From NCBI GenBank assembly GCA_017409845.1, contig JAFQRY010000021.1:1-64000 (forward strand): DNA of 64,000 nt, given 5' to 3'. The translations under genes and the position numbers were made by a program. Shown here one piece after another: positions 1 through 64,000 of this stretch. This stretch comes from Clostridia bacterium (lineage in GTDB: Bacteria > Bacillota > Clostridia > Oscillospirales > Acutalibacteraceae). Numbering within the stretch: position 1 is the first letter of the stretch; each line of letters begins with the position of its first letter. The notes beneath the pieces are model-generated. The model did no database searches and was not told the origin of the DNA. It was given only the letters and a program-made list of their open reading frames with translations.

Positions 1-26
1 ATGTCAAATAAACGAAAAAAATATGC

Positions 27-93
27 GGCGGGATGAAGGCATCCCGCCCTACTCCTGCAGAGTTCTTGATGCGGGTCGTCGGGTCGCCGACCC
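27..93. repeat. Pair of GC-rich hairpins (intergenic repeat-like)
   Basis: Two perfect short hairpins lie close together. Positions 27-48 form a 9-bp stem (GGCGGGATG / CATCCCGCC) with a 4-base loop, and 73-93 fold through GGGTCG / CGACCC. They are much richer in GC than their surroundings and code for nothing evident. Such hairpin clusters resemble the dispersed intergenic repeats of gut Clostridia, but no second copy is in this window, so repeat status is an inference. Confidence 0.45.
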
Positions 94-137
94 CTACATT
101 TATTTCGTTTATGTTTCAGCGACTTTATCGACAGTCA

Positions 138-176
138 AAAACGGGCTGACCTCATTTCTGAAGTCAGCCCGTTTTT
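138..176 (-). terminator. Rho-independent terminator, probably bidirectional
   Basis: A 13-bp stem (138-150 with 163-175) and a 12-base loop is bordered by A-rich sequence on the left and T-rich sequence on the right, so it can act on both strands. It lies just beyond the stop of the minus-strand gene at 218 and probably ends that transcript. Confidence 0.75.
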
Positions 177-217
177 TCGTGGAGCAATCCGCTGATGTGC
201 TATTGATGTTATTTCAT

Positions 218-490
218 TCAGAACCAGTATTCACAAAGCTCATCAATAAGCTTATCGTTAAGTTCATAAATACCGTCAACCTCATATGGAACAATACAAT
301 CTACCATACAATGCGGACATGCTGCGGTTTCTTCGCCTGAATTTTCTGTTATCCAACTGATAATTTCACCATAAGCGACCGCCTGCTTACAGCATAAACA
401 AACATTGCTTTCTGAGTTCTGCAGTATTTTTCTGTTTTCAGATGAAAAAGAATGTATCAATTCGTAAAAATTTATTTTATCCGTCTTCAT
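218..490 (-). CDS. Small zinc-ribbon-like protein of unknown function
   Basis: About 90 residues starting MKTDKINF. The start codon at 488-490 lies inside the end of the upstream gene (14-base overlap), so the two are probably translationally coupled. Two CxxC pairs (CLCC near residue 32, CPHC near residue 58) suggest one structural zinc ion. The layout C-x2-C, a Trp-Ile pair, CPHCMVDCIVP and a C-terminal EYWF resembles an uncharacterised cytoplasmic family whose members carry CPYCGIDSVI and end in HKYWF. Members of that family can sit beside immunity-type genes, which fits the DMP19 gene nearby, but no function can be assigned. Longer upstream starts exist in the frame but lack a ribosome site. 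Confidence 0.7.
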   Translation of the reverse strand: MKTDKINFYELIHSFSSENRKILQNSESNVCLCCKQAVAYGEIISWITENSGEETAACPHCMVDCIVPYEVDGIYELNDKLIDELCEYWF

Positions 491-773
491 CCTGATCCCC
501 GATGTTTTCAATTGCCGATTCCATATCATCAAGATATCCGTCAATATCGTCAAGAGCATCATCCCACTTGTCATAGGCATCGGTGCTTATGTTTTCGGGA
601 ATTTTGTCTTCAAGCTCATCGAATTTATCCTTGATTTCCTCAAGTTTTTCTGATAAATCCTCAAAACGGTCACGGATTGATTCTGCGGTTAATTCGCTTT
701 CATCCGCAATCCTTATTCTGATTTTTGTTTTTTCCGTTTTCTTTTTTGTTACTCTTTCATTCATACTATTCAC
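477..773 (-). CDS. Hypothetical acidic coiled-coil protein
   Basis: A 98-residue soluble protein. After a short basic N-terminus with KKKTEKTKIRIRI it becomes strongly acidic, and residues about 30-92 have heptad-like spacing (DRFEDLSEKLEEIKDKFDELEDKI) typical of a coiled coil. There is no signal peptide or membrane segment. It starts 3 bases after the stop of the lipoprotein gene at 777 and overlaps the zinc-ribbon gene by 14 bases, so the three probably form one operon. An alternative ATG lies three codons in. No family recognised. Confidence 0.65.
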   Translation of the reverse strand: MNSMNERVTKKKTEKTKIRIRIADESELTAESIRDRFEDLSEKLEEIKDKFDELEDKIPENISTDAYDKWDDALDDIDGYLDDMESAIENIGDQDEDG

Positions 774-776
774 CCG

Positions 777-1661
777 TTAAAATGTGATTTTTACAGTTTC
801 CGTATCAAAAACCGTATCCCAGCTTTCCATATCAAACACATGGAAATAAAGCTCGATTTCCGTAATATCGGTTATACCGTTATCTTCAAGGTCGCTCTGC
901 ATAAACGAAATGCTGTCAAAAGCTTTTTTGCCTGCCGTAATATCACACGAAAAAGTGGGATCAACCATAAATCCGTTGATTGAAACATCCCTGACCTGCA
1001 CGGTAACATCTTTATCGGTGTTGTTTTCCGCATAAACATAAACATCCGCACCCCAGAAGCTTTCTTCGCTGTCGAGCTTTTTGACAACAAGCTTTATTCC
1101 GTCTTTGTCAACGGCAACAAAGCCTGAATCATCATAGCTCTGAACATATGAAGGGTCTGCATCGGTTTCGATTCTGATCACATCCGAATCAACAACGGTA
1201 TCCCACGATTCCGCATCAAAGATATGGAAGCCGAATTCAATTTCCTTGATTATTTCAATACCTGCTGCTTTCAAAGCGGTGTCACTGATTGAAAGCTCAT
1301 CATTTGCTTTTTTGCCTGCCGCAACATCACATGAAAAGGTATGATCCGCCATAACGCCGTTGACCGAAAGGTTTCTTGCCTGCACCGTAACATCCTGATT
1401 GCTGTTATTTTCAATCAGGAGTCTGAGCTCTGCACCCCAGAGACCTTCCGTATCAAGATCCTTGACGGTGATTTTTATTCCGTTGCTGTCAAAAACGACC
1501 TGCTCTGCCACTGATACGGCTTCTGACGGTTTTGCGGCTTCGGTTGCCGGTGCTTCCGAAGCGGTAACGGGTTCTTTGCCTTCATCGGTCTGCTGTGACA
1601 CGCAGCCGACAAGAGAAAAGATGACTGTTAGTGCGGTAAGAATTGCGATAAATTTTTTCAT
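777..1661 (-). CDS. Lipoprotein with two tandem Ig-like domains
   Basis: The 294-residue product begins MKKFIAILTALTVIFSLVGC, a classic lipoprotein signal peptide with lipobox LVGC, so it should be lipid-anchored on the outer face of the membrane. A low-complexity linker rich in Ala, Glu and Pro (residues about 22-50) precedes two homologous domains (about 52-165 and 178-294). The repeats share WGA, DVTVQ, FSCD, AGKKA and the ending ESWDTV. Each looks like a beta-sandwich of the DUF4352/DUF5067 kind, a resemblance rather than a firm match. A strong GGAGG site lies just upstream of the ATG. Confidence 0.8.
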   Translation of the reverse strand: MKKFIAILTALTVIFSLVGCVSQQTDEGKEPVTASEAPATEAAKPSEAVSVAEQVVFDSNGIKITVKDLDTEGLWGAELRLLIENNSNQDVTVQARNLSVNGVMADHTFSCDVAAGKKANDELSISDTALKAAGIEIIKEIEFGFHIFDAESWDTVVDSDVIRIETDADPSYVQSYDDSGFVAVDKDGIKLVVKKLDSEESFWGADVYVYAENNTDKDVTVQVRDVSINGFMVDPTFSCDITAGKKAFDSISFMQSDLEDNGITDITEIELYFHVFDMESWDTVFDTETVKITF

Positions 1662-1694
1662 TGGTATTCCTCCTTTTTATAAATGCACGGTTTT

Positions 1695-2192
1695 TCACGA
1701 TATCCTCAATATTTTTGCCGTGCCGTAATCCGTAACAAGAAAAAAGCCGATTCTGACATCATATGATGTACTGAGTTCAAGCAAATCACATTTATATTTA
1801 TTGAAAGTTTTGTTGCACCAAAAATTTGTCAGAACAACAATTTCCTTATAACAAGTGAAATCGTTATAACACGGAGCAGTCACTTCTTCAAGAAAACTTT
1901 TGAAATCTGCACTGCATTTGCAAACGCCAACGATAGTTTCGGTTTTCTGATTTAACACAAAAAGTTGTTTTGAATAAAACAAGTCCGCACGCATTTGGGT
2001 GAAATCAATATGACTGATTTTCTTTTTTATATCGAGCGCATCGGTCATATTTGTTTCGGTTTCAGTTAACTCCCACACGGAATTAACCGCTGTTTCAGAA
2101 AAATCTTCTTTGTGAATGCTGTAACACAAGTCGTCACGGATTTTAGCGGTTTTCTGAATATTCATTCTTCTGATTTCTTCGTTCTCAAACAT
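1695..2192 (-). CDS. Hypothetical protein, no recognised family
   Basis: A 165-residue soluble protein starting MFENEEIRRMN. This start is chosen because GGAGG lies just upstream; the frame extends 18 codons further without support. The N-terminal half is charged and helical. The C-terminal half carries alternating hydrophobic strands and several cysteines (VCKCS, APC, FTC, FWC, KCDLLEL), then a beta-rich end (RIGFFLVTDYGTAKILRIS). It sits between a lipoprotein and a candidate restriction nuclease, with a terminator overlapping its leader, so it is probably its own transcript. It could be an accessory of the neighbouring nuclease/WYL pair, but nothing shows this directly. Confidence 0.6.
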   Translation of the reverse strand: MFENEEIRRMNIQKTAKIRDDLCYSIHKEDFSETAVNSVWELTETETNMTDALDIKKKISHIDFTQMRADLFYSKQLFVLNQKTETIVGVCKCSADFKSFLEEVTAPCYNDFTCYKEIVVLTNFWCNKTFNKYKCDLLELSTSYDVRIGFFLVTDYGTAKILRIS

Positions 2193-2202
2193 AAAAACCT
2201 CC

Positions 2203-2236
2203 AAAAAAAATAATCCCTGCAACTGATTGCAGGGAT
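2203..2236 (-). terminator. Rho-independent terminator after the nuclease gene
   Basis: Perfect 10-bp stem (2213-2222 with 2227-2236), a 4-base loop and, read on the minus strand, a run of eight T residues. It closes the WYL-nuclease transcript and overlaps the leader of the next minus-strand gene. Confidence 0.85.
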
Positions 2237-2273
2237 ATTTTAGCATATCTTATGGGTGCAAAAGCGGACATGG

Positions 2274-3338
2274 TTACGGGAGAAGGGATAAAACAAAATC
2301 TGTCCACGATTTTTGGTTATCAAATTTCATTTCGGGGTTTGCTGTGTTTATGAAATTAAAGCATGAATAGTTTTTTCCGTTCAGACGTTTGTCAATTATT
2401 CTTCTTGTTTCAGTTATATATCCGAAACCGCCGCGATGCGATTCACTTTCTTTCAAAGAAATATACCCCAGCTTCAGCTTCGGATTTTCCGTTGCCATTC
2501 TTTTATATGAGTCTATCATATTTTTTAAAACGGGACAGTTATCCATGTTACCGTCATCATACGAAAAATCGGCTTTTTTATAAAACAAACCGGATGTTTT
2601 GAATTCAACCACCGCAACTACCCTTGACGGCTCAAAAACATTAAGATTCATAATATTTACAGCATCTTTTTCAACAATAAGTGCATCCCACTCAACTCCG
2701 TATCCGTCAATAAATGAATTGGATGGCGAAACTTTATACGGAAGTTCCGATGAATCAATAACAGCCTGCATGTATTTGATAAGAATATTTGCTGTTATGT
2801 TGCCGTGAAGTTTCTTTTTGTCGGAATTTGTTTTTGTTCTTGAATCAATCAGCTTTGAAACTGTTTCATATTCGTTTATTATTTTATCTTCAAACGTTTC
2901 GGGAACCACAGGTATTATATCACAATCATCAAGAAAAAGAGCTTCATCAATTATATCTTTCAGTTCGGAATTGTTTTGCAAGTCGGTTAACGGTTGAGAT
3001 GCGTTGTATCCGTTTTTGGTCAGCTTTTTCGCTTTTATTCTTTGTACGGCATGATAAGATAATGCTGTAAGCTTAAGTTTTACCTTTTTCTTAAAAACTG
3101 TATCTGATGTTTTGATTACATCCAGAACTTCAAGAACGGTTGCAACATATGCTATGGTTTCTGTTTCGCAAAAAACAATCTGATTATCTTCCGCTTTGCA
3201 AATATAGATGTAAAGCACATCTCCTGAATTAAGTCTGTTTTTTGCGTGAGAAATGTCCCACACAACAATTCCGTCTGTATCAAATATGTCCTGAACTGTA
3301 GTTAAATCAGGCTTGATTCTGTAAATGTATTCTGCCAT
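2274..3338 (-). CDS. Putative nuclease: EVE/PUA-like N-terminus plus PD-(D/E)XK C-terminus
   Basis: 354 residues from the ATG that follows GGAGG by five bases. Residues about 1-135 resemble an EVE/PUA-like fold: GIVVWDIS, then GDVLYIYIC, IVFCETETIAYVATVLEV and a KVKLKLTAL strand. EVE domains bind modified bases in DNA or RNA. Residues about 180-354 look like a PD-(D/E)XK nuclease core: EWDALIV supplies Asp218, then VVAVVEFKTSG gives Glu245 and Lys247, the D...ExK signature. The gene follows a WYL-domain regulator by 1 base, the arrangement of many defence loci. I infer a modified-DNA-dependent, type IV-like restriction enzyme. The nuclease motif is clear by eye; the EVE assignment is weaker. 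Confidence 0.65.
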   Translation of the reverse strand: MAEYIYRIKPDLTTVQDIFDTDGIVVWDISHAKNRLNSGDVLYIYICKAEDNQIVFCETETIAYVATVLEVLDVIKTSDTVFKKKVKLKLTALSYHAVQRIKAKKLTKNGYNASQPLTDLQNNSELKDIIDEALFLDDCDIIPVVPETFEDKIINEYETVSKLIDSRTKTNSDKKKLHGNITANILIKYMQAVIDSSELPYKVSPSNSFIDGYGVEWDALIVEKDAVNIMNLNVFEPSRVVAVVEFKTSGLFYKKADFSYDDGNMDNCPVLKNMIDSYKRMATENPKLKLGYISLKESESHRGGFGYITETRRIIDKRLNGKNYSCFNFINTANPEMKFDNQKSWTDFVLSLLP

Positions 3339-3339
3339 C

Positions 3340-4380
3340 TTAACCTCCGTTATATTTCTCATTCATCGCCCTGACTGCATCCGCAATTGCCGTGCGGAGC
3401 GATTCGGGTTCAAGCACTTCAACATGTGTTCCGTACTGCATTGCCCAATGGAACATTGCTCTTTCGTTGACCTTAACGCTGACATCAACGGCTTCTTCCG
3501 TTTCATCTGAGAATTTGACTGCCGTGCCGAACCAGTCAACGATATCGTTGACAATATATTTATCTGCTCTGAATTTAACTTTGACACTCTCGCCGCAGAA
3601 CATATAAATGTGCTCCGCCATGTGCTTGGGTAAATCGAGACCGTTTTTGAGTCCGTTGACCTTTTTCATAGGTTTAACAGCCTCATCGACAATCTCTATA
3701 TCAATGATTCTGTCAATTCTGTAATGGGAAACATTATCGAATTTATCGTAGTTTCCGACAAGATAATATCTGCCGTTTGAGGCAACCATCTGATAGGGAT
3801 TTATGATATATTCCGCAGGCTTGCCGTAGTGAATTCTCGTTTCTCTTTCAAGCTTAAGATTAAAATCGGAATAATGGAATTTAACCTTTTTGCCCTGCTC
3901 AATCGCTTCGTCAAGAATACCGATTGTGTAGAAAAGCTCCTTGTTTGCAGGCATGGTAACAGGCAGATTGCGTACATGACGCACCTTTGCAGAAAAATAT
4001 TTATTGGATTGTTTTTCGAGTTTTTCAATAAGCTCCTTGCATTGACTGTACGGAATATATTTTGAAAAAAGTATGCTGTCGATAAGCAGACGGAGCTCGC
4101 TGTCATCAAACGCACGGGTTATGTACCAATCCGAAAAAACGGTTTCGTCCTCACCGCTTTTTGTTTTGCGGATACGCTCGGAACAGCCGACATCAAAGCC
4201 CATGTCAACCAAATCCGTAAGATTTCTTTTGACGGCTTTTCTGTCAAGCTTAAGACCGTATTCGGATTCAAGCATATCCTGAATCTGCTTCTGTGTGAGC
4301 GTATGCTCGCTGTCGGTATGCTTTTTGAGAATATCAATAATGCAGAGAATTGCGGTTTTCTTTGAGTTGGCCTGATACAT
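3340..4380 (-). CDS. WYL-domain transcriptional regulator
   Basis: 346 residues from MYQANSKKTA, chosen because AGGTG precedes this ATG at good spacing. Residues about 8-65 form a winged helix-turn-helix (LTQKQIQDMLESEYGLKLDR, then a recognition helix with KAVKRNL). Residues about 145-235 form the Sm-like WYL ligand domain: NPYQMVASNGRYYLVGNY and HYRIDRI, with Tyr in place of the usual Trp. A C-terminal WCX-like extension of about 100 residues follows. WYL proteins sense nucleic-acid or nucleotide ligands and often repress phage-defence genes. It is cotranscribed with the downstream nuclease and has operator-like repeats over its promoter, so autoregulation is likely. Confidence 0.88.
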   Translation of the reverse strand: MYQANSKKTAILCIIDILKKHTDSEHTLTQKQIQDMLESEYGLKLDRKAVKRNLTDLVDMGFDVGCSERIRKTKSGEDETVFSDWYITRAFDDSELRLLIDSILFSKYIPYSQCKELIEKLEKQSNKYFSAKVRHVRNLPVTMPANKELFYTIGILDEAIEQGKKVKFHYSDFNLKLERETRIHYGKPAEYIINPYQMVASNGRYYLVGNYDKFDNVSHYRIDRIIDIEIVDEAVKPMKKVNGLKNGLDLPKHMAEHIYMFCGESVKVKFRADKYIVNDIVDWFGTAVKFSDETEEAVDVSVKVNERAMFHWAMQYGTHVEVLEPESLRTAIADAVRAMNEKYNGG

Positions 4381-4383
4381 AAA

Positions 4384-4451
4384 AAAACACCTCAGAAACA
4401 TAATAATGCTTCCTGGGTGTTTTGTCAATGATGTCCGCTTTACGGAACATC
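4384..4451 (-). promoter_or_regulatory. WYL-operon promoter with two inverted repeats
   Basis: On the minus strand a -35 TTGACA (4423-4428) and a -10 TATTAT (4400-4405) are separated by 17 bases, putting transcription start within about 15 bases of the start codon. An inverted repeat (AAAACACCTCAG at 4384-4395 against CTGGGTGTTTT at 4413-4423) spans the -35 edge to the ribosome site. A second (4430-4451, GATGTCCG / CGGAACATC) lies immediately upstream. Because one arm of the first repeat is not transcribed, it is better read as a protein operator than an RNA hairpin. Confidence 0.6.
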
Positions 4452-4459
4452 ATGCGGAG

Positions 4460-5209
4460 TCAAAAATCCTCGATATTATCCTGAATATAGCTGACCACTA
4501 TGCCGCTGAAATCGGGTTTCCACTCTTCATCGGGTGTGTATAAATCCATATATGCATTGTCAAATTCATCAAATGGCATGCTGTTTTCAAATTCGGAATA
4601 TTCATTGCTGTTTCCGATCTCAACCGATTTAAGCTCAAGGCCGTTTTCCGCAGCAAAGGTATCAAGCAGCGCTGCCTGCTCATGTGCACCGACGGTACGG
4701 AGGTATTCCGTGATTTTAATGATATTTTCGTTATCCTCGTTGACGAGATACTGACACAGTCCCCCGTTCTGAATTTCAGAATCGAAATTGATAACCGCCA
4801 GAACCGCCTTCTGCTTTTCATTTTCCGCTTCTCCGATTACATCCCTGATGCCGTAAAGACCGTCTTCATAATATGCTTTTGCAAATTTTTCTTCGTATAT
4901 ACAAAAATCATAGGTATCCCATTCAAGCTCACCTGACACATAATAATGAAGCCAGAAGGTTTTCTTCGTTTCTTCAAGATAAACCTCAACCTGATAGCCG
5001 ACATATTTTGCATCATAATCAACATCAACTATCACGGGATTCATCCCGGAATAGTTTTCGGACACATATTTTTCCGCCACACGCTCAACATTCTTTTTGT
5101 CAACGGGATTTCCGAAAAGATCAAGAGCTGCCGAAACGGCAAAGCCGACAACAAAAAGCAGCACGGTTGCAATCACCGCTGCAGTAATTATTTTTTTAAT
5201 TATTTCCAT
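4460..5209 (-). CDS. Membrane-anchored DMP19/DUF4375 family protein
   Basis: 249 residues. One N-terminal membrane segment (about 4-30) anchors an extracytoplasmic domain of roughly 95 residues that resembles the N-terminal domain of YfjL-like proteins. The C-terminal half carries DMP19/DUF4375 hallmarks: NFDSEIQNGGLCQYLVN, then TVGAHEQAALLDTF and FDEFDNAYMDLY. The family was named for a DNA-mimic protein, and relatives occur among polymorphic-toxin immunity genes. Being membrane-anchored, it is unlikely to be a DNA mimic here. An AGGATGG ribosome site precedes the ATG. Confidence 0.75.
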   Translation of the reverse strand: MEIIKKIITAAVIATVLLFVVGFAVSAALDLFGNPVDKKNVERVAEKYVSENYSGMNPVIVDVDYDAKYVGYQVEVYLEETKKTFWLHYYVSGELEWDTYDFCIYEEKFAKAYYEDGLYGIRDVIGEAENEKQKAVLAVINFDSEIQNGGLCQYLVNEDNENIIKITEYLRTVGAHEQAALLDTFAAENGLELKSVEIGNSNEYSEFENSMPFDEFDNAYMDLYTPDEEWKPDFSGIVVSYIQDNIEDF

Positions 5210-5232
5210 TTTTATCCATCCTTACGGGATAT

Positions 5233-5274
5233 GATACACACCCCGAGAAGCAATAAGCTTACGGGGTGTGTGTC
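5233..5274 (-). terminator. Long GC-rich hairpin after the LRR gene
   Basis: A 13-bp stem (5233-5245 with 5262-5274, one G-T pair) and a 16-base loop lie just beyond the stop of the large LRR gene. It lacks a clear T tract on either strand, so it may be a weak or factor-dependent terminator or a 3' stabilising structure. Confidence 0.5.
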
Positions 5275-5284
5275 AATTGAAGTA

Positions 5285-8200
5285 TCAGAATCCGAAAAGA
5301 CCGAACGTAAGTATTTTGATAAGCCATTGCCAGAAGGTGTATCTGACCTTGACTCTGAAGGTGTCGCTGTACTGACCGTAATTCACCTTCACGGTTTTGC
5401 TTCCGGGCTCTGAGCTGTCAAATCCGCTGACTGTGAGATATTCGGTATCCGTAACTTCCTTTTCGGTGCCGTCGGAGTTGACAAAAACGATTCTTATTCC
5501 GCTGAGGTCGATTTTTTCACCGCAGGCATAAACCGTTTTTGCGGGAAGTGCAGTTATTTTTATTAAAGGAGTAACCGCAAGAACCTCAAACTCGCTGAAG
5601 CTGCTTACTTCAAAGACAAGATATCCGTTTTCAACTCTGAGAGTGCCGTTTGCGGTTGAAAGCTGTTCTCTTGTGCCGTCAACAAATCTGTGATATACAA
5701 CAAAGCTTGTTCTGTTTGCATAAGCCTCGGGAAGAGCAAGCCTGATTGTTACCCTGTGACCTTCATTGGGCTGAACAACCGTTTCGGCTTCGTTGACAGC
5801 CTTGATATTATAAAGACCTACCTGATTATAATTCTTACCGTCAACCATATAAACTCCGCCGGGTTCTCTTTCGCCCTCTACTTCTTTGACATCGAGCGAA
5901 ATGGGTTCATCAAAAGCATCAATGGAATAGGTTGCGGAAACATCATAGCCTTCTGCCTGAGAGAAAATGTTATAAACGGCAGTGAAGGTCAGACCTTCGG
6001 AAGGCATAACTTCGGGAATTTCGGGGCTCCATCCTGCGAAAACATAGCCTGATTTTTCGGGAGCCTCAGGTGCTTCTATTACGCTTCCTTCTTCAACAAA
6101 ACTGTAGTCAAGGGTTTCGCCGTCAACAATCCATTCAATGCCGAAGCTTCTTGCAAGAATGATAACCTCGCATTCCGCAGAAATATCCGTGCTTCTTATT
6201 CTTGCGGTTATGACTGCCGTGCCCGGTGCTTTTGCAGTTACCTTGCCGTTTTCGTCAACAGCAGCAACAGTTTCATCGGATGAAACAAATTCTATATCGT
6301 CTGTGATATTTTCGGTTACGGTAACCGTAAGCTTCTTTGAGGTTTTGTTGTATATTCTGATTTTTCCGGGATTAAGTGAAATATCAACCTCAATACTGTC
6401 AAACGTATCACCGCAGACGGAGCATTTGCCCGAGAAGGTATTACCGCTTTCATATTCCCATTTGCCGAAGGTGTGGGATACTTCGGGAATCGCTTCCTCT
6501 TCAACCGTACCGCAGACGGTGCAGGTTTTTGTGAGAATCCCCTCTTCGGTGCAGGTTGCTTCTTTTGTCACGGTTTCGCTGAAGGAATGACCGATGGGAT
6601 CAAGCACGGTTATATAGCCTACTGTATCACCGCAGACGGTGCACTTATTATAACGCTTGCCCTCTTCGGTGCAGGTGGGCTCAACGGTTACAGTTTCGGT
6701 AACATGACCGACCGTGCTTCCTTTTTCTTCATGGTAATAGTAATCGCCGCAGGAACTGCATCTGTAATACCACATTACGGTTGTGCAATCCTGATTGATG
6801 ATTGTGCCTTTATAATTGTGTCCGCCGATTTCTCCCTCTACTCTGCCGAGCTCTTTTTTACAGTCCGCACAGAAAATTATTTCAACCTGAGGCTGAGTGC
6901 AGGTTCCTTCCTGAAGAATTTTTCTTTCACCTTCAGTATGACCGGTTGCTTTATAGTATTCGATAATCTCAATGGGCTCATCGCAGTTTCCGCAGGCATA
7001 GAAAAGTCCGCCGTCTTCCGTGCAGGTGGGTTCAACGATTATTTTTTTATCGGATTCAACATGACCGATAGCAGGTGCATTCTTATCTTCTTCAAAGATT
7101 TCCGCTTCACATCTGCCGCACTTATAAAGTGTGCCTCCCGCTTCTTCGCAGGTGGGAGCGATATACTCAACAAACACCTTGTCATGACCGAGTGCGGGTG
7201 CTTCCTCTTCAAAAACATCCTTTTCACAGCGGTTGCATTTATAGAGCGTACCGCCCACAAGCTCGCATGTAGGTTCAAGATATTCAACAAAGACCTTATC
7301 GTGACCGAGTGCAGGAACTTTTTTTCTTTCAAGTGCTGTTCCGCAAGCGGAGCAATAAAGCTCCGCTCTGCCGGAAGATTCACATTCGGCGGGATCAATA
7401 ATTCTGTATTCCTCCTCGGGAATGTGACCCGTTGCGGGAATCAGGGATTTATATTTAAATCCGCAGGAACAGATATACTCATCATAGCCGTACCAGTTAC
7501 AGGAGGGCTCGTTGACATTATGGGTTGCAAGAACATGCACACCTTCGGTATAAGTATTGCAGACCTTCACGATTGAATTTGTGTAGCTTATCCAGCCCGA
7601 ATCCGAACCGTTGACCGTAATGGCTTCCCAGTCTTCACGGCTTCCTTCGTAGCGGATATTTGTGATACATTCAAAGCCGCCCATACCGAAAGCAAAAGCA
7701 CCGATATCGGTAACATCAGACGGAACATTGACACATTCAAGCTTCTGAACATTATTGAAGGCAAACTCGCCGATTTCCGTTACTCCTCTCGGAATGCCGT
7801 AGCAGATGCTTGCATTGCCGACGGGATAAGCGATAAGCTTTGTTTCATCCTTGTTATAAAGCACACCTGAATTATCGGTGCTGAAATCATTGCTGTTTGC
7901 ACTTGCATTTATTCTTTTGAGGCTTGTTGCCCTGCTGAATGCGGAGCCGCCGATGCATTCAACACTTGCAGGAATATTGACATTTTCAAGTCCGCTCCAT
8001 CTGAAGGCACCGCCCGCAACTGCGGTTGTTCCGTCTTTTATGTCGTAATTTTTCTTGCCTGCTTCTTCTTTTGTTGCAATGAGCATATTGCCGTGATAGA
8101 AAACGCCGTCTTCATCATACTCTGCGTTTTCAAGGAAGGGTGTACCTTCAAAAACATCATGTCCGAAGGTGAAACCCAAAGCATCAATCTCAAGATTGAT

Positions 8201-10222
8201 ATCATAGCCGTAATCGTCTTTATCAAATACAAAGCTGATTTCCTTAAGCTGTGAATTTTCAAACGCCGCATTGCCCATCCACATGAAATTTTCGCTCCGG
8301 ATGTCAACGGTTTCAACGCTTGAATTAAGGAAAGCACAGTCTCCGATCAATTGAACCGCAAAATAGTTTGCCGTGCCGAGTTTATACTGAGGCATGGTAA
8401 CTGTTTTAAGGTTTTTCGTGCCGCAGAAAGCATAGGGCATAATTGCAATAATATTGTTGGGGACTTTATATGAGGTTGCCGGTGCATTCTGAGGATAAGA
8501 AACTATGCCGTACATATTATCGCAAAGCACACCGTTCTTTGCATGGTAGTTTTCATTTTCCTCCGCAACGGTAAACGACTGATTATTGAGTGCATATGCA
8601 AAAGCCTCGCAATGGATTGCGGTTACCGATGCGGGAATATGAGCCGAGCTGAACATACAGTCTTTGAAGGCACCGCTGCCGATTTCCGTAACGGGATAAC
8701 CGCCGAGAGTATCGGGAATAACAAGAGCTGCAGTTGAATCCTTATATTCATAGGATTCGATTACCGCATTACCGTCAACAACATTATAAACAAAGCCGTT
8801 TTCAAGGAATTCTCCGTTTGCAGGAGAGTATTCCGCAGTATAACCGCAGGTGCATGAGGTATACTTTCCGTTATTGATTGTAGCGTTATGGGTAACTGCA
8901 GAAAAATCGTTGTAATGGATTTTTGCAACACTCTCTGCGGCGGTCATCTTCTCGTAATCTTCTTTCTGATGACGGATTGCTTCCCACTGACCTTCACTTC
9001 CGCCGAAATGGATATCGGTTACTCCGTCACCGCCGAGTGCAAGATAAGCCATTGACATATCGCCTGTTGCGGGAATATAGAAATTCTTTATCGGGCTGTT
9101 ATAGAATGCATAAGAGCATATCTGTGCCAGTCCTTCATCAACAACATAGCAGGTCTGATAAACACCGTTGGGATAAGCAATAATCATTTCGTTATCTCTG
9201 AGCACACCATATTCGTCTACTCTGAGACTGCTGCTTGAGTCAACGCTAAAGTTTTCAAGGTTTGCACACCGTGCAAAGGGGTTTGAATATATCCAGTTGA
9301 CACTTGAAGGAATATAAACCTCTTTAAGCGATTCCCACTTGAAAGCACCGCCTGCAACAGCTTTTGTGCCTGCTTTGATTTCATAATAAACCTTGTCTGC
9401 TTCGGGGAGGGTTGTAATGAGGTTATTTCCGAGATAAAGCACGCCGTCTTCATCGTAGTTTTCAAGATTGTTAACGAAAGCCGTACCTTCGAACGGCTCC
9501 CATCCGAGCCACTGAACCGGACCGCCAAGAGTAATACTGACATCCGAAAGCGATGAACAGCCTGAAAACGCATAGTCACCGATTATCTGCATATGTGTGC
9601 CTGAAACTCTTTCAAGCTTTTTTGCATTGTAAAAAGCATAGTTGTCAATAGCGTTATAAACGGGTCCCCAGACTTCAACCGATTTGAGGTTTGCCGCTTC
9701 CGAAAACGCAAATGCACCGATAAATGTCAGCAAATTGCTTGCATTGGCAGTATATGTTTCAGCAGGTGCATTCTTGGGATATGCAAAAAGATAGGGATAG
9801 CCCATATATGAAAGGTCACTGTAGATAACACCGTCTTCATCGGAAAAATAGTTGGGGTTATCTTCAAGAACGGTATATCTTTCGATATTGGGCATATCAT
9901 AGGCGAATGCTTCGGGCGAAATGACCGTTACCGATGCTGGAATTGTGATTGCGATGCATCGGCAGCCCTTGAAGGATTCAGCGGCAAGCTTGGTTACGGG
10001 ATAACCGCCGAGAACCTCCGGAATAAAAATTTCATCGGTTGACAGCTTATCCGCATAACCGACAACGGTAGCCTTTCCGTCAGACACCGTATAATAAAAA
10101 TTATCTTCAATAAATTTGCTCTGTGCCGCTTCGGCATGGGAATGGGGCAGAGCGGTTATTCCGACTGCGGCAACGCCGAAAATCATTATGATTGCGAGGA
10201 ATAATGATAATATTTTTTTCAT
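5285..10222 (-). CDS. Large secreted leucine-rich-repeat (BspA-type) surface protein
   Basis: 1645 residues with a signal peptide (about 1-33). Residues about 36-440 and 470-870 are two homologous blocks of BspA-type LRR_5 repeats (IPASVTVISPEAF, IPSSVNWI), each opening with a YxVxDGxAxVxxY segment. Residues about 900-1270 carry tandem Cys-rich repeats of about 30-45 residues (CxxCG with PALGH or PTCTEEG), possibly metal-binding. Then come a Big_2-like Ig domain (about 1277-1360), an InlB/Flg_new-like repeat (GYVFAGWSPEIP), a further beta domain and a Big_3-like domain. The last residues, FWQWLIKILTFGLFGF, are hydrophobic and may be an anchor. The role is probably adhesion or host interaction. 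GGAGG and a good promoter lie upstream. Confidence 0.9.
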   Translation of the reverse strand: MKKILSLFLAIIMIFGVAAVGITALPHSHAEAAQSKFIEDNFYYTVSDGKATVVGYADKLSTDEIFIPEVLGGYPVTKLAAESFKGCRCIAITIPASVTVISPEAFAYDMPNIERYTVLEDNPNYFSDEDGVIYSDLSYMGYPYLFAYPKNAPAETYTANASNLLTFIGAFAFSEAANLKSVEVWGPVYNAIDNYAFYNAKKLERVSGTHMQIIGDYAFSGCSSLSDVSITLGGPVQWLGWEPFEGTAFVNNLENYDEDGVLYLGNNLITTLPEADKVYYEIKAGTKAVAGGAFKWESLKEVYIPSSVNWIYSNPFARCANLENFSVDSSSSLRVDEYGVLRDNEMIIAYPNGVYQTCYVVDEGLAQICSYAFYNSPIKNFYIPATGDMSMAYLALGGDGVTDIHFGGSEGQWEAIRHQKEDYEKMTAAESVAKIHYNDFSAVTHNATINNGKYTSCTCGYTAEYSPANGEFLENGFVYNVVDGNAVIESYEYKDSTAALVIPDTLGGYPVTEIGSGAFKDCMFSSAHIPASVTAIHCEAFAYALNNQSFTVAEENENYHAKNGVLCDNMYGIVSYPQNAPATSYKVPNNIIAIMPYAFCGTKNLKTVTMPQYKLGTANYFAVQLIGDCAFLNSSVETVDIRSENFMWMGNAAFENSQLKEISFVFDKDDYGYDINLEIDALGFTFGHDVFEGTPFLENAEYDEDGVFYHGNMLIATKEEAGKKNYDIKDGTTAVAGGAFRWSGLENVNIPASVECIGGSAFSRATSLKRINASANSNDFSTDNSGVLYNKDETKLIAYPVGNASICYGIPRGVTEIGEFAFNNVQKLECVNVPSDVTDIGAFAFGMGGFECITNIRYEGSREDWEAITVNGSDSGWISYTNSIVKVCNTYTEGVHVLATHNVNEPSCNWYGYDEYICSCGFKYKSLIPATGHIPEEEYRIIDPAECESSGRAELYCSACGTALERKKVPALGHDKVFVEYLEPTCELVGGTLYKCNRCEKDVFEEEAPALGHDKVFVEYIAPTCEEAGGTLYKCGRCEAEIFEEDKNAPAIGHVESDKKIIVEPTCTEDGGLFYACGNCDEPIEIIEYYKATGHTEGERKILQEGTCTQPQVEIIFCADCKKELGRVEGEIGGHNYKGTIINQDCTTVMWYYRCSSCGDYYYHEEKGSTVGHVTETVTVEPTCTEEGKRYNKCTVCGDTVGYITVLDPIGHSFSETVTKEATCTEEGILTKTCTVCGTVEEEAIPEVSHTFGKWEYESGNTFSGKCSVCGDTFDSIEVDISLNPGKIRIYNKTSKKLTVTVTENITDDIEFVSSDETVAAVDENGKVTAKAPGTAVITARIRSTDISAECEVIILARSFGIEWIVDGETLDYSFVEEGSVIEAPEAPEKSGYVFAGWSPEIPEVMPSEGLTFTAVYNIFSQAEGYDVSATYSIDAFDEPISLDVKEVEGEREPGGVYMVDGKNYNQVGLYNIKAVNEAETVVQPNEGHRVTIRLALPEAYANRTSFVVYHRFVDGTREQLSTANGTLRVENGYLVFEVSSFSEFEVLAVTPLIKITALPAKTVYACGEKIDLSGIRIVFVNSDGTEKEVTDTEYLTVSGFDSSEPGSKTVKVNYGQYSDTFRVKVRYTFWQWLIKILTFGLFGF

Positions 10223-10244
10223 GTTTATGCCTCCTTACAAATTT

Positions 10245-10273
10245 AAAATAGCATTGAACCGTTATTGTTTCAA
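10245..10273 (-). promoter_or_regulatory. Promoter of the LRR gene
   Basis: On the minus strand TTGAAA (10268-10273) and TATTTT (10245-10250) are separated by 17 bases, with TGC just before the -10, an extended -10 element. It lies about 25 bases upstream of the start codon. Confidence 0.55.
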
Positions 10274-10323
10274 GTGATTTGACAAACTGCTGATTTTTAA
10301 TGCTGTTTTGCGGAAATAATTAT

Positions 10324-10442
10324 CAATCCTCCGTCACGGCTGTAAGCCGTGCCACCTCCTTTTCAAAGGAGGTAAAAGAAACAGCATTCTCTCAGGCTCC
10401 TTTCGAAAGGAGCTGTCGAGCGTTAAGCGAGACTGAGGATTG
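10324..10442. repeat. MITE-like intergenic repeat
   Basis: A roughly 119-base element begins CAATCCTCCGTCAC and ends GACTGAGGATTG, so it has imperfect terminal inverted repeats. Internally it has three further short palindromes: ACGGCTGTAAGCCGTG, CCTCCTTTTCAAAGGAGG and GGCTCCTTTCGAAAGGAGC. No reading frame of note is present. The pattern resembles a dispersed element I recall from gut Clostridia. It separates two minus-strand genes and could also fold in RNA downstream of the sigma factor gene. Confidence 0.6.
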
Positions 10443-10444
10443 AA

Positions 10445-12061
10445 TTATAACTCCGCCGTGAAATTATAGGTTTGTCCGCCTTGGGCAACAGAACCTATCG
10501 CATCTCCGTAAACACCCGCCATGGCTTCATAGCCTTTGGTTCTGACGAGAGAAACAAGATAGTCACGGGTTATTTCCGTGCCCTCATCAACCGTTTCCGT
10601 TATCGTTGCAACAACGCTGTTATCAAAATCCGTAACTTCAATTATCAGCGTTGCCTTTGCCTTTGTTGTCGGCTCCGCTGTAGTTGGTGCGGTTGTTGCT
10701 TTTGCCGTTGTGGTTGCAGGCTTTTGCGTTGTTGTTTCTTTTCGTTCGGTTGTTGCTTCACGGGTAGTGGTTTCTTCCGTTGTTTCTTCGTGTGCTGTTG
10801 TTTCTGTCGGAGCGGTTGTTGTTACCGCTTCGGTGGTTTTTGCCTTGGTTGTTCTGACCTTTGTGGTCTTTTCTCTTTTTGAGGTCTGTTCGGTTTTCAC
10901 TGCAGAGCTTGTTTCTTTCGCGGGTGCGGTTGTATGTTCTTCGGAACCTGCCCTGACGGTGGTCCGCTTTGCAGTTTCTCTTGTTGTTTCATTTTCCGTA
11001 GAGGAAGCAGACTCTGAGGTTGTTTCGGGAAAGGTTATTTCATTGAATACATATTCGGTTAAAATTTCGGGTGCTGTTGTGACCGCTTCGGTAACAACGG
11101 TTGTTGTTTCTTTTTCGTGGTCAGCATTTTTAACCACCGTCACAACGCCTGCCGTTGAGCCGCCTATCACCGCCGTTGCCGCAACACCAACAACTATTTT
11201 CTGAGCGACTGAAACCACCGCAATTTTTGCGGCTATGCCTGCTCCCGTTGTGGCGGCGGTTGTTGCTGCGGTTGTTGCTGCAGTAGCGGTTGCGGCAGTT
11301 GCAGCAGCGGTGGTTGCCGTTGAGGCTGCGGTTGTTGCCGCTGCAGTTGTTGCAGTTGCCGCCGTTGAGGCTGCCGCCGTTGCTCCCGCAACAATTTCAG
11401 CTGAAGCTGCACTTGCAAGGAATGCAGCCGAGGCTGTGACCGATGTTTTATTGAGCGCCCATACAAGCACTCCGCCGAGAGCCGCACCGTAAAGCATATT
11501 CCCGTTTTTCTCAAACCTGGTTTTAAGATCTTTTCTTGCCGTGTGGAGTCTGTTTTTAACCGTGCTTTCGGGCACCTCAATGATTTCGGCAATTTCTTTA
11601 ACACTCATATCACCGAAATACATCATCATAATGCAGGCTCTTTTTTCATCGGTAAGCTCATCAATAGCCGCCATTATTTCAAGACGGAGTTCTTCCTGAT
11701 TCAGGCTTTCTTCGGGACAGAATTCCGCTTTTTCTTCGGAAATTTCGTCAAAACAGCCTTCTTCTTCGCTGTCAAAAACAAAGCGGCTTTTGCTTTTCAG
11801 CACATCCTTGCTCTTGTTTGAAACAATTTTGAGAAACCATGAGCTTATATTCTGTGAGGTGTCAATTTCATTAATTTTCTCAAGAGCTTTTATGTAGCTT
11901 TCCTGCAGAACATCCTCTGCATCATGTTCGTTCTGCGTTATTTTGAGTGCAATAAAATAAGCCTTTTGACTTGTCAGATTATAGAATTCTTCAAATGCGG
12001 ACTGATTCCCGCGCTGTATCTGCTTGATAAGACGGGCAATTCTTCTGTTTTCGTTTTTCAT
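10445..12061 (-). CDS. ECF sigma factor fused to a membrane-spanning, Thr-rich domain
   Basis: 538 residues. Residues 1-185 are a standard ECF sigma-70 factor: region 2 (FEEFYNLTSQKAYFIALKIT, then DAEDVLQESYIKAL) and region 4 (DMSVKEIAEIIEVPESTVKN). A family member would normally end here. The chain continues with a hydrophobic stretch (about 189-203), an Ala/Thr low-complexity run (about 220-273), a second hydrophobic segment (about 276-310), a Thr/Glu-rich stalk (about 311-468) and a compact C-terminal beta-like domain of about 70 residues. This implies a membrane-tethered sigma with an exposed sensor, perhaps released by proteolysis. No separate anti-sigma gene is adjacent. Confidence 0.85.
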   Translation of the reverse strand: MKNENRRIARLIKQIQRGNQSAFEEFYNLTSQKAYFIALKITQNEHDAEDVLQESYIKALEKINEIDTSQNISSWFLKIVSNKSKDVLKSKSRFVFDSEEEGCFDEISEEKAEFCPEESLNQEELRLEIMAAIDELTDEKRACIMMMYFGDMSVKEIAEIIEVPESTVKNRLHTARKDLKTRFEKNGNMLYGAALGGVLVWALNKTSVTASAAFLASAASAEIVAGATAAASTAATATTAAATTAASTATTAAATAATATAATTAATTAATTGAGIAAKIAVVSVAQKIVVGVAATAVIGGSTAGVVTVVKNADHEKETTTVVTEAVTTAPEILTEYVFNEITFPETTSESASSTENETTRETAKRTTVRAGSEEHTTAPAKETSSAVKTEQTSKREKTTKVRTTKAKTTEAVTTTAPTETTAHEETTEETTTREATTERKETTTQKPATTTAKATTAPTTAEPTTKAKATLIIEVTDFDNSVVATITETVDEGTEITRDYLVSLVRTKGYEAMAGVYGDAIGSVAQGGQTYNFTAEL

Positions 12062-12122
12062 CGTCTCACCTCAATCACACAAGTTTTTCCTGCTTTTCAT
12101 TATATCATATATCCGCACGCAT

Positions 12123-12383
12123 TCAAGCAAATACAGTATTTTCCTTTTTCTTTTCACGGATATAATTCGCTTCGGTTTTATCCTTGTTAAGATAAACGAT
12201 GCTTTTCTTGATGGCCTCCCGAAGATAATTGCAAGGCGAATCAAATTTTTCCGCATAGATAAAAGTTGATTCTTCACCGACAATCATTTCCGCAACAACC
12301 GTTCTGGATTTTTCATTGACTGCGATTTCAAGAGAATGCAGACCGTCAAGATTGACCCTTGTTATTTTTATGTCTTTGCTCAT
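12123..12383 (-). CDS. Hypothetical protein, 86 residues
   Basis: Starts MSKDIKITRVNLDG after a clear GGAGGTG site; the frame runs further upstream without support. The first half is beta-like (LHSLEIAVNEKSRTVVAEMIV) and the second half a charged helix (NYLREAIKKSIVYL) ending in a lysine-rich tail. There is no signal peptide, membrane segment or cysteine cluster. It lies between the sigma-factor gene and an oxidoreductase gene, separated from the latter by a terminator. No family recognised. Confidence 0.6.
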   Translation of the reverse strand: MSKDIKITRVNLDGLHSLEIAVNEKSRTVVAEMIVGEESTFIYAEKFDSPCNYLREAIKKSIVYLNKDKTEANYIREKKKENTVFA

Positions 12384-12462
12384 TTCACACCTCCGTTTCA
12401 GTCCTTTCATTACTATTACGATTGAAACTGCCGTTTGGTCTATCAAAATTCAAAAAATTTTT

Positions 12463-12496
12463 AAAAAACAAAAATCGCCACCCGAAAGTGACGATT
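12463..12496 (-). terminator. Rho-independent terminator after the OYE gene
   Basis: Read on the minus strand, a 9-bp stem with one mismatch (12473-12481 with 12488-12496) is followed by T-rich sequence. It lies just past the stop of the flavin oxidoreductase gene. Confidence 0.75.
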
Positions 12497-12504
12497 CTGC
12501 ATTT

Positions 12505-13692
12505 TTATACTTTTCCGTAAAGACATTTTGTCGGCTCTTTTTCGATTACCAGGCCGCAGTAGTTACACATTATGCATTTTGCTTCGGTCTGACCGTTTCT
12601 GAGCTTCTTTGCAAGGTCGGGCTCGCAGATAAAGGGTCTGCACATAGAAATAAAATCCGCTTTACCTTCAGAAAGAATCTTTTCCATATCGCTGACTTTA
12701 TGTATTCCTCCGACAACGATAACGGGAATTGAAACATTCTTTTTGATTATTGCCGCATTTTCAACATTGAAGTTTTCAAGCGGCTTCGGCTGTTTGATAA
12801 GCGGATTTATGAGATTTGCGGCAGGAAGGGCAATTTTATTGAGCAGCTTCGGGAAGGATGCACAGGGCTCTCTGTATTTAAAAACAGCATCCATGGGCAT
12901 AAGCTCGCTTCTCATGGTATTCATTCCGTCCTGAACAGTTCCGCATGAAACCTCAATTGCATCGCAGCCCGCCTTTTCAAGCCTTTTGCAGACTTCAACC
13001 GATGAGGTGATATTCATGCCGCCTTTACGATTATCCTCCGCACTGAGCTTTATCCACACGGGAAGCTTGGTTTTTTCTTTTATGCCTTTGATAATAAGCT
13101 CAACGATTCTGCATCTGTTTTCAAGGCTTCCGCCCCAGCTGTCTTTTCTTCTGTTGCCGTAAGGCGAAAGAAAATCGTGGAGAAGATAGCCGTGCCCGCC
13201 GTGGAGCTGAACCCCGTCAAAGCCTGCTTTTTCCGCTCTGACAGCCGCAGAAACAAAATCATCAATTATGCCGTAAATTTCGGCATTGGTGAGCGCCTTT
13301 GCCTTATCGGGATAAAATACATGAAGCACATCTGAAGGTGCAACCTTCTGCAAGCCTATGGCTTTTGAGGAGGTCTGTCTGCCACAATGAGCAATCTGAA
13401 GAATAACGGGTACACCGTGACGGTGAACGGCATCGGTAAGCTCCCTGTATTTACCAATAACTCCGTCATCAAAAATCTTCATCATCCTCGGATAAGGTGA
13501 AACTCCGTTTCTGCTGACGGCGGCATAGCCCGTTATGATGCAGCCGATTTCATTTTTTGCAAGCTTTTCGTATTTTGCAATCAGTTTGTCACACGGTGCA
13601 CCGTTTTCATCGGCAAGTCCGTCGTGTGTTGCACTGCGGATTATTCTGTTTTTTACTGTAATACCCGAAACTGTTGTTTCTTTAAAAAGCAT
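12505..13692 (-). CDS. NADH:flavin oxidoreductase, old yellow enzyme family
   Basis: 395 residues forming a single FMN-binding TIM barrel. Visible motifs are MLFKETTVSGITVKNRIIRS at the N-terminus, QIAHCGRQ, GFDGVQLHGGHGYLLHDFLS (active-site region) and ADFISMCRPFICEPDLAKK (phosphate binding). The C-terminus has CIMCNYCGLVIEKEPTKC, a cysteine set like the 4Fe-4S site of 2,4-dienoyl-CoA reductase and BaiCD-like enzymes, but the usual C-terminal FAD/NAD domains are absent. It probably reduces an activated C=C bond; the substrate cannot be read from the sequence. It lies next to an ADP-ribosylglycohydrolase gene on the same strand. Confidence 0.85.
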   Translation of the reverse strand: MLFKETTVSGITVKNRIIRSATHDGLADENGAPCDKLIAKYEKLAKNEIGCIITGYAAVSRNGVSPYPRMMKIFDDGVIGKYRELTDAVHRHGVPVILQIAHCGRQTSSKAIGLQKVAPSDVLHVFYPDKAKALTNAEIYGIIDDFVSAAVRAEKAGFDGVQLHGGHGYLLHDFLSPYGNRRKDSWGGSLENRCRIVELIIKGIKEKTKLPVWIKLSAEDNRKGGMNITSSVEVCKRLEKAGCDAIEVSCGTVQDGMNTMRSELMPMDAVFKYREPCASFPKLLNKIALPAANLINPLIKQPKPLENFNVENAAIIKKNVSIPVIVVGGIHKVSDMEKILSEGKADFISMCRPFICEPDLAKKLRNGQTEAKCIMCNYCGLVIEKEPTKCLYGKV

Positions 13693-13711
13693 GGCAAATC
13701 AATTCCTTCTG

Positions 13712-15079
13712 TTAAATATGTTCAACGGTTTTATCAACGGCTTTTTCTATATCTACAGTTCCGACGCCGAAAATCGAAGTATGAATTTTTCCGTTGACCG
13801 GCTTTTTCCAGTATTCGTCAATTCCGTCGATTGTATTTCTCATTCCGAGAACAGACCCGACTGTTGCACCGTTGCAATCGGTATCAAAAGCCATTCCGAC
13901 GGCAATGCAGATTGATTTTCCGAAATCGCCCTCACCGTAAAGCAGAGCGGCGGCAACTATCATTGCATTTGAAATGGTGTGGCACCAGCCGTGGTCTGTG
14001 TGCTCATCATATGCGGAATGAATGATATCAAAGCACTCATCAAGTGTAACGCCGTTTTTGTAGCCGTCAATGATTCCGGTTACCGCCACATAAAGCCTTG
14101 ATGTGGAAGGTATTTCGGCAAGACCGCCGAGAATAATATCTTCAATACTGTCTGTAACAGCGGCACAGGCAATCATTGCCGAGGCAAACATCTCGCCGTA
14201 AATACCGTTTTTGACATGTGAAATTCTTGCATCATTGAATGCCATTTTCGCGGCTTTTTCAGGCTTTCCCGGGCAGATATATCCGAAATAATCGCCTCTG
14301 ATCTGTGCACCTATCCATTCGCGGCAGACATTTTTATACATTGCCGATGCGGGAGGCTGGATGCAATTGATAAAATTGACATAAGCAATTCTTTCTGCGG
14401 TAAAATACGAATATACCGACTGATATTTCATCCACGCACGGGCAACATCTTCGGAATCGAAATTTTTACCGCATTCTTCAACAATCAGCTGTGCAAGAAC
14501 AACATAATTCGTGTCATCATCAACGGGCATACCGTCTGCGCTATCACCGTAAACTTTGTTTTTCAGCCAGAATTTATAGTGAGAACAAATCTCATCCGTA
14601 ACATCAGTGCTGAGAACATATCTGTGCATGGGATAATTGTCGGTTTCTTTCAGAAAAGGAATAAGCTCATCACTTCTTATGCCTTCAAGCGGCTTTCCGA
14701 GAAGACATCCGCACGCTCTGCCTGTCCATGCACCGAGAAGCTTTTTGCGGAGAGTTTCATCGTCGGGCATTCTCTTTTCAAAATCATGCGGTTTTCTCAA
14801 CGCTCTGATTTCCCCGAGTGTTGAAGGTTCATTATATTTATAATCCGCCTGCATATCGGCATTAATAACCATGTCAAAGATAACATCACTCATGCGAGTT
14901 TTATATTCGCACGGTTCAAGTGCTGAAACAGCATCAATCAGGTCCTTGTATTTTCCAACATCAAGTCCTTCTTCCATAGACTGAACATATTCAGCCTGAA
15001 GATCCTGAGGGTATCTGTTAAGCTCATCTATATTTCTGTAATCAATTTTCATTTCGGAATTATAAGCTTTAAAAATCAT
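13712..15079 (-). CDS. ADP-ribosylglycohydrolase family protein
   Basis: 455 residues from the ATG preceded by AGGTGG; a GTG three codons earlier falls inside that site. After about 115 N-terminal residues the DraG/ARH fold begins: LLGAWTGRACGCLLGKPLEGI, then DDDTNYVVLAQLI (metal ligands) and near the end GMAFDTDCNGATVGSVLG (the second acidic metal-binding motif). The family uses two Mg2+ ions to remove ADP-ribose from proteins or small molecules, though many bacterial members act on unknown N-glycosides. The gene faces the divergent redox operon at 15208 and probably shares a transcript with the downstream OYE gene. Confidence 0.85.
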   Translation of the reverse strand: MIFKAYNSEMKIDYRNIDELNRYPQDLQAEYVQSMEEGLDVGKYKDLIDAVSALEPCEYKTRMSDVIFDMVINADMQADYKYNEPSTLGEIRALRKPHDFEKRMPDDETLRKKLLGAWTGRACGCLLGKPLEGIRSDELIPFLKETDNYPMHRYVLSTDVTDEICSHYKFWLKNKVYGDSADGMPVDDDTNYVVLAQLIVEECGKNFDSEDVARAWMKYQSVYSYFTAERIAYVNFINCIQPPASAMYKNVCREWIGAQIRGDYFGYICPGKPEKAAKMAFNDARISHVKNGIYGEMFASAMIACAAVTDSIEDIILGGLAEIPSTSRLYVAVTGIIDGYKNGVTLDECFDIIHSAYDEHTDHGWCHTISNAMIVAAALLYGEGDFGKSICIAVGMAFDTDCNGATVGSVLGMRNTIDGIDEYWKKPVNGKIHTSIFGVGTVDIEKAVDKTVEHI

Positions 15080-15097
15080 ATAAACCACCTCAGATTA

Positions 15098-15126
15098 GTT
15101 ATATCATACCCGTTCATAAACATCAA
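15098..15126 (-). promoter_or_regulatory. Promoter of the ADP-ribosylglycohydrolase gene
   Basis: Minus-strand TTGATG (15121-15126), a 17-base spacer and TATAAC (15098-15103) preceded by TGA. It sits back to back with the plus-strand promoter at 15143. Confidence 0.5.
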
Positions 15127-15142
15127 GAAATATTTTATACTG

Positions 15143-15172
15143 TTGACTTTATAACATTGTTTGATGTATACT
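15143..15172 (+). promoter_or_regulatory. Promoter of the redox operon
   Basis: TTGACT (15143-15148), an 18-base spacer and TATACT (15167-15172), 35 bases before the start codon at 15208. Confidence 0.6.
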
Positions 15173-15207
15173 TTAACATGTAAAAATGCAATCACGGAGG
15201 TCGCATT

Positions 15208-16764
15208 ATGAAAAAATATGATGTAATCATCATCGGTGCGGGCAACGGCGGTCTTGCAGCTGCCGCAACCTGTGCAAAAGCAGGTCTTTCAACCCTTCTT
15301 CTTGAAAGACACAATATTCCCGGCGGCTCGGCTTCTTCATTCGTAAGAGGCAGATTCGAGTTTGAGCCCTCTCTGCACGAGCTTGCAGGCGTTGGTTCAT
15401 CCGAAACAGAAGTCGGATCAATCGAGGATATGTTTATCCGCATGGGCGGTGATGTTCAGTGGCACACACACGATTCAACATTCCGACTTGTTGTTCCCGC
15501 AAAAGAGGGCGATAAGGATGCATTCATAAACGAAGACGGAGTTCTTGTTTCTGTTGATGCAAGAATGCCCGTAGGTTTCCAGAATTTCGCACGCAAGCTT
15601 GACGAGATTGTTCCCGGCTCATATGACAGCTGTATGGCTGCGTTTGACCTTTCAACAAGAATGTTCAAAGCATTCGAATGCCTTGACGATCCCAAAAAGC
15701 TGCCCGGTTCAATCAAGGATATTCCCGACATTATGCGAATGGTATCCCACACCATGAAAGAAGGTCTTGATGCTCTCGGCATGCCCAAAAAGGCTCAGGA
15801 TATTTTCAACACTTATTGGTGCTACATGGGCTCTCCCGCATCACAGTTCGACTTCCTTTACTATATGTGCGTTCTTCACAGCTATGTCAAGAACGGCACG
15901 GGTATTCCTCACATGAGAAGCCATGAAATGAGTATGGCTCTTGATAAAGTTATCAGAGATAATGACGGCGAAATCTGGTATAACTCCGAAGTAACCAAGG
16001 TTATTATGAAAGACGGCAAGCCTGCAGGTGTTGTTATCAACGGTGAAAAAGAGGTTTACGGTAAATATTTCATCTGTAACTCCTATCCCTATGCTGTTTT
16101 CAATGACCTTTTCGACAAGAAAGATATTCCCGAAAAGCAGCTTAAAATGCTCAATGCAAGAAAAACCGCATGCACTCTCACAACCGTTTATCTCGGCATG
16201 AATGTAACAAAAGAAGAACTCGGAATCACCGATTATTCCGTATTCATTGCTCCCGATTCGGATTCAGACAAGCAGTACGATGCAGCTCAGAATTATTTCA
16301 GCAACTACTGCATCATCAACTGTCTCAACGAAATTATCCCCGACTGTACTCCCGACGGAACATGTCAGCTTTTCCTGACCACCATGACCTTCGGCGATGT
16401 TATGAAGGATATCGAACCCAAGGATTATAAGAAATTCAAGACAAAGGTTGCAAAAGATATGATTGAAACCTGCGAAAGAGCGCTCAACATTTCAATCACT
16501 CCCTATATCGAGGAAATTGAAGTTGCCCTTCCTCCGACCTTTGCAAGATACCTCAACACTCCCCTCGGCACTCCTTACGGCTATATGCTTGAAAAGTGGG
16601 ACAGCATGCTTCCCAGAACAATCCAGTATATGGGCGACCAGCCGTTTGATAATTTCTTCTTCTGCGGTGCTTCTCAGGAAAGAGGCGACGGCTACGGCTG
16701 TGCATATTATACAGGTGAAAAAGCAGGCGGAATTGTTGTTAAAAAAATGAAGGGAGGCAAATAA
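15208..16764 (+). CDS. FAD-dependent oxidoreductase, phytoene-desaturase-like (CrtI/COG1233)
   Basis: 518 residues. The N-terminus has the FAD-binding Rossmann motif (YDVIIIGAGNGGLAAAATCAKA) with LLERHNIPGGSASSF, as in CrtI-type desaturases and carotenoid isomerases. The C-terminus has an FAD-closing segment ending FFCGASQERGDGYGCAYYTG. There is no signal peptide. No carotenoid genes are nearby; instead it is followed after 1 base by a ferredoxin-domain NAD(P)H reductase. An electron-transfer pair acting on an unsaturated lipid-like or aromatic compound is therefore more likely than carotenoid synthesis. GGAGG precedes the ATG. Confidence 0.85.
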   Translation: MKKYDVIIIGAGNGGLAAAATCAKAGLSTLLLERHNIPGGSASSFVRGRFEFEPSLHELAGVGSSETEVGSIEDMFIRMGGDVQWHTHDSTFRLVVPAKEGDKDAFINEDGVLVSVDARMPVGFQNFARKLDEIVPGSYDSCMAAFDLSTRMFKAFECLDDPKKLPGSIKDIPDIMRMVSHTMKEGLDALGMPKKAQDIFNTYWCYMGSPASQFDFLYYMCVLHSYVKNGTGIPHMRSHEMSMALDKVIRDNDGEIWYNSEVTKVIMKDGKPAGVVINGEKEVYGKYFICNSYPYAVFNDLFDKKDIPEKQLKMLNARKTACTLTTVYLGMNVTKEELGITDYSVFIAPDSDSDKQYDAAQNYFSNYCIINCLNEIIPDCTPDGTCQLFLTTMTFGDVMKDIEPKDYKKFKTKVAKDMIETCERALNISITPYIEEIEVALPPTFARYLNTPLGTPYGYMLEKWDSMLPRTIQYMGDQPFDNFFFCGASQERGDGYGCAYYTGEKAGGIVVKKMKGGK

Positions 16765-16765
16765 T

Positions 16766-17965
16766 ATGGCAGACCTCAAATCACTCACACTCAAAAAATT
16801 CGTACCCTTACTGAAAGACAGACAGGCAAGATTTGATGCGGCAGCCGCAAAGCTTCCCGATTTTCCGGATCAGGCATCGGTTATTGCCAAAGCACTCCAC
16901 CCCAAACGTCAGTATCTTAAAATTTCCGAAATAAAGGATGTTTCTTCCGACTGCAAAAGCTTTACCCTTGTTCCCAACCCCGAAAAAGGAACAACCGCTC
17001 TTGCATATTTCGGTGCAGGAAAATATCTTACCGTTTTTGAAACCGTAAACGGTATGCCCGTAACCAGAGCATATTCTATTTCATCCTCACCCAAGGATTC
17101 TCTTGAAGGCAGATATGTGCTGACAATCCGCCTTGTTGAAGACGGTCTTGTTTCACGCCATATTTTCGACACATGGACTGTCGGAAGAGAGGTTGAGGTT
17201 TCCGCACCCTCGGGAAATTTTGAATATCAACCCCTGCGTGATGCAGAAAAGGTTATCTGCATTGCAGGCGGAAGCGGCATTACGCCCTTCCTTTCAATGG
17301 CAAATGCCGTTGCTGACGGCGATGAGGATTTTGAAATGACTATCCTCTACGGCAGCCGTGAATATGACAGCATTCTTTTCCGCGAAGAACTTGATGAACT
17401 CACAAATAAATGCGATAAAATCAAGGTTGTTCATGTTCTTGAAAAAGCAAAGAGAGGCTTCAAGGGCTCAGAGAAAGGATTCATCACTGCCGAACTCATA
17501 AAGAAATATGCACCCGAAAACGAACCCTATTCAGTCTTTATCTGCGGTTCGCAGCAGATGTATGCCTTTGTTGACAAGGAGATTGAAAAGCTCGGTCTTG
17601 CAAAGAAATATATCCGCCACGAAATGTTCGGCGAATTCCATAATCCGAAAACACAGGAGGACTACCCTGCAGGTGTTCCCGAAAAGGTAAAAATCACCGT
17701 TACCGTTCAGGATAAAACCTATATCATTTTCGGCAGCTCATCGGATTCGGTTATGCAGATTCTCGAGAAGAGCGAAATCCCCGTGCCCGCAAGATGCAGG
17801 AGCGGTGAATGCGGATTCTGCCATTCAAGACTGCTTTCGGGTGAAATTTATATTCCGAAGCACCTCGAATACCGCAGACTTGCCGACTATAAATTCGGAG
17901 GCTTCCATCCCTGCTGCTCGTTCCCGTTAACAGACCTTGAAATCATCGTTCCCGCTGCAAAATAA
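16766..17965 (+). CDS. FNR-type NAD(P)H reductase with C-terminal 2Fe-2S ferredoxin domain
   Basis: 399 residues. Residues about 45-150 form an FAD-binding barrel (RAYSISSSP) and about 160-290 an NAD(P)-binding domain (IAGGSGITPFLSM). Residues about 305-399 form a plant-type ferredoxin with Cys344, Cys349, Cys352 and Cys383 or Cys384 (CRSGECGFC, then HPCCSF). The layout matches phenol hydroxylase/CDP-6-deoxyglucose reductase-type oxidoreductases. An extra N-terminal helical stretch of about 40 residues is unassigned. It starts 1 base after the upstream flavoprotein and probably feeds it electrons, or takes them from it. Confidence 0.87.
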   Translation: MADLKSLTLKKFVPLLKDRQARFDAAAAKLPDFPDQASVIAKALHPKRQYLKISEIKDVSSDCKSFTLVPNPEKGTTALAYFGAGKYLTVFETVNGMPVTRAYSISSSPKDSLEGRYVLTIRLVEDGLVSRHIFDTWTVGREVEVSAPSGNFEYQPLRDAEKVICIAGGSGITPFLSMANAVADGDEDFEMTILYGSREYDSILFREELDELTNKCDKIKVVHVLEKAKRGFKGSEKGFITAELIKKYAPENEPYSVFICGSQQMYAFVDKEIEKLGLAKKYIRHEMFGEFHNPKTQEDYPAGVPEKVKITVTVQDKTYIIFGSSSDSVMQILEKSEIPVPARCRSGECGFCHSRLLSGEIYIPKHLEYRRLADYKFGGFHPCCSFPLTDLEIIVPAAK

Positions 17966-17984
17966 AAATTCCCGGAGGTTCATA

Positions 17985-18425
17985 ATGAATATACTGAAAA
18001 AAGCAATCTGTTCCGTAATGGTTCTGATTCTTACACTCGGCCTGACAGCATGCGGCGGAAATGTTGCAGATGAGCCTGCAGTTGATTTTCCTTTTGCTGA
18101 GCTGAATGAAATATACGATTCGGATGACACGGCAAAAGGCGACAGATTCGACGAAAAGAATTCAGGCAGAAGATACATCGTCAACTCGGTTACCGTTAAA
18201 AACGTTTCCTTCAAAAGCAGTACGGAATACGATGTTTTCTGCTATGTAAAATCCGGCGAAAGAACCTTCAATTTCAGACTTTATGTTGATACTTCGCTCG
18301 GCGATGTTACGAGAGAATACCTTGATTCTCTTGAAAAAGATGATGTTATAAGCTTTGAAGGCTCATTCCTCAGTCAGACAAGTCGCTCTTACCTGAGCAG
18401 CTTCAATAACATTAAATTCCTTTAA
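17985..18425 (+). CDS. Small lipoprotein, OB-fold-like
   Basis: 146 residues from MNILKKAICSVMV after GGAGG. The signal peptide ends in a lipobox LTAC, so Cys at about residue 25 should be lipidated. The mature part is acidic, then beta-rich (RRYIVNSVTVKNVSFKS, RTFNFRLYVD, DVISFEGSFLS), like the tRNA_anti-like OB-fold lipoproteins of Firmicutes. It follows the redox operon by 19 bases and may be cotranscribed, but no functional link is evident. Confidence 0.75.
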   Translation: MNILKKAICSVMVLILTLGLTACGGNVADEPAVDFPFAELNEIYDSDDTAKGDRFDEKNSGRRYIVNSVTVKNVSFKSSTEYDVFCYVKSGERTFNFRLYVDTSLGDVTREYLDSLEKDDVISFEGSFLSQTSRSYLSSFNNIKFL

Positions 18426-18445
18426 TACCGGCTTCGAATAAAGTA

Positions 18446-18473
18446 TTGACAAAAGAATAATCTGTGTTATAAT
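18446..18473 (+). promoter_or_regulatory. Strong promoter of the V-ATPase operon
   Basis: TTGACA (18446-18451) and TATAAT (18468-18473) are both perfect consensus, spaced by 16 bases, with TGT before the -10 giving an extended -10 element. It lies about 100 bases upstream of the first V-ATPase gene. Confidence 0.8.
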
Positions 18474-18494
18474 AAAATAAATTAATAGCACATT

Positions 18495-18533
18495 AAAGGG
18501 AACCAGCTGTCTGCAGAGGATGTTGGTTCCTTT
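18495..18533 (+). promoter_or_regulatory. Leader hairpin of the V-ATPase transcript
   Basis: An inverted repeat (AAAGGGAACCA at the left, TGGTTCCTTT at the right, one bulged G) with a roughly 18-base loop falls about 15 bases after the expected transcription start. It is followed by ATGTTTTT, so it could work as an attenuator or a 5' stabilising stem. No known riboswitch consensus was recognised. Confidence 0.5.
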
Positions 18534-18578
18534 ATGTTTTTAATGAACACGCTAAAAATGCAGAAAAGGAGACGCCCT

Positions 18579-19187
18579 ATGGAAATTCAATTACAGGAGC
18601 TTATTGATCAGATAAAGAAAGACGGCGTTGAGGCTGCGGAAGCTCAGGCAGAAGCTATACTCATATCCGCAAATTCCGAAGCTGAAAGAATCATCTCCGA
18701 TGCACAGGCAGAGGCTGAAAAAATTATTGCCAACGCAAAATCCGAAAACGAAAAATATGTTAAATCCGGCGAGGATGCATTGCGTCAGGCCGGCCGTAAT
18801 CTGCTTCTTTCCTTCAGAGAAAGCGTTGCCAGAGAGCTCCGTGCCGTTGTAAGTGAAAATGTCAGCTCCGTTTTTTCATCCGATGCAGCAGAAAAGCTTA
18901 TAATCAACGCAGTTGAGTGCTGGACTGAGAAGCCTGATGCCGAAGATCTGACAGTAATATTAAACGGCGAAGACCTCAAAAAGCTTGAAGCCGCACTCAC
19001 GGAAAAGCTCAGGGCAAAAATGCTCGGCGGTGTTACACTTAAAGCCAACGATAATTTTGACGGCGGATTCCGTATCGCTGTCAACAACGGTGCGGCATAC
19101 TATGATTACTCATCCGAGGCTGTTACCGATATGCTTTCAAGCTATCTCAGTCCCGGTATAACCGCACTTCTGAAAGAGGCTGAATAA
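18579..19187 (+). CDS. atpE: V-type ATPase subunit E (peripheral stalk)
   Basis: 202 residues from MEIQLQELIDQIKKDG after AAGGAGA. Residues about 10-75 are a long Ala/Glu helix (VEAAEAQAEAILISANSEAE, then ISDAQAEAEKII), the stalk coiled coil of the E subunit. The C-terminal domain (about 95-202) contains SENVSSVFSS and ends YLSPGITALLKEAE. The protein links the A/B head to the membrane part. It is the first gene of a seven-gene operon starting at the 18446 promoter. Confidence 0.85.
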   Translation: MEIQLQELIDQIKKDGVEAAEAQAEAILISANSEAERIISDAQAEAEKIIANAKSENEKYVKSGEDALRQAGRNLLLSFRESVARELRAVVSENVSSVFSSDAAEKLIINAVECWTEKPDAEDLTVILNGEDLKKLEAALTEKLRAKMLGGVTLKANDNFDGGFRIAVNNGAAYYDYSSEAVTDMLSSYLSPGITALLKEAE

Positions 19188-19188
19188 T

Positions 19189-19746
19189 ATGGCTGAATAT
19201 TATCTTATATCGCAATTACCCTCACTTGACGGAATTTCCGAAAGCACGCCTCTGCCGGTTACCGAAGAAAGGTTTACAGAGCTTTGTAATCGTCTTTTAG
19301 GAAAAAAAGCCCTGAAGGAGCTCGAAAGAGTAACACTTATGCCGCCTAAAACCCATGAAAAATCAGGTTCAGCTCTGATTGACGCATGGAACGAAGGCGA
19401 ACGCAGTCTGAGATTTGCTTTAGGAAAGCTCCGTGCAGAAAAAATGAATAAACAATTTGAAACGGACAACCGTTCCGTGCCCGTTTCGGTTTTGCAGGCG
19501 GCACGCAACGCGGTTGAAGCCGAAAGTCCCATGGAGGCAGAAAAAATTCTCAACCGCTTCCGTCTTGATTTTCTTGAAACACTCAGACCTACAGATTCTT
19601 TTTCGCAAGAATATGTTTTCTACTATTATCTTAAGCTGAAGCTTATTCTCCGTATCAGGCAGTTTGATGCGGAAAGCGGAGAATCGGCATACAGAAAAAT
19701 TTACACTTCCGTTATCAACGGAGAAAGATCGGAGGTTATTCAATGA
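19189..19746 (+). CDS. DUF2764-type V-ATPase-associated protein
   Basis: 185 residues starting MAEYYLISQLPSLDG 1 base after the E-subunit stop, and overlapping the A-subunit start by 4 bases. The opening YYLISQLPSL and the later helical FSQEYVFYYYLKLKLILRI resemble DUF2764 proteins encoded between E and A in V-ATPase operons of spirochaetes and Bacteroidetes. Its position suggests that it does the job of the missing C subunit, as a central-stalk or membrane-docking component, but that is inference. There is no membrane segment. Confidence 0.7.
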   Translation: MAEYYLISQLPSLDGISESTPLPVTEERFTELCNRLLGKKALKELERVTLMPPKTHEKSGSALIDAWNEGERSLRFALGKLRAEKMNKQFETDNRSVPVSVLQAARNAVEAESPMEAEKILNRFRLDFLETLRPTDSFSQEYVFYYYLKLKLILRIRQFDAESGESAYRKIYTSVINGERSEVIQ

Positions 19747-21512
19747 CCGAAAATAAAGGTAAGGTTGTGAGCATCAACGGTAACCTTTTATCAGTCAGAT
19801 TTGACGGCGATGTTTCAATGAATGAAATTTGCTACATCAACGTTGACGGCACACGACTTAAGAGTGAAGTTATCCGTATCCGCGGTGATATCGCACAGAT
19901 ACAGGTTTATGAAATGACGGGCGGCATCAAATGCGGAGATGATGTTGAGTTCACAGGCGATATGCTTTCCGCTCAGCTCGGCCCCGGTCTTCTCGGTCAG
20001 GTTTATGACGGACTTCAGAATCCCCTTCCCGTTCTTGCAAAGCAGGCAGGCTGGTTTCTTGAAAGAGGCGTTTATGCAGACGGACTCAACGCCGAGAAAA
20101 AATGGGAATTCTCTCCCACCGCAAAGCCCGGAGATATCCTTCGTGCAGGCGAATATATAGGAACCGTTCCCGAAGGTCCTTTTACACACAAAATTTTCGT
20201 TCCATTCTATCTTCTCGGCAATTACACCCTAAAATCAATTGCAGAAAAGGGTGAATATACCGTAAACGAAACCGTTGCCGTTCTGACAGACGACAGAGGA
20301 AGGGAAATTCCCGTTTCAATGTCATTCAAATGGCCCGTCAAGCGTGCTGTTAAATGCTACAGCGAAAGACTTGCTCCCACTGAAACAATGGAAACAAAGG
20401 TGCGTCTTATCGACTCCTTCTTCCCCGTTGCAAAGGGCGGAACCTACTGCACACCCGGACCCTTCGGTGCAGGCAAAACCGTTCTGCAGCACACAACATC
20501 AAAATATGCAGACGTTGATATCGTTATAATTGCCGCCTGCGGTGAGCGTGCAGGTGAAGTTGTTGAAACGATAACAGAATTTCCGGAGCTTACTGACCCG
20601 AAAACAGGCCGTTCGCTCATGGAACGCACCATCATTATCTGTAACACATCATCAATGCCCGTTGCTTCCCGTGAAGCTTCGGTTTATACCTCGGTAACAC
20701 TTGCCGAATATTACCGTCAGATGGGTCTCAACGTTCTTCTGCTTGCCGACTCAACATCCCGTTGGGCACAGGCTCTCCGCGAAATGTCAGGCAGACTTGA
20801 AGAAATTCCCGGCGAAGAAGCTTTCCCCGCTTATCTTGAATCCTACATCGCCGCTTTCTATGAAAGAGCAGGCTGTGTCCGCCTTCCTGACGGCAGCAAG
20901 GGCTCGGTTACAATCGGCGGCACGGTTTCTCCTGCGGGCGGTAACTTTGAAGAGCCCGTAACTCAGGCTACTCTCAAAGTTGTCGGTGCTTTCCACGGCT
21001 TATCCCGCGAACGCTCGGATGCAAGAAAATATCCTGCAATTGATCCGCTTATTTCGTGGTCAAAATATAAAACCGTTACAGCTTCCGAAAAATCCGCTTT
21101 TTGCAAGAGCGTTCTTCATCACGGCGTTGAAATCGGCTCAATGATGAAGGTTGTCGGCGAAGAAGGCACAAGCCTTTCCGACTATATTATTTATCTCAAA
21201 TCCGAAATGCTTGACGCTGTTTATCTGCAGCAGAATTCTTTTGATCTTGTTGATGCAAACTGCGGCAAGGCTCGTCAGCAGTATGTTACCGACAAGCTCG
21301 TATATGTTCTCGGCAGCGAATATTCACTTGACAGCAAAGATGATGCACGAGGCTTCTTTAACCGCATGCGTCAGAAATTCATCGACTGGAATTATACTGA
21401 ATTTGAAAGCGATGCATTCCAAAAAGCTGAAGCTGAAATTGATGCAATGTACGCCGAAGGTCAGGGCAGCATAAGCCGTCAGGCAGAGCTTTTACTGAAG
21501 GGTGGTGAGTGA
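19743..21512 (+). CDS. atpA: V-type ATPase catalytic subunit A
   Basis: 589 residues, the usual length for V/A-type A subunits. The P-loop GPFGAGKT lies at residues 239-246. The A-specific non-homologous insert (about 115-185, including [20 protein letters not shown]) separates the beta-barrel from the ATPase core. [20 protein letters not shown] and GGNFEEPVT are clear family motifs. It hydrolyses or makes ATP in the A3B3 head. Its ATG overlaps the end of the DUF2764 gene, which implies translational coupling. Confidence 0.95.
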
Positions 21513-21513
21513 T

Positions 21514-22809
21514 ATGAACAAGGTTTTTAACAAAATTGAATCCATCACGGGCAATGTTATCACCGTAAGAGCGGAAGGTGTACGCTATAACGAGCTTGCA
21601 CAGATCAACACCCGTTTCGGCAAATCACTTGCCGAGGTCAACAAAATTGACGGAAATCTTGTTTCGCTTCAGGTTTTTGCAGGCGGTCAGGGTATTTCTA
21701 CAGGTGATGAGGTCCGCTTCCTTGGTCACGAAATGCGTGTTTCATTCAGCGAAGACCTGCTCGGCAGAATTTTCAACGGATCGGGCGAGCCGAGAGACAA
21801 AGGTCCCGCACTCACCGATAATCTGAAGCCCATCGGCGGCCCCTCAGTCAACCCCACAAAGCGTATTCTCGCAAATCGCATGATGAGAACAAACATCCCC
21901 ATGATTGACATGTTCAACACTCTTGTTGTTTCTCAGAAGCTTCCGATTTTCTCAATTTCAGGTGAACCCTACAACCAGCTTCTTGCAAGAATTGCTCTTC
22001 AGGCGGAAGCGGATGTTATCGTTCTCGGCGGTATGGGTCTTAAATATGATGACTTCCTTTATTTCAAAGAGGAGCTTTCAAACGGCGGCGCATTAAGCAA
22101 AACGGTTATGTTTATTCATACCGCATCCGACCCGACCGTTGAATGCATGATGATTCCCGATATGGCACTTGCGGTTGCGGAGCAGTTTGCTTTGCAGGAT
22201 AAGGATGTGCTGGTGCTTCTCACCGACATGACTAACTTTGCCGATGCGATGAAAGAAATCGCTATCACTCAGGAGCAGGTTCCCTCAAACCGAGGATATC
22301 CCGGTGACCTCTATTCTCAGCTTGCATCACGCTACGAAAAGGCGGTTGACTTTGACGATTCAGGTTCCGTAACCGTTCTTGCGGTCACAACAATGCCCGG
22401 CGATGATGTTACCCACCCCGTTCCCGATAACACGGGCTACATCACGGAAGGTCAGTATTATCTCAAGGGCGGAAGAATCGAGCCTTTCGGCTCCCTTTCC
22501 CGACTCAAGCAGAATGTTAACGGAAAAACCCGCAAAGACCACCGTGCACTCATGGACGCAATGATAAGGCTCTATTCTTCTTATAAAGAAACTCTTGAAA
22601 AGAAAAACATGGGCTTTGCCATGACACGCTGGGATGAAAAGCTTCTTAAATACGGTCAGCTTTTTGAAAGCAGACTCATGGATTTATCGGTCAATCTTTC
22701 TCTTGAAGAAGCACTTGACCTCGGCTGGAAGATATTATCCGACTGCTTTGAAAAAGACGAAACCGGAATCAAGTCCGACCTTACAGATGAATTCTGGCCC
22801 GTAAAGTAA
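21514..22809 (+). CDS. atpB: V-type ATPase non-catalytic subunit B
   Basis: 431 residues from the ATG 1 base after the A-subunit stop; GTG codons four and five positions earlier belong to its GGTGG site. It has the B-subunit form of the nucleotide fold, with [19 protein letters not shown] instead of a Walker A motif. [31 protein letters not shown] and [16 protein letters not shown] are typical of B subunits. It alternates with A in the head and carries regulatory nucleotide sites. Confidence 0.95.
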
Positions 22810-22824
22810 GGAGGGACTGTAGTT

Positions 22825-23457
22825 TTGGCAAAAATCAAACTGACTAAAAATGAGTTGAAGATACAAAAGGATGCCCTCAAAATGTATCGGAGATATTTGC
22901 CTACCCTGACACTCAAAAAGCAGCAGCTCCAGGCTGAAATACGCACCGTTGAAGCAAAGGCGGAAGCGGTCAGAAAAGAAAGAGAAAACCTCGAAAAAGG
23001 ATTCGGCTCATGGATTGCCGTTTTCAGCGAAAAAGATGCTTTCCCCGACGGAATAATAAAAGTAAGCAATATCCGCAAGGGCACAGGCAATATTGCAGGA
23101 GTTGCGATCCCCGTCTATGAAGGTGCGGATTTTTCCCGAGGTGACTACGATTTATATGAAACTCCGCTTTGGGTTGATATAGCGGCAAATCATATGGAAA
23201 AAGCAATATCTCTCGATCTTGAGGCAGAGGTTCTGGATGAGCAGGTAAGGCTTCTTGAAGCTGAGCTGCTTTCCACATCTCAGAGAGTTAACTTGTTTGA
23301 AAAGGTAAAAATCCCCGAAACAGAAGAAAACATCAGAAAAATCTCAATTTATATGGCGGATCAGCAGGTAAGTGCCGTTGTCCGCTCAAAAATATCAAAG
23401 CGTAAAATAGCAGCACGCGGCGATACATCTTCGGGAGCGGAGGTGTATTCGTTATGA
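22825..23457 (+). CDS. atpD: V-type ATPase subunit D (central shaft)
   Basis: 210 residues starting at a TTG preceded by GGAGGG at good spacing; no ATG fits. The N-terminus (IKLTKNELKIQKDALKMYRR, then YLPTLTLKKQQLQ) and a C-terminal helix (VNLFEKVKIPETEENIRKIS) form the two long antiparallel helices of the rotor shaft. The family often ends with a basic tail, and here KISKRKIAARG is close to the end. The next gene overlaps by 4 bases (ATGA). Confidence 0.92.
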   Translation: MAKIKLTKNELKIQKDALKMYRRYLPTLTLKKQQLQAEIRTVEAKAEAVRKERENLEKGFGSWIAVFSEKDAFPDGIIKVSNIRKGTGNIAGVAIPVYEGADFSRGDYDLYETPLWVDIAANHMEKAISLDLEAEVLDEQVRLLEAELLSTSQRVNLFEKVKIPETEENIRKISIYMADQQVSAVVRSKISKRKIAARGDTSSGAEVYSL

Positions 23458-25385
23458 TAGTACCCATGAAAAAAGTGTCTCTCATTATAACGGGAGATAA
23501 AAAGCAGGAAACGCTCAGAAAGCTCCGCAAGCTCGGTATTCTTCACATTGAAATTACCGAGGGCACGGGCAAAAAGCTCGATGAACTCAAAAGCAGGATT
23601 TCATCGCTCGAAAACGCAGTTTTCAGTGCAGGAGAAATGAAATCAAAGAAGACAGAAAAAAAGGATGCAAGCGTTTCCGATGCACTTTCAATTGCGGAAG
23701 AAATCAATTCTCTTGCAAGCGAAAAGAAAAATATTCTTGCCGAACGCCTAGCTCTTAATGCAGAGCTTGAACGCCTCGGAAGCTGGGGTGAAATTGACCC
23801 TCACAGCATTGCCGCTCTGGCAGAAAAAGGCATTGAAATATCTCTTTACGAAATGCCCGAAAAAGAATATGAAAAGCTCGGCGATTGCGTTAAAACCCTG
23901 AGCATCCGTAAAACGAAGTCTTCCGTAAGATTTCTGCTGATAAAATCGGGAGCCGAGGGTGAGGAAGACGTTATCGGCTCACTGAAATCATTCCGACTTG
24001 AAATGCCTCAGATTCCGACAGCGGAAATGAAGGAAAAAGTCGATAATCTCAACGCTCGCATTGAAGAAATCGACAAAAAAATCGCCTCACTCGCTGCCTT
24101 TACCGACAGCATGAAGAAAGCTGTCAAGGCTTGCGAGAAAGAGATTGAATTTGAGGTTTATGCAACGGGCATGGCATCCGAAAACCTCTCAGCCGAGGGT
24201 AAGGTCAATGTTTCAGTTTCATATTTCACGGGTTATGTTGAAGAAGAAAATCTTGAGCATCTCAAAAAGACCGCAAAGGATAATTCATGGGGTCTTCTGG
24301 TTGAAGAACCGACAGAGGAAGACAATGTACCCACAAAGCTTAAAAACAATAAGTTCGTAAGTCTTATTTATCCTCTGACAGACTTTCTCGGAACGGTTCC
24401 GGGATATTTTGAATACGATATTTCGGGCTGGTTCCTCGGATTTATTCTTATATTTTTCGGAATTATTTTCGGCGACAGCGGCTACGGACTTCTTATCTGT
24501 GCAGTCACGGGAATTCTGATTGCAAAATCGGTTGCATCAAAGAAAAAGGTTCCGCCTGCATTCTTGCTTGTCGGTCTTTTCGGATTATCCACAATTCTCT
24601 GGGGAACGCTGACATGCACATGGTTCGGTCTTTCTCCCGAACAGCTGCCCGAATGGCTTCAGAAGCTGTCGGTACCCGTAATTTCAAATGTTTACACCGA
24701 TAAAATATGGTATCCGTTCTGGACAAACGGCGAATACGGACTCACCACCGCACAGAATCTGCAGATATTCTGCTTCACACTTGCACTTATTCAGCTGACC
24801 GTTGCACACATCAAGGTAGCCGTCAGAAACAGAAAATCAATTAAGATTCTCGGCGATATCGGCTCAATAATGCAGCTTATCGGCATTTACTATGTTGTGC
24901 TCAGCTTTGTTGTCAATGCTGAAGTTTTCAGCTTTGGTCTTGTAATCGGCGGCATCCCCGTCGGCACGGTTGCACTTGCACTTGTAATAGCAGGCTTCGT
25001 TATGAGCTTTGTTTTCTCAAACTATGAAGGAAATATTGTTAAATCCATTCTTGCAAGCCTGAAAAATATTGTTTCGGTTCTGCTCGGCGTGGTCAATGTT
25101 TTCTCGGATATAGTTTCATATATCCGTCTTTGGGCGGTAGGTCTTGCAGGTGCGGCAATATCCGCAACCGTAAACGAGCTTGCAGGTCCCCTGCTCGGCA
25201 ACTTCTTATTTATGATTATTGCGATTATTCTTCTCGTGTTTGGTCACGGACTGAATATGATACTGAACGTGTTATCAGTTATCGTTCACGGCATCAGACT
25301 CAACACGCTTGAATTTTCATCGCATCTTGATATGTCCTGGAGCGGACATAAATTCAGACCTTTTGAAGAACAAATTGAAAATTAA
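23454..25385 (+). CDS. atpI: V-type ATPase membrane subunit I (a-subunit)
   Basis: 643 residues starting MIVPMKKVSLII at an ATGA overlap with subunit D. Residues about 1-310 are a cytoplasmic hairpin with long coiled-coil arms (KKLDELKSRISSLE, VDNLNARIEEIDKKIASL). Residues about 325-620 contain about seven or eight membrane segments, including IFFGIIFGDSGYG and SYIRLWAVGLAGAAISATVN, the segment bearing the essential Arg that faces the K ring. It forms the stator half of the ion path. Confidence 0.93.
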   Translation: MIVPMKKVSLIITGDKKQETLRKLRKLGILHIEITEGTGKKLDELKSRISSLENAVFSAGEMKSKKTEKKDASVSDALSIAEEINSLASEKKNILAERLALNAELERLGSWGEIDPHSIAALAEKGIEISLYEMPEKEYEKLGDCVKTLSIRKTKSSVRFLLIKSGAEGEEDVIGSLKSFRLEMPQIPTAEMKEKVDNLNARIEEIDKKIASLAAFTDSMKKAVKACEKEIEFEVYATGMASENLSAEGKVNVSVSYFTGYVEEENLEHLKKTAKDNSWGLLVEEPTEEDNVPTKLKNNKFVSLIYPLTDFLGTVPGYFEYDISGWFLGFILIFFGIIFGDSGYGLLICAVTGILIAKSVASKKKVPPAFLLVGLFGLSTILWGTLTCTWFGLSPEQLPEWLQKLSVPVISNVYTDKIWYPFWTNGEYGLTTAQNLQIFCFTLALIQLTVAHIKVAVRNRKSIKILGDIGSIMQLIGIYYVVLSFVVNAEVFSFGLVIGGIPVGTVALALVIAGFVMSFVFSNYEGNIVKSILASLKNIVSVLLGVVNVFSDIVSYIRLWAVGLAGAAISATVNELAGPLLGNFLFMIIAIILLVFGHGLNMILNVLSVIVHGIRLNTLEFSSHLDMSWSGHKFRPFEEQIEN

Positions 25386-25396
25386 GGAGAATTATT

Positions 25397-25822
25397 ATGA
25401 ATTTAGGTTTATTGGGAACAGCATTGGCTATGGGTATTGCCGCAACAGGCTCTGCAATCGGTATCGGCATTGCAGGTCAGGCATCAATCGGTGCATGGAA
25501 AAAGTGCTACATGAGCAACAAGGCAGCACCCTTCATCCTCACTGTTTTTGCAGGTGCTCCCCTTACACAGACAATCTACGGCTTCCTTCTCATGCAGCAG
25601 ATGACCTCTGCTGATGCTGACCCCGCATTTCTCTTCGGTCTCGGTATTGCTTCGGGTATTGCAATGGCAGTTTCAGCTGTTGTTCAGGGTAAGGCAGGTG
25701 CCGCAGGTGCGGATGCTCTTGCTGAAACGGGCAAAGGCTTCTCTCAGTATATCACGGTTGTCGGTCTTTGCGAAACGGTTGCACTTTTCGCTCTCGTTTT
25801 CAGCATGGTTGCACTCGGATAA
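25397..25822 (+). CDS. atpK: V-type ATPase proteolipid subunit K
   Basis: 141 residues, four membrane helices in two hairpins, the double-hairpin form of the rotor ring. The carboxylate Glu126 (LCETVALF) lies in helix 4. Thr57, Gln58 and Tyr61 (PLTQTIYGF) in helix 2 and Gln97 (VVQGK) in helix 3 correspond in pattern to the sodium ligands of Enterococcus hirae NtpK, so a Na+-translocating enzyme is likely. It is the last gene of the operon, after an AAGGAG site; a strong terminator follows. No gene for subunit F, C or G is present. Confidence 0.93.
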   Translation: MNLGLLGTALAMGIAATGSAIGIGIAGQASIGAWKKCYMSNKAAPFILTVFAGAPLTQTIYGFLLMQQMTSADADPAFLFGLGIASGIAMAVSAVVQGKAGAAGADALAETGKGFSQYITVVGLCETVALFALVFSMVALG

Positions 25823-25840
25823 GAATTCACCCACATACAA

Positions 25841-25880
25841 AAAGAGGCTGTCTTCAAATGAAGACAGCCTCTTTCCTTTT
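25841..25880. terminator. Bidirectional terminator between the V-ATPase operon and the lipase gene
   Basis: An almost uninterrupted 16-bp stem (25841-25856 with 25859-25874) is followed on the plus strand by TCCTTTTT and preceded by A-rich sequence that gives a T tract on the minus strand. It separates two converging transcripts. Confidence 0.88.
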
Positions 25881-25885
25881 TGGTT

Positions 25886-27157
25886 TTAATCGGGAAGAGC
25901 ATTGAGCATTTCACAAAGCTCAATATAGAATTCATGGGTTTCATCGGCAGGTGCAAACAGACCGATTGCCGTGCCGTGATCTCCTCTTTCAACGGGCATA
26001 ACATTCCAGATACCCTTTTCTATGTTTCCGCTTTCAAAGTCTTTGTGCGGTTCATCAATAGGATATTTTGCACTCTCGGTATTAACCAGAGCATCATTCG
26101 CAAGCCAGTCACCGTCATAAACCGTGCCGAGAACGGGATCGGTGAATTTACCTATTCCCATTGCAACAGAGGTAAGATAAATGACGGGATTTGTTCTGAT
26201 ATCGGGCAGCTGAACACCGAGAACATCATGGGTTGTTGAAAAAGCATAAGAGAAATAATAGATATCATCATTGATATCAAGAGTTTCATTCATCTTTTTT
26301 GTGCCCTCGGGAGTAAGGTCATACTGACACGAATCATCCTTGTTTTCAAGAATAAGCTTCAACGCCTTAAAGAACATATCGGCTTTTTCTCCGCCGGGAA
26401 TATCTGTCAGCCCGAACTGCTCAAGATAGAAGTCAACTATTCTGCCGTTGAGATACGATCTGCCGAGAAGACCCGCGTAAATATAGCTGAAGGTCTGAAC
26501 GAAAATATCAAGTCCGAGAAGCTGAAGCGGATAATAAACAGAAGCGCTGTTGTGGGGGGTACATATTGTTGTAACACTCTTGACCCAATCGGATTTACCG
26601 CCCGTGAAAAGCGGTGAAATATCATCTGCAGGGGTTGCGGCCATTTCTTCCGCCGAGCCTTCGCCCAGAAGATGAACAAACATTCTTGCCGTTGTGCCGC
26701 CGAAGCTGTGACCGATAAGATGAACCTGCTCAATCTTTCCGTTTTTGTCGAGCTCACCCCAATCCTTTACAAGGGGCTGATGGAATGTTCTGCCGTATCT
26801 GTCATGATTATGTGCCTTTGCATGAGCTTCTCCGTAGTCAACGGTTGTTCCCGTAAGCTGAGCATAGAGCTCGCAGGCTCTGTCCCATGCACTGCTGAGC
26901 GGTCCCACGGATGCAGAATAGCATTCATATCCTTCGCCGCGGAGATAGTCCATAAGGTCGCCGGTTGTTGCACCCCAGTATGGGATAACACCGTTGATAC
27001 CCTCAGAGCCGCCCCAGCCGTTGAGGCCGTGAATGAAGATAAACGGTTCTTCGTTTTTGGCTTTCCATTTTTCACTTACCGCAACAGCGGAAATACTGAC
27101 GGAAGCAACGAGAATTGCAATTGCAAGAAAAAAACTGATAAAACGGTTTGCTTTCAT
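25886..27157 (-). CDS. Secreted lipase, staphylococcal/thermoalkalophilic type
   Basis: 423 residues from MKANRFISFFLAIAI with GGAAG upstream; a further ATG seven codons earlier is less well placed. A signal peptide covers about 1-27. The alpha/beta-hydrolase core shows FIFIHGLNGWGG (oxyanion loop) and Ser151 in HLIGHSFGGTTARM. Probable Asp355 is in LANDALVNT and probable His394 in ERGDHGTAI. The segment DYGEAHAKAHNHDRYGRTF is diagnostic of the Staphylococcus/Geobacillus lipase family, which also carries zinc and calcium sites. It is expected to hydrolyse triacylglycerols or phospholipids outside the cell. Confidence 0.9.
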   Translation of the reverse strand: MKANRFISFFLAIAILVASVSISAVAVSEKWKAKNEEPFIFIHGLNGWGGSEGINGVIPYWGATTGDLMDYLRGEGYECYSASVGPLSSAWDRACELYAQLTGTTVDYGEAHAKAHNHDRYGRTFHQPLVKDWGELDKNGKIEQVHLIGHSFGGTTARMFVHLLGEGSAEEMAATPADDISPLFTGGKSDWVKSVTTICTPHNSASVYYPLQLLGLDIFVQTFSYIYAGLLGRSYLNGRIVDFYLEQFGLTDIPGGEKADMFFKALKLILENKDDSCQYDLTPEGTKKMNETLDINDDIYYFSYAFSTTHDVLGVQLPDIRTNPVIYLTSVAMGIGKFTDPVLGTVYDGDWLANDALVNTESAKYPIDEPHKDFESGNIEKGIWNVMPVERGDHGTAIGLFAPADETHEFYIELCEMLNALPD

Positions 27158-27219
27158 AATCACACTTCCTTTCAACATGACAATATTGAATTATACGAGT
27201 GTTAAAATTTTGTTAAGCT

Positions 27220-28440
27220 TCAGTTAAGATTACCGACTTTTCTTATAATAGCCGCAAGCTCATCGGTATCCATAATTCTGGGAACGGGATAAAGAGGATT
27301 ACCTTCTTTGTTTGCACGCTGAGCAATCGTTGCAACATCCTTTTCCTGAAGAACATCAAGATGCTCGGGAATGTTGAGAAGCTTGTTGAGCTCCCTGACC
27401 TTTGCGATAAAGAGCTCAGCCTTCTGAGCTTCGCTCATGCCTGCAGTCTCAAGTCCTGCAATATCAGCAAGCTTTGCAAGAGGCTTGTGAGCGGTTTCAC
27501 CGAATGCATCAAGAACATAAGGAAGTATAACGGCATTTGCAAGACCGTGAGGTGTTCCGTACATACCGCCGAAATTATGGGCGATTGCATGAACATAGCC
27601 GACATATGCTCTTGTGAATGCAATACCTGCAAGATAAGATGCTTCAAGCATATTTTCTCTTGCAACGATATCCTTACCGTTTTCGTAAACCTTAAGAATA
27701 TTTTCAAAAATCATTTTTGTTGCCTTCTCGGCAGCAGCAGCGGTATCCTTGGTGTTGCTGTGTCCGATATAAGCTTCAACAGCGTGGGTAAGAGCATCCA
27801 TACCTGTTGTTGAAGTGATGTGAGGAGGCAGACCTACAGTAAGCTCAGGATCAAGAACAGCATACTTGGGACGGAGAACGGGATCCTGAAGAGCATATTT
27901 TTCATGGGTCGTGGGATCGGAAACAACGGCTGCAATTGTTGTTTCTGAGCCTGTACCTGCAGTTGTAGGAACGGCATAGATTGTGGGAAGCTTCTTGAGA
28001 ATCTTGAGAGTGCCTCTCATCTTCTGAACACTTGTTTTGGGTCGTGCGATTCTTGCTGCCGCAACCTTTGCACAGTCCATGGGTGAACCGCCGCCGAATG
28101 CGATAACCGCAGAGCACTTGTTATCAACATAAAGCTGTCTTGCTTCTTCGATGTTATTGATGGTGGGATTGGGCTGGGTGCCGTCATAAACCGCATACTT
28201 AACGCCTGACTTTTCAAGACCTTCAAAAAGCCCGTCAAGAAGATGAAGACCCATAAGGCCCTTATCGGTAACAACAAGAACGCTGTTATGACCGTTTGCC
28301 TTAACAACCTCGGGAAGCTTTTTAACGCTGCCCGCACCCTTTACAAGCTCGGGTTCTTTCCAGTTAAGGAAATTGACTGCTACTCTGAAAATGCCCTGAT
28401 AGGTTCTGCAATAAGCTTTAAAAAGTTTTGATGCTGCCAA
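27220..28440 (-). CDS. Iron-containing alcohol dehydrogenase
   Basis: 406 residues from a TTG preceded by GAGG at 8 bases; no ATG is available near the N-terminus. Family III signatures are present: VIAFGGGSPMDCAKVAAARI (NAD binding), AVPTTAGTGSETT, GMDALTHAVEAYIG and the C-terminal metal-binding part YVHAIAHNFGGMYGTPHGLANA. It reduces an aldehyde or ketone, or oxidises the alcohol, with NAD(P)H. The substrate cannot be read; such enzymes support fermentation. It is a single-gene transcript with an extended -10 promoter. Confidence 0.92.
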   Translation of the reverse strand: MAASKLFKAYCRTYQGIFRVAVNFLNWKEPELVKGAGSVKKLPEVVKANGHNSVLVVTDKGLMGLHLLDGLFEGLEKSGVKYAVYDGTQPNPTINNIEEARQLYVDNKCSAVIAFGGGSPMDCAKVAAARIARPKTSVQKMRGTLKILKKLPTIYAVPTTAGTGSETTIAAVVSDPTTHEKYALQDPVLRPKYAVLDPELTVGLPPHITSTTGMDALTHAVEAYIGHSNTKDTAAAAEKATKMIFENILKVYENGKDIVARENMLEASYLAGIAFTRAYVGYVHAIAHNFGGMYGTPHGLANAVILPYVLDAFGETAHKPLAKLADIAGLETAGMSEAQKAELFIAKVRELNKLLNIPEHLDVLQEKDVATIAQRANKEGNPLYPVPRIMDTDELAAIIRKVGNLN

Positions 28441-28479
28441 AATAATTACCTCAATTCGTTAAATATTTTTACATATTAA

Positions 28480-28508
28480 AGTATATCACACAAATTTTGA
28501 TAACGCAA
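28480..28508 (-). promoter_or_regulatory. Promoter of the alcohol dehydrogenase gene
   Basis: On the minus strand TTGCGT (28503-28508), a 17-base spacer and TATACT (28480-28485), with TGA before the -10. Confidence 0.5.
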
Positions 28509-28548
28509 TAGAAACATATCTGATTTTGTAACACCTGAGAAATTTATA

Positions 28549-28576
28549 TTGCAAAATAAATATATAATGATATAAT
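28549..28576 (+). promoter_or_regulatory. Promoter of the GH5 gene
   Basis: TTGCAA (28549-28554), a 16-base spacer and consensus TATAAT (28571-28576), 33 bases before the GH5 start. It is divergent from the alcohol dehydrogenase promoter. Confidence 0.55.
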
Positions 28577-28609
28577 TAATATGGAATATTTTTGAAAGGA
28601 TGCTATAAT

Positions 28610-30091
28610 ATGCTGAAAATCTCAACATCCGGAACCCGTTTTGTTGACTCCGAAGGAAGGCAGAGAATTTTCAACGGTATGAACCTCTGCGATAAGGGCT
28701 ACAATAAGTCAGAGGGTGAAAGAAGAACATATGATGTTCCGTTTGACGAAAGCCTGATTTCAACGCTGAGCAAAAACGGCTTCAACATTATCCGCCTCGG
28801 TCTTACCTGGGATGCGGTTGAGCCCCAGCCCGGTCAGTATAACGAAGAATATCTTGATAAAATCCAGAAAGTTGCCGACCTTTGTGCAAAATACGGTATT
28901 TATTTCTACCTTGACATGCACCAGGATTTATATGCAGGATTTTATGAAACCGCAGGCGACGGTGCACCCGAATGGGCATGTCTTACCGACGGTGCAAAGT
29001 TCAAAAAAACCAAGCTCGTCTGGGCAGAAGGATATTTCTGGGGAAAGGCAGTTCACAACTGCTTTGACAACTTCTGGGCAAACAAGGAATATAACGGAGT
29101 TCCCCTGCAGACATACTTCTGCAATATGTGGAAGCATGTTGCCGAGCGTTTCAAGGATCATCCTGCCCTTTTCGGCTTTGATGTTCTCAACGAACCCTTC
29201 CCCGGCAGCGACGGAGGCAAGGTTTTCAGAAATCTTATTATAAATGTTGCAAAAACGGTATTAACCGACAAACGCTGCAAGAAGCTTGAAATGCTTAAAA
29301 ATCTCGTTTCGGGAAATGTCATTAAATGCCTTGACCCGTTTGATGACCCCTCACTTTTCCGCAAGGTAACAAGTGCAGGCGATTCACTCATCAGAAAATT
29401 CGATACGGGTGCATACTCCGAATTTATAAACAGAACCGCAAAAGCAATCAGAGAGGTTACGGATAACGGCATTATCATCATGGAAAACAGCTATTATTCC
29501 AACCTCGGCATCCCTTATTCAGCTCCTGCGGTCAACTACGACGGAAAGCGTGAAGAAAAGCTCTGCTTTGCTCCTCATGCATATGACCTCATGGTTGATA
29601 CTCCCGCATATAAATATGCAAGCAACAACCGTGTCGGTTCAATCTTTGACGAGCACAGACGCTCGCAGGAAAGACTCGGAGTCCCCCTTATTGTCGGCGA
29701 ATGGGGCGGTCAGTCGGAAGGAACAGACTGGCTTTATCACATTGACTATCTTCTTGACAAGTTTGACGGCTATCAGTGGGGTCAGACCTACTGGGCATAC
29801 TATGACGGTCTGCTTGAAAATCCCATTATGTCATGTCTTGTCAGAACCGCACCCGTTGCTGTCTGCGGAACAATCGAAAACTACGCTTTTGACAGAAAGA
29901 ACGGTCTTTTTGCTCTCACCTACAATCAGGATAAGGAGTATTCCGTTCCTACCGAAATATTTATTCACAAAGAATACAAAGAAATCAGATGCGACGGCGA
30001 ATATACCGTTGAGCCCGTAAACGAAAACGGTGCCACCATGCTCAGAATCACGGCAGCACCGGGTAAACACACGGTTACTATAAAATTTTAA
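28610..30091 (+). CDS. Glycoside hydrolase family 5, endoglycoceramidase-like
   Basis: 493 residues from MLKISTSGTRFVD after AAAGGA; an earlier start six codons upstream is unsupported. The GH5 barrel shows IRLGLTWDAVEP, YLDMHQDLYAG and GDGAPEWA, the last two typical of endoglycoceramidase-like members. Glu195 in DVLNEPFPG should be the acid/base and Glu364 in IVGEWGGQ the nucleophile. A C-terminal beta-sandwich of about 90 residues follows. There is no signal peptide, so it probably acts inside the cell on imported oligosaccharides or glycolipid-derived glycosides. Its stop overlaps that of radC by 3 to 4 bases. Confidence 0.88.
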   Translation: MLKISTSGTRFVDSEGRQRIFNGMNLCDKGYNKSEGERRTYDVPFDESLISTLSKNGFNIIRLGLTWDAVEPQPGQYNEEYLDKIQKVADLCAKYGIYFYLDMHQDLYAGFYETAGDGAPEWACLTDGAKFKKTKLVWAEGYFWGKAVHNCFDNFWANKEYNGVPLQTYFCNMWKHVAERFKDHPALFGFDVLNEPFPGSDGGKVFRNLIINVAKTVLTDKRCKKLEMLKNLVSGNVIKCLDPFDDPSLFRKVTSAGDSLIRKFDTGAYSEFINRTAKAIREVTDNGIIIMENSYYSNLGIPYSAPAVNYDGKREEKLCFAPHAYDLMVDTPAYKYASNNRVGSIFDEHRRSQERLGVPLIVGEWGGQSEGTDWLYHIDYLLDKFDGYQWGQTYWAYYDGLLENPIMSCLVRTAPVAVCGTIENYAFDRKNGLFALTYNQDKEYSVPTEIFIHKEYKEIRCDGEYTVEPVNENGATMLRITAAPGKHTVTIKF

Positions 30092-30801
30092 ATAAAGAGA
30101 TAGCTGAATTTCTCAATTGATGCAAGCGAAAGGGCTTCATCCCCTGCAATTATGAAATGATCTGAAAGCCTTATTCCGACCGGCGTAAGAATGCTTGCAA
30201 ATTCATATGTCAGCTCGAGATCGGCCTTTGAAGGAACGGCAATGCCGTTGGGATGATTATGTGCAAAGATGATTTTATCCGCATGATTTCTCAGTGCGGT
30301 TTCAAGCATTGTTCTTTTATCCACTACCACAGTTCCGGAGGAGCCCTCACCCAGCTTGCAGCAATTGATGAGATTGCCTACGCCGTCAAGGCAGAGCATA
30401 TAGAAAACTTCGGTTTTGCAGCCGTAATATTTCTTGACAAGATAATCGTTTACCGCCTCGGCAGTGCTGAGATTTATCTTCTTTTTATCGGTCATACCCT
30501 CAATATATCTGCGGCAGATTCCGGGAACAAGCGACAAAAGCAATGCCGAGCTTTCGCCCACACCCTCTACCTCGGCAAGACGTTCATAGGATGCATCAAA
30601 AACGCCGTTGAGTGAGCCGAAGGTTTCAATCAGTCTGTGTGCGATTTCGTTTGTATCTTTTCTCGGAATCGAATAAAAAAGCAACAGCTCAAGAAGATTA
30701 TGGTCAGGCATTCCGTCAACGCCTGCTTTTCTGAAGGTTTCACGGACTCTTGCTCTGTGATTCTGATGCAGATTGCTGCTCTTACTCTTCTTTTCGTTCA
30801 C
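30088..30801 (-). CDS. radC: RadC family JAB-domain protein
   Basis: 237 residues from a GTG preceded by GGTGGTG at 6 bases. The N-terminal helix-hairpin-helix region (LNGVFDASYERLAEVEGVGE) is followed by the JAB/MPN domain with the JAMM-type zinc motif HNHPNGIAVPSKADLELT. The family was named from an E. coli repair locus, but its true role is unresolved; many act with mobile elements. It converges on the GH5 gene. Confidence 0.92.
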   Translation of the reverse strand: MNEKKSKSSNLHQNHRARVRETFRKAGVDGMPDHNLLELLLFYSIPRKDTNEIAHRLIETFGSLNGVFDASYERLAEVEGVGESSALLLSLVPGICRRYIEGMTDKKKINLSTAEAVNDYLVKKYYGCKTEVFYMLCLDGVGNLINCCKLGEGSSGTVVVDKRTMLETALRNHADKIIFAHNHPNGIAVPSKADLELTYEFASILTPVGIRLSDHFIIAGDEALSLASIEKFSYLFI

Positions 30802-30903
30802 GGAAACACCACCTTTTCAATTCTGAATCATTATATATCAATTCCGTCGGTTTGAAAAGCTTTTTATTAAATTTTCTTTTTAAAAATTTTCGGGAGGTAA
30901 AAA

Positions 30904-31887
30904 TTGAAAACTTTCACCATTTCAAAAAACGATTCGGGGCAAAGGCTCGACAAATTCATTTCAAAAGCTGTCCCGGCACTTCCCAAATCGCTTATGTATA
31001 AATACATAAGAACCAAAAGAATAAAGGTCAATTCAAAACGCAGCGACATTTCAACAAAGCTTTGCGAAAACGATGTTGTTGATATGTATATCAATGACGA
31101 ATTCTTTGCACCTGCAGACGAGCACTATGATTTTCTTTCGGCATCAAAGAATATAGATATTGTTTATGAGGATGAAAATATAGTTCTTCTTAATAAAAAG
31201 GTCGGACTTCTGTCACATCCGGATGAAACGGAATACAATGATACCCTGATTACAAGGCTCAAAAGATATCTGTATGAAAAGGGCGACTACAACCCGAAGG
31301 ATGAAAATTCATTTGCTCCCGCTCTTGTCAACAGAATAGACCGCAACACGGGCGGAATAGTTATTGCCGCAAAAAACGCTGAAAGCCTGAGAATTCTCAA
31401 CAAAAAGCTCAAGGACAGAGAAATGGAAAAATATTATCTCTGTGTTGTTCACGGATATCTTAAGAAAAAAAGCGGTACGCTCACGGGCTGGCTTATCAAG
31501 GATGAAAAGAAAAACAGAGTTGATGTTTTCAAATCCGAAAAACCGGGAGCAAAAGAAATCCGCACAAAATATGAGGTTATAAGCGAAAAGGACGGTCTGA
31601 GTCTTGTTGAAATCGAGCTTCTGACAGGAAGGACTCACCAGATAAGAGCACATTTTGCAAGCATCGGTCATCCCCTGCTCGGTGACGGAAAATACGGCAC
31701 CAACGAGCTCAACAAAAGTCTCGGATACAAAAAACAGTTTCTTTATTCATACAGACTCAAGTTCACATTTGAAACAGAAGCAGGCTGTCTTGAATACCTT
31801 AACGGCAAAAGCTTCGAGGTAAGCGACGTCTGGTTCCGCACCGAATTTCTCAGCGGAAGCCTTACATCGGGCATAAAAAACAAATAA
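30904..31887 (+). CDS. RluA-family pseudouridine synthase
   Basis: 327 residues from a TTG after GGGAGG; no ATG lies nearby. An N-terminal S4 RNA-binding domain (about 12-70, FISKAVPALPKSLMYKYIRT, then KRIKVN) precedes the synthase domain. Its catalytic motif reads NRIDRNTGGIVIAAK (family HRLDxxTSG), and LLTGRTHQIRAHFASIGHP is also typical. It modifies uridines in 23S rRNA or tRNA. The exact target cannot be told apart among RluC, RluD and their relatives. Confidence 0.9.
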   Translation: MKTFTISKNDSGQRLDKFISKAVPALPKSLMYKYIRTKRIKVNSKRSDISTKLCENDVVDMYINDEFFAPADEHYDFLSASKNIDIVYEDENIVLLNKKVGLLSHPDETEYNDTLITRLKRYLYEKGDYNPKDENSFAPALVNRIDRNTGGIVIAAKNAESLRILNKKLKDREMEKYYLCVVHGYLKKKSGTLTGWLIKDEKKNRVDVFKSEKPGAKEIRTKYEVISEKDGLSLVEIELLTGRTHQIRAHFASIGHPLLGDGKYGTNELNKSLGYKKQFLYSYRLKFTFETEAGCLEYLNGKSFEVSDVWFRTEFLSGSLTSGIKNK

Positions 31888-31921
31888 AAAGCAAATATAT
31901 TATAAATTTTTATAAAAAAGC

Positions 31922-31948
31922 TTGTAAAATCTTTAAAAATAGTATAAT
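31922..31948 (+). promoter_or_regulatory. Possible promoter of the foldase gene
   Basis: TTGTAA (31922-31927) and consensus TATAAT (31943-31948) with a short 15-base spacer, 65 bases upstream of the foldase start. The -10 is convincing and the -35 weak. Confidence 0.45.
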
Positions 31949-32013
31949 ATATATTCATTATGCTGATTTTGTTCGCTCAGCATTAAAACATAACAGAAAA
32001 GGAATGAACACAA

Positions 32014-33693
32014 ATGGCAAAAAATGAAAGCACAAAGAGCAAAGCTGAAGTTTATCGCGAGGAGCGAAAAGCAAGAATTGCCAATGCTGCAAAAAAGAAT
32101 GCCAAGAGCATTGAAAAAAGAAATTCATTTGCAAAAATAGCCAAGAAGGCTGTTGCAATCATCCTTGCAGTTGCAATCGTCGGCGGCATCGCATGGAAAA
32201 CCATTGACGAGCTCGGCGTTATCGAAAGATTTGCAACCGCAGTCACAATCGGCGATGAAAAGATCTCCGCCGCACAGTTCAACTATTACTTCTCAAGCCA
32301 GTATAGCCAGATGGTTTCTCAGGCTAATTATTACTCACAGACATACGGCTATGACATCGGCTTCGACACAACCGTTCCTCCCGATGAACAGAAAACAACC
32401 GATGCTGAAGGTAATGAAACAACCTGGAGCGAAGTAATCAAGGATAACGCTGTGGATTATGCTCAGTTTGTTGAAGCATATTACGGTGAAGCAGTTGCCA
32501 ACGATTACAAGCTTGATGAAGAAGCTCAGGCAGAGGTTGACGAGCTTATCGAAAACTACAGAACTCAGGCTGCAACCAATAATTATTCTCTCAACGCATT
32601 CCTCAGACAGAATTTCGGCCCCGGCTTCAACGAAAAAGCCTTCACCGAGCAGATCACCAAGGAATACCTTGCAGAAAACTACTATTCAGACAAGCAGACA
32701 GCTCTTGCTGACGGCATTACCGATGATGTAATCAAGGCTGAATACGAAGCAAACAGAAAGAAATATGACTATACCGATATCCGCTATTATTCATTTACCT
32801 TTACAACTCTCAAGGGTAACGAAGGCGAAACAGAAGAACAGCTCAAGGCACGCCAGAAGGCAGAAAACGATAAGGTTATCGCAGAAGCTAAGGCAGTTTA
32901 TGATAAGGTAACAAACGAAGCTACTCTTATCTCCGCTGTTAAGGAATACAAAAACAAGGATGTCGAAAAGCCCTCAGATACAGACTACACAACTCTCACA
33001 AAGAACGCACAGTACGATGCAGTTGTTACCGCTGTTTCCGAAAAAGGTGCTGACTGGGCATTTGATGCAGCCCGTAAGGTCGGCGACAAGACAATGATTA
33101 CCGGCGATAAGGCTGTTTATATCATCGTTACCGTTAATCCCCTCTATTCAATGAACAGTGTTGACGTTCGTCACTGCCTTATCAAATTTGATGCTGCAGA
33201 CGAAAACAATGTTACCGAAGCAGAAAAGAAAGCAGCACACGCTGAAGCTAAAGCTCTTTACGATTCATTCATGGCAGGCGACAAGAGTGAAGAAGCCTTC
33301 ACAAAGCTTGCTACTGAAAACACAGAAGACGAAGGCTCAGCTGCAACAGGCGGTCTTTATGAAGGCATCAGAATCAGCGACAGCTATGTTGAGCCTTTTG
33401 AAGCCTGGAGCTTTGATCCCGCAAGAAAAGCAGGCGACTGCGGAATAATCGAAACAGAATACGGCTATCACATCATGTATTTTGTAAGTGACAACACCGA
33501 TGACCTTGACTGGAAAAACACCATCAAGGCTTCAAAGGGTTCGGAAGCCTTCACCGAATATCAGGAAAAGCTCCTTGCAGATGACGGTGCATACAAAGTT
33601 ACTGCTAACGATACATGGACAAACCACGCTGCAAATGATTACTGCGACAGAATCAGAAAGAATAATGCATATTCAGCAGCTTACGGTGCATAA
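32014..33693 (+). CDS. Membrane-anchored parvulin-type peptidyl-prolyl isomerase (PrsA/SurA-like foldase)
   Basis: 559 residues. A Lys-rich cytoplasmic N-terminus of about 45 residues precedes a single membrane segment (about 46-65), so most of the chain is outside the membrane. The SurA_N-like helical chaperone region (about 80-250) contains AAQFNYYFSSQYSQMV. The parvulin domain (about 385-495) shows VDVRHCLIKFDAADE, GSAATGGLYEG and ETEYGYHIMYFV. Such foldases help secreted proteins fold, and the window encodes several large ones. GGAA lies upstream of the ATG. Confidence 0.85.
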   Translation: MAKNESTKSKAEVYREERKARIANAAKKNAKSIEKRNSFAKIAKKAVAIILAVAIVGGIAWKTIDELGVIERFATAVTIGDEKISAAQFNYYFSSQYSQMVSQANYYSQTYGYDIGFDTTVPPDEQKTTDAEGNETTWSEVIKDNAVDYAQFVEAYYGEAVANDYKLDEEAQAEVDELIENYRTQAATNNYSLNAFLRQNFGPGFNEKAFTEQITKEYLAENYYSDKQTALADGITDDVIKAEYEANRKKYDYTDIRYYSFTFTTLKGNEGETEEQLKARQKAENDKVIAEAKAVYDKVTNEATLISAVKEYKNKDVEKPSDTDYTTLTKNAQYDAVVTAVSEKGADWAFDAARKVGDKTMITGDKAVYIIVTVNPLYSMNSVDVRHCLIKFDAADENNVTEAEKKAAHAEAKALYDSFMAGDKSEEAFTKLATENTEDEGSAATGGLYEGIRISDSYVEPFEAWSFDPARKAGDCGIIETEYGYHIMYFVSDNTDDLDWKNTIKASKGSEAFTEYQEKLLADDGAYKVTANDTWTNHAANDYCDRIRKNNAYSAAYGA

Positions 33694-33695
33694 GA

Positions 33696-33872
33696 GATTG
33701 CCTCTGCAAGCGAAGAACAAAAGAAACTGAATAAAAAACAAGCGACTTACATTGAATTTTATCTTTGTAAGTCGCTATTATTTTTTATTTCCTTTTAGCT
33801 CTTTTCCCGAACTCGATGTATACTCATACCTTCGTTCGGTAAAAAGAGCTTATTCATCTTGCAGAGACAATC
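33696..33872. repeat. Near-perfect 15-base inverted repeat enclosing 147 bases
   Basis: GATTGCCTCTGCAAG (33696-33710) is the reverse complement, with one mismatch, of CTTGCAGAGACAATC (33858-33872). The enclosed non-coding segment contains the terminator at 33742. It could be a small mobile element or a long-range RNA stem; no target-site duplication was identified. Confidence 0.4.
33742..33788 (+). terminator. Rho-independent terminator after the foldase gene
   Basis: 10-bp perfect stem (GCGACTTACA at 33742-33751, TGTAAGTCGC at 33766-33775), a 14-base loop and the T-rich tail TATTATTTTTTATTT. Confidence 0.88.
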
Positions 33873-33879
33873 CCCTGAC

Positions 33880-35562
33880 TTAATCAAAAAGGTAAACTCT
33901 TGTTTCGTAAGGCTTTGTCATAAATGTATTGAGCGTATTATCAAAAACATCATAGTTTGAAAGCACAAGCTTGCCCTTGCTCAGGTCAAAGCCCGAGGGT
34001 GCGGTAAAATTAACAGCTTCGGGAACAAAAGAATTGATAACGAGCATTCTCTTGCCTTCATAATTGCGTTCATATACAAAAAGCTTTCTGCTGTTCTTAT
34101 AATGAAGCTTGAAATCGCCGTAGATGCAAACTTCATTTTCCTTGCGGAATTTAAGAAGCTTTCGATAGTAGTTGAGAATTGAATTATCGTCCTTTTCGGC
34201 TGCTTCAACATTAATTGCAGTATAATTCGGGTTAACCTTGAACCATGCCCTGTCGGCAGTTGTGAAGCCCGCATTCTTCTCTGCAGTCCACTGAACGGGA
34301 GTTCTTGAATTATCACGGGAAGCACGGTTTGCAAGCTTAAGGAACAAGCCGTCGCTGAAGCCGAGCTTTTTGAACAGCTGATATGTGCTCTTAACCTGTG
34401 TATCGGTATATTCATCAATACTGTTCATCTTTATGTTGAGCATACCGATTTCCTGACCCTGATAAATAAACGGTGTTCCGCTCTGGCAGATATACATTGT
34501 TGCAAGCATTTTTCCGCTTTCAACTCTGTATTTTTCGTCGCCGTAACGGCTGATGATTCTGGGCTGGTCATGGTTTTCGATATAGTTTGCATTCCAGGCA
34601 ATACCGTAAAGCTTATTCTGCCATCTGTTATATGCATTCTTGAGCTTTCTGAGGCTGAACGGCATGGGAATCCAGCTTACCATGAATGAATCTGCTTCCA
34701 TATGCTGGAAGTTAAACATCATATTAAGAGTCTGTCCCGCACCCTCTTTTATAAAGCGAAGTGCAAGCTTCGGAGTCATCATAGGTGCTTCGCCGACGGT
34801 CATACAATCATACTCATCCGTAACCTTACGGAATTCCCTGAGGTATTCGTCAAGATGCGGACCGCATTTATAATGCTCCATACCGCATGCCACGGGAATC
34901 GGAAAGCCGTTGGGAAGCCCTTCCTTCTTTGAAATGAAGGTTATAACATCCTCTCTGAAGCCGTCAACACCCATATCAAGCCAGAAACGGATAATATCCT
35001 TTATTTCCTCACGAACCTTCGGGTTATCCATATTAAGGTCGGGCTGCTCTTTTGCAAAAAGAGTAAGATACCACTCGTCAAGATTTTCGTTATAATGCCA
35101 GCCGGGACCTGCGAAGGTTGACAGCCAGTTATTGGGCGGTTTCTTTCCGCCGGCTTTTTTTCCTTTTCGCCAGAAATAATAATCGTGGTAGGGGTTATCG
35201 TGGCCCTTTTGACTTTCCTTGAACCATTCATGCTCATCGGAGGTATGATTGATAACAAGGTCCATAATGATTTTCAAACCCTTGCTGTGCGCGGCATCAA
35301 GAAGCTCTTTGAATTCTTCAAGAGTGCCGTATTCGGGTGCTATTGATTTATAATCGGCTATATCATAGCCGTAGTCATTCTGAGGTGACTTATAAAGCGG
35401 TGAAAACCAGATTGCATCAACGCCGATGCTTTTGATATAGTCGAGCTTTTCCATAACGCCCTTGATATCGCCGATACCGTCACCGTTGCCGTCCTTGAAG
35501 CTTCTCGGCCATATCTGGTATACCGCCATTTCTTTATACCAATGCTTTTTTATCTCTGCCAT
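33880..35562 (-). CDS. Glycoside hydrolase family 13 alpha-glucosidase (oligo-1,6-glucosidase type)
   Basis: 560 residues, the usual length for GH13_31-like enzymes. Conserved motifs are DLVINHTSDEHEWF, Asp205 (nucleophile) in DGFREDVI, Glu258 (acid/base) in TVGEAPM and His331-Asp332 in ENHDQPR. A C-terminal beta domain follows. It should release glucose from alpha-1,6- or alpha-1,4-linked oligosaccharides in the cytoplasm, since there is no signal peptide. The nucleophile motif has Glu where relatives have Met (FRMD), which may affect specificity. The AGGAAG site fits the ATG. Confidence 0.92.
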   Translation of the reverse strand: MAEIKKHWYKEMAVYQIWPRSFKDGNGDGIGDIKGVMEKLDYIKSIGVDAIWFSPLYKSPQNDYGYDIADYKSIAPEYGTLEEFKELLDAAHSKGLKIIMDLVINHTSDEHEWFKESQKGHDNPYHDYYFWRKGKKAGGKKPPNNWLSTFAGPGWHYNENLDEWYLTLFAKEQPDLNMDNPKVREEIKDIIRFWLDMGVDGFREDVITFISKKEGLPNGFPIPVACGMEHYKCGPHLDEYLREFRKVTDEYDCMTVGEAPMMTPKLALRFIKEGAGQTLNMMFNFQHMEADSFMVSWIPMPFSLRKLKNAYNRWQNKLYGIAWNANYIENHDQPRIISRYGDEKYRVESGKMLATMYICQSGTPFIYQGQEIGMLNIKMNSIDEYTDTQVKSTYQLFKKLGFSDGLFLKLANRASRDNSRTPVQWTAEKNAGFTTADRAWFKVNPNYTAINVEAAEKDDNSILNYYRKLLKFRKENEVCIYGDFKLHYKNSRKLFVYERNYEGKRMLVINSFVPEAVNFTAPSGFDLSKGKLVLSNYDVFDNTLNTFMTKPYETRVYLFD

Positions 35563-35575
35563 ATTTCTCTTCCTT

Positions 35576-37327
35576 TCAGCGTAAATCCACAGAAGCTGTG
35601 TTGATATTTGTTTCGATTATATACTCCCCTGCTTCGGTTGTTTCTCCTGCAACAATGCTGATGACGAAGCTTCCGAGTGTTTCTCCGCTGCGGTCAACAA
35701 CGGTTGCATTTCCGCTTCCCTCAGGAGCAACAAACGAATATGTTCCGTCCGAGAAAACAGTGTGAGAAACACCGTTATAAATTATTTCATCCGCTTCACC
35801 GATTATTTTTCCGCTGACAGTGCCGACCTGCGGATTTGCTCTTCTGACAGCTTCTTCAACCGAAAGCTTCGCATTCACAAGAGGATAATCCATAAGCTTA
35901 ACATCGTAAATATACGGTGTGCTTCTGTTGATTTCCGCAACAGAATCGGTTGAGGTACAAACAATTTCCTTGACCTGGGCTCCGGTAAATTCAGGATTCA
36001 CCGACCAGACAAGCGATGCAACGGCAGTAACTATGGGTGCAGCCATTGAAGTGCCCGATAAGTAATCGTAGCCGCCGTCAACTGAGAGGCTGTAAACACT
36101 GTCACCCGGAGCTGCAATATCAACTCTTTCGCCTACATTTGTATATGAAGACTGCACGAAGCGACTGTTTTCTCTGAAGCCGACACTTGCCACAACAATA
36201 ATTCTGTTGACGATATCCTCAGGCGAAACATTGTTTGAGCCCGTGAAAACATTATCCTCATTAATTATCGTAAAGCATCCGTTATTGGCAGCATCAACGG
36301 GATTTCCGTTAATATCACCGTTGCCTGCCGACTGAACAACCACAAAATCATAGCCCTTTGCGAGAAGCGAGCTCATCACATAGGAATATGCAGCAGGAGT
36401 AATAAGTCTTTCAAAAACAGTCGAGGAATTGCTGAATTTTGAAGCTGATGTTCCGAGTGAAAGATTAACTACCTTTGCACCTGCTTCAACAACCCTTGAA
36501 AAGCCGAAATAAATCTCAAGATCGGGAATCCAGAGTTGAGGAAATTCAGGATCCCAGTCAACACATATTAAGTCGGAATTTTCGCATATTCCCGCAATAC
36601 CCGCACCGTTGTGGTGTGCACCAATGATGCCGGCAACATGGCAGCCGTGATAGTCCTGACGGTTTCTGTTTGCTGACTTTTCATCGGGGAATCGAATTTT
36701 TCCGCTGAGCTCGGGATGGTCGGTATCAAATCCGCTGTCGATAATTCCTATATTAATTTTGCTAAAATACTCCGAATAATCCCAAGCCTGTCTTGCGTCA
36801 ATTGCTTCAAGCCACCAGTTTCTGCCTTCAGGTTGCAATTCATCCCACTGAGCATAAACATTACTGTAATTAAAATCATCTGACGGCGTTTTATCGAGGT
36901 CAAGCTTTGATGCGGTAACGGGAATTGCAAGCTCAACCGCTTCGTTGAGTGCAAGTGCCTTGCATTTTGCCTCAACTGCAGCATAAGTCATCTCGGGATA
37001 ATCAATAACATACAGGTCAGCAGGCGTACTCCAGCCGACAACTCTGCCGCCACATGAATTAAAGAGAGCAAGCTTTTCTCTGAAGGATGCTCCGGAATTC
37101 ACGAAAACGGCAATTTTATCGTTGACAAAACCGGTTTCGCCGTCAATCGGCTCAACATCATCAGAACCGATACTGCTCAAAAAATCATCCTTGACAGCCT
37201 GAGCAGAATACGGCAGACCGAAAACAAGCTCGCTGAGCGAATCCATCATTCCGTTGAACGAGTTATATGCAAGACCGGTTATTGACATAACATATGACAT
37301 TATTACGGATATTATTTTGTTGAGCAT
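35576..37327 (-). CDS. Subtilisin-like serine protease (S8)
   Basis: 583 residues from the ATG preceded by GAGGAG. The catalytic triad is visible: Asp197 (IGIIDSGFDTDHPE), His227 (DYHGCHVAGIIG) and Ser427 (YLSGTSMAAPI), with oxyanion Asn336 in QSAGNG. About 140 N-terminal residues form a propeptide-like region, led by a hydrophobic stretch (about 3-22) that may be a signal or anchor. The final 85 residues are beta-rich and resemble a CarboxypepD_reg-like domain. It is probably exported and degrades or processes surface proteins. It lies 13 bases upstream of the GH13 gene and may be cotranscribed. Confidence 0.9.
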   Translation of the reverse strand: MLNKIISVIMSYVMSITGLAYNSFNGMMDSLSELVFGLPYSAQAVKDDFLSSIGSDDVEPIDGETGFVNDKIAVFVNSGASFREKLALFNSCGGRVVGWSTPADLYVIDYPEMTYAAVEAKCKALALNEAVELAIPVTASKLDLDKTPSDDFNYSNVYAQWDELQPEGRNWWLEAIDARQAWDYSEYFSKINIGIIDSGFDTDHPELSGKIRFPDEKSANRNRQDYHGCHVAGIIGAHHNGAGIAGICENSDLICVDWDPEFPQLWIPDLEIYFGFSRVVEAGAKVVNLSLGTSASKFSNSSTVFERLITPAAYSYVMSSLLAKGYDFVVVQSAGNGDINGNPVDAANNGCFTIINEDNVFTGSNNVSPEDIVNRIIVVASVGFRENSRFVQSSYTNVGERVDIAAPGDSVYSLSVDGGYDYLSGTSMAAPIVTAVASLVWSVNPEFTGAQVKEIVCTSTDSVAEINRSTPYIYDVKLMDYPLVNAKLSVEEAVRRANPQVGTVSGKIIGEADEIIYNGVSHTVFSDGTYSFVAPEGSGNATVVDRSGETLGSFVISIVAGETTEAGEYIIETNINTASVDLR

Positions 37328-37346
37328 CTGTTTCACTCCTCAAAAA

Positions 37347-38261
37347 TTATTTTCTCTTCAGACTGAATTTTTCCGCGGGAATCTGGGTTAAAAGAATTGC
37401 AACAAACATTACCGCACAACCGATTGTTTCACGGGTATTGAGTTTGTCATCAAGTAAGATAAGACCGAAAATAACCGCAAAAACAGATTCAAGACAAAGA
37501 AGAATTGACGCAACCGTCGGGTCGGAATACTTCTGACCGAAAATCTGTGCCGTAAAAGCTACACCGCAGCTCATAACACCCGCATAAAGAATCGGAACCG
37601 CAGCATTCATTATATCCGCAAGATTGGGCTCCTCAAAAATAAACATGCAGATTATTGAAAGTAAACCTGCAACAAAAAACTGAGCACACGAAAGTGCAAT
37701 ATTGTTTACCTTTGTGCAGAAATAATCAATAACAAGGATGTGTGCCGCAAAAGCGAATGCACCGCAGATGGCGATTATCTCACCGCCGCCTATTGAAAAT
37801 CCGCCTGCAGGAACGCTCAGAAGATAAAGACCGACAACTCCGCATGCAACGCCGAGCCAGATGTTGAATTTAAGCTTTCTCTTCATAAAAATACCGGCTA
37901 CGGGAACAAGAACCATATAAAGTGCGGTTATGAAACCTACCTTGCCGGGTCCGAGGTCAAGATAAAATGCATGCTGCTGAAGATTTCCGCCCGCAAAAAG
38001 TGCAAGTCCGCAGCAAACACCGCCAACCATGACATCCTTCAGAGGAAATTTCTTTTTCTCAGCCGCAGGCAGCTTTTTGTTTTCACTTATATGGCTTATT
38101 GCAACAAGCGGAATAAGCACGATACCTCCGATAAGCGTTCTTATTCCGTTGAAGGTAAAGGTTCCGATACTTGCACCTTCGCTCTGGGCAACAAACGAGA
38201 GTCCCCAGACAACGGCAGCAAGTATACAGTAAAAGGGTCCGAGAATTTTTGCCTTATTTAT
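37347..38261 (-). CDS. EamA/DMT-family exporter with an apparently non-canonical start
   Basis: The frame from 38120 (GTG) gives only 257 residues and lacks the first helices, but it continues upstream through AKILGPFYCILAAVVWGLSF, a typical first EamA helix, to a stop at 38265-38267. The codon aligned with the usual MNK start is ATA (38259-38261), with ATT just before it. GGAG lies 9 bases upstream of ATA. Counted from ATA the protein has 304 residues, the family norm, with ten helices and two EamA halves. Either a rare ATA/ATT start is used, the gene is damaged, or the base is a sequence error. Its substrate is unknown. Confidence 0.8.
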   Translation of the reverse strand: MNKAKILGPFYCILAAVVWGLSFVAQSEGASIGTFTFNGIRTLIGGIVLIPLVAISHISENKKLPAAEKKKFPLKDVMVGGVCCGLALFAGGNLQQHAFYLDLGPGKVGFITALYMVLVPVAGIFMKRKLKFNIWLGVACGVVGLYLLSVPAGGFSIGGGEIIAICGAFAFAAHILVIDYFCTKVNNIALSCAQFFVAGLLSIICMFIFEEPNLADIMNAAVPILYAGVMSCGVAFTAQIFGQKYSDPTVASILLCLESVFAVIFGLILLDDKLNTRETIGCAVMFVAILLTQIPAEKFSLKRK

Positions 38262-38332
38262 AATTTATCACTCCAAAAACACCGATTGACAAAAACCGCC
38301 CACAGAAACTCTGCGGGCGGCAAAAATTTTAA

Positions 38333-40378
38333 TTATTCTGCAGCTTCTTCTGCCGCAACTTCTTCAGCTGCTTCTTCAGCTACTTCTTCAACAGCTTCTT
38401 CTGCTGCTTCCTCAGCGGGCTCGATGAGAGCACGGATTGAGAGGCTTACACGCTTCTTATCGTAGTCGATAGCAGTAATCTTTGCAGTTACTGTTTCGCC
38501 AACCTTAAGAACATCCTGAGGCTTGCTGATATGGCGGTCAGCAATCTGTGAAATGTGGATAAGGCCGTCGATGCCGGGGATAACTCTTGCGAATGCACCG
38601 AAGGTTGTCATGCCGACGATTTCAGCTTCAACAACTGTTCCTTCGGGATAGTTGTTCTTGAGAATTGCCCAGGGATTGTCTTCGTCTTTTCTGTAGCCGA
38701 GAGAAATCTTCTTGTTTTCAGCGTCGAGTGACTTGATATAAACATCAACTTCCTGACCGATTTCGAATACCTCTGAGGGATTCTTGATGCGCTTCCATGA
38801 CATTTCGGAAATGTGAACCATACCGTCAACACCGCCGATATCAACAAATGCACCGTAGTTGGTCATTGACTTAACAACGCCGTGATACTGCTGACCTTCT
38901 GCTGCCTGTGCCCAGAAAGCTTCTGAAGCTGCCTTCTTCTGTTCCTTGATGATAGCACGGATTGAACCGACAGCTCTTCTGCGCTGCTTATCAACCTCGA
39001 TAACACGGAACTGAACGTTCTTCTTGAGAAGATCTTCGAGAGCCTCGTCACGACGCTCTGTTGCAAGTGATGCGGGAATGAAAACACGGGCACCGTTTGA
39101 AACAACGCGGATACCGCCTTTTACTACTTCTGCTACTGTGCCTTCAAGGATTCTGCCGTCTTCTGCTGCATCGATGATGTCAACCCAGGACTTCTGAGCA
39201 TCGAAGCGTTTCTTTGAGAGCATAACAGTTCCTTCAGCATCGTTTGTCTTCATTATGATAAGGTCGATTTCATCGCCGATTTTAAGCTCCTTTGCTGCAT
39301 TTGCAGTGGGATCAGCGCTGTATTCGTCCATAGGAACAAAGCCTGCATGCTTTCTGCCGATATCAACCTGAATTTCTGTGGGTGTAATACCCATAACAAC
39401 GCCCTTAACTTTCTGATCTGTGCTCATTGCGTTAAGGGAAGCTTCAAGTGCTTCGGAGAAATTCATCTCATCTGTGATCGCTGCTTCAGAAGGCACCTCC
39501 TCTACCTGCATATTTGTGGTTTCCTTTACGATTTCGGACATTTCTAAAAGTACCTCCTTAATTAATGCGGAAGGGGTTGAAGCCCCTGCCGTGACGCCGA
39601 TTCCGGCGTGATTGGAAAAATTTATGGTCCTGAGCTCGTCAGCTCTTTCCACCAAGTATGTTTCACAGTTTTTCTCGCACACGGATTTAAGCTTTACCGT
39701 GTTGGAACTGTGGCGACCGCCGATAATAATCATAAGATCGCTTTTCTTTGAAAGCTCCTCTGCTTCATCCTGCCTTTTACGGGTCGCAAAGCATATTGTA
39801 TCAAAAATTTTTGCGTTTGTACAGTCTATTTTTATTTTTTCTTTACAAATTTTCCATACATTTTGCGAAAATGTCGTCTGAGAAACAACTATTATTCTTT
39901 TTTTGCATAATTCTCTGTTTTCAGACAATATTTTTTCAAGTTCTTCGCTGCTGTTGAAAACAAAAACATCACCGTTGCAATGTCCGGTTATTCCCATAAC
40001 CTCGGGATGATTGGGGTCACCTGCAATCAGCACGGGAACATCCGCGGCTGAGTTTTCGTAAACAATATTATGTATCTTTTTTACAAACGGGCAGGTTGCA
40101 TCGCATATCTGTGCTCCGCTTTTTTCAAGCTGCTCATAGATTTTTTTTGAAACTCCGTGAGCCCTGATGATAACGGTTTCGCCTTCCTTCGCCTGCTCCG
40201 GCAGGTCGATGGTGCGAACCCCCATTTCTTCAAGCTCCGTGGTGACTCTCGTGTTATGGATAAGCAGCCCGAGAGTTGCCGCCGGACATTCTTTTTCTGC
40301 AAGCTCATATGCCATGTTGACCGCTCTGTCAACTCCGAAGCAGAAGCCCGCCGTTTTTGCAAGAGTTATTCGCAATGT
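38333..40378 (-). CDS. ispH: IspH fused to ribosomal protein S1 domains
   Basis: 681 residues from a TTG preceded by GGGAG inside the end of plsC (13-base overlap). Residues 1-280 are 4-hydroxy-3-methylbut-2-enyl diphosphate reductase, the last MEP-pathway enzyme, with iron-sulfur ligands Cys12 (GFCFGVDRA), Cys95 (CDATCPF) and Cys195 (FDTICFATRK). After a linker (about 281-330) come four S1 RNA-binding repeats (for example YGAFVDIGGVDGMVHISEMS) and an acidic Glu/Ala tail. This fusion is known in Clostridia and may stand in for ribosomal protein S1. A longer upstream start exists in frame but lacks support. Confidence 0.93.
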   Translation of the reverse strand, partial: TLRITLAKTAGFCFGVDRAVNMAYELAEKECPAATLGLLIHNTRVTTELEEMGVRTIDLPEQAKEGETVIIRAHGVSKKIYEQLEKSGAQICDATCPFVKKIHNIVYENSAADVPVLIAGDPNHPEVMGITGHCNGDVFVFNSSEELEKILSENRELCKKRIIVVSQTTFSQNVWKICKEKIKIDCTNAKIFDTICFATRKRQDEAEELSKKSDLMIIIGGRHSSNTVKLKSVCEKNCETYLVERADELRTINFSNHAGIGVTAGASTPSALIKEVLLEMSEIVKETTNMQVEEVPSEAAITDEMNFSEALEASLNAMSTDQKVKGVVMGITPTEIQVDIGRKHAGFVPMDEYSADPTANAAKELKIGDEIDLIIMKTNDAEGTVMLSKKRFDAQKSWVDIIDAAEDGRILEGTVAEVVKGGIRVVSNGARVFIPASLATERRDEALEDLLKKNVQFRVIEVDKQRRRAVGSIRAIIKEQKKAASEAFWAQAAEGQQYHGVVKSMTNYGAFVDIGGVDGMVHISEMSWKRIKNPSEVFEIGQEVDVYIKSLDAENKKISLGYRKDEDNPWAILKNNYPEGTVVEAEIVGMTTFGAFARVIPGIDGLIHISQIADRHISKPQDVLKVGETVTAKITAIDYDKKRVSLSIRALIEPAEEAAEEAVEEVAEEAAEEVAAEEAAE

Positions 40379-41007
40379 CCCATCTCCCAGAGCTTCTTGA
40401 TTTCTTCCATAACATTCTGGGCACAACCTCTGATTTCTTCCCTTGAGCTGTCATCATTTATTCCGAGCTTTTCATAAGGAATATACTCGCCGTATCGGAT
40501 AGTGAGCTTCGTTCCTTTTTTCATATCATCCGAAGTGTAAATAGAAACGGGAAGAACGCCTGCTTTTGCTTCTTTTGCGATTACGGCAACACCCGATTTT
40601 GCTCTTGCGGGTTTATAATCCTTTGAGCGTGTTCCTTCAGGAAACATTCCGAGAACATAGCCTTCTTTAACTATTCTGATTGCGTAGTTGAGTGCCTCTG
40701 AATCCGCACCGCCTCTGACGATGGGGAAGCCGTTGAGCTTTGAAAGGAAGAACTTCACCACGGGATTTTCAAAAAGCTCCTTCTTGCCCATGAAGTGAAG
40801 CTGTCTTTTGGTCATTCCGAGGGCGATAAAAACGGGATCAAGTGCATTGACATGATTTGATGCAAGAATGAAACCGCCGTTTTCGGGAATATTCTCTTCT
40901 CCGACATATTCGATTTTATAAAGCATCTTTTCAAGTACTTTGCCTACAGGTCGCATTACATCGTAAAGCTTACCTTCGCTTACCTTTGAATAATCAAAAC
41001 CCTTCAT
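40366..41007 (-). CDS. plsC: 1-acyl-sn-glycerol-3-phosphate acyltransferase
   Basis: 213 residues. NHVNALDPVFI is the NHx4D catalytic motif and FPEGTRSKD the substrate-binding motif. It transfers an acyl chain to lysophosphatidic acid to make phosphatidic acid at the inner membrane. GGGAGG precedes the ATG. It lies directly after cmk (no gap) and overlaps ispH-S1, an order shared by many Clostridia. Confidence 0.93.
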   Translation of the reverse strand: MKGFDYSKVSEGKLYDVMRPVGKVLEKMLYKIEYVGEENIPENGGFILASNHVNALDPVFIALGMTKRQLHFMGKKELFENPVVKFFLSKLNGFPIVRGGADSEALNYAIRIVKEGYVLGMFPEGTRSKDYKPARAKSGVAVIAKEAKAGVLPVSIYTSDDMKKGTKLTIRYGEYIPYEKLGINDDSSREEIRGCAQNVMEEIKKLWEMGHCE

Positions 41008-41682
41008 TTATATTGCCTCCCTGATAATTCTGATAATTTCATTTATTGATTCCTCAAGATTGAGGTTCGTTGTGTCAACAATAACGCCGTCCTCTGCAGG
41101 CTTGAGCGGTGCAATTTCACGGTGTGAGTCATTATAGTCTCTCTGAATCAGGTCTTCAAGAACATCCTTATATTCAACCTGAGTCCCCTTTTCGATAAGC
41201 TCCTTGTATCTTCTCGTTGCTCTCGATTCGGGAGAAGCGGTAAGGAATATTTTTACCTTTGCATCGGGAAGAACAACCGTTCCTATATCCCTGCCGTCCA
41301 TTATGCAATTGTTTCTTCTTGCTATATCACGCTGAAGGTCAAAAAGAAAAGCTCTGACCTCGGGAACAGCCGAAACATCCGAAGCTGCCATTGATGCAGG
41401 CGGAGTTCTGATTTCCGCTGAAACATCCTCGCCGTTGAGGAGCACCTTCTGCTCTCCGTTTTCAAAAACAAGGTCAACGCTGATATCGCTGAGAGTTGCC
41501 GCAACGGCAGGCTTATCTTTTGTATCAATTCCTTTTCTGAGAGCATTGACGCCTACAGTTCTGTAAAGTGCACCGGTATCAACATAAATAAAGCCGACCG
41601 TCTTTGCGGCAGCTCTTGAAATAGTGCTTTTTCCCGCACCTGCAGGACCGTCAATAGCTACATTTATAATATTGTTATTCAT
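41008..41682 (-). CDS. cmk: Cytidylate kinase
   Basis: 224 residues from MNNNIINVAIDGPAGAGKST; the frame runs on upstream inside the previous gene but the family starts here. The P-loop GPAGAGKST, YVDTGALYRTVG and MDGRDIGTVVLPDA are family motifs. It phosphorylates CMP and dCMP to the diphosphates. It overlaps the end of the flavoprotein gene by 8 bases, and the ribosome site (GTGGTG) is modest, so coupling is likely. Confidence 0.95.
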   Translation of the reverse strand: MNNNIINVAIDGPAGAGKSTISRAAAKTVGFIYVDTGALYRTVGVNALRKGIDTKDKPAVAATLSDISVDLVFENGEQKVLLNGEDVSAEIRTPPASMAASDVSAVPEVRAFLFDLQRDIARRNNCIMDGRDIGTVVLPDAKVKIFLTASPESRATRRYKELIEKGTQVEYKDVLEDLIQRDYNDSHREIAPLKPAEDGVIVDTTNLNLEESINEIIRIIREAI

Positions 41683-42943
41683 AATAAACACCACGCTCGT
41701 TTTTTTTTTCTTCGGCAGCACTGAGACCTGCAAGTCTGCCTGTTGAGAATGCAATCTGAAGATTGAAGCCTCCCGTATATGCATCAACGTCGATAACCTC
41801 GCCTGCAAAATACAGACCCTTTATAAGCTTCGATTCCATGGTTTTGGGACTTATCTGTGAAATATCAACACCGCCCGAGGTAATAATTGCCTCGGCAACG
41901 GGACGGAAGCCCGTAACGGTTACACACATGCCTTTGAGAAGCTGAACAAGTGCCGCTCTCTGCTCTCTTGTTATCTGATTGACTTTCATTGAAAGCGGAA
42001 TTCTGCTGAGCTTTACGATTACGGGAACAAGCTTTTTCGGAAGCAGTGAATTGAGTGCATTGATAAAATTCTTATTTGTGTTCTCCGAAAAATCACGCAG
42101 GATTCTCGCATCAAGCTGTTCGGGAGTAAGTGCAGGCTTCAGATCAATATAAATCTTGTATTTTCCGCTTTTCATATTTCTCATGTGAGCGGATGCACTG
42201 AGTATCATGGGGCCCGAAACTCCGAAATGAGTGAAAAGCATTTCACCGAAATCGGTATAAACCGTTTTTTCGTTTTCGGTATCAACAACCTTTATCGCCG
42301 TATTCCGCAGGGAAAGACCCATAAGCTCACTGCAGAAGCCTTCATGGATTTCAAGCGGCACAAGCGAAGGAACAAGACTTGTTATTTTATGACCCGCCTG
42401 CCTTGCAAGCTCATATCCGTCACCCGTTGAACCAGTGCCCGGATATGAAAGACCGCCGGTTGCAACAATTATTTTTTCAGCAAAAATTTCGTCACCTTCA
42501 TCGGTTTTCACTCCGATAACCTTTTCGCCGTCATGCATGAGCTTAACGGCTCTTCCGTGCATGAACCTTGCTCTTTTCTTCGCATACGCAACAAGAGCAT
42601 CAACTATATCAGCGGCATTATCCGAAACGGGAAAAACTCTGTTTCCCCTCTCTGTTTTGAGTTCAACGCCGTTATTTTCAAAAAATTCAATGACATCAGA
42701 AGGCATGTATCTTGAAAACGCCCCATAAAGGAACCTTCCGTTGCCCGGAACACTTGAAATAAGCGTCTGAAGGGAATTGCAATTATTTGTGACATTACAT
42801 CTGCCCTTACCGGTAATCATAAGCTTCCGTGCAGGGCGTTCGTTCCTTTCAAGTACAATTGTTTCAACACCTTCATGTGCCGCCGTGCCCGCAGCCATAA
42901 GACCTGCGGCACCTCCGCCGATTACGAGAAGAGTTGTTTTCAT
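41675..42943 (-). CDS. FAD-dependent oxidoreductase, BaiN/HI0933 family
   Basis: 422 residues. The N-terminal FAD motif (LLVIGGGAAGLMAAGTAA) and ARKLMITGKGRCNVTN are diagnostic of the HI0933/YhiN/BaiN flavoproteins. The C-terminus closes the fold with GLYFAGEVIDVDAYTGGFNLQIA. Members are described as aminoacetone oxidase-like or 3-dehydro-bile-acid reductases, but most have no proven substrate. GGAGGAG precedes the ATG, which overlaps the stop of the upstream regulator (ATGA). It is the second gene of the five-gene operon. Confidence 0.9.
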   Translation of the reverse strand: MKTTLLVIGGGAAGLMAAGTAAHEGVETIVLERNERPARKLMITGKGRCNVTNNCNSLQTLISSVPGNGRFLYGAFSRYMPSDVIEFFENNGVELKTERGNRVFPVSDNAADIVDALVAYAKKRARFMHGRAVKLMHDGEKVIGVKTDEGDEIFAEKIIVATGGLSYPGTGSTGDGYELARQAGHKITSLVPSLVPLEIHEGFCSELMGLSLRNTAIKVVDTENEKTVYTDFGEMLFTHFGVSGPMILSASAHMRNMKSGKYKIYIDLKPALTPEQLDARILRDFSENTNKNFINALNSLLPKKLVPVIVKLSRIPLSMKVNQITREQRAALVQLLKGMCVTVTGFRPVAEAIITSGGVDISQISPKTMESKLIKGLYFAGEVIDVDAYTGGFNLQIAFSTGRLAGLSAAEEKKNERGVYYE

Positions 42944-43812
42944 CAGCTGTTTTCTCCTCCCGTGCGGTAAACATGATATTCTTCCCAGATTTTTTCAAGC
43001 TCACGGAAATCGTTATAGACATCATCCTGCTTCTTCCTTGCGGCGGCCGCAACAAGAGCATTTATAAGGCTGAGCGGTGCAACAAGAGAGTCAACAAACG
43101 AAACCATACTGCTCTTTGCAACAAGAAGATGAGTTGCAAGCTGAGCAATGGGTGACATTTCACCGTCGGTTATAGAAATAATGGTTGCTCCCCTGTCCTT
43201 TGCAAAATTAAGAGCCTTGACTGTCTGGCTCGAATATCTCGGAAAGCTTATTGCTATACAGACATCCTCGGAATTGATATGGAACATCTGTTCAAATATC
43301 TCGCTTGATGCGGAAGTATCAACAAGAACAACGTTTTCATAAAGAAATCTGAAATAAAAGGCAGCAAAGCTCGCAAGAGCCGCAGAGCTTCTTATGCCGA
43401 GAATATATATTTTTTTTGCATCGTTTATTGCCTGTGCACTCTTTTCAAACGCATCTCTTGAAATGCCTTCTCTTGTTGCCTTTATCATTTCAATATCGGC
43501 AGCAAAAGCCTTATCAAGCATATCATCATCCTCAAAACGGCTTGCGGCAACATCCATTCGCTGAACGCTGGTAAGATGGCTTTTTACGATTTCCTGAAGA
43601 TACTTCTGAAGCTCAGGATAGCCGTCAAATCCTATGTTTGAAGCAAAACGGACCACCGTTGACTCGCTCACACCGACCGCTTTACCGAGACTTGCCGCGG
43701 TCATAAACGACGCTTTTTCGTAATTATTCTTTATGTAATCTGCAATTTTTTTGTGTCCTTTTGAAAGACTGTTGTAAACATCATCTATTCTCTGACTGAA
43801 TTTTTCTGACAT
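42943..43812 (-). CDS. RpiR-family transcriptional regulator (HTH + SIS)
   Basis: 289 residues. An N-terminal HTH_6 domain (about 1-77, ASLGKAVGVSESTVVRFASN) is followed by a SIS domain (about 115-250, IYILGIRSSAALASFAAFYF; DVCIAISFPRYSSQTVKA) that normally binds a phosphosugar. It heads an operon for lipid, nucleotide and isoprenoid genes, an unexpected target for a sugar-phosphate sensor. An inverted repeat upstream (43879-43896) is a possible operator. GAGGT precedes the ATG. Confidence 0.9.
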   Translation of the reverse strand: MSEKFSQRIDDVYNSLSKGHKKIADYIKNNYEKASFMTAASLGKAVGVSESTVVRFASNIGFDGYPELQKYLQEIVKSHLTSVQRMDVAASRFEDDDMLDKAFAADIEMIKATREGISRDAFEKSAQAINDAKKIYILGIRSSAALASFAAFYFRFLYENVVLVDTSASSEIFEQMFHINSEDVCIAISFPRYSSQTVKALNFAKDRGATIISITDGEMSPIAQLATHLLVAKSSMVSFVDSLVAPLSLINALVAAAARKKQDDVYNDFRELEKIWEEYHVYRTGGENS

Positions 43813-43839
43813 GACGATACCTCATTTCATACAGAAAGT

Positions 43840-43868
43840 ATTTTACAACAAAGAATCTGAAAATGCAA
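43840..43868 (-). promoter_or_regulatory. Promoter of the rpiR-cmk-plsC-ispH operon
   Basis: Minus-strand TTGCAT (43863-43868), a 17-base spacer and TAAAAT (43840-43845) preceded by TTG. Confidence 0.5.
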
Positions 43869-43878
43869 GTCAAAAAAT

Positions 43879-43896
43879 GAAATCCTGCAAGATTTC
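43879..43896. promoter_or_regulatory. Inverted repeat, candidate RpiR operator
   Basis: GAAATC (43879-43884), a 6-base spacer and GATTTC (43891-43896) form a symmetric site just upstream of the -35 of the RpiR operon. It is also upstream of the divergent promoter at 43924. The GAAA...TTTC form fits many RpiR-type sites. Confidence 0.35.
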
Positions 43897-43923
43897 TTTC
43901 ATTTTAATTATTCTTTATATTCA

Positions 43924-43952
43924 TTGACTGTTTATAATGTTTGTTGTATAAT
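43924..43952 (+). promoter_or_regulatory. Promoter of the AT-rich orphan gene
   Basis: TTGACT (43924-43929), a 17-base spacer and TATAAT (43947-43952), 37 bases before the start at 43990. Confidence 0.65.
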
Positions 43953-43989
43953 AATTTAAAACTTCCTCTTTTCAGCAAGGTAACAAATC

Positions 43990-44514
43990 ATGAAAAAATC
44001 CAAACTATTTAAAAAATTTTTTAAAATCATACCACCTTTTACAGCGAAAATGGTACTTTTAGCTTTAGTTCTGTATTTGTTTGCTTTTCTGCACTATGAT
44101 TGGGTTGATATAAACAAAAGTGAATCACACGATGTTATAATAACCAATTTGAAATACGGTTCAGATCGACAAAAAGCTTGGGCAACTTTTGATGCATCAG
44201 GATCAAAAGCCTATTTTGAATTTGAAAGTCGCAAAGCTGCAAAATCGGGAGATTTTATCCAACTTGAACAGTTAGCTAATCAGAAAAAGATAGTAACGAT
44301 AACATACACCACATATAAAGATTGGTTGAGGCTTATTGACTTTGACGGTCGAAAGCAGGTAGTTGATATGAGAATATCAGACAATATAATATTTGATGTT
44401 AGTGTGTTTAATCAACGAATGACAGGTAACATCATAATGTGGTCAGCTATTGCGACATTTTATTTAGGATTAGGCATTACTCGTTTTATATTTTACAAAA
44501 AACTTAAATTTTAA
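43990..44514 (+). CDS. Hypothetical membrane protein, AT-rich
   Basis: 174 residues with two membrane segments (about 17-34 and 145-165) enclosing an extracytoplasmic beta-rich domain of about 105 residues (SHDVIITNLKYGSDRQKAWA, then KKIVTITYTTYKDW). The topology is like DUF3592-type small membrane proteins, but no family is certain. Its DNA is visibly richer in A and T, with codons such as TTA and ATA, than the flanking genes, which suggests recent transfer. It has its own promoter; AAGG lies before the ATG. The next gene is a fucosidase 33 bases away, possibly on the same transcript. Confidence 0.65.
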   Translation: MKKSKLFKKFFKIIPPFTAKMVLLALVLYLFAFLHYDWVDINKSESHDVIITNLKYGSDRQKAWATFDASGSKAYFEFESRKAAKSGDFIQLEQLANQKKIVTITYTTYKDWLRLIDFDGRKQVVDMRISDNIIFDVSVFNQRMTGNIIMWSAIATFYLGLGITRFIFYKKLKF

Positions 44515-44547
44515 AAACTAAAACATTCTATAAAAGGAGAAAATACT

Positions 44548-46839
44548 ATGTCATCATCAACACTTTTATGGTATAACTCCCCTGCAAAAGCATGGACTCA
44601 GAGTCTTCCGATAGGCAACGGTACTCTCGGTGCCATGATTTACGGCGGTGCTTCAAAAGAGCTTCTCTGTCTCAACCATGACGAGCTCTGGACCGGTATG
44701 CCGAAAAACACGGTAAAGGAAGGTGCACCCGAAGCCTTCAGAAAAGCCCGTGACCTTGCACTGAGCGGCAGACTCAATGAAGCTCAGACTGAACTCGAAG
44801 AAAACTTCCAGAGCGTGTGGAGTCAGGCATATATGCCTCTCGGTAACCTTGAAATCAACTTTGCTCTTAAGGGCAGAGTCAAAAATTACAAGCGCACTCT
44901 TGACCTCGAAAATGCACTTTCAACCGTTGAGTTCACCTGCTCGGATGTTACATATAAAAGAGAGTATCTTGCATCATATCCCTCAAAAACAATTGCCGCA
45001 AAATTCTCTGCAGAGGGCGGCAGAATGAGCTTTTCATTCGGTCTTACTTCAAAGCTTCGCAGCAGAAGCTTCGTTGAAGACGACTGTGTTATTCTTGAAG
45101 GCGACTGTCCCTGTGAAAACAACAAGGATAACGATTCCTGCAACCAGGTTTACGGCGATACTCCCGAAACGATGGGTATTCATTTCAGAGCTGTTGCAAA
45201 AATTATAACCGACGGTGCAAAGAAGCTCACGGAAAACAGACTTGAAATAACAGACGCAACCGAAGCCGTTATCTTTTTCACCGCTGAAACAAGCTTCAAC
45301 GGCTTTGACAAGCATCCGTATCTTGAGGGCAAGGAATATGTTGCTCCCTGCATGAACCGCATCAATGCTCTCAGCGATTATGAAGCAGTCAAGAAGGCTC
45401 ATATTGACGATTACAAGGCTATCTACGACAGAGTTAATCTTGATATCGGTGAAGGCAGAGATGATATACCCACCGACAAGCGTCTCAATGCATTCAAGAG
45501 AAACAAGAATGACTTATCGCTCATCACCCTTGTATATAATTACGGCAGATATCTTGCAATTTCTTCATCAAGAGAAGGCTCGCAGCCCTCAACTCTTCAG
45601 GGCATATGGAATGACAGAATTATTCCGCCCTGGCACTCAAACTACACGGTTAACATCAATACCGAAATGAACTATTGGCCCGTTCTTATGTGCCGCATGC
45701 CCGAAGTCAACCTTCCTCTTATAAAGATGGTTGAAGAGCTCAGCATCAGCGGCGAAAAGGCAGCAAAGGGTCAGTACGGTGCAAAGGGCTGGACCTCACA
45801 CCACAACGTTGACCTCTGGAGACTCTCGACTCCCGTTGCAGGCAATGCACAGTGGGCATTCTGGCACGGTTCGTCAGGCTGGCTCTGCGAGCATCTTTTC
45901 GCACATTATGAATATACAAATGATGTTGACTATCTCAGAAACACAGCCTATCCCGTTATGAAAAAGGCTGCTGAATTCTATCTCGATATCATGGTTGAGC
46001 ACGAAGGAAAGCTTGTGCTTGCTCCCGGCACCTCCCCCGAAAATTCATTCTGGTATGAGGATAAAAAATGCAGCGTCGGCAAATACAGCACAATGTCAAT
46101 GTCAATTGCAAGAGAGCTGTTTGAAAACTGCATAAAGAGCTGCGATATTCTCGGCATTGACGGAGATTTTGCCTCAACGCTCAAAGAAACAGTTGCAAAT
46201 ATGGCGGATTTCAAGCTCGGCAGCGACGGTCAGCTTCTCGAATTTGACGATGACTATGCAGAAACGGAAATTCATCACAGACATGTTTCTCATCTTTACG
46301 CTCTTCATCCTGCAAATATTATCACCGTTGACGGCACTCCCGAGCTTGCAAAGGCTTGCCGCAGAACTCTTGAACGCAGAGGCGACAACGGCACGGGCTG
46401 GAGCCTCGGCTGGAAAATCAACTTCTGGGCAAGACTTTTTGACGGTGACCATGCACTCAAGCTCATTGAGCTTCAGCTCAGACCCGTAAAGAGCGTCGGA
46501 ATCAACTACACAAAGGGCGGCGGCACCTACGAGAATCTTTTTGATGCTCATCCCCCGTTCCAGATTGACGGCAACTTCGGCTTTGTCAGCGGTATTACCG
46601 AAATGCTCATGCAGAGCCGTGACAACAGAATTTACATTCTTCCCGCACTCCCCTCAAAGTGGAAGAACGGCAAAGTAAGCGGTCTCTGGGCAAAAGGCGG
46701 CGTTATTGTTGATATAGAATGGAAGGACGGCAAGCTTCTCAGCTGCAGCCTTGAAGGTAAAGGAAAATTCACCGTTATCATCAACGGTTCGGAAAAAGAA
46801 ATTGAGCTTGACGGCAAGAAGGTTACTGTCAATGCCTGA
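44548..46839 (+). CDS. Glycoside hydrolase family 95 (alpha-L-fucosidase/galactosidase)
   Basis: 763 residues covering the whole family. The N-terminal beta domain opens with LLWYNSPAKAWTQSLPIGNG. The (alpha/alpha)6 barrel holds the catalytic apparatus: Asn369 and Asn371 (VNINTEMNYW), Glu498 as general acid (GTSPENSF) and Asp674 (FQIDGNFGF). GH95 enzymes invert and release alpha-1,2-linked L-fucose or L-galactose from host mucin, milk or plant glycans. There is no signal peptide, so it probably acts on imported oligosaccharides. AGGAG precedes the ATG; the HAD gene overlaps its end by 8 bases. Confidence 0.92.
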   Translation: MSSSTLLWYNSPAKAWTQSLPIGNGTLGAMIYGGASKELLCLNHDELWTGMPKNTVKEGAPEAFRKARDLALSGRLNEAQTELEENFQSVWSQAYMPLGNLEINFALKGRVKNYKRTLDLENALSTVEFTCSDVTYKREYLASYPSKTIAAKFSAEGGRMSFSFGLTSKLRSRSFVEDDCVILEGDCPCENNKDNDSCNQVYGDTPETMGIHFRAVAKIITDGAKKLTENRLEITDATEAVIFFTAETSFNGFDKHPYLEGKEYVAPCMNRINALSDYEAVKKAHIDDYKAIYDRVNLDIGEGRDDIPTDKRLNAFKRNKNDLSLITLVYNYGRYLAISSSREGSQPSTLQGIWNDRIIPPWHSNYTVNINTEMNYWPVLMCRMPEVNLPLIKMVEELSISGEKAAKGQYGAKGWTSHHNVDLWRLSTPVAGNAQWAFWHGSSGWLCEHLFAHYEYTNDVDYLRNTAYPVMKKAAEFYLDIMVEHEGKLVLAPGTSPENSFWYEDKKCSVGKYSTMSMSIARELFENCIKSCDILGIDGDFASTLKETVANMADFKLGSDGQLLEFDDDYAETEIHHRHVSHLYALHPANIITVDGTPELAKACRRTLERRGDNGTGWSLGWKINFWARLFDGDHALKLIELQLRPVKSVGINYTKGGGTYENLFDAHPPFQIDGNFGFVSGITEMLMQSRDNRIYILPALPSKWKNGKVSGLWAKGGVIVDIEWKDGKLLSCSLEGKGKFTVIINGSEKEIELDGKKVTVNA

Positions 46840-47431
46840 TAACAGATATGACCTTTATGATTTCGACAAAACGGTTTATCCGCAGGACAGCGAAACGGTT
46901 TTTCTCTTTTACTGCATTCTTCACAGACCGTATCTTATTCTTATCACTCCATGGCTTCTGCTGAATCTGATTCTCTTTTTTCTCGGCTTCGGCGATAAAT
47001 TCAAGGGCAGGTGCTTCTCATTTCTGCGTTTTATTGACGGAGAAAAGATGGCTGAGAAATTCTGGAAAAACCAGGAGAAAAACATCTATCCGATATTCAA
47101 TCCCGAAAACAGAGAAAGACCTGTTGTTGTGTGCTCCGCATCTCCCGAATTTTTTCTCAGACCCATCTGCGAGAAATATAAGGTTGATGTTCTTATCGCA
47201 ACAAGAATGAATCCGAAAACGGGAACAATCGAAGGATTCAACTGCAAGGATAAACAAAAACCCCTGCGACTTGCAGAGGCTTTACCGGATGCCGAATATA
47301 TCAATGTTTACTCGGATTCTTTAAAAAACGATATCCATATTTTCGAGCTCGGTCAGAAATGTTTTCATGCAAAAAAAGGCACACTGACCGAAATGACTAT
47401 AGAAGAAATCCGAAGCAAAATTAAAAATTAA
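46832..47431 (+). CDS. HAD-superfamily phosphatase (HAD-IB-like)
   Basis: 199 residues from MPDNRYDLYDFDKTVYPQDS, the start that overlaps the end of the fucosidase gene by 8 bases. Motif I is DFDKTVYP, motif II VVVCSASPEF and motif III/IV NVYSDSLKND. A hydrophobic cap-like stretch (about 30-60, YLILITPWLLLNLILFFLG) may touch the membrane. Family members remove phosphate from serine or glycerol phosphates or lipids; the substrate here is unknown. Cotranscription with GH95 is likely. It converges on and overlaps by 4 bases the deacylase gene. Confidence 0.83.
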   Translation: MPDNRYDLYDFDKTVYPQDSETVFLFYCILHRPYLILITPWLLLNLILFFLGFGDKFKGRCFSFLRFIDGEKMAEKFWKNQEKNIYPIFNPENRERPVVVCSASPEFFLRPICEKYKVDVLIATRMNPKTGTIEGFNCKDKQKPLRLAEALPDAEYINVYSDSLKNDIHIFELGQKCFHAKKGTLTEMTIEEIRSKIKN

Positions 47432-47922
47432 ATTTCAATTATCACGGGATCTGCTCCGAGAGAAGGCAAAAGCCTTTCGGTCAGATCCTGTGTTTTTATT
47501 CTGAGAGTTGCGGTATTATCGCTCGGATGACAGCATATATATTCTTCTTTGAGAATATCTCCGTCGATTGCAAGCCTCACTTTCTTTTTCTCATCAAAAA
47601 TAAGACTCGTAACACTCAGCGAGCCCGGCTGTGTGTTTAGAAGCTCAGCCATTTTTTCTGCGGATGCAAAGGAAAGGCGTGATGTGCCGAGTTTCTTTGA
47701 TACATCCTTTGTCACAAACTTCTTTTCACCCGGAAGCATCAGCAGAAAGCAAACGCTTCCCGTGGTTGTTGTCAGCAAAAGATTCTTGCATATCCTGCCA
47801 TCAATGATTTCTTCTATTTTTCTGCACTCTTCAATAGTAAACGCAGGGTCGTGATGACAAATCTCATATTTTATATCCGTCTTTTCAAGATAATCGCAAA
47901 CGCACTTTATATTATTTTCCAT
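47428..47922 (-). CDS. YbaK/ProX-type aminoacyl-tRNA deacylase (prolyl-tRNA editing)
   Basis: 164 residues from MENNIKCVCDYLEKTDIKYE after AGGGAGC. The YbaK fold is shown by CKNLLLTTTTGSVCFLLMLPG with KKFVTKDVSKKLGTSRLSFA and LLNTQPGSLSVTSLIF. These match stand-alone prolyl-tRNA editing proteins (PrdX/ProX) that free tRNA-Pro wrongly charged with alanine. The gene stands alone between converging and diverging neighbours. Confidence 0.87.
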   Translation of the reverse strand: MENNIKCVCDYLEKTDIKYEICHHDPAFTIEECRKIEEIIDGRICKNLLLTTTTGSVCFLLMLPGEKKFVTKDVSKKLGTSRLSFASAEKMAELLNTQPGSLSVTSLIFDEKKKVRLAIDGDILKEEYICCHPSDNTATLRIKTQDLTERLLPSLGADPVIIEI

Positions 47923-47943
47923 ACAAGCTCCCTTCCGCACAAG

Positions 47944-47972
47944 AAAAAAGCTGCATCGTTAAACGACGCAGC
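47944..47972 (-). terminator. Rho-independent terminator after the small secreted protein gene
   Basis: On the minus strand a 10- to 11-bp stem (47950-47972, GCTGCGTCGTT / AACGATGCAGC, with a G-T pair) is followed by TTTTTTCTT. Confidence 0.85.
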
Positions 47973-47993
47973 CGTAATCTTCAATTTTTACAA

Positions 47994-48290
47994 TCAAGCG
48001 AAAAGTGCTTCAACTGTTGCAACGAGATCAATGATACCGATGCAGATTGTTTCCATAAAAGCATCAATGTCTGCAAAGAAATCGTTGAGACCTGTATCGA
48101 AAATAATATCGCCTGAACCGCAGTTGTATTCGTCAACGAAAGGTGCAACGAAATCTGCAAAAGCAGAAGTGATATCACCGAAAATACCGTTGAGTGACTC
48201 AACTGTACCCGCATCTGTTGCAAAGCCGCTGACAGCCATGATTGATGCAAGTGCTGCAAAAACAAGCATAATTGAAATTATCTTTTTCAT
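47994..48290 (-). CDS. Small secreted acidic protein, unknown function
   Basis: 98 residues. The signal peptide MKKIISIMLVFAALASIMAV is followed by GFATDAG, a likely cleavage region near residue 24. The mature part (about 74 residues) is acidic and rich in Phe, Ile and Asp (FADFVAPFVDEY, LNDFFADIDAF) with two cysteines (Cys in YNCGSG and TICIG) that could form a disulphide. AAGGAG and its own terminator show a monocistronic unit. It could be a surface or peptide-like effector; no family recognised. Confidence 0.7.
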   Translation of the reverse strand: MKKIISIMLVFAALASIMAVSGFATDAGTVESLNGIFGDITSAFADFVAPFVDEYNCGSGDIIFDTGLNDFFADIDAFMETICIGIIDLVATVEALFA

Positions 48291-48361
48291 TTTAAAAAAC
48301 TCCTTGTCATAAATTACTTTTAATATTATATATCATTTTGTTTCTGTTGTCAATGGTGATT

Positions 48362-49222
48362 TTAAGGCTGAGCATAAAATGCCGAAGCATAATCCGACTC
48401 TCTGATTTTTACGGATTTCCACGGACCGCTGCTGCAATCCTCATGGGTAAGAACACCGTCGGAATAGGTGTGGATATTGGAATATTCCGATTTTCCTCTT
48501 GCTATTACCCAGCTTTCGGAAATATCATTATCATCATTCCCGAAAACACTTTCTTCAGTTGAAAACTCACCGTTGCGAAGCTCTCCGCAGCAAAAACGGA
48601 CAATTTCATCCTCGCCGTTGAACTCTATTATACAACGGGTTGTCCGGCTCTGAATAATATAAACTCCGTCTTTTCCGGATATGAATTCAAGGAATTCCCG
48701 TGTTTCGGTGCCTTCTGTTTCTTCAACGTTAAAAATATATCTGAAGCTGTCTGCTTTCTCATTGTATTCAACACTGTATTCCTCAGCTGTTGTTTCCGAA
48801 AGAAAACGCAGACTGAAAAAGCTCTTGCCGTCCGTGTCAAAAAAGGTTTCTTTTCCGTTTGCCTCCTCGCGGAAGATATTACCGGCGTTTTCTTTATCGG
48901 TTACAGATGCAAATTTTTGCGTTATGCCGAAGGTTTCCGACACAAACGGTTCAAACGAAGTTAAAACATAATCATTTTCAAGAAAATACTCGCCGTCCGC
49001 ATTCGCCTTAACCGAATTGTTATGGGCATTTTCAAGAACATTGACCTTAGCTTTCATCGCCGACAGAACAGATTCCATTCTGCTGACACAGCCGAAATAA
49101 TCGGCATCGGTATTGGTTATGTCAAGCATATCCGCCGTTTTGTTTTTCGGCGTTTCATTATTTCCCGAGCATGAGCTGAAAAGCAAAACAACAATGCTCA
49201 GAACAGCAATAATTCTTTTCAT
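48362..49222 (-). CDS. Hypothetical lipoprotein
   Basis: 286 residues beginning MKRIIAVLSIVVLLFSSC, a lipoprotein signal peptide with lipobox FSSC. The mature part is beta-rich and acidic, with repeated strand pairs (DSFRYIFNVEETEGTETREF, KDGVYIIQSRTTRCIIEFNG). It starts 2 bases after the nrdR stop with GGTGAA as ribosome site, so it is cotranscribed with and coupled to nrdR, though no functional link is known. No family recognised. Confidence 0.75.
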   Translation of the reverse strand: MKRIIAVLSIVVLLFSSCSGNNETPKNKTADMLDITNTDADYFGCVSRMESVLSAMKAKVNVLENAHNNSVKANADGEYFLENDYVLTSFEPFVSETFGITQKFASVTDKENAGNIFREEANGKETFFDTDGKSFFSLRFLSETTAEEYSVEYNEKADSFRYIFNVEETEGTETREFLEFISGKDGVYIIQSRTTRCIIEFNGEDEIVRFCCGELRNGEFSTEESVFGNDDNDISESWVIARGKSEYSNIHTYSDGVLTHEDCSSGPWKSVKIRESDYASAFYAQP

Positions 49223-49224
49223 CT

Positions 49225-49680
49225 TTACTTTTCACCGAGAAGCTTTGCAAGCTCATCCATGAAGGTGTTGATATCTTTAAACTGACGGTATACCGAAGCA
49301 AAGCGGACATATGCAACCTCATCAAGTTCCTTGAGCTTGTCCATCGCAAGCTCACCGATATGAACAGAGGTTACTTCTCTGTCGAGTGAATTCTGAAGAG
49401 TTGCTTCAATCTCATTGACTGACGATTCGATTTTTTCAAGAGAAACGGGACGCTTTTCACAAGCTCTGAGCATTCCGTTGAAAAGCTTGCTGCGATCAAA
49501 AACCTCTCTCGATTTATCCTTTTTTACAACAATAACGGGAACACTTTCGATGATTTCATATGTAGTGAAACGCTTCTGACAGCTTATGCACTCTCTGCGG
49601 CGGCGTATGCGTTCACCCTCATCGGTAGGTCTGGAGTCAATAACCTTGCTTTCTTCGCAACCGCAAAACGGACATTTCAT
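49225..49680 (-). CDS. nrdR: Transcriptional repressor NrdR
   Basis: 151 residues from [20 protein letters not shown] with AGGAG upstream; an ATG six codons earlier is less well placed. The N-terminal zinc ribbon (CPFC near residue 3, CISC near residue 31) is followed by an ATP-cone ([20 protein letters not shown] and on). NrdR senses ATP and dATP and represses ribonucleotide-reductase genes. A matching palindrome lies between its promoter and start codon, so it may repress itself. No reductase gene is in the window. Confidence 0.95.
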
Positions 49681-49699
49681 AATTTTATTCTCCTTCAAT

Positions 49700-49754
49700 A
49701 CACAATATTTTGTGTTTAATAATTTCAGTATAACATATTTTCATTGTTTTTCAA
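49700..49754 (-). promoter_or_regulatory. nrdR promoter with a candidate NrdR box
   Basis: Minus-strand TTGAAA (49749-49754), a 16-base spacer and TATACT (49727-49732) with TGT before it. Just downstream of the -10 is the 16-base palindrome ACACAAAATATTGTGT (49700-49715), which fits the NrdR-box pattern of ACAC and GTGT ends with eight A/T bases between. Confidence 0.6.
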
Positions 49755-49761
49755 GTACAAT

Positions 49762-50535
49762 TTATAAACTTTGCACATATTCAAAAGAATCCTTAAGCTC
49801 CTTTAATTCACCGTAACCGTCACGATAGAGCTCGATTATATAGTCACCCTTATAATCCGCCGATTTCATAATCTCAAACAGTCTTCTGAAATCAAACTGT
49901 CCTTTACCCGGAGGAAGGCAGTCGCTTTCGGAATTATTATCGCTTATATGAATTCTGATTATATCATTTTTGAATTCTTCCGCAAAGGAAAACGGGTCAT
50001 TCCCCGACCGCACCGCCTGCTTCACATCAAAAACAAGGCTGAAATCCCCGCCGAGTGCCATTTTCATTTTTCTGAGAAACTCCGGTCTTGCACTGTAATG
50101 ACCGTTAACATTCTCCTGAGCAACTCTGACACCGGCTTTTTTTCCCTCCTGCACAAGAACGGAAAATCTTTCAAAATATACATCGTCCAGAAGCGGTGCA
50201 CTTTGTCTCAGGCCGTGGATAATCGAAATATCCGCACCGAGCATAGCGGTTACTTCATAACATCTTTTATAGAATTCAACGGCATCAAGATAACGCCTTT
50301 CGTATCCTCCGAAAAGCATGAATGTTTCCGAAAAAGATGAAAACGGATGCACGGCTGTTATTTTCATTTCGTAATTATCTTTTATTCTATTGAGAATTTT
50401 TGTGAACTCCGGGGTGGTTTCGCTGAAAGAATTAAGAAAAACCTCGCAGGTTTTGACTCCTGATTTTCCGAGAAGCTCAAGTGCTTCTTCGGTCTGCATG
50501 GGATAAAGGCATGAAGTTGATATTCCGTATGACAT
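49762..50535 (-). CDS. Sugar phosphate isomerase/epimerase (TIM barrel)
   Basis: 257 residues of the xylose-isomerase-like/AP endonuclease 2 fold: CEVFLNSFSE, ITAVHPFSSF, ADISIIHGLRQ, VRVAQENVNG, LVFDVKQAVRSG and IRIHISDNN, ending GDYIIELYRDG. His, Glu and Asp residues along these strands would bind a divalent metal. Members interconvert ketoses or inositols; the substrate is not readable. AAGGAA precedes the ATG. It lies downstream of and divergent from the small membrane protein at 50617. Confidence 0.82.
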   Translation of the reverse strand: MSYGISTSCLYPMQTEEALELLGKSGVKTCEVFLNSFSETTPEFTKILNRIKDNYEMKITAVHPFSSFSETFMLFGGYERRYLDAVEFYKRCYEVTAMLGADISIIHGLRQSAPLLDDVYFERFSVLVQEGKKAGVRVAQENVNGHYSARPEFLRKMKMALGGDFSLVFDVKQAVRSGNDPFSFAEEFKNDIIRIHISDNNSESDCLPPGKGQFDFRRLFEIMKSADYKGDYIIELYRDGYGELKELKDSFEYVQSL

Positions 50536-50569
50536 GATAAATTATTCCTTAAATAGCATTATTTTAGAT

Positions 50570-50598
50570 TTGAAAAAAGCCATGAGTTTCTGTATACT
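50570..50598 (+). promoter_or_regulatory. Promoter of the small membrane protein gene
   Basis: TTGAAA (50570-50575), a 17-base spacer and TATACT (50593-50598) preceded by CTG, 18 bases upstream of the start codon. Confidence 0.6.
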
Positions 50599-50616
50599 TT
50601 TACACAGGAGGTTACT

Positions 50617-50865
50617 ATGAAAAACTCAATTAAAATCCATCGCAAATCAAAGCATTTTCTCGTTACGGGAACCGCTGCAGTCATTGCTGTTCTTTTTGCT
50701 TCAACGCTTCTTTATCTCGGTGCGGGAAGAATGTTTGATTATTATATCGCAACCGACATCAGCGAAAAGCTTCTCGCGGGTGTCAGACCGCTTTCGGTGG
50801 CGGTTTGCAGCGGAGCTCTGGGAATCGAATATTTCTTTAAGAGAAAAGATACAGACAAATTATAA
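50617..50865 (+). CDS. Small membrane protein, unknown function
   Basis: 82 residues from an ATG after CAGGAGG. A basic N-terminus (HRKSKHF) precedes one clear membrane helix (about 17-37, TGTAAVIAVLFASTLLYLGA), then a short helical region and a weaker hydrophobic stretch (PLSVAVCSGALGIEYFF). It has its own promoter and a terminator-like hairpin after it, so it is a stand-alone gene. No family recognised. Confidence 0.65.
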   Translation: MKNSIKIHRKSKHFLVTGTAAVIAVLFASTLLYLGAGRMFDYYIATDISEKLLAGVRPLSVAVCSGALGIEYFFKRKDTDKL

Positions 50866-50894
50866 CATACCGCTCTTAAAAATTCAACAAAATG

Positions 50895-50938
50895 AAAAAG
50901 TCGGGAAAATTTTACTTTTTTCTCGACTTTTCTATTTA
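50895..50938 (+). terminator. Terminator-like hairpin after the small membrane protein gene
   Basis: Stem AAAAGTCG (50895-50902) with CGACTTTT (50923-50930), extended by GGGAAAA / TTTTCT-type pairing, followed by CTATTTAT. Confidence 0.65.
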
Positions 50939-50988
50939 TATATGATATTATAAATTCAATAATACGCTTTTATCAGGAGGCAATAATT

Positions 50989-51981
50989 ATGCTCAGAGTT
51001 GCTATGCTTTCAAAATGGCACGTTCATGCCGCAGGCTATGCCAGAGAATTTCTTTCAAGCGGCAAAGCTGAAATAAACGCAGTTTGGGATGAAAAAGCCG
51101 ACAGAGGCAAAGAATGGGCGAAAGAACTCGGCTGCGATTTTGAACCCGATCTTGATAAGCTTCTCGCAAGAGATGATATTGATGCAGTCTGCTGCTGTGC
51201 CCCCACAACCATGCACAAGGATGTGATTATCCGTGCCGCCAAAGCAGGAAAGCATATTTTTACCGAAAAAACTCTCGCCTGCACCGTTGCCGAGTGCAAG
51301 GAAATCGCAAAAGAAATTGAAAAGAACAATGTTACCTTTGTTATTTCCTTCCCCGATAAGGCATGGCCGATTGTTAAATTCGCAAAACAGCACATTGAAA
51401 ACGGCGATTTCGGCAGGGTGACAAATATCAGAATACGCAACGCACACAACGGAGTAAGCGGAAACTGGCTTCCCGAATACTGGTTTATCAAGGAAGACTG
51501 TGCAGGCGGTGCAATGATGGATCTCGGCTGCCATGCAATGTATCTTCTTTCTCATCTTTTAGGCAAACCAAAAAAGATAACGGGCATTGCAAATTCTGTT
51601 TTAGGAACACCCGTTGACGAAAATGCAATTTCGGTTATCGAATTTGAAAACGGTGCTATCGGCGTTTCCGAAACTTCATTCCTCGCATTTTCTTCACCTT
51701 TCACCATTGAAATCCACGGCACAGACGGTATTCTTCTCTGGCAGAACGGAGAAATCAAATACAAAACCACCGAAACAGCAAAGCTCAACAAGGGCTTCAT
51801 TACCCCCGACAATCTGCCGAAGGAGGATGAGAAGCCTATCCCCCGCTTTATTGATGCCTGCATCAACGGCACGGACTCACCCGAAGGACTCGGCATACAG
51901 GATGCAATTGAGCTTGCAGTTCTTCTTGAAAATTCTTATATTTCCTATGAAACGGGAAAAACAGTTGAGATAAAGGAGTAA
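50989..51981 (+). CDS. Gfo/Idh/MocA family oxidoreductase
   Basis: 330 residues. The N-terminal Rossmann domain starts LRVAMLSKWHVHAAGYAREF, and FTEKTLACTVAECKEIA holds the Lys-containing EKP-like motif (EKT here). The C-terminal domain has GGAMMDLGCHAMYLLSHLLG with the catalytic His region. It should oxidise or reduce a sugar or inositol with NAD(P). First of a three-gene operon with a PHP hydrolase and a sugar symporter; AGGAGG precedes the ATG. Confidence 0.9.
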   Translation: MLRVAMLSKWHVHAAGYAREFLSSGKAEINAVWDEKADRGKEWAKELGCDFEPDLDKLLARDDIDAVCCCAPTTMHKDVIIRAAKAGKHIFTEKTLACTVAECKEIAKEIEKNNVTFVISFPDKAWPIVKFAKQHIENGDFGRVTNIRIRNAHNGVSGNWLPEYWFIKEDCAGGAMMDLGCHAMYLLSHLLGKPKKITGIANSVLGTPVDENAISVIEFENGAIGVSETSFLAFSSPFTIEIHGTDGILLWQNGEIKYKTTETAKLNKGFITPDNLPKEDEKPIPRFIDACINGTDSPEGLGIQDAIELAVLLENSYISYETGKTVEIKE

Positions 51982-51985
51982 AGCC

Positions 51986-53356
51986 ATGAAAACAGAGCTT
52001 CATTATTATGACATATTCCCCAAGGTATTCCCCGCCGGCAAAGAGGTTACGGTAACAATAAAGCCTCTCGGTGCTCACGCGGAATTTAAAAATCCCGACG
52101 GAATAGTTCTTAAGATTTTCGGTCTTGACGACGGAAATCCCAGAGATTATCCCCACAGAAAGAACGGTCAGGCTGTTCCGTTTGAATTTGACGGATGCAT
52201 CAGGTTCACTCACACTTTTCCCCGTGAACAGCAGTATTACATCCGTATTTTTGACAAAGAAACAGATAAACGCCTTCTTCAGCTGAGTGTATACGCTCTT
52301 GACGAAGACCTTTGCGGAAGATATCCGCTTATCGGCGACCTTCATATGCATACCTGCCGCTCCGACGGAAAGCAGGCTCCCGCAATAGTCTGTGCAAACT
52401 ACAGAAAGCACGGCTATGACTTCTTTGCAATTACCGATCACCACCGTTACTATCCTTCACTTGAGGCGATTAATGCTTATAAGGATGTTCCGATTGAATT
52501 CAACATTGTTCCCGGTGAAGAGGTTCATCTTCCCGACCTTCCGCCCGACCACATCAATGATGTTCACATCGTTAATTTCGGCGGAAAATATTCGGTTAAC
52601 GCAATTCTTAAGGATGAATATTCAGACGAAACCGGCAACGATATCGACAAACGCCGTTTTGAAGGCTTCCCCGCTCCCGACCAGCTCGACGAAGACGGCT
52701 ACAGAGCAGAGGTTGATGCTCTTGCAGCTACTCTTGACATTCCCGAAGGCATTGAGCCGTTTACATATGCAAGCTGCGTATGGGTTTTCAATCACATCAA
52801 AAAAGCAGAGGGTCTCGGCATTTTCTGCCATCCCTACTGGCTTTCAAATGTTCATCAGGTTCCCGAAAATATCACGAACTACATGCTCAGAACCCATCCG
52901 TTTGATGCTTTTGAGGTGCTCGGCGGCGAAAACTACTACGAGCATAACGGCTTCCAGACTCATAAATATTATGAAATAAAGGCTCAGGGATATAATTTCC
53001 CCATTGTCGGCAGCACCGACAGCCACAGCTCAATAAACAACGAAAATGCTTATGTTGCATCAACAATGGTATTCTCCCCGGAAAATGAAAGAGTTGCCAT
53101 AATTGATTCAATCAAAAACTATTATTCAATCGCCATCGACGGCATCAGCAAGGAATTCAGGCTTGTCGGCGATTTCAGGCTTGCACGCTATGCAACCTTC
53201 CTTCTGCAGGATTATTTTCCGCTGCATGATGACCTCTGCTATGAAGAAGGCAGAGCCATGAAGGATTATGTGTGCGGCGTTGAAGGTGCAAAAGAAACTC
53301 TTGAATTCATCAGCGGAAGAATTCAGAAACAAAGAGAAAAATATTTCGCATTCTGA
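51986..53356 (+). CDS. PHP-domain metal-dependent hydrolase with N-terminal beta domain
   Basis: 456 residues. Residues about 1-108 are a beta-rich domain without a recognised family. The PHP domain starts at about 115: His120 and His122 with Asp127 (GDLHMHTCRSDG), then ITDHHRYYPS (Asp151, His152, His153), VPGEEVHLP and, near the end, GSTDSHSS. This metal set suits a phosphoesterase of the polymerase-and-histidinol-phosphatase type. It starts 4 bases after the oxidoreductase stop with AAGGAG. It may dephosphorylate a sugar intermediate in this operon's pathway. Confidence 0.85.
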   Translation: MKTELHYYDIFPKVFPAGKEVTVTIKPLGAHAEFKNPDGIVLKIFGLDDGNPRDYPHRKNGQAVPFEFDGCIRFTHTFPREQQYYIRIFDKETDKRLLQLSVYALDEDLCGRYPLIGDLHMHTCRSDGKQAPAIVCANYRKHGYDFFAITDHHRYYPSLEAINAYKDVPIEFNIVPGEEVHLPDLPPDHINDVHIVNFGGKYSVNAILKDEYSDETGNDIDKRRFEGFPAPDQLDEDGYRAEVDALAATLDIPEGIEPFTYASCVWVFNHIKKAEGLGIFCHPYWLSNVHQVPENITNYMLRTHPFDAFEVLGGENYYEHNGFQTHKYYEIKAQGYNFPIVGSTDSHSSINNENAYVASTMVFSPENERVAIIDSIKNYYSIAIDGISKEFRLVGDFRLARYATFLLQDYFPLHDDLCYEEGRAMKDYVCGVEGAKETLEFISGRIQKQREKYFAF

Positions 53357-53372
53357 TCGGAGGTAAAAATCA

Positions 53373-54836
53373 ATGGCTAAAGAACGCTCACTCGAAGCTG
53401 CCGAATTCAGACATCCCAACAAAATCGGCATCAAGGAAGGCATAGGCTATATGCTCGGTGATGCAGGAAATCTGTTTGTGCTGACCTATGTTTCTTCGTT
53501 TCTTAAGGTATTCTATACCGATGTTTTAAAAATTGCAGAAAGCAAGGTTGCAACCCTCTTTCTTGTTACAAGACTCTGGGATGCCGTCAACGATCCAATG
53601 TGGGGTGCAATCGTTGCAAAAAAGAAGCCCAACAAAGACGGAAAATTCAGACCCTACCTCAAATGGCTTGCTGTTCCTCTCGGAATTTCGGCAATGCTGT
53701 GTTTCATTGATTTCAGGACCTTCACCTCAAGCGATGCAATGGTACTGATGTTTGCATACATAACCTATATCATCTTCGGCATGCTTTATACCGGAATGAA
53801 TATTCCCTTCGGCTCGCTTGCATCGGTTATCACCGATGACCCCGACGGCAGAACTCTTCTTTCAACCTTCCGCTCAATCGGCGGAGGCATCGGCGGTGCT
53901 GCTCCCCTGCTTATTGCTCCGTTCATCATCTATAAAACGGTCGGTGTCAACAGCGAAGGTGTTCCCGTTGAAGCTGCTGATGCAAACGGAATGATGATTT
54001 TCGGCATTATCATGGGTGTTCTTTCAATCATATTCTACTTTGCCTGCTTCAAAACAACAAAGGAAAGAATTCCTTCAGAAGCAGATCCCAAGGTTGATAT
54101 GAAGAAAACCTACCTCGGAATGTTCAAGAGCAGACCATTCGTTACCTGTGCTCTTGCAGGTGTGCTTATCAGCGGTCAGCTTCAGTTCGCTTCGCTTAAT
54201 CAGTATCTTTACAAAAACTACTTTGAAAACACAAGCCTTTCTGTTATAGGCACCATTGCAAACTATCTCCCGATGGTAATTATGATTCTCCTTATGCCCA
54301 AGCTTGTTAAAAAGTACGGCAAAAAAGAGCTCTGCGGAATCGGCACATTCTTTGCTGCTGCCGCATCAATACTTATGTATATCATTGTTCCGAAGTGTGA
54401 CAGACTCACATCTGCACCAATTGTGTTTATGATATTCCTTTTCATCATCGGCTTCGGCTATTCGTTTGTCAGCATCACAAACTGGGCCGTTGTTGCAGAT
54501 GTTATTGATTATCAGGAATATAAAACGGGAATCAGAAGCGAAAGTGCAATCTATGCTGTTTATACCTTCTGCCGCAAGCTCGGTCAGACTGCTGCAGACA
54601 CAGGCGGACTTCTTCTTCTCAACAAGGTTGCAGGCTACGACGGTGCAACCATGGGCGATAAGGGATATATTCCCGAGGTCGGCGAAGGAATTCTTTTTGT
54701 ATGCACGGTTATCCCTGCAATCGTTTACACTCTCGTATTCATTCTCATGCAGTTCGGATATCCCCTTAACAAGAAAAACCTTGAACCCGTTTACTCCTAT
54801 GTAAGAAACGCAAGAGAAGTGTCAGAAGAAGCATAA
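53373..54836 (+). CDS. GPH-family (MelB-like) sugar:cation symporter
   Basis: 487 residues, about twelve membrane helices. IKEGIGYMLGDAGNLFVLTY, LFLVTRLWDAVNDPMWG and NIPFGSLASVITDDPDGRTLLS are GPH hallmarks (compare MelB and XynB-type transporters). It imports a glycoside or uronate with Na+ or H+. A predicted Na+-pumping V-ATPase in the same genome would supply the gradient. It is the last gene of the operon, after GGAGG, and is followed by a strong terminator. Confidence 0.92.
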   Translation: MAKERSLEAAEFRHPNKIGIKEGIGYMLGDAGNLFVLTYVSSFLKVFYTDVLKIAESKVATLFLVTRLWDAVNDPMWGAIVAKKKPNKDGKFRPYLKWLAVPLGISAMLCFIDFRTFTSSDAMVLMFAYITYIIFGMLYTGMNIPFGSLASVITDDPDGRTLLSTFRSIGGGIGGAAPLLIAPFIIYKTVGVNSEGVPVEAADANGMMIFGIIMGVLSIIFYFACFKTTKERIPSEADPKVDMKKTYLGMFKSRPFVTCALAGVLISGQLQFASLNQYLYKNYFENTSLSVIGTIANYLPMVIMILLMPKLVKKYGKKELCGIGTFFAAAASILMYIIVPKCDRLTSAPIVFMIFLFIIGFGYSFVSITNWAVVADVIDYQEYKTGIRSESAIYAVYTFCRKLGQTAADTGGLLLLNKVAGYDGATMGDKGYIPEVGEGILFVCTVIPAIVYTLVFILMQFGYPLNKKNLEPVYSYVRNAREVSEEA

Positions 54837-54840
54837 AAAA

Positions 54841-54880
54841 TGAAGGACACATTTGAAAAGGATGTGTCCTTCATTTTTTT
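54841..54880. terminator. Bidirectional terminator between the sugar operon and the ECF gene
   Basis: Perfect 12-bp stem (54841-54852 with 54862-54873), a 9-base loop, an A tract before it and seven T residues after it. It serves the converging transcripts. Confidence 0.9.
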
Positions 54881-54887
54881 GGAGGGC

Positions 54888-55463
54888 TTATGCAACCGTA
54901 ATTTTCTTATATGCAAACATATTCATCAAATCCTTACGGGCGGTCCACAGTCTGTTTTTTGCCGTGCTGACGGGTATTCCGATAATTTCCGAAATCTGAG
55001 TAACGGTAAGGTCATCATAGTATTTCATAATCACGCATCGGCGTTTCTCTTCGGGAAGACTGTCAATTTCGTGTCTGATTGCTTCGTTAAGTTCTGCTCT
55101 TTCATAGGTTTCCTCAACCGAATAATCATTTTCGGGCTGTGAATAAACATCAAAATCCCTTTCCTCACCGTTTGAAAAAAGAACGGGCTTTTTCTTTTTC
55201 ATATAATCTCTGCTTTTATTGGCAACTATCCTGCCAAACCAGCTTTGCACGCTCTCTGTTTTCTGAAGCGAAGAAATCCTTGAAAGCAATATCATATAGC
55301 TTTCCTGAACAATATCTTCTGCATCAAACTTGTTTCCGCAAAGCCTGTATGCTGTAGAAAATGCTTTTGAAAAAGTGAGTTTATAAAATTCGTTAAAGCA
55401 TGAACGGTCTCCGTTTTTAAGCTGAAATGCAAGGTCATTTACTTTTTCTATACGGTTTTTCAT
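54888..55463 (-). CDS. ECF-type RNA polymerase sigma factor
   Basis: 191 residues from MKNRIEKVNDLAFQLKNGDR with GGAGGAG upstream. Region 2 shows CFNEFYKLTFSKAFSTAYRL and DAEDIVQESYMILLSR; region 4 shows DLTVTQISEIIGIPVSTAKN. It is a close paralogue in layout of the N-terminal part of the fused factor at 10445 but ends after region 4 with no membrane part. No anti-sigma gene is adjacent. A divergent AraC-type gene lies upstream. Confidence 0.92.
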   Translation of the reverse strand: MKNRIEKVNDLAFQLKNGDRSCFNEFYKLTFSKAFSTAYRLCGNKFDAEDIVQESYMILLSRISSLQKTESVQSWFGRIVANKSRDYMKKKKPVLFSNGEERDFDVYSQPENDYSVEETYERAELNEAIRHEIDSLPEEKRRCVIMKYYDDLTVTQISEIIGIPVSTAKNRLWTARKDLMNMFAYKKITVA

Positions 55464-55576
55464 ATTCTTCTCCTCCGTTTCCGTTTTATTACTCCGAAAG
55501 CTTACTTTAATCAATCAAATATAAAGAAAAACAACTTTTTTGAATCTGATAACCGCATATTTATCACCTCACCCAC

Positions 55577-55599
55577 ATATTACACAAAAATATTACACA
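55577..55599. repeat. Direct repeat ATATTACACA upstream of the AraC-type gene
   Basis: ATATTACACA occurs at 55577-55586 and again at 55590-55599, a 13-base offset, in the region between the divergent sigma-factor and AraC-type genes. Direct repeats of this size suit binding of an AraC-type dimer or tandem half-sites; binding is not shown. Confidence 0.4.
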
Positions 55600-55635
55600 T
55601 TAATATCAAAAATGCGGTATTTATAACAAAAACTA

Positions 55636-55664
55636 TTGATTATTTCGCAATAATGTGATATATT
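55636..55664 (+). promoter_or_regulatory. Promoter of the AraC-type gene
   Basis: TTGATT (55636-55641), a 17-base spacer and TATATT (55659-55664) with TGA before the -10, 19 bases before the start at 55684. Confidence 0.55.
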
Positions 55665-55683
55665 TTTCTCGAGGTGAATAATA

Positions 55684-56412
55684 ATGAACGCTTACGGCAT
55701 TAAAATCAAGGTACTTCCAAGCTCAAGGCTCTTTGACGAAAGAGAATACGGAATAGTGCATACACCTTATGAAATCGAAACCGCATTTTACTCAAGCATC
55801 GGAAGAGGAAACGTTGAAGAAATGCAGAAGCTTCTGCAAAAACTGCTTGAAAGCGGAATTGTTACGGGAAAGCTTTCATCAAACAACATAAGGCAAATGC
55901 AATACTGGGCGGTATGCTGCATTGCACTTGCCACCCGCTACGCAATAGCCGGAGGTCTTGACGAAAACAAAGCATTCAACTATTCCGATGAATGTATTAT
56001 AAAAATAGACAGCATGACCAGCGAAAAAGAAATATTTGATTTTCTTATTGAAAAAAGCACCTGCATAACAAACATGGTCAGTCAGAGCAAATACGGCTGC
56101 TACCCCAAAGCCGTCAGAAAATGTATTCAGATAATCAACGCACGGCTTTTTCAGAAGCTCAGCCTCACGGAAATTGCCCGGGAATGCGAGGTTTCAAAGG
56201 ATTATCTTTCTCAGCTTTTCAAGGATAATCTCGGAATTACCATTCCGCAATACATAAAAAAAGAACGCCTTGAGGCGTCAAAGGAGCTTCTGAGGAACAA
56301 AATGCCCGTTTCTCAGATTGCATACACTGTCGGTTTTACAACCGAAAGCTATTATATAAAATGTTTCAAGGATGAATACGGTGTTACTCCTCTTAAATAT
56401 GCCGAAAAATAA
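55684..56412 (+). CDS. AraC-family transcriptional regulator
   Basis: 242 residues. The C-terminal 100 residues form two helix-turn-helix motifs (LTEIARECEVSKDYLSQLFK, VSQIAYTVGFTTESYYIKCF) and the family ending YGVTPLKYAEK. The N-terminal region (about 1-140) is helical, not the cupin of AraC itself, and contains RNLVEEMQKLLQK-like helices of unknown sensory role. It would bind DNA as a regulator; targets are unknown. GAGGTG precedes the ATG, with a promoter and direct repeats upstream. Confidence 0.87.
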   Translation: MNAYGIKIKVLPSSRLFDEREYGIVHTPYEIETAFYSSIGRGNVEEMQKLLQKLLESGIVTGKLSSNNIRQMQYWAVCCIALATRYAIAGGLDENKAFNYSDECIIKIDSMTSEKEIFDFLIEKSTCITNMVSQSKYGCYPKAVRKCIQIINARLFQKLSLTEIARECEVSKDYLSQLFKDNLGITIPQYIKKERLEASKELLRNKMPVSQIAYTVGFTTESYYIKCFKDEYGVTPLKYAEK

Positions 56413-56441
56413 ATCCGCATGTTATTACATTAATTTTAAAA

Positions 56442-56478
56442 AAATCAGGACTGTGTAAATTCAGTCCTGATTTTTCAT
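56442..56478. terminator. Bidirectional terminator between the AraC and XRE genes
   Basis: 12-bp perfect stem (56442-56453 with 56462-56473), an 8-base loop and a TTTTTCATT tail on the plus strand; A-rich sequence before it gives the minus-strand tail. Confidence 0.88.
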
Positions 56479-56490
56479 TATATATAATTA

Positions 56491-56685
56491 TTATTCATTC
56501 CAGAACAACTCATCAAGAGTTTTTCCGAGTGCCTTGCAAATTGAAATGCAAAGATTTATGGTAGGGTTGTAATCCCCTTTTTCGATGGCATTTATTGTCT
56601 GGCGTGACACACAAACCGCATCCGCAAGCTGCTGCTGCGACATATCCATTGCTGCACGGGCAGATTTCAGTTTAAGATTCTTCAT
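56491..56685 (-). CDS. XRE-family helix-turn-helix regulator (YozG-like)
   Basis: 64 residues, a lone HTH_3 domain: RAAMDMSQQQLADAVCVSRQ, then TINAIEKGDYNPTINLCISI. It ends ALGKTLDELFWNE, as in the small YozG-like regulators. Its ATG lies within the last codons of the upstream membrane protein (14-base overlap), the usual pairing of such regulators with a four- or five-helix membrane protein. It is probably an autoregulator of the pair. Confidence 0.9.
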   Translation of the reverse strand: MKNLKLKSARAAMDMSQQQLADAVCVSRQTINAIEKGDYNPTINLCISICKALGKTLDELFWNE

Positions 56686-57298
56686 TCATTTCTCTCTTTT
56701 CTTTTGACTTGTCTGACGAAAGCTTGAGCAGATAATTGATAATCAGCACAAGCATTACCGTTGCACACATTGCATTTATAAACGGTGCAAACAAATGAGT
56801 TGCCGACAGATCGGGTATCTTTGATTCAAAAGGAAAGCCGACCAGCATTTTCAGCAAAGAATTTTTATCAATTGCAGACCCGTATTCATATGAAAAGCAA
56901 TAATTATAATAATTTAACGCAGCAAGCAGATAGTTTGAGAAACAAATAAGAGCAGAAGATATGAGAGTTTTTTTGGGATTCTGATAAAGCGTAATCCATG
57001 CATCCTTCCAGATACAGACACAGCCGAAAATGCCGAGCGAAACGAAAGCAATAACAGCAATGGGGAAAAGCAGATTAATATTCAGCCCCTTTTCGGCGGC
57101 AAAAAGCTCAATCATAAAAAGAATAAGGAAACCGACCATTGCAGCAACAAAGCCGATCTTTCCCGCTTCTCCTCTTGCAGTCCGCTGACGCTCATCATAT
57201 GTTTCTTTTGATTGGGATTTTCTTACCGTAAACACGATAACGGCAATCAGAATAACCAGCAGAACACCAAGTAAAAATCCGATCATCCACATTTCCAT
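56672..57298 (-). CDS. Multi-spanning membrane protein (DUF2178-like)
   Basis: 208 residues from the ATG that follows GGAGGT by six bases; an ATG two codons earlier is too close to it. Five hydrophobic helices are evident (about 4-24, 48-68, 75-97, 108-130 and 170-195). The segment KSKETYDERQRTARGEAGKI is characteristic of the DUF2178/DUF3796-like proteins paired with YozG-type regulators. Its function is unknown. Confidence 0.75.
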   Translation of the reverse strand: MEMWMIGFLLGVLLVILIAVIVFTVRKSQSKETYDERQRTARGEAGKIGFVAAMVGFLILFMIELFAAEKGLNINLLFPIAVIAFVSLGIFGCVCIWKDAWITLYQNPKKTLISSALICFSNYLLAALNYYNYCFSYEYGSAIDKNSLLKMLVGFPFESKIPDLSATHLFAPFINAMCATVMLVLIINYLLKLSSDKSKEKREMNEES

Positions 57299-57424
57299 AA
57301 CCATACCTCCACAAAATATAATTCAATTGCAATTATTCCTGAGCTCATCTATAATATAACATCCGCATTACATTTTGTCAAGTATATTTTACATTATATT
57401 TTGTTTATTTTACTATTTGTAATG

Positions 57425-57919
57425 TTATTGACAATTCAGCCAATTTATCAGACCGCTGTAGCTGCCTCTGAAATAACAGCTGTTTCCGTTTTTGTTCATT
57501 CCGATTTTTGAAAGTCCGAGATGCTCAAGTATTCCTATGGATTTTTCGTTACGGATATTTGCAAAAGCTTCAACAAATACAATATCTGCCCTTATCCGAG
57601 GAATAACAAAGCTGTATAACGATCTGAAAACACCCTTGCCCTGATACTTGGGCTTCAGTTGAATTTCCTCCATCATAAATGTATCCGCATTGGTATAATA
57701 CTGAAAATAGCCGATAAGATTATCATTATCCTTGATAAGAATTATCTGTCTTTCCGATCTTTTCAAACCCTCGCTCACGGAATCAGACCATAAAGCAAAA
57801 TCTTCTTCACGGCTGTTGCCGGTAGGTGCAATCATTGTCATATTATCGGCAAGAATATCAAAAATCCGCTGTGCAAACACAGAAAAATCACGCTTGTTCA
57901 GGTATTCAAAAATAATCAT
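57425..57919 (-). CDS. GNAT-family N-acetyltransferase
   Basis: 164 residues from MIIFEYLNKRDFSVFAQRIF after GGTGG; an ATG seven codons earlier overlaps that site. The acetyl-CoA-binding region is EIQLKPKYQGKGVFRSLYSF (motif A, QxxGxG form). The downstream strand IVFVEAFANIRNEKSIGILE precedes LGLSKIGMNKNG. The substrate amine is unknown. It is the last gene of the ten-gene minus-strand accessory run, 51 bases after the radical SAM gene. Confidence 0.82.
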   Translation of the reverse strand: MIIFEYLNKRDFSVFAQRIFDILADNMTMIAPTGNSREEDFALWSDSVSEGLKRSERQIILIKDNDNLIGYFQYYTNADTFMMEEIQLKPKYQGKGVFRSLYSFVIPRIRADIVFVEAFANIRNEKSIGILEHLGLSKIGMNKNGNSCYFRGSYSGLINWLNCQ

Positions 57920-57970
57920 AAATCCACCAACCGGTATCATAATAAGAATTCGCCAATCAAATAATCAGCT

Positions 57971-58720
57971 TTACGGAGCATATGTATCGAGAATTTCCAT
58001 TATATCCTTCTTACAGATATTACTGCCGAGAATGTCGCCGTTCGCACTGAAGCAGATTGCACGGATATCCGTCGGGTCTTCATAATAAGGATTTTCTGTT
58101 TCTTTGCTCAGGTCAAAATATTCGCTCAGATATTTCAGTGCATTTCCGCTCGGGAAGATGACATTTCCTTCGCTCGCTTCAATGCCCGTTTGACTGAATG
58201 CATCAAGAAGCTCTCTTGTTTTTCTGTTATACGGATTATCGTCATCAGAACTGACAAGCCATGCGGGATGAACCTGCAGTTTAACACCGTGAATGTTAAC
58301 TGCATCTGCAAACTCCCTGACATAGTCAAGCGGAATTGTTTCCTGATGAAACGCATCAACAGAAAGCAGGATTTCGTTAACGCCGCTTTCGGTTATCCTC
58401 TGAGCAACACACTTTATCATTTCGGAATCTTTGCTGAAATATCCGTTGGTTATGAGCTGCCTCTGAGGAATATTCATTTCTCTTGCGGCTCTGTGGATTT
58501 CACAAACGGTTTCGCTGCAAAGCAAGGGCTCCCCTCCGAAGGTCATAACAGATTCTATTCTATATTCTTTTGCGATTTTACGCACCGCATCTGCAGCTGT
58601 TTTTTTATCAATTCTGTCGTTATTTGTATGCTCACCCTGCGAGCAATGCCTGCATTTCCCGGTGCATGCCGTGGTAACAACAAATTCAATGCGCCTCAGA
58701 TTTTTCAGAAATTCGTTCAT
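57971..58720 (-). CDS. Radical SAM protein
   Basis: 249 residues from the second of two ATGs, the one seven bases after AGGTG. Cys19, Cys23 and Cys26 (ACTGKCRHCSQGE) form the CxxxCxxC 4Fe-4S motif; MTFGGEPLL is the GGE motif. The C-terminus has two more cysteines (RAICFSANGDI and SNICKKD), like half a SPASM/Twitch site. It would use S-adenosylmethionine radicals on an unknown substrate, possibly a peptide. It slightly overlaps the upstream kinase gene. Confidence 0.85.
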   Translation of the reverse strand: MNEFLKNLRRIEFVVTTACTGKCRHCSQGEHTNNDRIDKKTAADAVRKIAKEYRIESVMTFGGEPLLCSETVCEIHRAAREMNIPQRQLITNGYFSKDSEMIKCVAQRITESGVNEILLSVDAFHQETIPLDYVREFADAVNIHGVKLQVHPAWLVSSDDDNPYNRKTRELLDAFSQTGIEASEGNVIFPSGNALKYLSEYFDLSKETENPYYEDPTDIRAICFSANGDILGSNICKKDIMEILDTYAP

Positions 58721-58726
58721 TGACAT

Positions 58727-59212
58727 TCACCTGTATTTCTTCATAAACTCATTAACCTGCCGCTTAGTTTTCAGCACAACGGTTTTATCTTTATAATTCT
58801 TTATAATTTCGGCATAGCTCTGCCGTCTTTCCTTGTTTCTGCACCCAAACAGAGTGAATTTCACAAACCACGGGTTAAGATCGTTTTTGTATCCGTCTTT
58901 TCTGCGTTCTCTTGCTCTTTTAACAACACGGCAGAAGCAAGTCATGCGTGGAAGCAGCAGAAGAATTATCATATCCGCTTCTTCAAACCGCTCATCATAA
59001 AACAGATATTTATAGTAGCCGTCGATTATCCAGTCATCATTTGCCATGAATTCCGAAACCTTCAGCAGGGCTGCCGCATCGTCAATCGGCTTCCATTCCC
59101 TTGTCCACTTAACCTCATCAAGATGAAGAACGGGGATATTTTTCTTTTCGGATATGTAATCGGACAGATAGGTTTTGCCGCCGCCCGCATACCCTGAAAC
59201 TGCAATTTTCAT
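58727..59212 (-). CDS. P-loop kinase, adenylate-kinase/FlaR-like (copy 2)
   Basis: 161 residues. The P-loop is GYAGGGKTY; VLHLDEVKW and DDWIIDGYYKYLFYDERFEE match small P-loop kinases called topology-modulation or FlaR-like proteins. The Gly-rich loop departs from consensus (GYAGGGKT for GxxGxGKT). It lies 2 bases from its paralogue at 59215. It is probably a nucleoside- or small-molecule kinase; the substrate is unknown. Confidence 0.82.
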   Translation of the reverse strand: MKIAVSGYAGGGKTYLSDYISEKKNIPVLHLDEVKWTREWKPIDDAAALLKVSEFMANDDWIIDGYYKYLFYDERFEEADMIILLLLPRMTCFCRVVKRARERRKDGYKNDLNPWFVKFTLFGCRNKERRQSYAEIIKNYKDKTVVLKTKRQVNEFMKKYR

Positions 59213-59214
59213 AA

Positions 59215-59712
59215 TTATATCCTTTTTAGAAAGCTTATATATTCATCAGCATCTTCCCGTGATTTGAAAATAACCACTTGTTTTTCTGCCTTATATTTTT
59301 CAATCAGCTCATATATCTTCGGCAAAGTTGATTGCGGAAATTCTTCAATAAATCTCATGAATTCGGGGTCAGGCTCTGTTTCAAGCCACGGCAGGTCATA
59401 ATGCCATTTACCGATGCGTTCGGTTGCACCTTGTAAACAGACCTCTGTCGGTAAATCAAAAAGAAAAACCGTGTCGCATTCTTTAAGCCGCATCTCAATT
59501 GTTCTGTTATAATTCCCGTCAATTATCCACTCGGGAGTTGCAAATATTTCCGTTATTCTACGGTCAAACTCTTCTCTCGGAATATGAGTTTTATCCGGCT
59601 TATGCCATACAGCATCGAGATAATACAGCGGCAATCCCGTGATTTTATTGAGTTTTTCGGCAAAGGTAGTTTTCCCGCTGCCGGGACAGCCTATCACAAT
59701 AACCTTTTTCAT
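59215..59712 (-). CDS. P-loop kinase, adenylate-kinase/FlaR-like (copy 1)
   Basis: 165 residues. GCPGSGKTTFAEKLNKITGL is a good P-loop; LYYLDAVWHKPD and EWIIDGNYNRTIEMRLKECD are the family-specific motifs. It is a tandem paralogue of the gene at 58727. Such proteins appear in pairs with methyltransferases and acetyltransferases in accessory clusters. AAAGGG precedes the ATG. Confidence 0.85.
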   Translation of the reverse strand: MKKVIVIGCPGSGKTTFAEKLNKITGLPLYYLDAVWHKPDKTHIPREEFDRRITEIFATPEWIIDGNYNRTIEMRLKECDTVFLFDLPTEVCLQGATERIGKWHYDLPWLETEPDPEFMRFIEEFPQSTLPKIYELIEKYKAEKQVVIFKSREDADEYISFLKRI

Positions 59713-59713
59713 G

Positions 59714-60457
59714 TTATCCCTTTCTTGCTTTTATAATCAAAAAGTTGGGCTTTATAAATTCCTTTGACCACGCAGGCACTTTTTCAATTACCCATTCTTC
59801 GGGTACGGGTTCGCATACCGCTTCAACAACAAAACCTGCATTTGCAAGTGCATTGATAATATCGCTGAAGGTGCGGTGATATTTTATAACGCCGTCAACA
59901 TACCAACGGATTCTGCGTTCTCCCGGTTGGTTGTAGTTTGAGAAAGTGTAAGAAACTTTTTCGCCGTTTTCATTTTTGTTGAAATGACCTGCACCGTCAA
60001 CGGTTGAAGTGATAATCGGATGCTCCTGAGAGAACAAAAGCAAACCGCCTTCGCTCAGAACAGAATACATATCATTTGCGAAAGCATCAAAATCTTTAAC
60101 ATAATGAAAAGCAAGTGAGCTGTAAATGAAATCAAACTTTTCGTCAAGATCTGAAATATCCGTCATACTCATGTTGCGGTATTCGATTTTGACATGTGCG
60201 GATTCTTCTTTGGCAACAGCAAGCATCTTTTCAGATATATCAATACCGACAACCCTTGCCGCACCTCTGCCCACAAAATCAATGCAGTTGTGACCGTAAC
60301 CGCAACCCAGATCAAGAACGGATCTGCCGTTCAGATCGGGCAGGAGCTTACGCATTGCAGGCTGTTCAATCAGATCATTGGCATTGCAATCACTGTCACG
60401 CAGAGCCTTGTAGCCGCTGAAAAATGTTTCGTTGTCAAATATATTTTGTCTGCTCAT
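59714..60457 (-). CDS. Class I SAM-dependent methyltransferase
   Basis: 247 residues. Motif I is SVLDLGCGYGHNCIDFVGRG; VVGIDISEKMLAVAKEES and FDFIYSSLAFHYVKDFD follow, as in UbiE/COQ5-like small-molecule methyltransferases. A C-terminal region with WYVDGVIKYHRTFSDIINAL is typical of the SAM-methyltransferases of this group. The substrate is unknown. AGGTG precedes the ATG, and the next gene starts 1 base after its stop. Confidence 0.9.
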   Translation of the reverse strand: MSRQNIFDNETFFSGYKALRDSDCNANDLIEQPAMRKLLPDLNGRSVLDLGCGYGHNCIDFVGRGAARVVGIDISEKMLAVAKEESAHVKIEYRNMSMTDISDLDEKFDFIYSSLAFHYVKDFDAFANDMYSVLSEGGLLLFSQEHPIITSTVDGAGHFNKNENGEKVSYTFSNYNQPGERRIRWYVDGVIKYHRTFSDIINALANAGFVVEAVCEPVPEEWVIEKVPAWSKEFIKPNFLIIKARKG

Positions 60458-60466
60458 AATTTCACC

Positions 60467-61069
60467 TTAAACCCCTTTGGCGTGTTCGTCAGAATTCGCT
60501 TTGATAACCCGTCTTTCTCTGTCTGTCAGACTCCAGATATGAATACCCGTATCGGAAGTATTGAAGAAATAACCACAGTCAACCGGCATGTTAAAGAATG
60601 AACGGTAAAGCTGATTTATCATTCCGCCGTGTGAAACAACGGCAATTGTTTCGTCATTCTCAGCTTCTTCCACAATTCTTGAAAGAGCGTTTTCCGCTCT
60701 TTGTCTGAACTCTACCTGAGATTCCTGACCGTAAACAGCTTTGTCAATCGGCAAATCGGGAACTTCGGGATATTTCTCCCTGACCACCGCACGGGGTAAT
60801 CCTGCAAGAAGACCGTTATTGAACTCCATCAGGTTTTCATCAAAAACAACGGTAATTCCGGTTTTATCAGATAAATGCTGTGCTGTCTGTTTTGCTCTCG
60901 TCAAAGTGCTTGCGTATATTTTTGAAACGTTATAATTATAGGCAACATAATTCGCCATAGCTTCAGCTTGTCTGTGACCTCTTTCGGTCAAGGCAAAATC
61001 CGCTCTGCCTTCGTGAACATCAAGCAAATCCGCTTCGGATTCGCCGTGTCGGATTATCAGTAATTTCAT
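60467..61069 (-). CDS. Histidine phosphatase family protein
   Basis: 200 residues. LLIIRHGESEADLLDVHEG gives the catalytic RHGE motif; YASTLTRAKQTAQ and VVSHGGMINQ supply the second His. It removes phosphate from a small molecule (phosphoglycerate-mutase-like). GGAGG precedes the ATG, and it lies 9 bases upstream of the methyltransferase gene in the accessory run. Confidence 0.92.
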   Translation of the reverse strand: MKLLIIRHGESEADLLDVHEGRADFALTERGHRQAEAMANYVAYNYNVSKIYASTLTRAKQTAQHLSDKTGITVVFDENLMEFNNGLLAGLPRAVVREKYPEVPDLPIDKAVYGQESQVEFRQRAENALSRIVEEAENDETIAVVSHGGMINQLYRSFFNMPVDCGYFFNTSDTGIHIWSLTDRERRVIKANSDEHAKGV

Positions 61070-61094
61070 TTTTATCCTCCTGCTTTTGATAAAT

Positions 61095-61520
61095 TCAGTT
61101 GTTGATTCTCAAATCTCTGTAATATAAATCTTCCCGTACCGCAAAACCTTGCTTCTCCCAAAAGCTGTTGCCGAGAGTGTTTGTCTTAAACGCAACCAAA
61201 ACGACCTTGTTTATACCTTCGTTTCTGATTGCATCAACAGCAGCATTTACTAATTTTGTTCCTATTCCCGTTTCTCTGTGTGAGGCTGAAACTGCGGTGT
61301 GATGAATAAAACCTCTGTATCCGTCGTGACCTGCTAAAATAGCACCTACAATTTTACCGTTTTCAACAGCAACAAAACTTGTATTGGGATTTCTTTGAAG
61401 ATATTTTGAAATGTTTTCTTTTGAATCGTCGGGATTAACACCTACACCGCTTGAACTTGTCCATAGTTTTGCTACGGAATCGTAATCATCGGCGGTCATT
61501 ACTCTGATTTCCAATGTCAT
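61095..61520 (-). CDS. GNAT-family N-acetyltransferase
   Basis: 141 residues from the ATG overlapping the stop of the upstream gene (TGATG). A TTG two codons later (MEIRVMTADDYDSV) is an alternative with better spacing to GGTG. Motif A reads VSASHRETGIGTKLVNAAVD and is followed by FWEKQGFAVRED. Short GNATs of this kind acetylate small amines or protein N-termini. It is translationally coupled to the upstream TIM-barrel gene. Confidence 0.85.
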   Translation of the reverse strand: MTLEIRVMTADDYDSVAKLWTSSSGVGVNPDDSKENISKYLQRNPNTSFVAVENGKIVGAILAGHDGYRGFIHHTAVSASHRETGIGTKLVNAAVDAIRNEGINKVVLVAFKTNTLGNSFWEKQGFAVREDLYYRDLRINN

Positions 61521-62305
61521 CACCTATCTTTCAACCACTCCACAGATTGCTTCAATCCGTCAATCGTTTTTGTTTCCAAAACCACACGGCAGTTATGCTC
61601 ATTGGCAAGACTAAAATATTTTTCAATATCTACTTCGCCCGTACCGAGTGCGAGGTGATTTTTCTTGCCCTCTGCATCGTGCAGATGAATATGGTGCAGA
61701 CGGTCTTTGTGTTTCATAATGAATTCTTCGTTTGTGCCGCCAATACCGTGATTATGTCCTATGTCGAAAGTCAGAGCAAAAACCTTGCTTTCCAAAAGCA
61801 ATTCAATAGCTTCCTTTTGGAAATCTTCATAGCCATCGCAGTTCTCGATACAGATTTTAATATCAGCATTGCCGATAGCGGCTTCACACTTATTTCTAAA
61901 CGCAGTAATACTTTTGAGATATTGCTCTTTGTACTCCGAGAAAAGATAAACTTTTCTGTCGGGCAGGGTGAAATAAACACCTCTTGCCATGTGCATATTA
62001 ATCACTCTGACACCAAGCTGTTTTGCAATTTCAATAGTATCTGCAACGGTTTTTATGTAAGCTTCTGCAACATAAGGATTGAAATCACTGATATTCAGAT
62101 TTTCGTCAAGGTGAATGGTGTAGTAAATGCCGTATTTGTCAGCGATACTTTTGAAATAATCCACATCAATTTTATCAAGCTGATATTGCGGCATATTCAT
62201 ATTGAGTTCGATGAAATCAAGTCCCAATTCAGCACACAATTTCGTACATTCTTCAAGCGTACTTGTTTCAATCAATGTGGGCATACCGTAGTTTGTCAGT
62301 TTCAT
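61520..62305 (-). CDS. Sugar phosphate isomerase/epimerase (TIM barrel)
   Basis: 261 residues of the AP-endonuclease-2-like fold: FIELNMNMPQYQL, YTIHLDENLNIS, VRVINMHMARG, IKICIENCDGYED, FALTFDIGHNHG, HHIHLHDAEGK and CRVVLETKTID carry the expected Glu, Asp and His metal ligands. A second, unrelated-looking member is at 49762. The substrate is unknown. AGAGGTG precedes the ATG. Confidence 0.85.
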   Translation of the reverse strand: MKLTNYGMPTLIETSTLEECTKLCAELGLDFIELNMNMPQYQLDKIDVDYFKSIADKYGIYYTIHLDENLNISDFNPYVAEAYIKTVADTIEIAKQLGVRVINMHMARGVYFTLPDRKVYLFSEYKEQYLKSITAFRNKCEAAIGNADIKICIENCDGYEDFQKEAIELLLESKVFALTFDIGHNHGIGGTNEEFIMKHKDRLHHIHLHDAEGKKNHLALGTGEVDIEKYFSLANEHNCRVVLETKTIDGLKQSVEWLKDR

Positions 62306-62308
62306 AAT

Positions 62309-63139
62309 TCACCTCTGTCGGGCGTAATTCTTAAATTCCTTGTTGATTTTACTGTAAGAAAAGTTTGCAATCTCTTTTAATGAATGGGATTTCATAAGAT
62401 ATTCAACAAACCGACAGCCGAGATAATATCCGACGTCGGAATAGCCGTTATATGAACACCAATCTCCGAAAAAGTCCTGAACACTTTCCTTTGCATCAAG
62501 ACGGCGGAGATATTCCTTTTTGATTTTGGCTTCATTTTCACGGCACCAATCAAGCCAATCGTCTTTATCCTGATGATAAAACTCATCGTCACCGCAAAGA
62601 ATATGCTCACAAACCATAGCGACCCCTTCCTGATAAAGCTGCTGTATGGCTTTTCTTCGTTTTGTGAAATCGGGGATATACAAATGCCCATTCATTTTAT
62701 GCCACAAGTGACCGATTTCGTGCAGAATCAAGGCACGCATATTTGTTTCATCGCCCCAATCAAGCTCTATGATTTTCTCAATTCCGAGAAGAACGGTGTT
62801 CTTGCCGTTAAGCGTAGTTGCCCAACCCGCACCGTTACAAAGTCCGAGATAGAGAATGATGTTTATATCGGGTTCTGTCTCAAAAAGCTTTGAAAGATTG
62901 GCATTCAGAGTATCAACAACAATCTGAAAATTCTTACTCACAAAATCAATTTTATCTGCGTTCAATGCGGATTCAAGAACAGGAAGAACATCTTTTTTGA
63001 AATTATAATCTTTTGCATCATTTTCACATTTTGACGGCAATTCTTTTGATATTTCGCCTGCATATTTTCTCCATACAGACATATCGAAGCCGGTTAGGAA
63101 AAGCGTTTTTATTCTATTGCAAGTGTTGATGATTTTCAT
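62309..63139 (-). CDS. HExxH-motif protein (putative zinc peptidase)
   Basis: 276 residues. His140, Glu141 and His144 (LILHEIGHLWHKMNGH) form a zincin-type HExxH motif. YQEGVAMVCEHILCGDDEFY supplies a downstream Glu that could be the third ligand. There is no signal peptide, so it acts in the cytoplasm. It overlaps the upstream STAS-like gene by 4 bases. A peptidase or a DUF2268-type zincin is plausible; no exact family was recognised. Confidence 0.72.
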   Translation of the reverse strand: MKIINTCNRIKTLFLTGFDMSVWRKYAGEISKELPSKCENDAKDYNFKKDVLPVLESALNADKIDFVSKNFQIVVDTLNANLSKLFETEPDINIILYLGLCNGAGWATTLNGKNTVLLGIEKIIELDWGDETNMRALILHEIGHLWHKMNGHLYIPDFTKRRKAIQQLYQEGVAMVCEHILCGDDEFYHQDKDDWLDWCRENEAKIKKEYLRRLDAKESVQDFFGDWCSYNGYSDVGYYLGCRFVEYLMKSHSLKEIANFSYSKINKEFKNYARQR

Positions 63140-63501
63140 TTTGCAACCTCATTCAAGCTGTAAATATATCTGAATGCAATTTTGTCGGAGGAATCGCTTT
63201 CCTGACCTTCGAGCTCTTCTTTCAGAGAGTTTCCTTTATCGATGATGAACCATATTGTTTTACATCCGTATTCCGCCGCCGTCGGCATAAAAACATCTGC
63301 AACCCATTTCGTGTCATCGGGATGGTTTTCAAAACCCGTGCGTGTGTCAGCAACATAGTCGCACTTATGCTCTTTGATTATTTCAAGTGCGTAGTATAGA
63401 GGCTCACGGTAGTTTTCGTGAGAACAAAACTTTTTCCATTTTACAAATACAACATTGTAATTTTCTTCGTAATGCACTTCGCAGAATTCGGATTTATGCA
63501 T
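63136..63501 (-). CDS. STAS/SpoIIAA-like small protein
   Basis: 121 residues from MHKSEFCEVHYEENYNVVFV with AGGTG upstream. The alternating strand-helix pattern (VVFVKWKKF, ALEIIKEHKCDYVADTRTGF, CKTIWFIIDKG) fits a STAS-like fold as found in small regulators of Bacteroidetes and Firmicutes. The aspartate-containing DTRT loop resembles the position phosphorylated in SpoIIAA, without the usual Ser. It opens the ten-gene accessory run, which ends at 57425. Confidence 0.6.
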   Translation of the reverse strand: MHKSEFCEVHYEENYNVVFVKWKKFCSHENYREPLYYALEIIKEHKCDYVADTRTGFENHPDDTKWVADVFMPTAAEYGCKTIWFIIDKGNSLKEELEGQESDSSDKIAFRYIYSLNEVAK

Positions 63502-63528
63502 TTTATCACACCTTTTCAAGTTTGATTA

Positions 63529-63557
63529 TTGACATTGTAGCATATTTTATATATAAT
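63529..63557 (+). promoter_or_regulatory. Consensus promoter of the toxin-antitoxin pair
   Basis: Perfect TTGACA (63529-63534), a 17-base spacer and perfect TATAAT (63552-63557), 33 bases before the antitoxin start. Confidence 0.8.
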
Positions 63558-63590
63558 TTAGTTAGAATAATACTACAAGGAGTTGGTTGT

Positions 63591-63866
63591 ATGAACATTC
63601 GTCCGTCAGCAGCAATCAGACAGAACTATAACGAAATTGCAGAGCTTTGCAAAAAAACCGGAGAGCCGATTTATCTTACCAAAAACGGTGAGGGCGATTT
63701 GGTTGTTATGGATATCGAAGCATTCACAAGGCGTGAAAAAATGCTTGCACTCCGTGAGGAGCTTCTTGCGGTTGAAGAAGCACGAATGAACGGTGAAGCA
63801 GGCTACTCCGTTGATGATGTTGCTTCGGCTATGAAGGCGGCAATTTCGGAGGTTTACAATGGATAA
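63591..63866 (+). CDS. Phd/YefM-family antitoxin
   Basis: 91 residues from MNIRPSAAIRQNYNEIAELC after AAGGAG. The N-terminal DNA-binding domain matches Phd/YefM: PSAAIRQNYNEIAELCKKTG, then IYLTKNGEGDLVVMDIEAF. The C-terminal helix (about 60-91) would wrap and neutralise the toxin. It overlaps the toxin gene by 8 bases and has a consensus promoter of its own. It normally represses that promoter together with the toxin. Confidence 0.92.
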   Translation: MNIRPSAAIRQNYNEIAELCKKTGEPIYLTKNGEGDLVVMDIEAFTRREKMLALREELLAVEEARMNGEAGYSVDDVASAMKAAISEVYNG

Positions 63867-64000
63867 TGATTTTTATTCTGTAATTGTATCCGAAAAATCA
63901 AAGAAGATGCTTGTTTCGCACGCAGCATTTTTAGCAAAGGTCAGTCCTACTGCAGCCGAAAAGCTTGTTAAGGATTTTCAGGCAACAGCATCGTCTTTGC
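63859..64000 (+). CDS. RelE/ParE-family toxin, cut by the window edge
   Basis: The first 47 residues are present (MDNDFYSVIVSEKSKKML, then VSHAAFLAKVSPTAAEKLVK), and the frame continues past the edge. The pattern matches the ParE/RelE toxins, which cleave mRNA on the ribosome (RelE) or poison gyrase (ParE); this part cannot tell them apart. The start codon overlaps the antitoxin stop, with GGAGG upstream. The catalytic C-terminus lies outside the window. Confidence 0.85.
   Translation, partial: MDNDFYSVIVSEKSKKMLVSHAAFLAKVSPTAAEKLVKDFQATASSL

What the first reader, a model, noticed from the sequence alone, without database searches (positions are those of the whole stretch)
2274..4423. WYL regulator plus EVE-like/PD-(D/E)XK nuclease: candidate two-gene defence module
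Seen: a 346-residue HTH-WYL protein gene is followed after 1 base by a 354-residue protein with an EVE/PUA-like N-terminus and a D218...E245-x-K247 nuclease signature, then a terminator. Known: WYL repressors control several phage-defence systems, EVE domains bind modified bases, and fusions of such readers with nucleases act as type IV restriction enzymes. Inference: a compact, inducible modified-DNA restriction system.
Basis: partly seen in the sequence, partly recalled or inferred. Interest (0 to 1): 0.72.

Follow-up and report, generated by a model that had tools for sequence, protein, structure and literature searches.

The report
WYL-regulated candidate DNA-cutting defence pair
A Clostridia-type bacterium carries a regulator gene and, in the same operon, an uncharacterised probable DNA-cutting enzyme, most likely a small inducible defence against phages; the kind is known, but this enzyme matches no family in the libraries searched and the one full-length relative found sits beside a retron.

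Summary
The gene pair is real: a 346-aa WYL+WCX regulator (4380..3340, minus strand), 1 base, a 354-aa protein (3338..2274) with D218/E245-x-K247, then a terminator (2236-2213). The regulator is solid (Pfam). The partner has no significant match in Pfam, PADLOC, NCBIfam, PHROGs or PDB sequences. Its C-terminal half is shared with two 204-aa proteins (one phage-encoded) and D218, E245 and K247 are invariant, so a PD-(D/E)XK nuclease is likely but unproven: AlphaFold2 failed (pLDDT 34.9, two sequences) and profile comparison with known nucleases gave nothing. The EVE-like N-terminus found no support beyond a short weak hint. Of the other 44 same-genus genomes searched, 1 (G018) has the pair; there a type III-A-like retron reverse transcriptase follows it, which the window genome lacks. 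Of 5 other close paralogues of the regulator, 2 head cassettes with Mrr/REase nucleases and 3 cassettes with sub-threshold UDG-like proteins. Best reading: a WYL-controlled nuclease defence module, possibly modification-dependent, able to exist without the retron. Defence rests on context only; nothing was tested functionally. Known kind (WYL-controlled restriction), orphan nuclease.

The parts
3340..4380 (-). WYL+WCX transcriptional regulator, 346 aa (P0002)
   Evidence: Pfam PF13280 1.3e-11, PF25583 2.1e-10; 94% identical in G018
2274..3338 (-). probable PD-(D/E)XK nuclease, 354 aa (P0001); N-terminal half of unknown fold
   Evidence: no significant family hit; D218, E245, K247 invariant in 4 aligned proteins; 82% identical in G018
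4400..4428 (-). sigma-70-like promoter TTGACA-17-TATTAT upstream of the WYL gene, identical hexamers and spacing in G018
   Evidence: 11 of 12 positions; 7 promoter-like sites in the region against 8.5 expected, so conservation and position are the argument
4384..4423 (-). candidate operator: inverted repeat AAAACACC...GGTGTTTT around the -10 box (weak)
   Evidence: 47 of 1000 mononucleotide shuffles have arms of 8 or more; arms of 9 in G018
2213..2236 (-). intrinsic terminator between nuclease and P0003
1695..2192 (-). P0003, 165 aa, unknown; 25% identical to the 158-aa protein behind the retron RT in G018; possible accessory
477..764 (-). 95-aa acidic protein, 65% identical to one on the same side of the module in G018; possible accessory
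   Evidence: found in 2 of 45 same-genus genomes

Best explanation
A small inducible anti-phage module. The WYL-WCX regulator binds its own promoter and keeps the operon low (inferred, from BrxR/CapW precedents); a nucleic-acid signal of infection or DNA damage bound by the WYL domain releases it (inferred). The partner is a single-chain PD-(D/E)XK endonuclease (likely) whose N-terminal 140 residues choose the target (inferred; could be a modified-base reader, not shown). It cuts invading DNA, or the cell's own DNA as abortive infection (inferred). It does not need the retron found beside its sister copy, because none was found in the window genome (inferred from that absence).
For: Regulator domains. 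One-base spacing with the RBS inside the WYL gene, and the same arrangement in G018. D218/E245/K247 are among 38 invariant of 196 gapless columns across about 25% identity (chance about 0.007 if columns were independent, and effectively only two lineages). Reciprocal match P0007 to P0001, 6.5e-11. Context in G018: retron RT (PADLOC RT_Ec107-like 2.9e-101), McrB/McrC. Of 7 WYL loci at 59% identity or more in 45 genus genomes, 4 have a nuclease gene as second to fourth gene (two being this finding, plus L021 and L023) and 3 a sub-threshold UDG-superfamily protein. Outside the genus, WYL relatives lie beside an EVE-McrB/McrC pair (L087) and, judged by eye only, a probable nuclease (L086). No retron RT in G000 at E up to 1e-20. 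Rare, patchy distribution.
Against: No profile library recognises the nuclease. hhalign of its nuclease half against four nuclease or probable-nuclease stretches gave no support: 39, 20 and 25 of 40 shuffles scored as well for P0009, L023 Mrr and L023 REase-ARP, and the L021 Mrr match (0 of 40) is a 23-column stretch away from the catalytic motif. The AlphaFold2 model is useless, so no fold is shown. No enzymatic or phage evidence. The C-terminal-only relatives have no WYL gene near them and one sits by a phage terminase gene, so the nuclease domain need not be defensive. WYL relatives as such are common: 39 of 45 genus genomes have one at E up to 1e-10, the 23-32% identical ones were not inspected, and no random-gene control was counted. 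Only three window proteins were scanned against PADLOC. Only 15 of 45 genus genomes are at least 90% complete, and two copies are a small sample.
Confidence: 0.55

Rival explanations
1. A sub-case of the best explanation, exactly: a modification-dependent (type IV) restriction enzyme whose N-terminus is a diverged EVE/PUA-fold base reader joined to the nuclease.
For: EVE-PD(D/E)XK fusions and YafY(HTH-WYL)-EVE operons are described (PMC7641849 sections 8 and 9 read), with many EVE domains detectable only by methods such as HHpred; a 23-column stretch with SGD aligns with the N-terminus of the L021 WYL-cassette Mrr protein, 0 of 40 shuffles as good.
Against: No EVE hit for the N-terminus with the limit at E=10; hhalign against a Pfam-confirmed EVE domain (one sequence) scores below its shuffles, 32 of 40 as good or better; L023 and P0009 N-termini 30 and 4 of 40. 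The L021 match has a probability of 5.8% only, and L021 also beats shuffles off-motif in the other half, so it may be composition. Structure prediction failed.
Confidence: 0.25
2. The pair is part of a retron defence system: in G018 no PRTase gene was seen by the type III-A-like RT and the WYL-nuclease pair stands there instead; the window copy has lost the retron.
For: RT_Ec107-like/RT_III-A match; structured RNA between nuclease and RT, z -3.29, 2 of 200 shuffles as good; a same-genus retron does carry PRTase-CE (L042); precedent Retron-Sda1, where PRTase was replaced by HipA+DUF3037 (PMC12548924, passages).
Against: One locus only; no RT found in the window genome; no Rfam match to the RNA; nuclease and RT may just be neighbours; in Retron-Sda1 the replacing effector is said to act on its own.
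Confidence: 0.15
3. A WYL-controlled DNA-repair or DNA-damage response nuclease, not a defence system.
For: WYL proteins such as PafBC and DriD act in DNA damage responses (starts of abstracts); the best PDB sequence hit of the regulator is PafC, E 0.071, not significant.
Against: Found in only 2 of 45 same-genus genomes, unlike most repair genes; neighbours in G018 are defence genes.
Confidence: 0.1

Closest known systems
BrxR/CapW WYL repressors of defence operons (PMC9122601 passages; PMC9122588 start of abstract)
   Same: WYL regulator with defence genes; type IV enzymes are 37 of 210 BrxR-associated defence systems in PMC9122601
   Different: No significant sequence match of P0002 to any solved chain (PafC 0.071, two chains called 'WYL domain-containing protein' 0.64-0.67); the partner is a protein of no known family
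EVE-PD(D/E)XK type IV restriction enzymes (PMC7641849 section 9)
   Same: N-terminal domain plus probable PD-(D/E)XK C-terminus in one chain
   Different: EVE domain not detected here
PADLOC PDC-S02 / Mrr_cat proteins in the WYL-paralogue cassettes L023 and L021
   Same: Nucleases in cassettes behind close paralogues of the same WYL regulator
   Different: P0001 itself matches neither PDC-S02 nor Mrr_cat
Type III-A retrons; Retron-Sda1 (PMC12548924, passages)
   Same: G018 copy abuts a III-A-like RT with no PRTase gene seen nearby
   Different: Window genome has no RT match

Membership tests
WYL-WCX transcription regulators | WYL domain plus WCX extension | tested here: met
   PF13280 44.7 bits (cut-off 21.8), PF25583 41.2 bits (cut-off 23.9)
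WYL-WCX transcription regulators | N-terminal DNA-binding HTH | tested here: inconclusive
   only sub-threshold winged-helix hits within residues 10-68
BrxR/CapW defence repressors | homology to BrxR/CapW and repression of the operon | tested here: inconclusive
   phmmer to PDB not significant; no direct comparison with BrxR or CapW made; repression not testable here
PD-(D/E)XK nucleases | conserved D and (D/E)-x-K motif | tested here: met
   D218, E245, K247 invariant in A2
PD-(D/E)XK nucleases | alpha-beta-beta-beta-alpha-beta core fold | tested here: inconclusive
   AlphaFold2 mean pLDDT 34.9; no Pfam hit; hhalign to known nucleases no better than shuffles or off-motif
EVE/PUA modified-base readers | EVE or PUA-like domain in residues 1-135 detectable by sequence profile | tested here: not met
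   no Pfam hit; hhalign against a Pfam-confirmed EVE no better than shuffles. A much diverged domain is not excluded
Type IV restriction enzymes | cleavage of modified DNA only | not testable with these tools
   needs biochemistry
Retron | RT plus ncRNA in the locus | tested here: not met
   no RT match in G000 at E up to 1e-20; RT present in the G018 locus

The most novel reading that the evidence does not exclude
A retron-linked WYL-nuclease defence unit: a type III-A-like retron whose PRTase effector was replaced by a WYL-regulated orphan nuclease (and a fast-diverging small partner, P0003/P0006), with the window carrying a retron-free form that shows the effector can be passed on and work alone.
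Probability: 0.15. Interest if true: 0.65.

Novelty: new variant of a known kind. Interest (0 to 1): 0.42.

Why it matters
If right, it adds a nuclease family absent from the four profile libraries searched, and a WYL regulator family of gut Clostridia that heads interchangeable nuclease cassettes, so the regulator can be used as bait to find new defence effectors. The sister pair with and without a retron would be a natural experiment on whether retron parts are needed by neighbouring effectors.

Tried and rejected
Searches for relatives of the nuclease: genome-contig scan gave 1 locus, the G018 one; viral-contig scans with P0001, P0008, A2, A3 and A4 gave none, nor did one with P0003; plasmids none; phages one C-terminal relative, whose own search found only itself. 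Family: 4 of 349 at E up to 0.01 including own; G277 is real, the other two are at about 0.006 with in-frame stops and were regarded as chance. Class: 1 of 391, own only. Order: 1 of 394, own only. Phylum: 2 of 398, own plus a 92-residue match at 7.9e-4 (query 84-175), regarded as chance. P0006: no match in phages or plasmids. The draws overlap.

A conserved 21-base stretch after the nuclease, suspected to be an attachment site, occurs once in each of the two module genomes and in none of the other 43 with up to 2 mismatches, so it is treated as part of the module's 3' end. P0003 as a fixed third component was weakened by its 25% identity between copies against 94% (WYL) and 82% (nuclease); the median is 69% over 62 reciprocal best hits between the two genomes, the pair itself being two of the 62 and the lowest rows probably paralogues. 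Weak Pfam hits of the G018 nuclease or its N-terminus (DUF4736, 0.0042-0.022) and of P0006 (PIH1, 0.045) are below cut-off and ignored; so are the PDB hits of P0001 and A2 (0.27 or worse). In one search the last two C-terminal comparisons printed stale output and were dropped; redid them.

Full report
Observation. The minus strand of the window holds a WYL gene (4380..3340, 346 aa) and, one base on, a 354-aa gene (3338..2274); the second starts behind a GGAGG in the tail of the first. Numbering of D218, E245, K247 is right. A good promoter (TTGACA-17-TATTAT, 4428..4400) precedes the WYL gene and a 10-pair terminator (2236-2213) follows the nuclease (neither kind of site is clearly more frequent in the region than in shuffles). 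The window is contig C19:1-64000 of a 2.53 Mb draft genome in 35 contigs, so the pair lies about 2 kb from a contig end.

The regulator. P0002 has WYL and WCX domains above Pfam cut-offs. Its HTH is not recognised by a profile above cut-off. It has no significant sequence match among solved chains. WYL relatives are common: 39 of 45 same-genus genomes have one at E up to 1e-10. Close ones are not: 7 loci at 59% identity or more, in 5 genomes. All 7 were inspected: two are this module (window, G018); L023 (G021:C19) has a REase-ARP protein (PF22558, 1.3e-30) and an Mrr_cat protein (PF04471, 1.3e-14); L021 (G019:C15) has an Mrr_cat protein (3.6e-13) as fourth gene; L022, L024 and L020 (the last on a 3.1 kb contig) have proteins with sub-threshold UDG-superfamily hits (0.0071, 0.042, 0.016). 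The two Mrr proteins also match PADLOC's PDC-S02. Seven further loci at 38-43% identity, with longer open frames, lie in other gene cassettes; these were read by eye only, and a 125-residue fragment at 46% (G032) and the 23-32% matches were not opened. On plasmids 9 records carry a relative; three of the nine were opened: E. eligens (L086; 54% identical WYL, 20 bases, 336-aa protein without Pfam hit, AAA ATPase), B. proteoclasticus (L087; McrB with an EVE domain, PF01878 1.1e-6, then McrC, then WYL), R. albus (L088; WYL downstream of a non-specific endonuclease, a GIY-YIG protein two genes on). So this WYL family repeatedly sits with nucleases; no matched set of random genes was counted as a control.

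The nuclease. P0001 has no hit in Pfam, PADLOC or PHROGs at E up to 1, one meaningless NCBIfam hit (0.12) and only non-significant PDB hits (0.85; profile A2 0.27 and worse). The genus search gives 2 of 45 genomes, own included; 15 of the 45 are at least 90% complete. Two 204-aa proteins match its C-terminal part: P0007 in G277 (37%, 1.5e-10) and P0008 in Ruminococcus phage NatCom_28274, next to the terminase large subunit (28%, 2e-10); the reverse search with P0007 in 190 family genomes returns only P0001, at 6.5e-11. In the four-way alignment 38 of 196 gapless columns are invariant, D218, E245 and K247 (and E216) among them. This supports a PD-(D/E)XK enzyme. Against it: hhalign of the nuclease half with P0009, L023 Mrr and L023 REase-ARP is matched or beaten by 39, 20 and 25 of 40 shuffles, and the L021 Mrr match (0 of 40) is off the catalytic motif. 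AlphaFold2 on two sequences gave mean pLDDT 34.9, pTM 0.23: no information either way. The N-terminal half was found only in the two full-length proteins; Pfam gives nothing for the window copy, and a comparison with one Pfam-confirmed EVE domain is no better than shuffles (32 of 40). Other N-terminal comparisons: L023 30 of 40, P0009 4 of 40, L021 0 of 40 over a 23-column SGD stretch with a probability of 5.8%. That is a hint at best.

The sister locus. In G018 the order is WYL, nuclease, about 205 bases, retron RT, 158-aa P0006 (overlapping the RT gene), a 95-aa acidic protein, then genes on the other strand, then McrB and McrC on the WYL strand. The RT's best PADLOC models are RT_Ec107-like (2.9e-101) and RT_III-A (1.6e-96). 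The intergenic RNA folds better than most shuffles (z -3.29, 2 of 200 as good) with a long closing stem, as expected of a retron ncRNA; Rfam has no match there. A set of PRTase-CE, a small protein and an RT, the make-up of type III retrons as given in PMC12548924, exists in G025. G000 has no RT match at E up to 1e-20. In the window the nuclease is followed by a terminator, then P0003, which is 25% identical to P0006 (E 2e-9 for this single comparison), a 294-aa gene that looks by eye like a lipoprotein, and the 95-aa gene (65% identical in G018). The P0003 and 95-aa families were each found in only these 2 of 45 genomes; diverged members could be missed. WYL at 94% and nuclease at 82% lie above the median of 69% of 62 reciprocal best hits between parts of the two genomes, the pair itself included (20 stretches of G018, and 21 stretches of G000 plus the window). 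P0003 at 25% is far below it. So the WYL-nuclease pair looks like the conserved core, and what follows it is exchanged or fast-evolving.

Interpretation. Shown: the genes, domains of the regulator, conserved motif, the pair's conservation, the retron neighbour in one of two copies. Inferred: autorepression and release by WYL, DNA cutting, phage defence. WYL repressors of defence systems are in print (PMC9122601 passages; starts of abstracts of PMC9122588 and PMC9122589), and so are EVE-PD(D/E)XK fusions and HTH-WYL plus EVE operons (PMC7641849 sections 8 and 9). The module fits that frame and differs in having an unclassified nuclease and target domain. The Retron-Sda1 case (PMC12548924, passages), where a III-A RT lacks its PRTase and stands by an effector that works alone, is the nearest parallel to G018 that I saw.

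Literature limits. Seven searches of the held library were made, listing 7 of 7, 9 of 9, 20 of 27, 12 of 567, 12 of 15, 10 of 149 and 10 of 336 papers; judged from titles and starts of abstracts, none of those listed pairs a WYL regulator with a retron and a nuclease as one system.

Verdict. Observation confirmed, interpretation partly supported. Interest moderate: a sound candidate with an orphan nuclease and a telling sister locus, but no fold, no activity and very few relatives.

Noticed in passing
L003:2400-3656 (G018:C4): Type III-A-like retron RT with a strongly folding upstream RNA but no PRTase gene seen in the locus.
   Followed up: partly
L042:345-2814 (G025:C11): Retron set in the same genus with PRTase-CE, a small protein with a weak winged-helix hit, and an RT.
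   Followed up: partly
L020, L022, L024: WYL-headed cassettes with small unknown genes and proteins with sub-threshold uracil-DNA-glycosylase hits; possible base-excision defence.
   Followed up: partly
L025-L031: A longer-framed WYL family (38-43% identical) lies in recurrent multi-gene cassettes in seven same-genus genomes.
   Followed up: no
L007:5968-6582 (PV036439.1): Phage-encoded 204-aa relative of the nuclease half directly upstream of the terminase large subunit.
   Followed up: partly
L003:4403-4484: Skipping-rope RNA (RF02924, 53.3 bits, above gathering) just behind the module in G018; no Rfam match in the window.
   Followed up: no
L086:5001-9802 (E. eligens plasmid): WYL gene, 20 bases, a 336-aa protein with (by eye) a GW/ENDIIW-like N-terminus and an IQVKKGK motif, then an AAA ATPase: a parallel arrangement with a partner that has no Pfam hit.
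   Followed up: partly
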